From the NCBI GenBank assembly GCA_963169885.1, contig CAUJFR010000152.1, forward strand, positions 1 through 34,954: 34,954 bases of DNA, read 5' to 3'. The DNA comes from Bacteroidota bacterium. GTDB taxonomy: Bacteria; Bacteroidota; Bacteroidia; Chitinophagales; Chitinophagaceae. Below are positions 1 to 34,954 of this stretch, piece after piece. Each line of letters starts with the position of its first letter. Within the stretch, counting starts at the first letter, position 1. A model generated the notes under the pieces. It searched no databases, was not told where the DNA came from, and worked only from the letters and a program-made list of their open reading frames with translations. Both the position numbers and the translations under genes were made by a program.

Positions 1-2
1 GC

Positions 3-533
3 CACCGGTTCCGGGTACACCAGAACCTGGTCAAGGATTATACTCCGCAAGGCCCTGATCGGGTCTGGGTTAGTGACATAACGTATATCCGAACCGGGAA
101 TGGATTTAAGTATCTTTTTTTAATAACTGATGCTTATAGTCGCAAGGTTGTTGGTTGGGAATTAAGTAATAGTCTTGGGCTGGAGGGGGCTTTAAAAGCA
201 CTTAAAATGGCTTTAAAGCAATGCACAGACCCAACTGGCTTAATCCATCACTCGGACCGTGGTTTTCAATACTGTTCGAATGAATATGTAAAAAGAATAC
301 AGTCCAAGGGTGGTCGAATGAGTATGGGAGAAGCCGGCAACTGCTATGACAATGCGAAGGCAGAACGGGTAAACGGAATATTGAAAGACGAGTACGGATT
401 AGATGAGCATTTTAAGGAAGATCAACATGCCAGTCAGGCTGTCAGGGAAGCAATCTATCTGTATAATGAACAGCGTCCCCATTGGTCTTTAGGGCTGAGA
501 ATACCGTCTGAGGTTCATAAATGGAGTATCTGA
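3..533 (+). CDS. IS3-family transposase OrfB, C-terminal part (5' truncated by window)
   Basis: This is the integrase-core (rve) domain of an IS3-family DDE transposase, which cuts and joins element ends. The frame is open from base 3, so the true start lies outside the window and the first internal ATG at 207 is not the start. Catalytic residues are visible: the first Asp in WVSDITYI, the second in HHSDRGFQY, and the Glu in NAKAERVNG. LITDAYSRKVVGW is a typical IS3 motif between the first two. The C-terminus has the usual YNEQRPHWSLG block before the stop. No frameshift or internal stop is seen in this part, so the copy may be functional if its missing half is intact. Confidence 0.9.
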   Translation, partial: HRFRVHQNLVKDYTPQGPDRVWVSDITYIRTGNGFKYLFLITDAYSRKVVGWELSNSLGLEGALKALKMALKQCTDPTGLIHHSDRGFQYCSNEYVKRIQSKGGRMSMGEAGNCYDNAKAERVNGILKDEYGLDEHFKEDQHASQAVREAIYLYNEQRPHWSLGLRIPSEVHKWSI

Positions 534-549
534 AAAACGTAGTAAATAG

Positions 550-569
550 TGACAACTTATTTTAGGACA
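550..569 (-). repeat. Putative right terminal inverted repeat of the IS3 element
   Basis: Read on the minus strand this is TGTCCTAAAATAAGTTGTCA. It begins 17 bases after the transposase stop, where IS3 elements normally end. The matching left repeat is outside the window, so the assignment rests on position and general resemblance. Confidence 0.55.
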
Positions 570-653
570 TGACAGAGTACCAATTGAAAAGTCTTTACAG
601 TATTGAACCCTCTCATAAATGGATGTTCAATCCTTTAGTTCTGTACGAACAGC

Positions 654-688
654 TACTCATTACTCATTATTCATTACTGATAACTCAT
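654..688 (+). repeat. Degenerate heptamer array, five units (consensus TACTCAT)
   Basis: Five consecutive 7-base units run without gaps. The first two are identical TACTCAT and the next three each differ from it by one base. The array lies between the IS end and queA and stops 3 nt before the TACCTTTG box at 692-699. The array in front of engB has the same geometry. Confidence 0.8.
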
Positions 689-691
689 TCC

Positions 692-699
692 TACCTTTG
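692..699 (+). promoter_or_regulatory. Bacteroidota-type -7 element for queA
   Basis: TACCTTTG matches the Bacteroidota -7 consensus TAnnTTTG and lies 29 nt before the queA ATG. No good TTTG -33 box is seen about 19-20 nt upstream. That position is occupied by the heptamer array, so the upstream contacts may come from the repeat. Confidence 0.6.
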
Positions 700-728
700 C
701 CCTTCACCATACAACAGTTGGTTGTGTC

Positions 729-1976
729 ATGAAACATCCCAAAGAACTTTCCATTCTCGACTACACGTATCCGTTACCTGAAGCACGGATTGCTGCTTTC
801 CCCTTGGCGGAAAGAGATGCCTCAAAGCTGTTGATCTATGATCAGGGTACTATCACCACCGATACATACAGGCAGCTTGCTGATTATATTCCGGAAGATT
901 CGCTGCTCGTATTTAACAATACCAAAGTGGTGGAAGCCCGGTTGCTGTTTCAGAAAAGTACCGGAGGCGTGATTGAAGTATTTTGCCTCGAGCCCCATGA
1001 ACAATATGCCGATATCACCCGTGCTATGTTGCAGCAAGGAAAAGTTTACTGGCAATGCCTGGTGGGTGGCGCCTCCAAATGGAAGCCGGGACAGGTGCTT
1101 GAGAAGAGGATCTCCTATAACGGGAAAGAAATCATACTACAGGCTGCGTATATAGAGAAACGTGCCGGTTGTTTTATCATTGAACTCAGCTGGACACCAT
1201 CCTCATTGAGCTTTGCTGAAATCTTGCATGCGGCCGGAGCCATCCCCCTCCCACCCTATATCAAACGTAAAGCAGAGGAAAGTGATAACGAACGATACCA
1301 GACTGTATACGCAAAGCATGATGGATCCGTAGCGGCACCAACCGCCGGTCTGCATTTCACGGAGCAATTATTCCAATCCCTCAAGGAAAAAAATATCCGC
1401 CATGACTATGTCACCCTCCACGTAGGTGCAGGTACTTTCAAACCCGTGATGGCGGAGAAAATGGATGAGCATGATATGCACGCGGAGTGGATCGATGTAA
1501 GCCGGTCCTTTATTGAAACATTGTTGAAGTCTTTAAGTGGAAATATTATTACGATCGGGACAACCTCTTTAAGAACGATGGAGAGCCTGTACTGGATAGG
1601 AAGAAAAGCTGCGAGTGGCGAGTTACGAGTTACGAGTATGGAGATTACTCAATGGGAAGCATATGAACGAAAAGATAAGGATATTACAGCCGATGTATCC
1701 TTATCTGCGTTGCTGGAATGGATGAAGGCAAATAAACTTGAACGATTAGTGACGAAAACACAGATCCTGATCGCTCCCGGTTACCAATTCCAGATTATCA
1801 ACGGGCTGATCACTAATTTCCATCAGCCGCAATCCTCTTTGTTATTACTGGTGGCGGCACTGATCGGCAATGACTGGCGGAAAGTCTATAATTATGCGAT
1901 GGAAAATGAATTCCGGTTTTTGAGTTATGGGGATGGGAGTTTGTTGTGGAGAGCGGTTGACAGGTTGAAAGGTTAA
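729..1976 (+). CDS. queA: S-adenosylmethionine:tRNA ribosyltransferase-isomerase QueA
   Basis: QueA transfers and isomerises the ribosyl moiety of S-adenosylmethionine onto 7-aminomethyl-7-deazaguanine in tRNA, making epoxyqueuosine at the wobble position of GUN-anticodon tRNAs. Family motifs run the full length: an N-terminal LDYTYPLPEARIAAFPLAER block, LLVFNNTKVVEARL, AAPTAGLHFTEQL, HVGAGTFKPV, TTSLRTMESLY, and a C-terminal LITNFHQPQSSLLLLVAALIG with FLSYGD. At 415 residues it is longer than the roughly 350 of E. coli. Part of the excess is a loop around residues 294-306 encoded by a heptamer array (1611-1645). The last codons and stop lie in an octamer array (1955-1994). ATG 729 follows the -7 box at 692. 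It appears to be transcribed alone. Confidence 0.95.
   Translation: MKHPKELSILDYTYPLPEARIAAFPLAERDASKLLIYDQGTITTDTYRQLADYIPEDSLLVFNNTKVVEARLLFQKSTGGVIEVFCLEPHEQYADITRAMLQQGKVYWQCLVGGASKWKPGQVLEKRISYNGKEIILQAAYIEKRAGCFIIELSWTPSSLSFAEILHAAGAIPLPPYIKRKAEESDNERYQTVYAKHDGSVAAPTAGLHFTEQLFQSLKEKNIRHDYVTLHVGAGTFKPVMAEKMDEHDMHAEWIDVSRSFIETLLKSLSGNIITIGTTSLRTMESLYWIGRKAASGELRVTSMEITQWEAYERKDKDITADVSLSALLEWMKANKLERLVTKTQILIAPGYQFQIINGLITNFHQPQSSLLLLVAALIGNDWRKVYNYAMENEFRFLSYGDGSLLWRAVDRLKG
1611..1645 (+). repeat. Heptamer array inside the queA coding sequence
   Basis: Units such as GCGAGTT, ACGAGTT and ACGAGTA follow each other with a 7-base period inside queA and encode the segment around SGELRVTSME. 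The units resemble the reverse complement (ATGAGTA) of the array upstream of queA (654-688). This suggests the same repeat family in opposite orientation, tolerated in a variable loop of the enzyme. Confidence 0.65.
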
Positions 1977-1994
1977 TAGGTTAACAGGTAAGAA
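1955..1994 (+). repeat. Octamer array over the 3' end and stop codon of queA
   Basis: GGTT recurs every 8 bases (1955, 1963, 1971, 1979, then GGTA at 1987), with consensus GGTTRAHA. The array supplies the final codons of QueA, and its third unit contains the TAA stop at 1974-1976. The period is 8, unlike the 7-base arrays elsewhere in the window. Confidence 0.7.
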
Positions 1995-2020
1995 GTACTT
2001 GTTTCCAGGAATCTGGCATT

Positions 2021-2404
2021 TTACTTTTTTAAAGTAAACAATATGGACGTAAGGCAGATATTAACTATCAGATAACTGAATGTTATCAACCTGGCTGACG
2101 TCAACCCGATGCTATCGTTATTACGGGCTATAGCTTTTGCGAGTATTCTTCGGTTGAAAAAGTAATTAATCCCCCTTGTTGCGACCAGGTATATTCCAGC
2201 TATCAGGAAAAGAAACCCACCTTCCATATTCTGTACTGAATTTCCTGTTAGTTTATAAATCAGCAGGAATAACTGAATCACATGCATTGTTATAAATACC
2301 GTCAATAATCCCTGAGCTGATGATAATTGCATCGATTTCCAGCCAGCTGATTTTATTTCACAAGCTTTATACGTTATATAAAATAATTTCAGTACTACTA
2401 TCAT
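2021..2404 (-). CDS. Small integral membrane protein of unknown function
   Basis: I do not recognise a family. The product of about 127 residues has three likely membrane segments: around LLTVFITMHVIQLFLLIY, around FLFLIAGIYLVAT, and near the C-terminus (LITFSYLIVNICLTSILF). A basic loop (FFNRRILAKAIARNN) separates the last two. The ATG at 2404 is preferred; an in-frame TTG at 2413 would add three residues. A purine-rich stretch lies upstream, but Bacteroidota rarely depend on a Shine-Dalgarno site, so this decides little. The gene converges with queA. Assignment as a real gene rests on the coherent membrane topology. Confidence 0.6.
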   Translation of the reverse strand: MIVVLKLFYITYKACEIKSAGWKSMQLSSAQGLLTVFITMHVIQLFLLIYKLTGNSVQNMEGGFLFLIAGIYLVATRGINYFFNRRILAKAIARNNDSIGLTSARLITFSYLIVNICLTSILFTLKK

Positions 2405-2432
2405 ATACGACAAAATTCTCCACTTTCCTTCC

Positions 2433-2450
2433 TGAGCCCCGAAGGGGTGA
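2433..2450. repeat. Short palindrome, possible REP-like remnant
   Basis: A CCCC-GAA-GGGG hairpin sits in the 170-bp gap between the membrane protein and the TlpA-like gene. It is preceded by GAG and followed by TGAT and A/T-rich sequence. It resembles GAGCCCCGAAGGGG-type palindromes that I recall as dispersed repeats in Bacteroidota genomes. Only one copy is present here, so identity as a dispersed repeat is inference. Confidence 0.35.
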
Positions 2451-2576
2451 TCTAATTATAGAAACATCCCTACCAAAATTCCCCAGCGAGGTCAACCGCA
2501 GGTTGTACATTTCGCTTTAAAAAATTCTTCCCCGTCATTAAATGCCATTGCCAGGTACCGGCAAAGCAGGCTGTGC

Positions 2577-3590
2577 TTACTCAACAAGCTGAAATCTTTT
2601 CAATACGTCCCTGAAAGAATTGAATGACTCCAGGATTTCCCCGTCTTTATTTAATATAAGATAAGTAGGAAAAGCCGCGATACTCAGCTCTTTTGTAAAA
2701 GCCAGTGATTTATCCTCCGTAAAGTTGGCCCAGGTATAATTATGATCTGTCAAATAAGTCTTCCATTTCTTCCAGTCCCGGTCAGTAGACACTCCGATAA
2801 CTTCAACATTCCTGCTCCTCAGTTTTTCTAAATTTTCCTTTATCTCTTTATGCTGGGCAATACAGGGCATACAAGCCAAAAACCAGCAATCAATTACATA
2901 AAATTCAGCCCCGTCAAGTTTGATCGCAGTTTTCCTTTTATTCTCATTAATGAATGAGAACTTTGCAAAGTCAATTTTTTTTACGGTCAACAGTTTGTCA
3001 AGACGACCCGATACCATTGGAAAAAGCAGGAACCAGCTAAACCGGCCTGCCTGGCCATCAATCAGGGCTTTCAGTTTTTGCAGCTGATCCTTTTTATTCT
3101 GGTTCAATGTCAGATAATAGAGCCCTATATTCAGTGAAAAAGGGTTGTTGCTGTTTTCCTCAAACCTGTTTAGCAAAAAAGTATTTAGACCGGTACTGTC
3201 CCGGTTTTTAAATAAAGACCTGTACTCTTCATTAAAATCAGCCACCTGGTAATAAAACGGGGAATTCAGAACGGTATCAATGACCAGATTGTCATCGTCA
3301 ATATGGGCTTTGACAATAGTTTTTCCGGGATCCAGCCAGATTTGTTGTCTATACATTTTCCCATTCTCATAGTACCTGATATTATAACAGTCAATATTGT
3401 TCTTTTTGAAACGGAGTAACAAGGTATCCTTAAACTTATATTTATTAATTTCCACCTGACTCAAATCAAAAGCGTCCACTTTATCAATGCGGTGATTTTC
3501 TGCCCCATTTAAAATTAGTTGGATTTCAGTTTGTCCTGATACAGAGAGGCCAAAAAGTAAAAAAGTCAGAAATAGTTTAACGTGCATCAT
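2577..3590 (-). CDS. TlpA-like thioredoxin-fold protein with N-terminal periplasmic domain
   Basis: A signal peptide (KLFLTFLLFGLSVSGQ) is followed by about 190 residues of the DUF4369-like type common before TlpA domains in Bacteroidota. A C-terminal thioredoxin-like domain starts near residue 220. The redox motif is ACMPC, a CxxC pair; the residue before the first Cys is Ala where TlpA proteins usually have Trp (WCxPC). The downstream cis-Pro region is IAAFPTYLIL. Expected role: periplasmic thiol-disulfide exchange, partner unknown. It starts 52 bp after the histidine kinase stop on the same strand, so co-transcription is possible. Two adjacent ATGs (3590 and 3587) are equivalent. Base composition looks more A/T-rich than the kinase gene. 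Confidence 0.8.
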   Translation of the reverse strand: MMHVKLFLTFLLFGLSVSGQTEIQLILNGAENHRIDKVDAFDLSQVEINKYKFKDTLLLRFKKNNIDCYNIRYYENGKMYRQQIWLDPGKTIVKAHIDDDNLVIDTVLNSPFYYQVADFNEEYRSLFKNRDSTGLNTFLLNRFEENSNNPFSLNIGLYYLTLNQNKKDQLQKLKALIDGQAGRFSWFLLFPMVSGRLDKLLTVKKIDFAKFSFINENKRKTAIKLDGAEFYVIDCWFLACMPCIAQHKEIKENLEKLRSRNVEVIGVSTDRDWKKWKTYLTDHNYTWANFTEDKSLAFTKELSIAAFPTYLILNKDGEILESFNSFRDVLKRFQLVE

Positions 3591-3642
3591 ACTTGCGGCA
3601 TTACAGGATTATACCTTCCGTTATATCCATACAATAATTCCC

Positions 3643-4980
3643 TTATCCCCTCTTCAACGGAATATCAATTGTAAAAACACTGCCTTTCCCCAATGTACTC
3701 TCGGCCTTGATCTCGCCGTGATGGGCTTCTACCATGGTTTTTACATAGCTGAGACCGAGACCAAAGCCTTTTACATTGTGCACATTGCCGGTATGGGCCC
3801 GGTAGAAACGTTCGAAGATGCGTTTTACGGTATCGCGGTTCATCCCGATCCCGTTGTCTTCAATACGGAAAGTGAAGTACTTACTGCCCGACTGGGTGCT
3901 GATCCGGATATGTGGCGGGGTATTGTCGCGGGCATATTTCACCGCGTTGTCCACCAGGTTATTGACCAGGTTCGAAAAATGAACTTCATCGGCTTCGATC
4001 AGGTCATTGGTGGCATTGAGCAAGAGGTCCACTTTGCCATTCTTGCTCTCGAGTTGCAACGCAAAATTATCCACCACGTCTTTAATGATCTCATGCACAT
4101 TCACCGGCTTCAGGTTCAGGTCCACCTCCTGTTTTTCCAGCTGTGATGCTTTGAGGATGGTTTCCACCTGCCGGTTCATCCGCTGATTCTCTTCCTTGAT
4201 AATACCACTGAAATAGCGGAGTTTATCCTTATCACTGATCACTTTATCATTCCGCATGGCATCCACCGCGAGTGAAATAGTGGCAATCGGTGTTTTAAAC
4301 TCATGCGTCATATTATTGATAAAGTCATTCTTGATCTCGCCGAGCTTTTTCTGCCGCAGCATCGTACGCACGGTCAGGTAAAAAGCCGCCAGTATAATGA
4401 TGGTAAAGAGCACAGACGTGATGATTCTCCAGCGGAGATCCTTTAATACCAGGCTTTTGATATCGGGGATAACAACAAACAACACTTCACTGACCGTGAG
4501 GTTTTCACCGGCCGTACCACTGAAGGCCTCCAGTACCACCGGGCAGGTCCAGTTATTGACGGTGTCCTCATATGCCATTACAAAATTGGGAGAGACAATC
4601 TCAAATACATTATTATCAAACTTATCGAATGAGGCAATCCCAAATTCAAAGGGCACATTCCTGAGCTTATTCTGGATGAAGGTCTTCCTGATTTTATTCC
4701 TGATATCCTCCAGACTAAAACGTTGCCCGATGGTGATCGGTTTAAAGATATCGAGCGAAAATCCATCACTCAACAATCCTTTCTTTGTGTTGCCAGGTGA
4801 AAAACCTCCTTTGTGTTGGGCCAGTTCATTCCCCACCATTTTGGTGGTTTCCTCCACACTGTGTTTTATCTGTTCCTGGCGGAGCAGGACCATATTATTG
4901 ATCCAGGAAACCTGGATCAGAATCAGTCCGATCAGGGAGAGACTGATCAGCACGGTGATTATGGTAAATATGCGTTTCAA
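3643..4980 (-). CDS. Sensor histidine kinase (two transmembrane segments, HisKA-HATPase)
   Basis: Membrane-bound two-component sensor of 445 residues. A first membrane segment at about residues 5-22 and a second at about 185-205 enclose an extracytoplasmic sensing region of roughly 160 residues with no recognised fold. The phospho-accepting His is in NNMTHEFKTP (about H226). The ATPase domain shows the N box (NLVNNLVDNAVKYA), the G1 box (EDNGIGM), the F box (IFERFYR) and the G2 box (GFGLGLSYVK). No response regulator gene is adjacent in the window, so its partner must lie elsewhere. A -7 element at 5055-5062 suggests a leader of about 75 nt. The ATG at 4980 is immediately followed by the membrane segment. 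Confidence 0.9.
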   Translation of the reverse strand: MKRIFTIITVLISLSLIGLILIQVSWINNMVLLRQEQIKHSVEETTKMVGNELAQHKGGFSPGNTKKGLLSDGFSLDIFKPITIGQRFSLEDIRNKIRKTFIQNKLRNVPFEFGIASFDKFDNNVFEIVSPNFVMAYEDTVNNWTCPVVLEAFSGTAGENLTVSEVLFVVIPDIKSLVLKDLRWRIITSVLFTIIILAAFYLTVRTMLRQKKLGEIKNDFINNMTHEFKTPIATISLAVDAMRNDKVISDKDKLRYFSGIIKEENQRMNRQVETILKASQLEKQEVDLNLKPVNVHEIIKDVVDNFALQLESKNGKVDLLLNATNDLIEADEVHFSNLVNNLVDNAVKYARDNTPPHIRISTQSGSKYFTFRIEDNGIGMNRDTVKRIFERFYRAHTGNVHNVKGFGLGLSYVKTMVEAHHGEIKAESTLGKGSVFTIDIPLKRG

Positions 4981-5054
4981 ATTTTGTCCAATCGGTTTGT
5001 AATATACTGTATCCGGTTTATTTTCACGACACTATCCGGCAAATGGTCAGGCTG

Positions 5055-5062
5055 CAAATGTA
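5055..5062 (-). promoter_or_regulatory. Bacteroidota-type -7 element for the histidine kinase
   Basis: The minus strand reads TACATTTG, a full match to TAnnTTTG, followed by GCAGCC as in several other promoters here. No clear -33 TTTG is seen. It lies 75 nt upstream of the kinase ATG. Confidence 0.5.
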
Positions 5063-5194
5063 CGGAGCCCTGGCCAGTGGAACTGAGTCCGGGGCGTCAG
5101 CACAATCAATTTAACGTCCTGTTTAGCTTTCCCTCAAGCCGAATAAAAATCAATAAGGGCTGGTTTGAAATCATTTTTAACCTTAAATTGAACT

Positions 5195-5746
5195 ATGATT
5201 GATCCGGCATCCGGCATATTACTGATTGCTGACCCGTTTCTGAAGGACCCGAATTTCCTGCGGACCGTGGTCTTACTCTGCGAACACCAGACAGAGGGGA
5301 GTTTTGGTTTTGTACTGAACCGGCCCATACAAAACACCCTGGACGAACTGATCCCCGAACTGGAAGGCCATCCTATTCCTGTATTTGACGGAGGACCGGT
5401 ACAAAAAGATTCCCTGCATTTTCTCCACCAACTACCGGATGAAATTCCGGGCGGACAGGAAATCGTACCCGGTGTTTTCTGGGGTGGTGATTTTGACGCT
5501 GTAATCACCCTTTTACAAGAAGGCCGGATGGACCCGGAAAAAATCCGCTTTTTTATTGGCTATTCCGGATGGGGCGAAGGCCAGCTGAATACAGAAATGA
5601 CAGAAAAAACCTGGCTGACGGTGGAAGCAAACCGGAAACTGGTCTTTCTTGAAAAACATGAAGAGATCTGGAAAGAAGCCCTTCGCCATCTTGGAGGCGA
5701 ATTTGAAATGATGATCAATTTCCCGCTCGACCCACAACTTAATTGA
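5195..5746 (+). CDS. YqgE/AlgH family protein (UPF0301)
   Basis: The full-length 183-residue product shows family motifs: GILLIADPFLKDPNFLRTV, EGSFGFVLNRP, PVFDGGPVQKDSLHFLH, IRFFIGYSGWGEGQL, and a C-terminal NFPLDPQLN. The family is cytoplasmic with no settled biochemical role; AlgH was named for an effect on alginate regulation in Pseudomonas. It is the first gene of a three-gene run: its TGA (5744-5746) is 5 nt before the ATG of the DUF4197 gene, implying translational coupling. ATG 5195 matches the family start. Confidence 0.92.
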   Translation: MIDPASGILLIADPFLKDPNFLRTVVLLCEHQTEGSFGFVLNRPIQNTLDELIPELEGHPIPVFDGGPVQKDSLHFLHQLPDEIPGGQEIVPGVFWGGDFDAVITLLQEGRMDPEKIRFFIGYSGWGEGQLNTEMTEKTWLTVEANRKLVFLEKHEEIWKEALRHLGGEFEMMINFPLDPQLN

Positions 5747-5751
5747 ATACT

Positions 5752-6468
5752 ATGCGTAAACTTTTGGTGGTACTCCTGCTGGGAATAACCGGATTACAAT
5801 GCAGTACCCTTAAAAAACTCGGGCTCGTTCCATCTGAACTGGAAATGGCCATGGGACTGAAGGAAGCGCTCTCGCAGGGATTGTTTAAAGGTTTTGATGC
5901 ATTCGCCGATCCCAATGGCAATCCATTGGTCCGGTTTGCTTTTCCGGGAGATGCCGAAAAAATAGAACGTACCCTGCGTGATCTGGGATTTGATAAAGCC
6001 ATCAATCAGGTTACCGGCAAGTTTACCCGGGCGATGTCTTCCGCCGTGAGTGTGGCACGGCCTGCCTTTACTGAATCACTGAAATCAATGTCTGTTAAGG
6101 ACGCTGCAAAAATCCTGGTCACCGACAACCCGCATGCGGCAACCGACTATTTTAAAACAAGTATGAAGCCTACGCTGATGACGGGATTCCGTCCGATTGT
6201 TGACAGTACCATTAAGGTGGAAGGAGCCGATAAAGAATGGAGCAATATCACGGGCCTGTACAACAGTATTCCCTTTATCAATAAACCGCTGGAGAACAGT
6301 CTGACCGATTTTATAACAGCCCGCGTAATTGATGGTCTGTTTCTGATGGTGGCCAATGAAGAGGAACAGGTACGGTCGAAATATGAACTTCGTAAGACAG
6401 ACCTGATGAAAAAAGTATTCGGGTATGCCGAACAGGAACTGAAGAAAAAAATGAAACCTAACTCCTAA
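5752..6468 (+). CDS. DUF4197 family exported protein
   Basis: The product of 238 residues begins with a hydrophobic export signal (KLLVVLLLGITGLQC) and a Cys, so it may be a lipoprotein, although Gln before the Cys is not a typical lipobox. The mature part is the helical DUF4197 domain, with GLKEALSQG near the start and YNSIPFI and ITARVIDGLF later. Function unknown. The ATG at 5752 is preferred over an in-frame TTG at 5743 that overlaps the YqgE stop, because the signal peptide begins directly at the ATG. Middle gene of a tight operon: 5 nt from YqgE and 6 nt from the ThuA gene. Confidence 0.88.
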   Translation: MRKLLVVLLLGITGLQCSTLKKLGLVPSELEMAMGLKEALSQGLFKGFDAFADPNGNPLVRFAFPGDAEKIERTLRDLGFDKAINQVTGKFTRAMSSAVSVARPAFTESLKSMSVKDAAKILVTDNPHAATDYFKTSMKPTLMTGFRPIVDSTIKVEGADKEWSNITGLYNSIPFINKPLENSLTDFITARVIDGLFLMVANEEEQVRSKYELRKTDLMKKVFGYAEQELKKKMKPNS

Positions 6469-6474
6469 TCTGCC

Positions 6475-7206
6475 ATGTTGAAACGTATCTCTGTTCTTAT
6501 ACTGTTTACGGCCCTGTCCGTTGTACTGCTTTCAGCATATACTACAAAGAAGAAAACCCGTATACTGGTATTTTCAAAAACCACCGGGTACCGCCATGCC
6601 TCCATCCCTGTTGGTAAAAAAGCACTGATGGAGTTGGGCGCCTCACAGGATTTTTTGGTGGATACCACCGAGGATGCATCGGTGTTTACAGCTAAAAATC
6701 TGAAGCATTATGATGTGATCCTGTTTCTGAGCACCACCGGTAATGTGCTGGACAGTGCCCAACAGTCCGCATTTGAAAAATTTATCCGTTCCGGAAAAGG
6801 ATTTGTGGGCATTCATGCCGCCACGGATACGGAGTATGACTGGCCTTGGTATGTGGGACTGGTGGGTGCCAGTTTTGAGAGTCATCCTAAACAACAGACC
6901 GCCCGTCTTTACCGGGTCAACAAAACACATTTGTCTACCCTCACTTTACCAGATACCTGGGATCGTTTTGATGAATGGTATAATTTTAAAAATATCAACC
7001 CTTCCACGCACACACTGCTTAGAATTGATGAGAGCAGTTATACCGGGGGTAAAAACGGAGACAATCATGCGTTGGCCTGGTATCATGATTATGATGGCGG
7101 CCGGTGCTTTTATACCGCCCTTGGCCATACGGATGCATCCTTTAATGAACCACTGTTCCTGGCACATTGCCTGGGCGGAATCAAATACGCAGCGGGAATC
7201 AAATAA
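6475..7206 (+). CDS. ThuA-domain protein, exported
   Basis: The 243-residue product has an N-terminal hydrophobic segment (about residues 5-22) followed by a ThuA-like glutamine-amidotransferase-fold domain. Family motifs: RILVFSKTTGYRHASIP at the first strand, YDVILFLSTTGNVL, GKGFVGIHAATDTEYDWPWY, and HALAWYHDYDGGRCFYTALGHT near the end. ThuA proteins are linked to sugar metabolism in rhizobia; in Bacteroidota they are often exported and may act on carbohydrates, but the reaction is not established. Last gene of the YqgE-DUF4197-ThuA operon, followed by a hairpin terminator at 7218-7242. Confidence 0.88.
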   Translation: MLKRISVLILFTALSVVLLSAYTTKKKTRILVFSKTTGYRHASIPVGKKALMELGASQDFLVDTTEDASVFTAKNLKHYDVILFLSTTGNVLDSAQQSAFEKFIRSGKGFVGIHAATDTEYDWPWYVGLVGASFESHPKQQTARLYRVNKTHLSTLTLPDTWDRFDEWYNFKNINPSTHTLLRIDESSYTGGKNGDNHALAWYHDYDGGRCFYTALGHTDASFNEPLFLAHCLGGIKYAAGIK

Positions 7207-7217
7207 AAGCCCGATTT

Positions 7218-7242
7218 AAAAGGCGGCTTCGCCGCTTATTTT
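7218..7242 (+). terminator. Hairpin terminator after the ThuA gene
   Basis: A GCGGC-TTC-GCCGC stem, extended by a G-U and an A-T pair, is flanked by an A run before and ATTTT after. It begins 11 nt downstream of the ThuA stop and is well placed to end the three-gene operon. Confidence 0.65.
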
Positions 7243-7243
7243 A

Positions 7244-7360
7244 AACACATAACATCATAGAGTCATAGGAGACACATAGAGCATGAGATAGCCTATTTGT
7301 TAAAAACATAGCAACATAGAGTCATAGGACACACATAGAGCAAGAGATAGCCTATGTGTT
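7244..7360. repeat. Two direct copies of a ~59-bp repeat with internal hairpins
   Basis: Two imperfect copies lie at 7244-7301 and about 7303-7360, with a period of 59. Each contains AGTCATAGG, ACACATAGAGCA and GAGATAGCCTAT. In the second copy ACACATAG (7331-7338) pairs with CTATGTGT (7352-7359). The outer AACACATA (7244-7251) also pairs with TATGTGTT (7353-7360), so the whole block can fold. It fills the gap between the convergent ThuA and atpC genes. No ORF is supported here. Confidence 0.8.
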
Positions 7361-7392
7361 AAAATAACCGCGAAGCGAAAAGCGGCAGGCAC

Positions 7393-7428
7393 AAAAAAGG
7401 CCGCCTCAATGGAGACAGCCTTTTAAAT
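7393..7428 (-). terminator. Hairpin terminator after atpDC
   Basis: On the minus strand AAAAGGC pairs with GCCTTTT around an inner GTCTCC / GGAGGC-type stem with an ATTG loop, followed by a T-rich tract. It is 17 nt downstream of the atpC stop. Confidence 0.7.
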
Positions 7429-7445
7429 TTATTACCGAAGTAGTT

Positions 7446-7703
7446 TTATAACTCTACAGCTCCTTCCACCAGCACCGTCACTTTGTTGTTCAGCACTTCC
7501 ACAAAACCACCCTGCACTTCATAGTTGGCGGCGGCTGCATTGGTTTTATCCTTCAGCACTTTTACTTTGCCGGCTTTCAGGGCACTCACCATGGGGGCGT
7601 GTTTGTCCAGCACTTCAAAGCTACCAGTAATACCGGGCATCTGTACCCCATATACTTCACCGCTGAACAGCTTCTTCTCTGGTGTTAATATCTCTAAATT
7701 CAT
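7446..7703 (-). CDS. atpC: F1 ATP synthase epsilon subunit
   Basis: Epsilon subunit of the F1 sector, part of the central rotor stalk. The 85 residues cover only the N-terminal beta-sandwich (MNLEILTPEKKLFSGEV, PGITGSFEVLDKHAPMVSAL, GGFVEVLNNKVTVL). The C-terminal helical hairpin that acts as an inhibitory ratchet in longer homologues is absent; short epsilon subunits are usual in Bacteroidota. It lies 38 nt downstream of atpD on the same strand and is followed by a terminator. Confidence 0.95.
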   Translation of the reverse strand: MNLEILTPEKKLFSGEVYGVQMPGITGSFEVLDKHAPMVSALKAGKVKVLKDKTNAAAANYEVQGGFVEVLNNKVTVLVEGAVEL

Positions 7704-7741
7704 TTACTTCTTTTTTCAGTTTACCCGATTGGCAAATTGTT

Positions 7742-9328
<1,587 letters not shown>

Positions 9329-9455
9329 TTAAAGATTTTTAATCCGGGGGAAAGCCTGTTGGCAACTGCTCAAAACGGGGCAAAAAATGGTCAAAAATGA
9401 CTGATTTTCAGTTCCAGGGCCGGTAAAGCTCCGATGCCAGGTTTTCAAGGTTCGT

Positions 9456-9463
9456 TACATTTG
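9456..9463 (+). promoter_or_regulatory. Bacteroidota-type -7 element for the GNAT-fold gene
   Basis: TACATTTG lies 8 nt before the ATG at 9472, so the transcript would have an extremely short leader. No convincing -33 box is seen. Confidence 0.5.
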
Positions 9464-9471
9464 CCCCAACT

Positions 9472-10638
9472 ATGCAACTGATTGAAGTCACTTCGCCCAA
9501 ACTGGCCAAAGAGTTTATCATGGTCAATGTGGAAATCAACAAAGGCGTGCCCGCGTATATCCGTCCGCTGGACAAAGACATCCATGATATCTTTGACCCG
9601 AAAAAAAACAAAGCCTACCGTTTCGGGGAAACCAATCGCTGGATCCTGAAAGATGAGCAGGGCAAGCTGATTGGCCGTATTGCCGCCTACGTCAATAAAA
9701 AATACCGCACCAAGGGAGATGAATTCCCGGTGGGAGGGATCGGATTCTTTGATTGTATCAATAACCAGGAAGCCGCCGAAATGCTGTTTGATGTAGCGAA
9801 ACATTGGCTGATGCAAAAAGGAATGGAAGCGATGGATGGCCCGATCAATTTCGGGGAAAGAGACCGCTGGTGGGGACTGATCGTGGAAGGGTTTCATTCA
9901 ACACCGTATGGCATGAATTACAACCAGCCATATTACCAACAATTATTTGAACAATACGGGTTCCGGTGTTTTTTCAATCAGTATTGTTATGGACTGGATC
10001 CCAGGAAAGAAGTGAGCCAGAAAATCATTGACCGCCATGCCCTGCTGGCCAAAGATCCGGGTTATAAAGCCCGCCATATCAAAAAAAATCAGCTGGAGAA
10101 ATATGCAGGCGACTTTGCCACAATTTATAATAAAGCCTGGGCCGGACACGGCGGCATGAAGGAACTGAAAAAGGAACAGGTACTGGCCCTTTTCAAAAAG
10201 ATGAAACCGGTCATGGATGAAAAAATCGTCTGGTTTGTTTATTACAATGAAACCCCCATCGCCCTGTTTGTGAATATTCCGGATTTGAACCAGTGGTTCA
10301 AATACCTGAATGGAAAATTTGACTGGTGGCATAAACTGAAATTTCTCTGGTATAAGCTTACTAAAAAAAATACGCGTTTCAGCGGACTCGCCTTTGGTAT
10401 TGTACCGGAGTTCCAGGGAACCGGGGTGGATGCTTATATGATCAACGAGGCCAAGTTTGTGGTTCAGCCCCAGACCGATTATGAGGAGTATGAACTACTC
10501 TGGATTGGTGATTTTAATCCGAAGATGATCAATGTGGCAGAAAACTTCGGGGATACCTACAAATCAAGACACCTGATCACGTACCGCTACATTTTTGACC
10601 GGACCCGGGAGTTTAAACGGCACCCCATCCTGAATTAA
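9472..10638 (+). CDS. GNAT-fold acyltransferase-like protein, function unknown
   Basis: This 388-residue cytoplasmic protein appears to have a two-part GNAT-like architecture. The N-terminal half contains NRWILKDEQGKLIGRIAAYVN and a conserved MDGPINFGERDRWWGL segment. The C-terminal half contains IALFVNIPDLNQWF and GLAFGIVPEFQGTGVDAYMI, the latter like an acetyl-CoA-binding loop (Q-G-T-G). I know similar proteins across Bacteroidota, annotated only as hypothetical or N-acetyltransferase-like, with no known substrate. No signal peptide or membrane segment. It starts directly behind the -7 box at 9456 and is followed by dnaX after 63 nt on the same strand. Confidence 0.75.
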   Translation: MQLIEVTSPKLAKEFIMVNVEINKGVPAYIRPLDKDIHDIFDPKKNKAYRFGETNRWILKDEQGKLIGRIAAYVNKKYRTKGDEFPVGGIGFFDCINNQEAAEMLFDVAKHWLMQKGMEAMDGPINFGERDRWWGLIVEGFHSTPYGMNYNQPYYQQLFEQYGFRCFFNQYCYGLDPRKEVSQKIIDRHALLAKDPGYKARHIKKNQLEKYAGDFATIYNKAWAGHGGMKELKKEQVLALFKKMKPVMDEKIVWFVYYNETPIALFVNIPDLNQWFKYLNGKFDWWHKLKFLWYKLTKKNTRFSGLAFGIVPEFQGTGVDAYMINEAKFVVQPQTDYEEYELLWIGDFNPKMINVAENFGDTYKSRHLITYRYIFDRTREFKRHPILN

Positions 10639-10701
10639 ACTTATTCACAGGATCCGGTAATATTAGCCCGCAATCTGCCTGTTCCTTAAATTGCAGCCGG
10701 T

Positions 10702-12501
10702 ATGGACAAATTTATCGTTTCGGCCCGGAAGTACAGGCCCCAGACTTTTGATACAGTGGTGGGACAGTCGCATATCACCACCACGCTGAGAAATGCGATT
10801 AAAAATCAGCAGCTGGCGCATGCATTCCTGTTTTGTGGTCCCCGGGGTGTGGGTAAGACCACCTGTGCCCGTATCCTGGCCAAGACCATCAACTGTGAGC
10901 AACCTACCAAGGACGGTGAAGCCTGCGATAAGTGCCAGAGCTGTACTTCTTTTAATGACGGGGCGTCCATGAATTATTTTGAACTGGATGCCGCGTCCAA
11001 CAACTCGGTGGACAATATCCGGGACCTGGTGGACCAGGTTCGATTTGTACCGCAGACCGGTAGATATAAAGTGTATGTGATTGACGAGGTACACATGCTC
11101 AGCTCTTCGGCCTTTAATGCCTTTCTGAAAACCCTCGAAGAGCCTCCGCCCTATGCCATTTTTATTCTGGCTACCACGGAAAAACATAAGATACTGCCGA
11201 CCATCCTGAGCCGTTGCCAGATCTTCGATTTCAAACGGATCACCACCAATGATACGGTGCAGCACCTCGAAGAAATCTGTGTGAAGGAAGAAATCACCGC
11301 AGAAAAAGCGGCATTGCAGATCATCGCCCAGAAAAGTGAAGGATGTATGCGGGATGCCCTGAGTATCCTGGATAAGATCGTGAGTTTTACCAATGGAGAA
11401 CTGAATTACACCAATACACTGGAGCACCTGAATATCCTGGATGCGGATTATTATTTCCGTATCCTGGAATATATGCAGGCACAGGACCTGGCGTCCGCCA
11501 TGCTCATTTATGACGATATCAACCGGAAAGGATTTGAAGGGGATCTCGTACTGAACGGTCTGGCAGAATTTATTCGGAATCTGCTTGTGTGCAAGGATGA
11601 GAAAGCCGCCATGTTACTGGAAGCTGTGGAAAGTTTTAAGAGCCGCTATCTCGATACGGCGAAAAAAGTATCCGCCGGACTATTGGTCAGTGCCCTGAAT
11701 ATTCTCAACGAAGCCGAAATCAATTATAAGTCGGCCCGGAATAAACGGCTGCATGTTGAGCTGACACTGATCAAACTCTGTTATCTGCAACAGGCACTTG
11801 ATCTTACCACCGATGCAGGCAGCAGCGGTAAAAAAAAAATAACTGAATCCGCACTGGGTTTCCGTACCCGGCCCATCCGCCAGCTGGTTCAGAAATTACC
11901 TGCTCCGCAGACCGCAGTCCTGCAACCAACCAATACCCCGGCGAGCGGCGCTAAACTGATTATTGAGACTTCGCCCAACCAGGCAACTGAATCTGCAGTA
12001 ACGGCTTATATTCCTGAGAAAAAGGCGACGGAGACTGCAAAGCCTGGCAATAAACTATCTGCCCTGGATAAAATCCGGAAACAATATACCGGCAATGGCA
12101 ATAACGCTAACGAGAAGGCGATCATCCCCCTGGAAATGGGATCCCTTCAGCAAGCCTGGGAAGAATATATTATACGGCTGAAGGCAGATCGTAACCCGGC
12201 AGCCCAGCCTTTTTCGCTGGCTCTTTTACGGATCAGGGATGCCAATTCTTTTGAAGCAGTCACCGCTAACAATATTGAGCAAAAATTTATTGAAGCGGAG
12301 CGGAATGCCTTGTTTCATTTTTTGCAGCAGCGCCTTCAGAATAAATTGCTTCAATTTACGGTGACGGTGGAAGAAAAGACGGATGACAGGGCCCCGGTGG
12401 AAGTCACCCTGACCTCAAAAGAGCAGTTCATGAAAATGGCTGAACAATACCCGCTAATCTGGGAACTAAAGGAAAGACTAAGACTGGAACTGGATTATTG
12501 A
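10702..12501 (+). CDS. dnaX: DNA polymerase III subunit tau (and probably gamma)
   Basis: Clamp-loader ATPase of the replicative polymerase. AAA+ motifs: Walker A GPRGVGKT (residues 46-53), zinc-binding Cys at 65, 75, 78 and 81, DEVH box at 128-131, sensor ATTE near 157-160, and the SRC arginine-finger motif at 170-172. Domain III ends near LTLIKLCYLQQAL (about residue 369). A linker and a tau-specific C-terminal region run to residue 599. Ten consecutive A (11830-11839, codons 377-380) fall just after domain III, and both shifted frames terminate at once, which suggests production of a ~380-residue gamma form. The 3' end overlaps the convergent M48 gene by 7 nt. Confidence 0.96.
   Translation: MDKFIVSARKYRPQTFDTVVGQSHITTTLRNAIKNQQLAHAFLFCGPRGVGKTTCARILAKTINCEQPTKDGEACDKCQSCTSFNDGASMNYFELDAASNNSVDNIRDLVDQVRFVPQTGRYKVYVIDEVHMLSSSAFNAFLKTLEEPPPYAIFILATTEKHKILPTILSRCQIFDFKRITTNDTVQHLEEICVKEEITAEKAALQIIAQKSEGCMRDALSILDKIVSFTNGELNYTNTLEHLNILDADYYFRILEYMQAQDLASAMLIYDDINRKGFEGDLVLNGLAEFIRNLLVCKDEKAAMLLEAVESFKSRYLDTAKKVSAGLLVSALNILNEAEINYKSARNKRLHVELTLIKLCYLQQALDLTTDAGSSGKKKITESALGFRTRPIRQLVQKLPAPQTAVLQPTNTPASGAKLIIETSPNQATESAVTAYIPEKKATETAKPGNKLSALDKIRKQYTGNGNNANEKAIIPLEMGSLQQAWEEYIIRLKADRNPAAQPFSLALLRIRDANSFEAVTANNIEQKFIEAERNALFHFLQQRLQNKLLQFTVTVEEKTDDRAPVEVTLTSKEQFMKMAEQYPLIWELKERLRLELDY
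11830..11839 (+). promoter_or_regulatory. Candidate dnaX slippage site (A10 run) for gamma subunit
   Basis: Ten consecutive A encode Lys-Lys-Lys and the first base of an Ile codon. Gaining one A, or a -1 ribosomal shift, reads AAT AAC TGA and stops at 11844-11846. Losing one A, or a +1 shift, reads TAA at 11840-11842. Either gives a product of 379-381 residues containing exactly clamp-loader domains I-III. Transcriptional slippage at an A9 run is known for Thermus dnaX, and ribosomal frameshifting for E. coli dnaX. No strong downstream stem or upstream Shine-Dalgarno was seen, which favours RNA polymerase slippage. Confidence 0.65.
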
Positions 12502-13790
12502 CCGGCCATTTCCCATTGTAATTCCAGCAACTTTTTAAACCGAAGGTAATGATACCGGTTAACGGCTTCCCAGGGTCTGGTGAGCATTCCATGTAACTGT
12601 AACACTTCTGATTCAAATAATCCGTTGTCATGGTAATACTCAAAAGCAGCATTCAGATACCGGTTGATATCTTCTGTCAGAACAGGATCGTGACTGAAAG
12701 CGCCGGCAGCCACCCACTCCCTGAGCATTCTTTTAAAAGGAGGTTCCTCCACATGCCTGATATCATAAAATAATGAACCCGCCTGTTCAGCTGTTATGGT
12801 CTGACCCGCGAAAACAGGCTGAAGCAGGAGTGCCACTTTATTGATTTGCTCCAGAAAGGCATCAGTACTTTTCCGTTCCGCATAAAATTCCGCATAAAGA
12901 TTTTTCAGTGCTTCCCCGTTCCCCCGGGCAGTTGCTGCCTGTAAGAAGAAGGCCAGTGCCTGTTTATCCGATTGCAACATGGCTTCTTTCAATTGCTGCA
13001 TCTCCAGCTCCATCTTATTCAGGAGTGCAGGTGCATCAGCCTGTTTGTATTTCAGTCCTTCAAAATCAAATGTTTTGATATCCATCCTTTTTTCCGCAAT
13101 GGCCCGCACTAATTCCATATCATTTTCCAATAATTGTATGGATTTTGTCAACCCGGCTGCCTGACTGTTCAGCACCAACGAACGATCCGCCGGAGGGCTG
13201 TCCTGAAGTGCCACTTCAATATCCAATAGCGGAAACGTACGGTCATTATAAAACCCATTGTACTGAACAGGAAGAGTCAACAATGCTGTTTCGTTTTTGA
13301 TTTGTTCTTCCAGAATACTCGCATCCACCTGTTCCATGGCACCGGCGCCGGGAATTGGTTCATATACTTTTTCAGTCAGTCCTTTTTCCAGCTCCTTACG
13401 GTTGTTAAAAAGTACCCAGGCTGATTCATCTGAAAGGTCGGCGCTTATATTCAGGTCCCGTAAATGACTGACCCGATCACGGGTGGATGGATGGGAGGCC
13501 CACTGATCTTTGAAATTTACGCGGGAGGTGTTTCCTGAAAGAGCTGTTTCTTCCGAAATAACCGGCAATCCGTCTTTTACGGGAAGTTTGTATTTTTCTG
13601 CCAGCATACGGATCGCCGCTGATTGTCCAATAAACAGATTACCCAGTCTTTTTTTATCCCGGATCAGTTCATCACATTTTTCCAGGGTAAATGAGTGTGC
13701 GGCAGCGGCCAGTTCAACCCGGCGAAGCCCACTGACCAGGCTTTCACTTCCGGAAACGACAGCGGCTACGGTGTCGGCATGAAATTCCAT
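12495..13790 (-). CDS. M48-type metallopeptidase, C-terminal part after a frameshift
   Basis: This continues the gene at 13766-14575 in another frame. The apparent first residues MEFHADTVAAVVSG are the conserved M48 block (normally REMEFHADxVAA) that supplies the third zinc ligand (Glu), so this ORF does not begin naturally here. The rest, about 400 residues, is a long helical region with HPSTRDRVSHL, typical of the end of the M48 catalytic domain, and then an uncharacterised extension. Restoring one base at about 13792-13797 joins the two parts into one protein of about 695 residues. No other stop interrupts the 431 codons, so the lesion is recent or a sequencing error. It overlaps the dnaX end by 7 nt, tail to tail. 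Confidence 0.8.
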   Translation of the reverse strand: MEFHADTVAAVVSGSESLVSGLRRVELAAAAHSFTLEKCDELIRDKKRLGNLFIGQSAAIRMLAEKYKLPVKDGLPVISEETALSGNTSRVNFKDQWASHPSTRDRVSHLRDLNISADLSDESAWVLFNNRKELEKGLTEKVYEPIPGAGAMEQVDASILEEQIKNETALLTLPVQYNGFYNDRTFPLLDIEVALQDSPPADRSLVLNSQAAGLTKSIQLLENDMELVRAIAEKRMDIKTFDFEGLKYKQADAPALLNKMELEMQQLKEAMLQSDKQALAFFLQAATARGNGEALKNLYAEFYAERKSTDAFLEQINKVALLLQPVFAGQTITAEQAGSLFYDIRHVEEPPFKRMLREWVAAGAFSHDPVLTEDINRYLNAAFEYYHDNGLFESEVLQLHGMLTRPWEAVNRYHYLRFKKLLELQWEMAGQ

Positions 13791-14575
13791 TTCCGGGAAA
13801 GGCTGAGATAGGACTTATTCAGCAGCCCGTACATTGAACGAAGAATCCACTGGATCAGCTGTGCGATTTTTGCCGTCATCATCGCGAAAATGGCGAAGAT
13901 GCCATGGATTTCTGCCCAACCCTGTAAAAAACCGGTGTAACCGCTGTTATCGTAAAGCATATTGTAAATAATGCGGTTTACCTGGTAAACATAACTGCCC
14001 AGTTTCATACTACGTTGAGAAAAATGGCCAAATTCATGCGCCATGATCCCTTTAAACTCACTCAGGTTAATGGCATTGACCAATCCCAGTCCGATGAGCA
14101 GGTTTTTACGCACCGGGAAAAACATACTCCAGAAGCCGGAGTCATAAAAAACGGCGGCATTTACTTCGTTTGACAGATAGATTCGTTTTGGAAAAGGGGT
14201 TTGCGTGTCGGTGGTCAGCTGCCGGATAAAAGCAAAAAGAGCCGGTTGTTCCGCTTCAGTAACCTCCACATAAGAGGAACGGTCGGTACGCGAAAAGGAG
14301 AAAATAAATTTCACCAGGAAGATGAAGACCATCACACCAACGCCCATCAGGCCCAATCCACCCAGTACGGTGAAAATACTAAAGCCCGCTGTCAGTATTT
14401 TAATACCGCCGTAAAAACAGGCAATAGTCAGTAAAACGGAGAGAAAAAGGAGCAACAGGTACACCAGAAGGAAAAAAAAGATGGCGAGCAGGACTTTGCC
14501 CACTTCCTTCCGGAAACTGGCTGAGGGACGGGTGAGTTCTTCATTCACAGGGTGGGGCGTTGCAGGATAAAGCAT
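13766..14575 (-). CDS. M48-type metallopeptidase, N-terminal part (frameshifted)
   Basis: The membrane zinc peptidase start is taken at ATG 14575 (MLYPATPHPVNEEL); the in-frame codons up to 14698 look like leader sequence. Two hydrophobic blocks (about residues 27-57 and 59-92) anchor it. The catalytic HEFGH lies at about 180-184 (GIMAHEFGHFSQRS), and a further hydrophobic stretch follows near 225-250. The frame then runs into nonsense (KWNFMPTP) and stops at 13766, just where REMEFHAD should appear. Without the third zinc ligand this fragment alone should be inactive. The minus strand reads TTTCCCGGAAATGG where TTTCCCGGGAAATGG would keep frame. Expected role of the intact protein: membrane-associated proteolysis, substrate unknown. 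Confidence 0.8.
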   Translation of the reverse strand: MLYPATPHPVNEELTRPSASFRKEVGKVLLAIFFFLLVYLLLLFLSVLLTIACFYGGIKILTAGFSIFTVLGGLGLMGVGVMVFIFLVKFIFSFSRTDRSSYVEVTEAEQPALFAFIRQLTTDTQTPFPKRIYLSNEVNAAVFYDSGFWSMFFPVRKNLLIGLGLVNAINLSEFKGIMAHEFGHFSQRSMKLGSYVYQVNRIIYNMLYDNSGYTGFLQGWAEIHGIFAIFAMMTAKIAQLIQWILRSMYGLLNKSYLSLSRKWNFMPTP

Positions 14576-14711
14576 GGTTGTCAGATTAGGAGGCCCTAAA
14601 TTTAATAAAAGGATGGAAATGTCACTCATTTTATCCCGGTCCATGACGGTACCTGATGGTATCCGGTCAATTGCACATTTTACCTTAATTTCGACCAAAA
14701 TTTAAAGGTAC

Positions 14712-16361
14712 ATGGCTGAAGTGATATTAATGCCCCGCCTGAGCGATACCATGACAGAAGGTGTGATCGCCGCCTGGCATAAAAAAGTGGGAGATTCCGT
14801 AAAAAAAGGTGATCTGCTTGCCGAAGTGGAAACAGATAAGGCCACAATGGAACTCGAGAGTTATAAAGACGGCGTGCTCCTGCATATCGGCACAGATAAA
14901 GGGGGTAAACTCCAGGTAAATGATCTGCTGGCTATCATTGGTTCAGCCGGAGAAGACATTTCCGGGCTAATGGGAGCCGGAACCGCTGCACCTGCAGTGG
15001 CTGTTGCCCCTGCTGCTACACCTGAAGCACCTGCGGCCCCTGCACCTGCGGCTGCAACCGCCCCATCACTTGATATTTCCAAAATGGATGAAGTGGTTTT
15101 AATGCCCCGTCTGAGTGATACGATGGAAGCAGGGGTAATCGCTTCCTGGAACAAAAAAGTAGGCGATACCGTAAAGAAAGGCGAAGTGCTGGCTGAAATC
15201 GAAACAGATAAAGCCACCATGGAACTGGAGAGTTATAAAAACGGCACGTTACTTTATGTAGGTGCCGCTAAAGGCGAAAAGATACTGGTCAACGGACTTT
15301 TATGTGTTATCGGTGAAAAAGACAAAGTGGACGTGGATGCTATCATTGCAGCCAGCAAAAGCGGTTCAGTTTCCGCCCCTGCAAGTACACCTGCTCCGTC
15401 AAGTTCACCGGCAACGGCTGTCGCGTCAGCACCAGCTGCGGTAATTTCTGCCCCGGTTACAGCTGCTGCCCCGGTTGTTCAGAATGGCCGGGTTAAGGCA
15501 TCTCCCCTGGCTAAGAAAATCGCCCAGGAAAAAGGGGTGGACCTGCGTTTACTTCAGGGAAGCGGCGATGGCGGACGTATTATTAAAGCAGATATTGATA
15601 ATTATAAGCCAGGTGCTGTTCCTGCAGCAGCCGCAACGGCCCCTGCAGCTATGGTAGCTGCGTTTGCCGGAAGTACAGAAGAAGGCTTTACGGATCTGCC
15701 AAATTCCCAGATGCGCAATGTGATTGCCCGTCGCTTGGGTGAGAGTAAATTCAGCGCCCCGCATTTCTATCTTACGATGGAAATCAATATGGACAATGCG
15801 ATGGCAGCCCGTACTCAACTTAACGAGATCAGTCCTGCCAAAATCAGTTTCAACGATATGGTAGTGAAAGCGGTGGCACTGGCCCTGCGTCAGCACCCGG
15901 CAATCAATGCTTCCTGGATGGGCGACAAGATCCGTCGTTACAAACATATCCATATCGGTATTGCCGTGGCGATTGAAGACGGCCTGATTGTCCCGGTAGT
16001 TCGTTTTGCTGACCAGAAAACGCTCCCACAGATCGCGGCAGAGAGTAAAGAACTCGCCGGAAAAGCAAAAACAAAAAAATTACAGCCCAACGAATTCACC
16101 GGTAATACGTTTACGATCTCTAACCTGGGGATGATGGATATTGAAGAATTTACCGCTATTATAAATCCGCCCGATAGTGCAATCATGGCCGTTGGACGGA
16201 TCAAGGAAACAGTGGTAAGGAAAGGCGAAGGATTTGGGGTGAGCAATTTCATGAAGGTGACGCTCAGCTGTGATCACCGCAGTGTGGATGGTGCATCCGG
16301 GGCGGCTTTCCTCCAAACATTTAAAAAATACCTGGAGAATCCGATTACCATGCTCCTCTGA
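14712..16361 (+). CDS. pdhC: Pyruvate dehydrogenase E2, dihydrolipoamide acetyltransferase
   Basis: Core of the pyruvate dehydrogenase complex; transfers acetyl groups from lipoyl arms to CoA. Domain order: lipoyl domain 1 (ETDKATMELESY, Lys 43), Ala/Pro-rich linker, lipoyl domain 2 (same motif, Lys 167), linker, E3/E1-binding domain (KASPLAKKIAQEKGVDLRLL, GDGGRIIKADI), linker, and the catalytic domain from about residue 320 ending with DHRSVDGASGAAFLQTF (catalytic His and Asp). MLL at the C-terminus is typical. The full 549 residues are intact. Similarity to 2-oxoglutarate E2 is weaker because of the two lipoyl domains. E1 genes are not adjacent. A strong terminator follows. Confidence 0.93.
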   Translation: MAEVILMPRLSDTMTEGVIAAWHKKVGDSVKKGDLLAEVETDKATMELESYKDGVLLHIGTDKGGKLQVNDLLAIIGSAGEDISGLMGAGTAAPAVAVAPAATPEAPAAPAPAAATAPSLDISKMDEVVLMPRLSDTMEAGVIASWNKKVGDTVKKGEVLAEIETDKATMELESYKNGTLLYVGAAKGEKILVNGLLCVIGEKDKVDVDAIIAASKSGSVSAPASTPAPSSSPATAVASAPAAVISAPVTAAAPVVQNGRVKASPLAKKIAQEKGVDLRLLQGSGDGGRIIKADIDNYKPGAVPAAAATAPAAMVAAFAGSTEEGFTDLPNSQMRNVIARRLGESKFSAPHFYLTMEINMDNAMAARTQLNEISPAKISFNDMVVKAVALALRQHPAINASWMGDKIRRYKHIHIGIAVAIEDGLIVPVVRFADQKTLPQIAAESKELAGKAKTKKLQPNEFTGNTFTISNLGMMDIEEFTAIINPPDSAIMAVGRIKETVVRKGEGFGVSNFMKVTLSCDHRSVDGASGAAFLQTFKKYLENPITMLL

Positions 16362-16383
16362 GGCGTTACTGGTTCTATACTAT

Positions 16384-16424
16384 AATAAGAAAGCAGATCG
16401 ATACTGATCTGCTTTCTTATTTTC
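16384..16424 (+). terminator. Strong hairpin terminator after pdhC
   Basis: A perfect 16-bp stem (16384-16399 with 16406-16421) and the 6-nt loop GATACT are followed by TTT. The A-rich left flank makes it potentially bidirectional. It begins 22 nt after the pdhC stop. Confidence 0.85.
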
Positions 16425-16582
16425 CACATTATTTTATTTCTTTTACGCAGGTCACAACAACCAGTTATCAAAGATTCACAAGACTAAGTGTCCCTAAGGG
16501 TTAGGCCTTAATCAACAAATTTTCATACTATAAATCATGCTATTATAAATAAAACCCCTCTATCTTTCCTCAAATTAAATCT

Positions 16583-16795
16583 ATGTCTGAGAGGGAGGAA
16601 TCCGGGTTTTCCTGGCTGACCTTATTTATGGTAACCGGCTTTTCAGGCTTTATATTCGACCTGGTCATTCATATACTTGATGGCTATCACAGCCCCTTTT
16701 TGATATGGGGAGGAACTATTGCACTTTTATTGGGCCTGATGAACCTGCTCCTCAGTTATGTAGCTCGCAGGGCTTCTGGCAAGGATAAATCCTGA
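16583..16795 (+). CDS. Small two-helix membrane protein, unknown
   Basis: A 70-residue protein with an acidic start (MSEREESG) and two likely membrane helices: about residues 11-31 (LTLFMVTGFSGFIFDLVIHI) and 39-60 (LIWGGTIALLLGLMNLLLSY). A basic tail (RRASGKDKS) predicts a cytoplasmic C-terminus. I do not recognise a family. It lies in a gap between the pdhC terminator and a convergent phosphoesterase gene, ending 11 nt from that gene's stop. A TATCTTTC element at 16561-16568 is a weak -7 candidate. Support is the coherent topology and plausible charge pattern. Confidence 0.6.
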   Translation: MSEREESGFSWLTLFMVTGFSGFIFDLVIHILDGYHSPFLIWGGTIALLLGLMNLLLSYVARRASGKDKS

Positions 16796-16806
16796 ATCAC
16801 CGCATT

Positions 16807-18657
16807 CTACTCATCCGTGGCTTTCAGCAATACAAGTTTCCCGTCCATGGTAGCAGCCAGTATATGCTTTGCGTCCACTACCTGCACGGTATTCACCATG
16901 GAGTTATCGATTTTATAGCGCCAGTTTACCTGCCTGCTGAGCGGATTAATTGAAAAAACCTGGCCGCTTCTTGTTCCGAAAAAAACCTGTCCTTCTTTTT
17001 CGATGAGCATGGAAGGAGCATGTTCATAACCAAAGCCGGCATGCATTTTCCAGGCAGCAGCTTGTTTATTCCGGTTGGCCGCATAGGCCACAATGGTATC
17101 CTGCATACTTTTTCCATAAATCCATTTCCCATCGGCCGATATCCCAATCGATTCACGTACCCCGCCATCTTTGCTCCGCCAGAGCGTAGTTCCATCCAGC
17201 AGGTCTATGGCTGTAACAAAACGGTCTGGTGCCATTATATAAACCACCCCGTCTGAGGCTACTGGTATACAGGATGCGGGCGAATAGTTCCTTACGGATG
17301 ACCCGTTATTCCATTTCCAGATCAATTGCCCGGTTGCACTGGAAACTGCATAGAGATGACGGTCCCAGGCACCGAATATCAGTTTACCGTCTGCTAATAA
17401 AGGTTTACTGACCACCGGTCCCTGCAAGCCGTCAAAATCCCAGATCAGGCTGCCATCTGAAACCCGGAGTGCACGATAATGATGATCACTGCCACCGATG
17501 AAAACGGTATCACCGTTAATCAGCGGTGCACCCAGAACGGCGGCGCTCGTTTTATATTTCCACTGCAGTTTCCCTTTACGGGTATCAAGACAATAGATGG
17601 TACTATCAGCTGAACCCAGTATCACGCTGTTTCCACCAGTTGCCGGGGAAGAAAAAACTGCACCGGCTGCGTGAAATGACCATTTCTTTTTTCCGGTGGA
17701 ATAATCATAGCCGTTGATATGCCCCAGCTGATTCCCGACTATAACCCGGTCCCTTGTAAAAGCGGGAGTGGAAATAATATTGGCTTCATCTGAGATACTC
17801 CACATTACATTGACGCCAGGTTTCTGTTCTGCCCTCGTATAATCGGGGCGTTTAAACATTTTCCCTGCCTGGTAATGGCGTTGACCAAGTAATACAGAAG
17901 TCCAGCGTTTTTCAGTGCCGGTAACCGGTTTACGTTCTGTAAAAAGCAGAGAATCGTTCTTCCATTCCACCAGGTTGTATCCTCCTTCTGCAGCTTTCGC
18001 GCGCAGGTTTGAGCGTCCCATCACCCCCGGGATATCTTCAAAGTTCATAGCCTTATTCGCATGGCCGTGCCCGCATAAGATCACCTGCGTATTGTATTTA
18101 CGTAACCGGTCGGTGATCTCATACCAGTTGTCCAGGCCTTCATCCATGGGATAATGATTCAGAAATACCAGCGGCTGTCCGGCTTTTAGTGTTTTCAGCT
18201 CTTCGTCCAGCCAGTTTACCGCATCACGGGGTACATGCCCGTCGCTCATACGCACATACGGCCCCGAGGCGCAACCAATGAATCGAATACCATTATACTC
18301 AAAACTGAATTTATCGGCCCCGAACACCGTTTTAAACATATCCCCCCCGCTTTCACTCCAGCCCGTATCATGATTACCGGGGATGATATACCATTTCAGA
18401 CCGAGACTGTCCAGTATCTGCCGGGCCAGTTTCAGTTCTTCATTGGTTCCCATTTCAGTGATATCACCGGTAAGCACCACAAAAGCAATATCCTTTTGTG
18501 CATTGATATCGCGGATGGTCCGGCGGAGATCCTCTTCCGCGGACCCGTTCGGCGATCCGATATGGGTGTCAGATATAAAGGCAAAACGAAAGTTCCTTTG
18601 CTGGGCATGACCGGTAAAAGAAATAATAAATAAAAATAATACCAGGAGCTGCTTCAT
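16807..18657 (-). CDS. Exported metallophosphoesterase fused to a PQQ-like beta-propeller
   Basis: A signal peptide (residues 1-18, ending GHAQ) precedes a calcineurin-like phosphoesterase domain with all metal motifs: D-T-H at 30-32, GD at 64-65, GNHD at 94-97, the His of NHYP near 166, and CGHGHAN near 195. From about residue 280 a WD-like/PQQ-type repeat propeller follows, with repeating units such as STPAFTRDRVIVGN, SSPATGGNSVILGS, GAPLINGDTVFIGG and SKPLLADGKLIFGA, each with a GKLQWKYK-type strand (BamB-like). Expected site: periplasm or outer surface. The phosphoester substrate is unknown, and the propeller may bind a partner or polymer. Transcribed divergently from the GbsR-type regulator. 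Confidence 0.9.
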   Translation of the reverse strand: MKQLLVLFLFIISFTGHAQQRNFRFAFISDTHIGSPNGSAEEDLRRTIRDINAQKDIAFVVLTGDITEMGTNEELKLARQILDSLGLKWYIIPGNHDTGWSESGGDMFKTVFGADKFSFEYNGIRFIGCASGPYVRMSDGHVPRDAVNWLDEELKTLKAGQPLVFLNHYPMDEGLDNWYEITDRLRKYNTQVILCGHGHANKAMNFEDIPGVMGRSNLRAKAAEGGYNLVEWKNDSLLFTERKPVTGTEKRWTSVLLGQRHYQAGKMFKRPDYTRAEQKPGVNVMWSISDEANIISTPAFTRDRVIVGNQLGHINGYDYSTGKKKWSFHAAGAVFSSPATGGNSVILGSADSTIYCLDTRKGKLQWKYKTSAAVLGAPLINGDTVFIGGSDHHYRALRVSDGSLIWDFDGLQGPVVSKPLLADGKLIFGAWDRHLYAVSSATGQLIWKWNNGSSVRNYSPASCIPVASDGVVYIMAPDRFVTAIDLLDGTTLWRSKDGGVRESIGISADGKWIYGKSMQDTIVAYAANRNKQAAAWKMHAGFGYEHAPSMLIEKEGQVFFGTRSGQVFSINPLSRQVNWRYKIDNSMVNTVQVVDAKHILAATMDGKLVLLKATDE

Positions 18658-18712
18658 CAGCCAATTTACCTAATTCCTGCGCTGGCTCATTAAAAATATA
18701 TTTTCAATAATT

Positions 18713-18743
18713 TTTGAAATTTCGGAAACCGGATGTAATTTTG
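18713..18743 (+). promoter_or_regulatory. Promoter of the GbsR-type regulator gene
   Basis: TTTG (18713-18716), a 19-nt spacer and TAATTTTG (18736-18743) match the Bacteroidota consensus exactly. The ATG is 4 nt further on, so the mRNA would be nearly leaderless. Confidence 0.75.
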
Positions 18744-18747
18744 ATCT

Positions 18748-19254
18748 ATGAAACTCACGGAAGCCAAACAACAATTTATCAGCAGCTGGGGGGCTTTCGG
18801 CACCCATTGGGGAATCAACCGCACCATGGCGCAGATCCATGCGTTGTTACTGGTAAGTCCTGAACCGCTTACCCAGGATGATATTATGGAAGAACTCACG
18901 ATCAGCCGGGGTAATACTAATATGAATATCCGGGAACTGATCAACTGGGGGTTGGTGGACCGGGTGCTGATTTCCGGTGAACGGAAAGAGTTTTTTTCAG
19001 CGGAGAAAGATATCTGGAAAGTGGTGAAGCAGATTGTAAAAGAGCGCAAGAAAAGAGAGCTGGAACCGATGTTGCAACTTCTGGATAAACTCGAGGCGGT
19101 GGAAGGGGATAAAAAAGATAAAGAAGTAAAGACCTTTGTAGATACCATCAGTGGCATTAAAAAACTGGGCAAACAGGCCGACAAAACCCTGGATACGATG
19201 ATCCGGGCCGAGGAGAGCTGGTTTGTTGGCGCGCTGATGAAAGTGTTTAAGTAG
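18748..19254 (+). CDS. GbsR/MarR-type transcriptional regulator
   Basis: A 168-residue cytoplasmic DNA-binding protein. The N-terminus (FISSWGAFGTHWGINRTMAQIHALLLVS) is typical of GbsR-type regulators. A winged helix follows, with EPLTQDDIMEELTISRGNTNMNIRELINWGLV as helix-turn-helix and RKEFFSAEKD as wing. The C-terminal 70 residues are a charged coiled-coil-like helix, probably for dimerisation. Regulators of this group in other bacteria control osmolyte uptake or synthesis; no such genes are nearby, so the target is unknown. It is divergent from the phosphoesterase gene across 90 bp, which makes that gene a possible target. Confidence 0.87.
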   Translation: MKLTEAKQQFISSWGAFGTHWGINRTMAQIHALLLVSPEPLTQDDIMEELTISRGNTNMNIRELINWGLVDRVLISGERKEFFSAEKDIWKVVKQIVKERKKRELEPMLQLLDKLEAVEGDKKDKEVKTFVDTISGIKKLGKQADKTLDTMIRAEESWFVGALMKVFK

Positions 19255-19272
19255 TGTATATGTTTTGTTTTG

Positions 19273-19302
19273 AAAAGCCGGTTCGACCGGCTTTTCTTTT
19301 TT
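19273..19302 (+). terminator. Hairpin terminator after the GbsR-type gene
   Basis: AAAAGCCGG, a TTCGA loop and CCGGCTTTT form a perfect 9-bp stem, followed by C and a T run. It starts 18 nt after the stop codon. Confidence 0.88.
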
Positions 19303-19355
19303 ACGGATACCCGGTAAACGGATCCGGTTTAAACTTCTCTTTGTAGCTTTACGGT

Positions 19356-19721
19356 ATGTCACATAAGAAAACATTAGTACTCGGTGCTTCTGATAATCCT
19401 TCTCGATACAGCTACCTGGCTGTTCAACGGTTACGCAGTCATGGGCATACGGTGGTGGCTATCGGACGTAAAGCCACTGTTGTAGCCGATGTAACGGTAG
19501 ACACGGATAAAAACAATTATGCGGATATTGATACAGTGACTTTATATCTCAACCCGCAGCATCAGCGGGAATATTATGACTATATACTGTCCCTTGCTCC
19601 CCGTCGGATAATTTTTAATCCGGGTACTGAAAACGATGAATTAGCCAACCTGGCTGCGGAAAAAAACATTGAAACCCTCGAAGCCTGCACACTGGTGATG
19701 TTAAGTACAAACCAGTATTAA
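19356..19721 (+). CDS. CoA-binding domain protein (YccU-like)
   Basis: A 121-residue single-domain Rossmann protein of the CoA-binding family. The nucleotide-binding start is KKTLVLGASDNPSRYSYLAVQRL. Further conserved parts are GHTVVAIGRK, DTVTLYLNPQHQREYYDYIL, IIFNPGTENDEL and the C-terminal EACTLVML with a Cys often seen in this family. Role unknown; homologues bind CoA or related nucleotides. Monocistronic by position, lying behind a terminator and followed by a hairpin 2 nt after its stop. Confidence 0.87.
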   Translation: MSHKKTLVLGASDNPSRYSYLAVQRLRSHGHTVVAIGRKATVVADVTVDTDKNNYADIDTVTLYLNPQHQREYYDYILSLAPRRIIFNPGTENDELANLAAEKNIETLEACTLVMLSTNQY

Positions 19722-19722
19722 A

Positions 19723-19758
19723 TCGTAGATAAACCGGTTTTTTTTCGAAAATCTACGA
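19723..19758. other. Long-loop inverted repeat after the CoA-binding gene
   Basis: TCGTAGAT (19723-19730) and ATCTACGA (19751-19758) are perfect complements around a 20-nt loop containing eight T. It starts 2 nt after the stop codon. It could end transcription, but the layout is not that of a classical terminator. The rest of the gap up to 19921 shows nothing I can assign. Confidence 0.35.
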
Positions 19759-19921
19759 GCCCACGCAGGTACTACTCCTCAATTTTACTGAAATCAGTAT
19801 CCTACTTTTTGGAACTGAATAAAAGTTTCACAAACCTTTACATACCGTACCCCCACTGAAAGCCGCAGTCACCAATCCTGATTGCTGAACAATATCCTAT
19901 TGACTCTTAAAAGAAGTTCAG

Positions 19922-20395
19922 ATGAAAAACATCCGTGCCGCTATGCTCTGCATAGTACTTGCGCTTTCCGCTCTTGTTTCCAACAGCCAGGAATCCAGAA
20001 TTCCATTGAATGAACCGGACAATAACAAACCCCGTTTGTTCTCCGCCCTGCCGGACAAGATCCCCGTAACCATTAGCAATATTGATAACTTACTGAGTGC
20101 GCCTGTGGGCCGTAATAACCAATTCCGCCTGTCGGAAGACAATACCCTGCAATTTGCCGGAGAAGTAATATCGACAGCCAGTAAATACAATAACAGCATT
20201 CAGACAGTAGTGATCCGTTCTGACGTTTTCGAAGGCGCCCGGCTGACCATTACAAAAGTTACCCATCCGGATGGCCGCATCCGTTACAGCGGCCGGATCA
20301 TCAGTTTCACACATGGCGACCTGTATGAACTGGAAAACCAGGATGGCCAGCTGGTGCTGGTTAAGAAAAACTATTATGAATTAGTGAATGAATAA
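19922..20395 (+). CDS. Exported protein of unknown function
   Basis: The 157-residue product has a signal peptide (about residues 1-22, MLCIVLALSALVSNSQ). The mature part, rich in beta-strand propensity, shows no motif I recognise. It contains RNNQFRLSEDNTLQFAGEVI and HPDGRIRYSGRIISFTHGD. It sits 79 nt upstream of the T9SS-tagged metzincin on the same strand. A protein of this size and secretion type could be a propeptide, inhibitor or chaperone of the protease, but that is inference from position only. Confidence 0.75.
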   Translation: MKNIRAAMLCIVLALSALVSNSQESRIPLNEPDNNKPRLFSALPDKIPVTISNIDNLLSAPVGRNNQFRLSEDNTLQFAGEVISTASKYNNSIQTVVIRSDVFEGARLTITKVTHPDGRIRYSGRIISFTHGDLYELENQDGQLVLVKKNYYELVNE

Positions 20396-20474
20396 ATCCG
20401 TTTCACATTGTTATAGCTGACCCGTTTTTAGTCCGTACCCTTTGTATCCTATCCAATCCTAAATCCGCCTTGTT

Positions 20475-22067
20475 ATGAAAAACTATCTTTTACCCGTTCT
20501 GGCCCTTTTGCTGGGTGCCGGGACTGCCCGCGCCCAGGTACCGGCGTTAAGCAGTTATCCCTCTGCCAGCGCAGTGCTTTTCCTCGATTTTGACGGCCAT
20601 ACAGTAAGTGGAACCAGCTGGAACAGCACCGATCCGATCTACTGTGCCGCTTCTGGTCTCACCAATGATCAGCTCACCATTGTATTTAACCGTGTGGCAG
20701 AAGACTATCGTCCTTTTAACCTGAATGTCACAACCGATTCCACAAAATTCCTGGCTGCACCCATTGATAAAAGAATGCGGGTCATCTTAACCCCCACTTA
20801 CCAATGGTATGGCAGTGCAGGTGGTGTGGCTTTTGTCAACTCCTTTATCTGGGGTGATGATACGCCCTGTTTTGTCTTTACCAGCCTGCTGAATTACAAT
20901 GTAAAAAACATTGCGGAAGCCGCAGCGCATGAGTCCGGACATACCCTGGGATTGTTTCACCAGGCCGCCTACAACAGTGAGTGTGTGAAAACAACCGACT
21001 ATAATCCGGGAACCGGATCCGGAGAAATCGGCTGGGCTCCGATCATGGGCGTTGGCTATTACCAGAATTTCACGCTTTGGAACAATGGTCCAAATTCCTT
21101 TGGCTGTACCAACTACCAGAGTGATTTAAGTGTGATTACCGGTAATAACGGTTTCAGTTACCGGACCGATGATTATAGTGGAACTTTTGCCACCGCTTCA
21201 ACGATTAATTTCAGCAGCAATCAGTTCACAATAAATGGAGTGATTGAACAAAGCAGCGACCAGGATCTGATCCGTTTTGTGCAACCAGCATACGGCCGTT
21301 TTCAGCTGAATGCAGTGCCTTATAATGTTGGCACCGGAAATGCAGGTTCTGACCTGGACTTACAGATAACGTTGTATAACAATGCGCAGGTACCCGTTAG
21401 TGTTTACAATCCCGGGGGACTGCTCAGTTCTGTTGTTGATACTTTACTGGCTGCCGGAAATTATTTCCTGAAAATTGAAGGCAAGGGAAATATGTATGCC
21501 CCCAATTATGCCAGCCTGGGTTCTTATGCCCTGGAAGCAACCTATACGGAGAGCATTCCTCTCCCATTACGTCAGCTGGTATTGCAGGGACAACTGAACG
21601 GAGACCGTCACCAGTTCAACTGGTTAGTGGATGCCGACGAAACAATTGTTAGCCAGGTGCTGGAAGTATCTACTGATGGCAGAAATTTCGCACCCGTAAG
21701 CCAGGCCGCAAGTACGGACCGCAACTTCAGTTATAAGCCCTTCGCTTCCGGCAATCTTCAATACCGCCTGAATGTGGTGTTTGACAATGAGCGTCAGTAT
21801 TTTTCAAATGTGGTCCGACTGCCGAATACAGCCAGCACCCCCAAACCCCGGGTGATCAATAACCTGACCGGTTCAAATACGATCAGTGTGAACAGTCCGG
21901 GAAACTATGACTATATGGTTTACGATTTTAATGGAAAAGTCCTGGCCCGTGGAGTACTGGTGGCCGGCATCAATTCTATCACCGCAAACGGCATGACCGG
22001 TGGTATGTATATGATCCGCTTCAGTAAAGACGGCCAGCAATGGACCGAAAAGATCGTTCGTCAATAA
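20475..22067 (+). CDS. Secreted metzincin metalloprotease with T9SS sorting domain
   Basis: A signal peptide (residues 1-20, ending ARAQ) precedes the protease domain, whose zinc motif HESGHTLGLFH (152-162) is followed by a Met-turn-like PIMGVGYY near 188-195, as in metzincins. A beta-sandwich region at roughly 220-355 (SDQDLIRFV to GSYALEATY) resembles a pre-peptidase C-terminal-like domain. The last ~75 residues (NTISVNSPGNYDYMVYDFNG, MTGGMYMIRFSKDG, ending EKIVRQ) form a type-A T9SS C-terminal sorting domain. Expected fate: export through the outer membrane by T9SS, then surface attachment or release. The protein substrate is unknown. PorT at 24.6 kb is part of the same pathway. Confidence 0.9.
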   Translation: MKNYLLPVLALLLGAGTARAQVPALSSYPSASAVLFLDFDGHTVSGTSWNSTDPIYCAASGLTNDQLTIVFNRVAEDYRPFNLNVTTDSTKFLAAPIDKRMRVILTPTYQWYGSAGGVAFVNSFIWGDDTPCFVFTSLLNYNVKNIAEAAAHESGHTLGLFHQAAYNSECVKTTDYNPGTGSGEIGWAPIMGVGYYQNFTLWNNGPNSFGCTNYQSDLSVITGNNGFSYRTDDYSGTFATASTINFSSNQFTINGVIEQSSDQDLIRFVQPAYGRFQLNAVPYNVGTGNAGSDLDLQITLYNNAQVPVSVYNPGGLLSSVVDTLLAAGNYFLKIEGKGNMYAPNYASLGSYALEATYTESIPLPLRQLVLQGQLNGDRHQFNWLVDADETIVSQVLEVSTDGRNFAPVSQAASTDRNFSYKPFASGNLQYRLNVVFDNERQYFSNVVRLPNTASTPKPRVINNLTGSNTISVNSPGNYDYMVYDFNGKVLARGVLVAGINSITANGMTGGMYMIRFSKDGQQWTEKIVRQ

Positions 22068-22150
22068 CCGCTTTTTTGTTCTGACACTCCGGACGGGCAA
22101 GCCTGAACGAAGTTGTAACAGAACGATAATCCGTGCCCCTATTGTAATTC

Positions 22151-22185
22151 AGAGGTTTTCCTGTAACTTAGGAAAACCTCTTTTT
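22151..22185 (+). terminator. Hairpin terminator directly before the YkuK-like gene
   Basis: AGAGGTTTTCC and GGAAAACCTCT form a perfect 11-bp stem with loop TGTAACTTA and a T5 tail, ending 2 nt before the ATG at 22188. It can end the protease transcript. The loop also holds TAACTTAG, 19 nt after a TTG (22143-22145), a weak promoter-like pair for the next gene. Confidence 0.8.
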
Positions 22186-22187
22186 AT

Positions 22188-22661
22188 ATGCGCTGGAGAA
22201 AATTTAATGGTGATCCGATTGAACTTCCGATCACCGATGCGGTTGAATCAGCCATCAAACGGGAAACAGAAAAAGGCTACCGGCTGAAAGTCTGCATCGG
22301 TACCGATTCACAGGTAAAAGGAAAGGAAACAGAATTTGCCACTGTAATCGTCTTCCTCCGGGAAGGCCAGGGCGGATTTATGTTTATTCACAATGAAAAG
22401 ACGCTGCAATCCTTTACCATCAAGGAACGAATGCTGACTGAAGTGGCCCGGAGTATTGAGATCGCGTATGAACTCTGTCACTTGTTTACCCGGTATGATG
22501 TGGACATGGAAGTACATGCTGATATCAATACCAATCCTCAGTTCAAGAGTAATGATGCGTTGAAAGAAGCCATGGGGTATATCCTGGGAATGGGATTTGC
22601 GTTCAAGGCCAAACCCGAAGCGTTTGCCAGCAGCAGCTGTGCCAATAAGGTAGTGAACTGA
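22188..22661 (+). CDS. YkuK-like RNase H-fold protein (DUF458)
   Basis: A 157-residue cytoplasmic protein of the DUF458/YkuK family, predicted to have an RNase H-like fold. Visible motifs: GTDSQVKG near residues 43-50 (possible first acidic residue), TVIVFLREGQGG, IKERMLTEVARSIEIAYEL, EVHADINTNPQFKS with acidic residues, and a C-terminal AFKAKPEAFASSSCANKV. A nuclease activity has not, to my knowledge, been firmly established. It begins directly after a terminator hairpin, so its mRNA leader must be very short or include the hairpin. Confidence 0.85.
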   Translation: MRWRKFNGDPIELPITDAVESAIKRETEKGYRLKVCIGTDSQVKGKETEFATVIVFLREGQGGFMFIHNEKTLQSFTIKERMLTEVARSIEIAYELCHLFTRYDVDMEVHADINTNPQFKSNDALKEAMGYILGMGFAFKAKPEAFASSSCANKVVN

Positions 22662-22683
22662 AACAGCCCTGTCCCGGATTTTG

Positions 22684-22701
22684 CAACGGGTACGCCCGTT
22701 G
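22684..22701. other. Perfect 7-bp hairpin between convergent genes
   Basis: CAACGGG, a TACG loop and CCCGTTG lie 22 nt after the YkuK stop. There is no T tract, so an intrinsic terminator is doubtful. It could stall polymerase or protect the 3' end. Confidence 0.4.
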
Positions 22702-22777
22702 ATGACTTTCCCACCCCTTAACTTGAACACCCGGGTCCGGATACTGTTTCACCCCATTTTCCCACCATAAGAATTTA

Positions 22778-22987
22778 TTAATCCTGATTTACAGGCGTAA
22801 CCTGTACAGGGCCGGCGATCGGAGCGGTCTGTTTTGCCGGTTTATCAAGCTGACCGGCCTGAAGATTCCATTTGCCGTTATAGGCACGCTCAATTACCCT
22901 CGATTGTTCCTGCGCCAGTGAAAATACAATCAGGGCCAGGAAAAACAGGATGACAGAAATTGTTCTTTCGGATCGGTTTATCTTCAT
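22778..22987 (-). CDS. Small exported or membrane-anchored protein, unknown
   Basis: A 69-residue protein from ATG 22987 (MKINRSERTISVILFF); an in-frame GTG three codons upstream is less likely. One hydrophobic segment (about residues 10-26, ending SLAQ) looks like a signal peptide or anchor. The remaining ~43 residues (NGKWNLQAGQLDKPAKQTAP) are Pro/Gln-rich, with no recognised family. The minus strand has TAATTTGC upstream, a weak -7 candidate. Situated between the convergent YkuK gene and engB on the same strand. Confidence 0.55.
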   Translation of the reverse strand: MKINRSERTISVILFFLALIVFSLAQEQSRVIERAYNGKWNLQAGQLDKPAKQTAPIAGPVQVTPVNQD

Positions 22988-23044
22988 AGTTAGCACTGCG
23001 AATGCTGCAAATTACGATATAAATTCCGGTCAAACCAATGATCA

Positions 23045-23662
23045 TCAAAGCCGTTTAAAACTCTGGTTTAACTGATAAATATAATCCAGTATTTCTTTTC
23101 TGCCGAGCCGGGTGGTGGCTGATGTGAGGTAATGCGGTGGTGGCTCCTCCCAATTATCGGCCATTGCATCCAGGAATTCTTTACAATGCCGGAGAGTGGC
23201 CCCGGGCTTGTTCTTATCCGTTTTGGTAAATACCAGTACAAAGGGAATCTGCCATTCGCCAAGCTGATTCACAAATTCGAGATCGTTGGGTTGCGGAGAA
23301 TGGCGGCTGTCGATCAATACAAACAAACAGACCAGATTCTCTCTTTTCCGGATATAGGATTCGATCATATTCTCCCAGTTGTTACGGGCTTTCTGAGAAA
23401 CTTTGGCATATCCGTACCCGGGAAGATCGACAATATTCCATTTCTTTTTATCCGATGAAAGCACCTCAAAATGATTGATCAGCTGGGTTTTACCAGGAGT
23501 GGCCGAGGTCTTTGCCAGTTTCACCTGGTTGGTCAGCATATTGATCAGGGAGGACTTTCCCACATTACTACGGCCAATAAAAGCATATTCCGGTTTTTCC
23601 GCCGGCGGACATTGTTTATACGTAGCACTGCTGATGATGTACTTGGCAGAGGTGATTTCCAT
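23045..23662 (-). CDS. engB: Ribosome biogenesis GTP-binding protein EngB (YsxC/YihA)
   Basis: A TrmE-Era-type GTPase that assists large ribosomal subunit assembly, about 205 residues. G motifs: G1 GRSNVGKSS (near 30-38), G2 TSATPGKTQ, G3 DLPGYGYAKVS, G4 TKTDK and G5 TSATTRLG. The ATG at 23662 (MEITSAKYIISSATYKQCPP) fits the family and follows a TACCTTTG box by 4 nt. The in-frame extension upstream to 23878 is only translation of the heptamer array (PPTSNLEPPTSNLQ pattern) and crosses the promoter, so it is rejected. Divergent from menG across 241 bp dominated by the array. Confidence 0.96.
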   Translation of the reverse strand: MEITSAKYIISSATYKQCPPAEKPEYAFIGRSNVGKSSLINMLTNQVKLAKTSATPGKTQLINHFEVLSSDKKKWNIVDLPGYGYAKVSQKARNNWENMIESYIRKRENLVCLFVLIDSRHSPQPNDLEFVNQLGEWQIPFVLVFTKTDKNKPGATLRHCKEFLDAMADNWEEPPPHYLTSATTRLGRKEILDYIYQLNQSFKRL

Positions 23663-23666
23663 GGGG

Positions 23667-23674
23667 CAAAGGTA
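23667..23674 (-). promoter_or_regulatory. Bacteroidota-type -7 element for engB
   Basis: The minus strand reads TACCTTTG, 4 nt before the ATG, giving a nearly leaderless transcript. There is no TTTG at -33; the heptamer array fills that position, ending 3 nt upstream of the box. Confidence 0.6.
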
Positions 23675-23677
23675 GAG

Positions 23678-23836
23678 ATTAGAGTTGAGGGTTGGAGATT
23701 CGAGGTTGGTGGTTGGAGGTTGGAGGTTCGAGGTTGGAGGTTCGAGGTTGGAGGTTGGAGGATGGCGGTTGGAGGTTCGAGGTTGGAGGATCGAGGTTGG
23801 AGGTTCGAGGTTGGAGGCAGAGGTTGGAGGCAGAGG
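23678..23836. repeat. Heptamer array between engB and menG (about 20 units)
   Basis: An unbroken 7-base period runs from 23678 to 23817, with units mainly TTGGAGG and TTCGAGG, often alternating. It then passes into CAGAGG, TTGGAGG, CAGAGG to 23836. Units decay toward engB (TTGGAGA, TTGAGGG, ATTAGAG). On the minus strand the next unit in register reads CTCTACC and supplies the first half of the engB -7 box. No ORF through it is credible: the translations are 7-residue periodic in every frame. Confidence 0.95.
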
Positions 23837-23889
23837 CAAAGTCTCAATGGTAAACCCTAAACACAAATCATTCAACACCTAAGTTTTCC

Positions 23890-23897
23890 TAACTTTG
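23890..23897 (+). promoter_or_regulatory. Bacteroidota-type -7 element for menG
   Basis: TAACTTTG, followed by GCAACCC, lies 6 nt before ATG 23904. It supports that ATG over the upstream TTG at 23895. No clear -33 box. Confidence 0.55.
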
Positions 23898-23903
23898 CAA
23901 CCC

Positions 23904-24653
23904 ATGTCAACACCCCTACCCCACGATAATATTATACCGTTTAAAGGCTCTGAAAAGACGAAAAAAGAGCAGGTAGCCGATATGTTTGACCGGATTGCAG
24001 GCCGTTATGACTTTATGAACCGGTTTTTATCTGCCCGGATTGATATCAGCTGGCGGAAAAAGGCGATCAATAAGTTTAAAAAGGACAATCCGCAGCATAT
24101 ACTGGATGTGGCCACCGGTACGGCCGATATGGCCCTGATGGCCTATTCCCTCCTTAAACCTCAGCAGATCACCGGCATTGATATTTCAGTAGGCATGCTG
24201 GAAGTTGGAAGAAAAAAGATTGAAAAAGAAGGACTTACAGGAAAAATCCAGTTACATACCGGGGATGCGGAAACAATAAAATTTGCCGATCATACGTTTG
24301 ATGCTGTGATGGTGGCATTTGGAGTACGGAATTTTGAAAACCTCGAAAAGGGCCTTTCTGAAATAAAGCGGGTGTTAAAACCCGGGGGACAACTGATCGT
24401 GCTGGAATTTTCAAAACCCCGCCGCAAAATGGTAAAAGGATTGTATCGTCTGTATATGGGATTGATAGCTCCCCAGGTTGCGCGTTGGTTCAGGCAGAAC
24501 AAGGAGGCTTATGAATACCTCAATGAATCTGCCAATGCTTTTCCGGATCGCCAATTATTTACTGACATTTTAAAAAAAGTGGGATATGCTGAAACAGCGT
24601 ATCAGCCGCTGACCTTAGGAATATGTTGCATTTACTCCGGAAGAAAAGTTTGA
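23904..24653 (+). CDS. menG: Demethylmenaquinone methyltransferase (UbiE/MenG family)
   Basis: A SAM-dependent C-methyltransferase for the last step of menaquinone synthesis; this phylum uses menaquinone, so menG is preferred to ubiE. Motifs: an FDRIAGRYDFMNRFLS entry, motif I LDVATGTADMAL, GIDISVGML, AFGVRNFENLEKGL, ILKPGGQ-like RVLKPGGQLIVLEFS, and YLNESANAFPD near the C-terminus. About 249 residues. The start is ATG 23904 (MSTPLPHDNI). The 3' end overlaps the porT start by 31 nt, implying coupled expression. Confidence 0.95.
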   Translation: MSTPLPHDNIIPFKGSEKTKKEQVADMFDRIAGRYDFMNRFLSARIDISWRKKAINKFKKDNPQHILDVATGTADMALMAYSLLKPQQITGIDISVGMLEVGRKKIEKEGLTGKIQLHTGDAETIKFADHTFDAVMVAFGVRNFENLEKGLSEIKRVLKPGGQLIVLEFSKPRRKMVKGLYRLYMGLIAPQVARWFRQNKEAYEYLNESANAFPDRQLFTDILKKVGYAETAYQPLTLGICCIYSGRKV

Positions 24654-25372
24654 TCAGGTCTCTTATTGTACCCGTCCTGCTGAACGGTTTGTTATTACTT
24701 TCTCCTGCTGCCAAAGCCCAGTTTGGTAAAGTGGAAATGAATATGTTTGATCATGACAGCAAGCCCTACTATTTTGGTATCACCATTGGCGTCAACCTGG
24801 CCCGTTTCCATACTGAATGGCACCCCCGTTTTCTCCAATCCGATAGTGTATTGATTGGCGAGCCGGTAAACTCCGGCGGACTTACGCTTGGTTTATCCGC
24901 AACCGGACGAATATCTAACCGCTTTCAGGTACGGTTTAACCCGCAATTGATGTTTATTGAGCGGAATATCTTTTATAAATTAAAGTACCCGGATTTTGAC
25001 GGCAATTTAGAAGTCACCAAAAAAGTGGAATCCGTAATTATGTCATTCCCTTTCCAGGTTAAATTCCAAAGTGACCGGATCGGTAATTTCAGGGTGTATA
25101 CCCTGGCGGGCTTTAAAGCAGATATTGATATGGCCAGTAATGCGCGGGCCAAAAAAGCAGAAGAGCTGATAAAGATTCAAAAACATGATTTCGGTCCGGA
25201 GTTCGGGATAGGATTTAATTTCTTCTTCCCCAGCTTTATCTTCTCGCCGGAAATAAAAATCAGTAACGGCTTACGTAATATTCATGCCCGTGATGAGAAC
25301 CTGCGATTCTCCAGTATGTTTGATAAGATCCAATCCAGGATGATCGTTTTCTCCATTCACCTTGAAGGATAA
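24623..25372 (+). CDS. porT: PorT-family outer-membrane protein of type IX secretion
   Basis: A 249-residue protein with a long signal region (about residues 10-33, ending AKAQ) and then a small beta-barrel rich in alternating strands: YYFGITIGVNLARFHTEW, GGLTLGLSATGRIS, FQVRFNPQLMFIER, SFPFQVKFQSDRIG, GPEFGIGFNFFFPSF. PorT is needed for T9SS export and gliding. The position directly behind menG, overlapping its end by 31 nt, is an arrangement I recall as conserved in Bacteroidota. A generic outer-membrane barrel is the alternative. Confidence 0.85.
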   Translation: MLHLLRKKSLIRSLIVPVLLNGLLLLSPAAKAQFGKVEMNMFDHDSKPYYFGITIGVNLARFHTEWHPRFLQSDSVLIGEPVNSGGLTLGLSATGRISNRFQVRFNPQLMFIERNIFYKLKYPDFDGNLEVTKKVESVIMSFPFQVKFQSDRIGNFRVYTLAGFKADIDMASNARAKKAEELIKIQKHDFGPEFGIGFNFFFPSFIFSPEIKISNGLRNIHARDENLRFSSMFDKIQSRMIVFSIHLEG

Positions 25373-25410
25373 TACACTTTTATACCCCCTGTATAATTTC
25401 AGTTTTCGCG

Positions 25411-27117
25411 TCAGAAGTCAAACTCCCGACGATGCATATTCCAGCGTAGTCCAAAGCTGATTACCGCTGTATTGCCGGATACAATAGGTGCCGTTTTCGT
25501 CTCCTGTTTCCGGACCAGTGCACTCAGTTCAAAAAACAAATTCTCTCTCCACTCATAAGAGACCAGGAAGGAGCCAATAAAAACGGACGTCTTCCAGCCG
25601 CTGCCGATCTCATAACCAAAATCGGCCTGGCGGAAAGGAGATACATTGGGATAGAAAATATTGCTGCCAAAACTCCGGCCACTGCTGTCTCGTCCTTGTG
25701 TATAGGCAATCAACTTACCGGTGATCTGCCATTTAGGCGCTGGCTGGTAACGGGCAATCGCGATCCACTCGCGGAAATTAGCTCCCAGCGGATGAGCCAG
25801 GGGCTGATTGTAATGGGTATAATTGGCCACCGAATCGCGGTGAGAATATGTAAAGGGCCGAACCCGGTTATGCTCCAGTTGCAGATCAAGATTGGGTATA
25901 CCAAACGCATCAATATATTTAGCGCCGAACTGCAGTCCCCACTTGTTGGCCCACCAGCCGCGGTTGTTTTTTATCTCTGACAAGAGAAATTCATCCAGCA
26001 TCAGTTGTCCGTAGACCTGGATCTTATGCGGCAGATTGGCTTTCACATCCAGTCCGGCCACCGAATTATCAAAACTACCGTTCTGTTGCTCCACCGAACG
26101 ATAGAAAATGATCGGGTTCAGGTAGCCAAAATCAAAGCGGTTGGGCCGGCCAAAAACAACGCCTTCAAACAATCCTATATTTAGCCATTTGGTGACGGCC
26201 ACATCCAGGTGGTGCATGGCCGCATACTTTTTTCCGATCAGCCTGTCCCCGGAGCGGTTGTCGGCATTATGCAGCTCCATAAACAGGTTCTGGTAATTGA
26301 ATTTCCATATCCGGGTATTGAGTTTCAGAAACAGATTACTGTTTCCAACATCACTCAGGAACAAACTGCGGTGTCCATTGCCGATAAAATTCCGGTCATA
26401 GCCAAAAGCCACATCAATATATTTGGTTACATTGAAAGTGAGGTAACCTCTTGCATCGAAATAATCATAGCCGGTTGTTTTGAAATCCTTATAAAACCCT
26501 GCACCAGGTACGGCTTTACGGGCCGATACAAAATCCCGAACATAGAAAGGCAGCCGTTCCTGGTTATCGGTCAGGTAAGTGGCAAATCCGATTTTATTGG
26601 CGATTCTTCCGCGGAGTGTCAGACCACGTGTGTTCTGGAACAGGCTTTCACTATTATCCTTTTCTTTGGAAACAGTTACCTGGATCACGGGATTTATCAC
26701 CAGGTCGAAATCCTTCACATGTACTTCATACAGGTTTGCGGGAGAGGTATAAAAGTTCTTCAGAACCGGTTTTTTTGTCTGAAAACCAACGCGAAGACTA
26801 TCCGGCAGGTATTCCAGGTTATTCGCCATGATCCGTTGCAAATTATACTGGTCCACCCTGGTCAGCGACTTTACCACGCGGTTATTCTGTAAAAGCCTGT
26901 TTTTGCCATCCGGAGAAAACAACGCATTCATCACATGCCGGCGGTTCAGCGGTCTTGTTTTAGAGAAATTAAACGCGGAATCCTTATAGGCCCGTATTTC
27001 GAGCCGCTCCAGCAATATCGCTGACTTATCGCCCTGGGGCAGGAAGGTCGTTTGTGAAAAACCGGAAATTGGGAGCCCGATCAGCGCCAGTCTTACAAGG
27101 CTTTGTTTAAATTGCAT
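25411..27117 (-). CDS. Outer-membrane beta-barrel protein, Wzi/RemB-like
   Basis: The 568-residue product has a signal peptide (residues 1-21, ISGFSQ) followed by about 130 residues of periplasmic or plug region and a large barrel of alternating amphipathic strands, ending with an aromatic strand (NTAVISFGLRWNMHRREFDF). Segments such as NPIIFYRSVEQQNGSFDN and KIQVYGQLMLDEF resemble capsule-assembly Wzi-type barrels and the gliding protein RemB, which I recall from this phylum. Role in surface polysaccharide or motility is therefore inference. It converges with porT and is divergent from pyrC with only 38 nt between the ATGs. Confidence 0.7.
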   Translation of the reverse strand: MQFKQSLVRLALIGLPISGFSQTTFLPQGDKSAILLERLEIRAYKDSAFNFSKTRPLNRRHVMNALFSPDGKNRLLQNNRVVKSLTRVDQYNLQRIMANNLEYLPDSLRVGFQTKKPVLKNFYTSPANLYEVHVKDFDLVINPVIQVTVSKEKDNSESLFQNTRGLTLRGRIANKIGFATYLTDNQERLPFYVRDFVSARKAVPGAGFYKDFKTTGYDYFDARGYLTFNVTKYIDVAFGYDRNFIGNGHRSLFLSDVGNSNLFLKLNTRIWKFNYQNLFMELHNADNRSGDRLIGKKYAAMHHLDVAVTKWLNIGLFEGVVFGRPNRFDFGYLNPIIFYRSVEQQNGSFDNSVAGLDVKANLPHKIQVYGQLMLDEFLLSEIKNNRGWWANKWGLQFGAKYIDAFGIPNLDLQLEHNRVRPFTYSHRDSVANYTHYNQPLAHPLGANFREWIAIARYQPAPKWQITGKLIAYTQGRDSSGRSFGSNIFYPNVSPFRQADFGYEIGSGWKTSVFIGSFLVSYEWRENLFFELSALVRKQETKTAPIVSGNTAVISFGLRWNMHRREFDF

Positions 27118-27155
27118 GGGTATTGGCTTTGACTAATTATTTCAATGTACAAGAT

Positions 27156-28499
27156 ATGCAAAATTACCTGATCCGGAATATACAGCTCGTCAATGAAGGA
27201 ACGATCCGTACGGCAGATGTGTTGCTGAAAAACGGCCGGATTGAACGGATCGGCGGACAACTCAATGAATCCAATGCAGCGGTTACTGAAATCAATGGCG
27301 AAGGAAAATATTTATTACCGGGTTGTATTGATGATCAGGTGCATTTCCGGGAACCCGGTCTGACTCATAAAGCCAGCATTGGTACTGAATCTAAAGCAGC
27401 AGTGGCCGGAGGTGTAACCAGCTTTATGGAAATGCCTAACACAATTCCCAATGCCCTGACCCAGGATTTACTGGAAGAAAAATACCAGATCGCAGCCCGT
27501 AGTTCAGTGGCGAACTATTCTTTTTTCATGGGTACAGCTAATAACAATACCGACGAAGTGTTGCGGACCAATGAAAAAAAGAAAGATATCTGTGGTATAA
27601 AAATATTTATGGGCAGCAGTACCGGCAATATGCTGGTCGATAATCCGAATACCCTTGACCGGGTGTTCAGGGAATCCGAAGTGTTGATTGCCACCCACTG
27701 TGAGGACGAAACCATCATCAAACGGAACCTGGACCGGCTGAAGCAAGAGGGCCGTGAACTGATACCTGCCGATCATCCCATCATACGTGATGAGGAAGCC
27801 TGTTACGAATCCTCGCTATATGCCATCCAGATCGCTAAAAAATACGGTACCCGTTTACATATCCTGCATATCAGCACCGCCAGGGAACTCCGGTTATTCA
27901 CCAATTTGTTCCCCCTGAAAGATAAACGCATCACCACTGAAGTCTGCGTACATCACCTGCATTTTACCAGCGATGACTATGCGCAGCTGGGCAATAAGAT
28001 CAAATGCAACCCCGCTATCAAGGCCCCGCATAACCGGGAAGGATTATGGGAAGCCCTGCTGGATGACCGGCTGGACATTATTGCCACGGACCACGCCCCG
28101 CATACCTGGGCAGAGAAAGATGAGCCTTATGAAAAAGCCCATGCCGGTCTGCCCCTCGTACAGCATTCCCTTTTACTGATGCTACACTATGTTAAACAAG
28201 GAAAGATAACCCTCGAAAAAGTGGTGGAAAAAATGAGTCATGCACCGGCCGACTGTTTCCATGTAAAAGAAAGAGGCTATATCCGTGAAGGCTATCATGC
28301 CGACCTGGTGATTGCTGACCTGAATGCACAGTATACTGTCAGCAAAGAAAATATACTTTATAAATGCGGCTGGAGTCCGCTGGAGGGATTTCAATTCCCC
28401 GCCAGCATACAAAATACCTTTGTAAACGGGCATATGGTGTATGGAAACGGGGTGGTGAATGAATCTCAGTGGGGGGAGCGGTTAGTGTTTGACAGATAA
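27156..28499 (+). CDS. pyrC: Dihydroorotase
   Basis: An amidohydrolase that closes carbamoyl aspartate to dihydroorotate in pyrimidine synthesis, 447 residues. The start is ATG 27156 (MQNYLIRNIQLVNEG); eleven in-frame codons upstream, from a TTG at 27123, lack family similarity. Motifs: DDQVHFREPGLTHKASI, GIKIFMGSSTGN (possible carboxylated Lys), ATHCED, HILHIST and TDHAPHTWAEKD. The first metal motif reads Q-V-H instead of the usual H-x-H. I recall the same in other Bacteroidota dihydroorotases, but could not check. Other binding residues look intact. Confidence 0.93.
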   Translation: MQNYLIRNIQLVNEGTIRTADVLLKNGRIERIGGQLNESNAAVTEINGEGKYLLPGCIDDQVHFREPGLTHKASIGTESKAAVAGGVTSFMEMPNTIPNALTQDLLEEKYQIAARSSVANYSFFMGTANNNTDEVLRTNEKKKDICGIKIFMGSSTGNMLVDNPNTLDRVFRESEVLIATHCEDETIIKRNLDRLKQEGRELIPADHPIIRDEEACYESSLYAIQIAKKYGTRLHILHISTARELRLFTNLFPLKDKRITTEVCVHHLHFTSDDYAQLGNKIKCNPAIKAPHNREGLWEALLDDRLDIIATDHAPHTWAEKDEPYEKAHAGLPLVQHSLLLMLHYVKQGKITLEKVVEKMSHAPADCFHVKERGYIREGYHADLVIADLNAQYTVSKENILYKCGWSPLEGFQFPASIQNTFVNGHMVYGNGVVNESQWGERLVFDR

Positions 28500-28510
28500 C
28501 CGGGAACGAA

Positions 28511-28573
28511 GCATCAAGATACAAGATACAAGAACCAAAGAAGATACAAAATTCAAAAAACAAGAAGCATCAA
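28511..28573 (+). repeat. Heptamer array, left of the four-helix-bundle gene (consensus GATACAA)
   Basis: GCATCAA, GATACAA twice and GAACCAA are consecutive. After a 4-nt slip GATACAA, AATTCAA and AAAACAA follow in phase. The block is bracketed by GAAGCATCAA at 28508-28517 and 28564-28573. It starts about 10 nt after the pyrC stop. Confidence 0.8.
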
Positions 28574-28666
28574 CGGGAGAGTCCCTGGCGGAAAAAACAG
28601 TATAAAACTGAGAAAAAAACGGTGAATAACTGGTGAATTGAACATTTATATGAAAAGCAGGTGATT

Positions 28667-28674
28667 TAGGTTTG
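28667..28674 (+). promoter_or_regulatory. Bacteroidota-type -7 element for the four-helix-bundle gene
   Basis: TAGGTTTG lies 9 nt before ATG 28684, so the gene carries its own promoter between the flanking repeats. No good -33 box. Confidence 0.5.
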
Positions 28675-28683
28675 AATAAAAAA

Positions 28684-29046
28684 ATGGAACCCCGGAAAAT
28701 TTATGATCTGGAAGAAAGAACAGCATTATATGCAGAAAGAATCAGGGATTTTTGTTTTACACTTCCTAAAAATGAGGTGAATAACGAATATATTTCACAG
28801 CTTTTAAGAGCAGGATCTTCACCAGGCAGCAACTATATTGAAGCCAATGAAAGTATTGGTGATAAAGACTTCCTGATGAAGATAAAAGTATGCAGACGGG
28901 AAGCAAAAGAGTCTTCATATTGGCTTAGACTTGTTATCACAAATAATACACTTGACGCAGAAAACGAAAGATCTGCTTTAAGGCAGGAAGCAAAAGAATT
29001 AGTTTTGATTTTCACCTCGATCATTAAGAAAAGAGGTGAAAGCTGA
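28684..29046 (+). CDS. Four-helix-bundle protein (S23/IVS-encoded family)
   Basis: A 120-residue helical protein of the family first found in intervening sequences of Leptospira 23S rRNA genes (TIGR02436 type) and related in fold to the Avd accessory protein of diversity-generating retroelements. Signature parts: RIRDFCFTLPKNEVNNEYISQLLRAGSSPGSNYIEAN and DFLMKIKVCRREAKESSYWLRLV. Family members form pentameric barrels; their cellular job is unclear. The start is ATG 28684 (MEPRKIYDLEERT), not the TTG at 28672. No reverse transcriptase or rRNA is near. The gene stands alone between inverted heptamer arrays. Confidence 0.88.
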   Translation: MEPRKIYDLEERTALYAERIRDFCFTLPKNEVNNEYISQLLRAGSSPGSNYIEANESIGDKDFLMKIKVCRREAKESSYWLRLVITNNTLDAENERSALRQEAKELVLIFTSIIKKRGES

Positions 29047-29152
29047 CCGGAAAACAACTTTGAGATTTATCACAAATTGCAATTCGGATCACAAGGCTAA
29101 AAAACCGCAACTAAGTAAGTTTTTGATTTTATTTGGAGTCTGGGCTTTGATG

Positions 29153-29188
29153 CTTCTTTGGTTCTTGTATCTTGTTTCTTGGAATTTG
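29153..29188 (-). repeat. Heptamer array, right of the four-helix-bundle gene, inverted
   Basis: On the plus strand units ending in TTG repeat every 7 bases (TTCTTTG, GTTCTTG, TATCTTG and so on to GAATTTG). They end 7 nt before the ATG of the MutS-like gene. 29153-29175 is the exact reverse complement of 28521-28543. No separate promoter is seen, so the array is the only candidate for promoter contacts of the MutS-like gene. Confidence 0.8.
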
Positions 29189-29195
29189 AAAAGTT

Positions 29196-30512
29196 ATGCA
29201 AATCGACCACACATCCTTCAACGACATCTCTATCTTCCACCCGGAAGAGGAATTCTCCATATTCCATAAGCTGAACTTTACCCGCACGGTGGGTGGGCGG
29301 GAATGGTTGCGGAAATTTTTTACAGAACCGCACAATGACCTGAATAAGATCCGTGGCACCCAGAAAGTGATCCGGACCTTTATGGAACATATCCAGCACT
29401 GGCCTTCCGACATCAGTAATGGCACCGTACTGGTGATGGATAAATTTCTTGATTACCCGATCGATCCCATCAATGAAAGTCCGGCTTCCTTCAATAACCT
29501 GTTGTACAAGTGGCTGCACCATGCGGACTATTCGATGATCAAGTATTCCATGCCGCATTTCGGCGATTTTTACCGGGGCCTGCGGAAGGTGTCGGAGCTG
29601 CTGACCGATCTTGATCTGCCTCCCGCCATCAAATTGTTTGTTGATCGTATCAACGGCATACTGAAAGAACCACCATTACAGAAACTGGCGGAAACGCAGC
29701 GGGGAGAGCGGCTCAGTGCCCGGCAGAATCTTTATTTCGCCTTTCATCTCCGGGGGCGTTATAAAAATAATACGCTGGAACTGATTGATATATTCAGCCG
29801 GCTGGATGCCTGGTACTCGATGGCCGTGGCGGTGAAAACCTATAAGCTCAGTTTCCCGGAATTTGTGGAACAAAACACACCACTGGTAGATGCCAGAGGA
29901 TTGTATCATATTCTGCTTCCCGTCCCTGTGCCCTATGACCTTCAGATGAATCCGGAACAGAATTTCGTGTTCCTTACCGGGGCAAATATGGCCGGCAAAA
30001 GCACCCTGATCAAATCTGTAGGTGCGGCCGTATTCCTCGCGCATATCGGTATGGGTGTGCCCGCCCAAGATATGAAGCTGACCCTGTTTGACGGACTGCT
30101 CAGCAATATCAATGTAGTGGATAATATTGCCAAAGGAGAAAGCTTTTTCTTCAATGAAGTACAACGGATCAAAAATACCATTGAAAAAATAAATAACGGA
30201 AAAAAATGGCTGGTGCTGATCGATGAACTGTTCAAAGGCACCAATGTACAGGATGCCATGAAATGCTCGCTGACCGTAATCAAGGGACTGATCAAAATCA
30301 AAAACTCCCTGTTCATCCTTTCCACCCATTTGTACGAGATAGGGGAAGAACTGAAAACCTATCCGAATATTTCCTTCCGGTATTTTGAAACCAATGTCAC
30401 TGATGAACAGCTCTCTTTCAGCTACCAGCTGCGCGAAGGCATCAGCAATGACCGGATCGGCTATGTGATTCTGAAACGGGAGAAAGTGGTGGAAATGCTT
30501 GAAAACTTATAG
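29196..30512 (+). CDS. MutS-like ATPase lacking the mismatch-recognition domain
   Basis: A 438-residue protein of the MutS family with the lever/core region (about residues 1-230) and the C-terminal ABC-type ATPase: Walker A GANMAGKST near 263-271, the FFFNEVQRIK segment, Walker B LVLIDELFKGTN, and STHLYEIGEEL with the switch His. The N-terminal mismatch-binding and connector domains of MutS are absent. The protein is therefore probably not the canonical repair MutS; it may act on DNA structures such as recombination intermediates, as for other MutS2-like or short MutS paralogues. No Smr domain is present. Intact, cytoplasmic, apparently monocistronic. Confidence 0.88.
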   Translation: MQIDHTSFNDISIFHPEEEFSIFHKLNFTRTVGGREWLRKFFTEPHNDLNKIRGTQKVIRTFMEHIQHWPSDISNGTVLVMDKFLDYPIDPINESPASFNNLLYKWLHHADYSMIKYSMPHFGDFYRGLRKVSELLTDLDLPPAIKLFVDRINGILKEPPLQKLAETQRGERLSARQNLYFAFHLRGRYKNNTLELIDIFSRLDAWYSMAVAVKTYKLSFPEFVEQNTPLVDARGLYHILLPVPVPYDLQMNPEQNFVFLTGANMAGKSTLIKSVGAAVFLAHIGMGVPAQDMKLTLFDGLLSNINVVDNIAKGESFFFNEVQRIKNTIEKINNGKKWLVLIDELFKGTNVQDAMKCSLTVIKGLIKIKNSLFILSTHLYEIGEELKTYPNISFRYFETNVTDEQLSFSYQLREGISNDRIGYVILKREKVVEMLENL

Positions 30513-30572
30513 GAAACCGTCCTTCATTTTACATTATGAGCCCGGGAATAATTTTTCTATATTGTGTTACTT

Positions 30573-32192
30573 ATGAAATTATCCCTGACGGCCCTGTTTG
30601 CCTTGCTGTTTTCCGGTTCAATTACCGCCCAGACAAAAACGGACATCCTGCATTACCGGTTTGCCATCGAACTGAATGATCTTTCGGATACCGTTTTTGG
30701 CAGTTGTCAGATTACCCTCGTGACCAAAACACCAGGCCGTTCTGTTACCCTCGATCTGCAAAATCTTTCCACCAAAGGAAAAGGGATGATCGTTGGCAGG
30801 ACCGTATTTCCTTATACTGTAAACGGCAATGATAATGCGCCTGACAGCCGGTTTACCCATCAGCAAAATAAACTGACCATTGAAGCGTTGCAGCCATTCA
30901 ATGCGGGAGATACCCTTCAGCTTTTAATCCAGTACAAAGGAATACCGGAAGACGGGCTGATCATTTCTAAAAACAGTTATGGTAAGCGAACCTTTTTTGC
31001 CGATAACTGGCCCAACCGGGCACATCACTGGATTCCCTGTGTGGATGAACCCGGCGATAAGGCCACAGTGGAGTTTATTGTAACGGCCCCTTCGCAATAT
31101 CAGGTAGTATCAAATGGAATCCAAGTGGAGGAAACCAATCTGACGGTTGATAAAAAACGGACACATTGGCGGGAAGACGTACCCCTGCCCACCAAGGTCA
31201 TGGTGATTGGCGTGGCTTCATTTGCCGTACAACATGCCGGGTTTGTGAATAATTGCATCCCGGTCAGTTCCTGGGTTTTTCCGGAAAATGCAGACAAGGG
31301 ATTTTATGATTATAGTATTGGCACGGACGTACTTGCTTTCTATGATCAGTATATTGGCCCCTACCCTTACCGTAAACTGGCCAATGTGCAATCCAAGACC
31401 ATTTACGGGGGCATGGAAAATGCAGGAGCTATTTTTTATTATGAACAATCCGTAACCGGTCAACAAAGTGAACAAGGTCTGTTCGCCCATGAAATCGTAC
31501 ACCAGTGGTTTGGCGATATGGCTACAGAGAAAAGTTTTGCGCATCTCTGGCTCAGTGAGGGTTTTGCTACTTACCTGACCCATATTTTTATGGAGCACAA
31601 ATATGGTACGGACAGTCTGAGCAAAAGAATGAAAGAGGACCGGGCATCTGTATTGAGTTTTGTAAAAGAAAGTAAACGTCCGGTGGTCGACAGCACGCCT
31701 AACTATAAAAGCCTGCTCAACGCCAACAGTTACCAGAAAGGCGGATGGGTATTGCACATGTTGCGGCGGGAAATCGGGGACTCCATGTTTCATGCAGGAG
31801 TTCGTGCGTACTATGACCTTTATAAAGGACGTAATGCTGAAACCAAAGAGCTGCAGGCTGTATTTGAAAAAATTTCAGGCAAACCACTGGAAACATTTTT
31901 TAACCAATGGTTATACCGTGGTGTCAATCCGCATGTGCAGATCAGCTGGAAGGAAGATCCGGCTACGGATGGTCTGATCATTACTATTGACCAGGTACAA
32001 AAAGGAAGGCCTTTTGAAATGCCGCTGGAAATGGAACTGCATTATGAAGGGAATAGTAAAGAAGTACGTCGTTTTGATATCAGCAAATCCTCCCATAGTT
32101 TTTTAATAACCGGTAAAGGAACCCTGTTGAAAGTAATCCCCGATCCCGGCACCTCTTTGTTGGCGGATTTCACCATTTTATCCGGGAAATAA
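30573..32192 (+). CDS. Exported M1-family aminopeptidase
   Basis: The 539-residue product has a signal peptide (residues 1-20, GSITAQ). The N-terminal beta domain contains WPNRAHHWIPCVDEPGDKAT, typical of M1. The exopeptidase motif is GGMENAGAI. The zinc site is HEIVHQWFGD (H306, E307, H310) with E329 in LWLSEGFATYL, the family spacing of 18 residues after the second His. The C-terminal part is short; the long ARM-like domain of E. coli PepN is absent, as in small periplasmic M1 enzymes. The start at ATG 30573 sits directly before the signal peptide; GTG 30564 is less likely. Role: release of N-terminal residues from peptides outside the cytoplasm. Confidence 0.92.
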   Translation: MKLSLTALFALLFSGSITAQTKTDILHYRFAIELNDLSDTVFGSCQITLVTKTPGRSVTLDLQNLSTKGKGMIVGRTVFPYTVNGNDNAPDSRFTHQQNKLTIEALQPFNAGDTLQLLIQYKGIPEDGLIISKNSYGKRTFFADNWPNRAHHWIPCVDEPGDKATVEFIVTAPSQYQVVSNGIQVEETNLTVDKKRTHWREDVPLPTKVMVIGVASFAVQHAGFVNNCIPVSSWVFPENADKGFYDYSIGTDVLAFYDQYIGPYPYRKLANVQSKTIYGGMENAGAIFYYEQSVTGQQSEQGLFAHEIVHQWFGDMATEKSFAHLWLSEGFATYLTHIFMEHKYGTDSLSKRMKEDRASVLSFVKESKRPVVDSTPNYKSLLNANSYQKGGWVLHMLRREIGDSMFHAGVRAYYDLYKGRNAETKELQAVFEKISGKPLETFFNQWLYRGVNPHVQISWKEDPATDGLIITIDQVQKGRPFEMPLEMELHYEGNSKEVRRFDISKSSHSFLITGKGTLLKVIPDPGTSLLADFTILSGK

Positions 32193-32251
32193 AACGGTTT
32201 TTACGGGAAAAACACAAGCGGCTGCAAGAGGGCTGAGGCGACAACATGCGC

Positions 32252-32258
32252 TACCTTG
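32252..32258 (+). promoter_or_regulatory. Possible -7 element for the YifB/ComM gene
   Basis: TACCTTG (one T short of TACCTTTG) lies 5 nt before ATG 32264. It supports that ATG as the start, because the ATG at 32246 would lie upstream of the box. Confidence 0.4.
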
Positions 32259-32263
32259 CCAGT

Positions 32264-33814
32264 ATGCTTATCAAGACATTTGGCAGTGCCGTATACGGTG
32301 TGGAAGCCACCACGATCACCATAGAAGTAAACTGGATACAGAACCAGGGTAAGGACCCGATGATTGTGGGTTTACCGGATAATGCGGTAAAGGAAAGCCT
32401 GCAACGAATCGAGAGTACCTTCAAAACAAATAACTATGATTTTCCCCGCACCAAAGTGGTGGTGAATATGGCACCGGCGGATATCCGCAAAAGCGGTACG
32501 GCGTTTGACCTTCCGATTGCATTGGGTATACTCGCTGCTTCTGAACAAATCAGTAATCCGGAGTCCTTGTCTTCCTATATTATCATGGGTGAATTATCGC
32601 TTAACGGTGAAATACGGCCCATCAAGGGAGCGTTGCCCATTGCCATCCAGGCACGCAAAGAAGGATTTAAAGGATTAATCGTACCCAATGTAAATGCCAA
32701 AGAAGCCGGCATGGTGAATCAGTTGCAGGTATACGGTATCGGGCATATCAACGAAGTGATTGATTTCTTTATCAACGGGGAGCAGGGATTGGAACCTGTC
32801 GTGATCAATACCCGGGAAGAGTTCTTCCATTCACAATATGATTTTGAAATTGATTTTTCCGAAGTAAAAGGTCAGGAGAATATCAAACGGGCCTTAGAGA
32901 TCGCGGCTGCGGGCGGACATAATGCCATTCTGATTGGTCCGCCCGGTGCCGGAAAAACCATGCTGGCTAAAAGACTGCCTACCATTCTGCCTCCGCTGAC
33001 CTTGCAGGAAGCATTGGAGACCACCAAGATTCATTCGGTCGCCGGCAAATTACCGGAGAATGCCACGTTGGTATCCAAGCGGCCATTCAGAAGTCCCCAT
33101 CACACGATTTCCGATGTAGCCCTCGTAGGCGGGGGTGGAATTCCTCAACCCGGAGAAATTTCACTGGCACATAACGGCGTGTTGTTCCTGGATGAGTTGC
33201 CTGAATTTAAACGGACGGTACTGGAAGTGATGCGGCAGCCGATGGAAGAAAGAAGGGTTACGATCTCCAGAGCGAAAGTTGCGGTGGACTTCCCGGCTTC
33301 TTTTATGTTGATGGCTTCAATGAATCCATGTCCCTGCGGGTATTACAATCACCCGGACCGGGTATGCAGTTGCGGTCCGGGTATGGTGCAGAAATATTTA
33401 AATAAAATTTCAGGGCCCCTGCTCGACCGGATTGACCTTCATGTGGAAGTTACACCCGTGGCTTTCAGTGAGCTCTCCGCCATCCGGCCGGCAGAACCTT
33501 CCAGTGCAATCCGTGACCGGGTCATCAAGGCCAGGGAAATACAGGCGGAACGTTATAAAGAAAATCCGGGCGTGTATTGCAATGCACAGATGAGCAGTAA
33601 GCAATTAAAAGAAATCTGCGTGATTAATGCGGTGGGGGCTAACCTGCTTAAAGTGGCCATGCAAAAACTCAACCTCTCCGCCCGGGCTTATGACCGGATT
33701 CTGAAAGTGAGCCGGACAATCGCAGACCTGTGTGACAGTCCCGATATCAAACCCGAACACCTGGCCGAAGCGATTCACTACCGCAGTCTTGACCGGGAGG
33801 GATGGGGTGGTTGA
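32264..33814 (+). CDS. comM: YifB/ComM family AAA+ ATPase (Mg-chelatase-like)
   Basis: The 516-residue product starts with the family signature MLIKTFGSAVYGVEATTI. The N-terminal ~180 residues form a Lon-protease-like S5 fold domain (PADIRKSGTAFDLPIALGIL, GELSLNGEIRPIKGALPIA). The AAA+ domain follows, with Walker A GPPGAGKT near residue 225, Walker B LFLDELPEF and sensor SMNPCPCGYY. Four Cys (CPCGYYNHPDRVCSCGPG) may bind zinc. The C-terminal Mg-chelatase region ends SLDREGWGG. ComM is a branch-migration helicase in natural transformation; whether this role holds here is inference. The ATG at 32246 would add six atypical residues. Confidence 0.93.
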   Translation: MLIKTFGSAVYGVEATTITIEVNWIQNQGKDPMIVGLPDNAVKESLQRIESTFKTNNYDFPRTKVVVNMAPADIRKSGTAFDLPIALGILAASEQISNPESLSSYIIMGELSLNGEIRPIKGALPIAIQARKEGFKGLIVPNVNAKEAGMVNQLQVYGIGHINEVIDFFINGEQGLEPVVINTREEFFHSQYDFEIDFSEVKGQENIKRALEIAAAGGHNAILIGPPGAGKTMLAKRLPTILPPLTLQEALETTKIHSVAGKLPENATLVSKRPFRSPHHTISDVALVGGGGIPQPGEISLAHNGVLFLDELPEFKRTVLEVMRQPMEERRVTISRAKVAVDFPASFMLMASMNPCPCGYYNHPDRVCSCGPGMVQKYLNKISGPLLDRIDLHVEVTPVAFSELSAIRPAEPSSAIRDRVIKAREIQAERYKENPGVYCNAQMSSKQLKEICVINAVGANLLKVAMQKLNLSARAYDRILKVSRTIADLCDSPDIKPEHLAEAIHYRSLDREGWGG

Positions 33815-33861
33815 AAGATGACAGATCAATCAATGCATTCTTCAATTCACCATTAAGCCGT

Positions 33862-34908
33862 TTACTTTTTTAATTCAAGGAGGGTTGCTTTCTTCTGTGC
33901 TTTTAATGCCAGCTCGGTAGCGAGGAAACAATGTGCCTGTGACATGGCTGTTTCTGTCCTGTTTATCACATCGTCTACAAATAAAGGGCCGAAATGAAGG
34001 ACTTCATTATTACAATCCATATGCAGCATTTCCTTTTTATTCACCAGGTATAAATGGTTACCACCTTTATGCGCCGATACGATATCCGTATTCTTGCGTA
34101 CTTCAATATAGCCTTCTGTGCCCATAATGGTCAGGCGGCCATCGCCCCAGGAATTGAGTCCGTCCGGAGTAAACCAATCCACACGGATATAGCCCACACC
34201 TCCGTTACCGCGCAGCATCACATCGCCAAAATCCTCAAATAATGGTTTATCCGGATGATGCAGATTTCCAACTTGCGACGCCACCACTTCCGCTTGCGTA
34301 CTGCCGGTAAAATGCAGGTACTGGTCGAACTGATGTGAACCAATATCAGTTAATATGCCACCGAACCGTTTCTTATCCCAGAACCAATCCGGACGTACAG
34401 CCAGTCCGGTTTTACCTATATTATTGTTGATCCGGTGAGGCGCTAAATTGATTGTTTGTATCACCTGGCCAATAGCCCCTGCTTTAACCAGCTGACTGGC
34501 TTTTTCCGTGCCTTTGTTTTCCAGCCGTTCACTGTACATGATGGAGTAGATCCGTTTGGTTTCTTGCTGTACTTTTTTTACGGCTGCCAATTGCTTCAGC
34601 GTTATGATACCCGGCTTATCCGTTAAATAATCCTTGCCATGCTGCATGACCCGGATACCCAGCGGGGCCCTTTCATCGGGAATGCCTGAACTTAATACGA
34701 GGTGAATAGACGGATCTTCGAGGATCTCCGCTTCACTCTTTGCCATCTTTGCTTCCGGAAATGTTTTTAAAAAAGCGGCGGTCAGGTCTGCTTCTTTGGC
34801 ATACAAGGCTACCAGCTCGCCACCCCCTCTTTTTATGGCTTCTGTCATACCATAAATATGCGGATGGTTGATATTGATGACAGCGAATCTTATTTTTCCA
34901 GTGGGCAT
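33862..34908 (-). CDS. Gfo/Idh/MocA-family oxidoreductase
   Basis: A 348-residue NAD(P)-dependent dehydrogenase of sugar-like substrates. The Rossmann half begins KIRFAVININHPHIYGM, with an atypical nucleotide loop, and contains DKPG near residue 97 (the catalytic Lys of the EKP motif). The C-terminal half contains GGILTDIGSHQFDQYL with the conserved Asp/His pair, and strands ending GTEGYIEVR. No signal peptide or Tat motif at this start. The ATG is preceded by an overlapping TAATG, so it may be coupled to an upstream gene beyond the window. The same frame is also open upstream to the edge, so a longer N-terminus cannot be excluded. Substrate unknown. Confidence 0.87.
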   Translation of the reverse strand: MPTGKIRFAVININHPHIYGMTEAIKRGGGELVALYAKEADLTAAFLKTFPEAKMAKSEAEILEDPSIHLVLSSGIPDERAPLGIRVMQHGKDYLTDKPGIITLKQLAAVKKVQQETKRIYSIMYSERLENKGTEKASQLVKAGAIGQVIQTINLAPHRINNNIGKTGLAVRPDWFWDKKRFGGILTDIGSHQFDQYLHFTGSTQAEVVASQVGNLHHPDKPLFEDFGDVMLRGNGGVGYIRVDWFTPDGLNSWGDGRLTIMGTEGYIEVRKNTDIVSAHKGGNHLYLVNKKEMLHMDCNNEVLHFGPLFVDDVINRTETAMSQAHCFLATELALKAQKKATLLELKK

Positions 34909-34954
34909 TACGGGTGTTTCCGTGCGGGATGGTCCGATTTCTTTAAATTCATCA
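34908..34954 (-). CDS. Possible 3' end of an upstream coupled gene (cut by window)
   Basis: On the minus strand a frame open from the window edge ends in TAA overlapping the oxidoreductase ATG (TAATG). Only 14 codons (…SDHPARKHP) are visible, so neither product nor reality can be judged. The overlap style is typical of coupled genes. Confidence 0.25.
   Translation of the reverse strand, partial: MNLKKSDHPARKHP

Follow-up and report, generated by a model that had tools for sequence, protein, structure and literature searches.

A widespread, probably mobile, transposase-free element resembling intervening sequences: inverted heptad arrays around an S23-family four-helix-bundle gene

The spacer between the genes for dihydroorotase (pyrC) and a MutS-like ATPase in a Bacteroidota bacterium of the family Chitinophagaceae holds a single small gene enclosed by two inverted arrays of seven-base units, an arrangement that raises the question of whether gene and repeats constitute one element and, if so, whether that element moves. 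Our analysis of the window (the whole 34,954-nucleotide stretch of contig CAUJFR010000152.1) and of related loci leads us to conclude that the element is real, widespread, mobile and similar to the intervening sequences (IVS) of 23S rRNA. The original prediction that a perfect 23-bp inverted repeat lies here within heptamer arrays is borne out by the sequence: the left copy (28521-28543, forward strand) and the right copy (29153-29175, reverse strand) are exact reverse complements, and Tandem Repeats Finder reports a period of 7 on either side, with 7.7 copies on the left (28515-28565) and a short array of 2.7 copies on the right (29163-29181). The complete arms measure 59 nt with a complementarity of 75%, the 5' arm (28515-28573, forward strand) being a 7-nt-phased array (AAGATAC AAGATAC AAGAACC ...) and the 3' arm (29123-29181, reverse strand) its inverted partner. 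Their best ungapped core (28515-28543 with 29153-29181) matches at 28 of 29 positions, and the left arm ends on its inner side (28562-28573, forward strand) with AAGAAGCATCAA, a 12-bp perfect inverted repeat whose partner lies at 29147-29158. Four inverted repeats score at least 15 in the 35-kb window, as compared to one in the mirror control, and that of the element is both the strongest and the most 7-periodic among the four.

As had also been predicted, an S23/IVS-family gene stands alone between the arms. The element encodes no transposase. This four-helix-bundle gene (S23/IVP; 28672-29046, forward strand, starting at TTG 28672 or ATG 28684) matches both PF05635 (E 1e-10, 42.3 bits against a cut-off of 33.8) and TIGR02436 (E 2e-19, 69.6 bits against a cut-off of 24) above the respective cut-offs. 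It is flanked by two co-directional genes on the forward strand, pyrC upstream (27123-28499), 15 nt beyond which the left arm starts, and the MutS-like ATPase downstream (29196-30512), which begins 14 nt past the right arm. The -7 box of Bacteroidota promoters has the consensus TAnnTTTG, and the predicted box of the gene itself is present as TAGGTTTG (28667-28674, forward strand); the frequency of the motif over the locus, however, does not exceed chance (4 found versus 2.5 expected). It likewise precedes the start of the gene in two (L041 and L054, not L050) of three further filled copies at this site, and the element may have its own promoter via a motif that is no more frequent than expected.

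Short-unit arrays also occur elsewhere in the window. About 20 GGTTGGA-type heptads (23673-23830) lie in the 5'-terminal part of a reading frame, taken to encode an engB-type GTP-binding protein, where they give rise to a repeated PPTSNLQ peptide with no S23 gene. Two short arrays, one of 7-nt TACTCAT units (654-689) and one of 8-nt GGTTAACA units (1955-1989), lie at both ends of one gene, presumably queA; the former resembles the arm unit of L004, another S23 locus of the same genome.

The AlphaFold2 model of the window protein consists of four helices (mean pLDDT 92), and the closest solved folds retrieved by Foldseek are 2rld, an S23-family protein of Bacteroides, and 2gsc, Xcc0516 of Xanthomonas campestris. 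The bAvd protein of a diversity-generating retroelement (4dwl) follows with weaker E-values and a TM score of 0.69-0.78, listed among unrelated helical bundles. The S23/Avd-type fold forms pentamers, with which the five chains in each of the crystal entries 2rld and 2gsc agree; the median arm length is 33 nt, or about five heptads, and our hypothesis is that each subunit reads one heptad. Differences at the three codon positions (136/79/449 over 17 gene pairs and 1862 codons) indicate that the protein is maintained by purifying selection, which could alternatively mean that it serves a host function. Genes of this S23/four-helix-bundle type are found in 289 of the 392 sampled Bacteroidota genomes and in many other phyla, and we know of no function assigned to those in intergenic positions.

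The architecture recurs within the window genome itself, a 3.6-Mb draft that is 84% complete and has nine PF05635 matches: inverted arms score at least 15 at all nine genes (those of L004 being weakly periodic), while their units differ from locus to locus, e.g. GAAAATA (L003), the 8-nt ACAATTCG (L005), GTACGAA (L007) and AAGATAC (window). For the genus, we compared the upstream flank with the reverse-complemented downstream flank by alignment at 38 loci, comprising the nine of the window genome and 29 others that are the top-scoring gene of each genome and not a random draw; L015, a duplicate of L001, was left out. The two flanks score at least 14 in 32 loci and at least 12 in 36, as compared, at the threshold of 14, to 3.1% of 1406 cross-locus pairs and 3 of 38 loci in direct orientation, thereby indicating that the similarity is between the two arms of the same gene and seldom extends to those of other genes. 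The signal is weaker in the general Bacteroidota sample, where 14 of 30 best-scoring loci reach this threshold (4.8% of cross-locus pairs, 3 of 30 in direct orientation) and several loci have 8-nt units. Most of the homologues examined share such borders, a check that the original prediction had proposed.

A further scan covered 774 kb in 40 same-genus regions that were picked to hold the gene (47 gene matches, one gene counting as two pieces, and part of the loci overlapping with the 38-locus set) and took every ungapped inverted repeat with a span of up to 1.8 kb. At a score of at least 16, it yielded 63 inverted versus 9 mirror repeats, and, with loops of at least 250 nt, 38 versus 3, an S23 gene lying inside 29 of these 38. 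Four of the 47 gene matches (two of them in L110, one of these two at a region edge) have no ungapped inverted repeat scoring at least 12, and gene-free short-loop heptad hairpins are frequent in the same regions. Other genes inside long inverted repeats were considered as well and set aside. Seven of these nine non-S23 cases fall in L103, L117, L127 and L133; in six of the nine, arrays from separate intergenic regions pair with larger genes between them, another (L117, 12563-12956) surrounds an 84-aa membrane-like frame, and the long inverted repeats of L121 and L130 show no heptad periodicity. In three stretches of these regions (L117 9700-13100, L127 7100-8750 and L133 7050-8420) one heptad type occupies successive intergenic regions, as if it were spreading locally about a gene.

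The sequence of the arms also follows that of the protein. Among the 136 loci with arms, and after exclusion of all pairs whose alignable DNA exceeds 700 bp (9084 pairs being left), arm similarity correlates with protein identity with a Mantel r of 0.53, a value as high as which was reached in none of 300 permutations; mean arm similarity rises from 0.15-0.16 below 25% protein identity to 0.41 at 60-70% and 0.48 above 70%. Inside the genus the correlation amounts to 0.21 (1667 pairs), and the phylum sample, with its 80 pairs, shows no trend (0.05). Moreover, in pairs of loci whose flanks have no further blastn match at 1e-20 within the available flank sequence, homology spans the arms and then ends: L252 and L256 are 84% identical over 479 bp, L243 and L266 (Deltaproteobacteria and Phycisphaerae) 75% over 481 bp, and L297 (Patescibacteria) and L304 (Deltaproteobacteria) 74% over 481 bp, in each case over the element only.

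How far the element reaches beyond Bacteroidota was addressed by scanning an alignment of the window clade against GTDB representatives, many of the loci deriving from metagenome assemblies. Of the best 80 of 547 loci, 77 had enough flank, with some redundancy (L264 equals L265, and L233, L234 and L237 equal the genus loci L041, L050 and L054). Among these best-scoring loci the arms score at least 14 in 57 and below 14 in the other 20, as compared to 6 of 77 in direct orientation; the cross-locus score is high (35% of 5852 pairs) because a unit is shared across phyla, e.g. (AAATTCG)(AAGCACG)(AAATCCG)(AAATTCG)(AAACAAA). At least 14 is also reached by 42 of the 52 loci whose titles do not name Bacteroidota (four of the 52 being titled just 'bacterium'), and the non-Bacteroidota loci with arms include Patescibacteria, Planctomycetes, Deltaproteobacteria, Verrucomicrobia, WOR-3, Omnitrophota and Chloroflexi. 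As judged by eye, in many of 27 loci the element fills the spacer, its ends directly adjoining the stop codon on one side and the start of the following gene on the other. Eight genomes outside Bacteroidota have between 1 and 17 gene matches each, in part pieces of one gene. Phages gave just two partial S23 matches, and plasmid records 25; heptad arrays surround the gene in eight of the nine plasmids examined, three from Nostoc and one each from Anabaena, Dolichospermum, Planktothrix, Pseudanabaena and a Chloroflexota, so that all eight Cyanobacteria and Chloroflexota plasmids bear them and the single Bacteroidota plasmid, from Bernardetia (L225), has neither arrays nor an inverted repeat around its S23 gene. 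In three cyanobacterial plasmids the S23 genes and their heptad arrays lie within defence loci, annotated as between csx2 and cas1 (L221), between cas2 and cas1 (L222) and between drmD and pglX (L226).

Heptad arrays and the gene also co-occur at the level of genomes. In 20-kb samples that were not picked for the gene, arrays of period 7 or 8 scoring at least 12 number zero in 796 kb from nine genomes with no detectable S23 gene and 21 in 768 kb from nine S23-bearing genomes (period 7 in 17 cases and period 8 in 4), the two groups being unmatched in size, GC content and coding density; the AT-rich gene-less genomes G174 and G413 are also free of arrays. Eight of the nine S23-bearing genomes contribute, G231 having no such array in its samples, and the pooled control periods 5, 10, 11 and 13 gave 5 arrays in the gene-less genomes and 1 in the S23-bearing ones. 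The co-occurrence is not merely due to the arms of the genes themselves, since 18 of the 21 arrays lie more than about 800 bp away from any S23 copy. The three S23 genes caught by chance in these samples all stand between inverted repeats, two of which are 7-periodic and one of which (L206) is not.

The original prediction had proposed relatives with empty sites as a check on mobility, and such sites were found at three places. The MutS-like gene is present in 28 of 42 genus genomes, and in 25 it has pyrC next to it; the spacer holds an S23 gene in 4 of these 25 and just 10-153 bp in the other 21. The copy in G035 lies in the opposite orientation, and its four-helix protein is only 69% identical to that of the window as compared to 91-94% for the flanking proteins, whereas in G018 and G012 the four-helix proteins are 71% and 67% identical though the flanking ones are 76-84% identical. 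By eye, some nine of the 21 spacers that lack the gene consist of heptad-like hairpins whose sequence is different. The spacers L046-L048 and L056 are gene-free and carry another hairpin type (e.g. GAACGCAGAT ... ATCTGCGTTC). At a second place (site 1, L138) the S23 element of G027 corresponds to a gene-less hairpin with similar heptads in G030 and to a single arm in G034, with no hairpin or arm evident in G003, G014 and G024; in G001, whose flanks are 88-89% identical, the same site holds a frame of the GxxExxY family (TIGR04256), with one internal stop, between CGCAAAG inverted repeats. At a third (site 2, L135) the S23 gene of G003 belongs to one clade and those of G001 and G027 (flanks 79-88% identical) to another; the heptads of the two clades differ and the elements have no blastn match to each other, G014 and G034 are empty and G030 apparently retains one arm. 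These patterns are most simply read as elements having been gained or replaced repeatedly in the same spacers. Two features of transposons and insertion sequences were thus found, terminal inverted repeats and presence or absence at a site; no target-site duplication was identified at gene-free sites which, as judged by eye, are too diverged to place the junction to the base. Taken as a whole, the mobility of the element is well supported.

Orientation and predicted folding favour a role at the level of RNA. Both neighbours are co-directional with the gene in 61 of the 67 cross-phylum loci (of 76) at which both were found, and both antisense in one; in the genus the corresponding figures are 19 and 5 of 34 loci (of 38), some of the loci in either set being close relatives and hence not independent. 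In the predicted fold of the window transcript, the arms pair to close a stem that encloses the gene (z -6.6 versus 20 shuffles). Mismatches between the arms show no excess of G-U over A-C (136 versus 122, p 0.42; 57 versus 33 in the two genus sets and 51 versus 67 in the cross-phylum set), and so give no overall signal of selection on RNA pairing; nor does Rfam assign any family at gathering score to the six loci searched.

We regard it as likely that 28515-29181 represents a copy of an IVS-like mobile element of about 0.5-0.7 kb, which has a single gene and no transposase and whose protein recognizes its own phased repeats. The comparisons show the architecture, its specificity, the co-variation of arms and protein and the presence of the element at various sites and in various phyla, whereas we infer that the protein recognizes the heptads, what the stem does, and by which enzyme or transposition chemistry the element moves. 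The ends of such an element would be inverted arrays of phased units of 7 nt (8 nt in some clades), about five per arm, and the protein would bind its own phased repeats as nucleic acid, thereby keeping unit sequence and protein matched. In the transcript, base pairing between the arms would create a long stem whose loop holds the gene, much as in 23S rRNA intervening sequences, a supposition prompted by the nearly invariable sense position of the cross-phylum element between co-directional genes; this stem-loop form would render insertion into an operon tolerable and could also be the form that is recognized for mobility. Given that no transposase or reverse transcriptase is encoded in the element, we presume that enzymes of the host or acting in trans move it, and solo heptad hairpins may represent relatives that are non-coding or have lost their interior and that rely on the protein. 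The general proposal of a small mobile unit made of a four-helix gene and inverted heptad borders has hence been corroborated by shared borders, gene-free sites and an origin other than duplication; as for the recognition of the heptads by the protein, protein-heptad covariation and the co-occurrence of arrays and gene speak for it indirectly.

Other explanations have to be weighed against this one. Coincidence or local duplication at a single locus, which calls for nothing beyond simple repeats existing in the genome, is refuted by the cross-locus, direct-orientation and mirror controls and by recurrence in many phyla, with borders that track the protein across them. It is improbable, too, that heptad hairpins arise from another process (slippage and hairpin-templated correction, or an unknown enzyme) and that four-helix genes simply settle in their loops: such a history would suit the commonness of gene-less solo hairpins, the heptad types common to neighbouring intergenic regions around other genes, and the contrast at site 1 between the gene-less hairpin of G030 and the gene, with its similar heptad, of G027, but it fits poorly with arm sequences that track the protein clade at unrelated sites, with the lack of heptad arrays in the 796 kb sampled from nine gene-less genomes, and with element homology that passes through the arms and then stops.

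A more serious contender, albeit still an unlikely one, is a domesticated regulator, i.e. a host post-transcriptional system whose protein would bind phased repeats in leaders and spacers in the way that TRAP reads spaced triplets, the solo arrays being its regulon. The patchy occupancy, the replacement by another clade at one site, the inverted copy and the up to 17 gene matches per genome, some with internal stops, all look selfish instead; the sense position between co-directional genes, purifying selection on the protein, the gene-distant arrays seen only in S23-bearing genomes among the samples taken and the five chains per crystal entry of the relatives are nonetheless what a regulator would lead one to expect. 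By far less probable is a satellite of a diversity-generating retroelement or of another reverse transcriptase, with the protein as an Avd-like partner. The link to Avd that had been suggested stands as a resemblance in fold, the match to bAvd (4dwl) being its basis, and goes no further: identity amounts to 14%, the element has no visible reverse transcriptase, template or variable repeat, and RVT_1 is found in 6 of 42 genus genomes, going undetected in 25 of the 30 that bear S23 genes and in the window genome (G000, 84% complete). The suggested analogy with REP elements and their transposase-like partner fares no better than a general likeness, with no Y1 transposase detectable in 12 of the 30 S23-bearing genus genomes, and the searches of the genus genomes consequently lend no support to either enzyme as a required partner.

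The mobile element that we favour can be set beside several known systems. Intervening sequences interrupt 23S rRNA at helix 9, 25 or 45, and, as in these, the terminal inverted repeats of the window element form a predicted stem around one S23 ORF; unlike them, it is intergenic, lying between pyrC and MutS-like genes and not in rRNA, and a conserved 23S motif, used to catch classical cases, is found in none of 357 loci. The IVS of Coxiella burnetii is described, in the available part of the source, as selfish, horizontally acquired and sporadically distributed, situated in helix 45 with a 28-bp terminal stem and the S23 ORF in the loop, and cleaved by RNase III in vitro (PMC4990558). Intergenic elements differ from it in often having several gene matches per genome and in arms that are 7-8-nt phased arrays differing by protein clade, and the available part of that description makes no mention of heptads or intergenic copies (PMC4990558). 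Intergenic heptamer repeats have been reported in Xanthomonas and Nostoc, with 70 inverted pairs in X. campestris (PMC4692102), and TAACTGA repeats in intergenic regions of Beggiatoaceae, Cyanobacteria and Bacteroidetes (PMC4679880), with no settled explanation in the portions of either paper at hand. They resemble the present arrays in being intergenic 7-nt tandem units, some in inverted pairs, whereas those same portions name no S23 gene and the arrays studied here are the ends of a gene-bearing element (PMC4692102, PMC4679880). The lineages concerned also have S23-fold proteins, namely Xcc0516 (2gsc) of X. campestris and those of the Nostoc plasmids, and we found no paper in the open-licence full text of PMC, as distinct from subscription papers and preprints, that joins S23/four-helix-bundle genes with heptamer arrays. 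REP/RAYT systems and MITEs feature short intergenic hairpins, presumed to be non-autonomous, that are tied to a gene bounded by the same repeats. Solo heptad hairpins are similarly intergenic, short and presumably non-autonomous; in contrast to REP/RAYT, the element has a PF05635 gene and no Y1 (HUH) transposase between its arms, and its ends are phased short-unit arrays, varying by locus and clade, instead of the single palindrome of REP.

A comparable arrangement is seen around the GxxExxY genes, presumably relatives of PD-(D/E)XK proteins, which occur in 24 of the 42 genus genomes. Of 30 loci (L328-L357), 27 were scored, two having been left out and one dropped for a short flank, and arms of at least 14 are present in 21 of these 27, against 5.8% of 702 cross-locus pairs and 4 of 27 in direct orientation. 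By eye, many have units of 8-10 nt (e.g. CGCAAAGA and ACACAGATT), and several loci have a common, not locus-specific, arm motif (GAACCATGATT). Two unrelated protein families thus have a similar inverted-arm architecture, and the design is probably wider than one protein. The window itself contains a 59-nt tandem repeat (7241-7364) with ACATAG-type units, like those in the arms of the GxxExxY locus L348.

These findings do not only bear on one spacer of one genome but also suggest a testable role for heptamer repeats and S23 genes alike, in which the repeats would be the cognate site of the protein and the protein the keeper or mover of the repeats. At its broadest, and as a tentative proposal that we consider possible without holding it to be probable, there would exist transposase-free elements whose ring-forming, Avd-like protein reads the phased heptads at their ends in a clade-specific manner and which probably move via a folded transcript; the heptamers of Bacteroidota, Cyanobacteria and Xanthomonas would be their ends and remnants, 23S rRNA IVS a special case, and GxxExxY elements a second family. 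In particular, our results suggest a far wider class of intergenic elements of which the 23S rRNA intervening sequences are part, and they suggest that spread may be possible for a mobile element that encodes no transposase or reverse transcriptase itself. The element may help account for the unexplained seven-base repeats of bacterial genomes.
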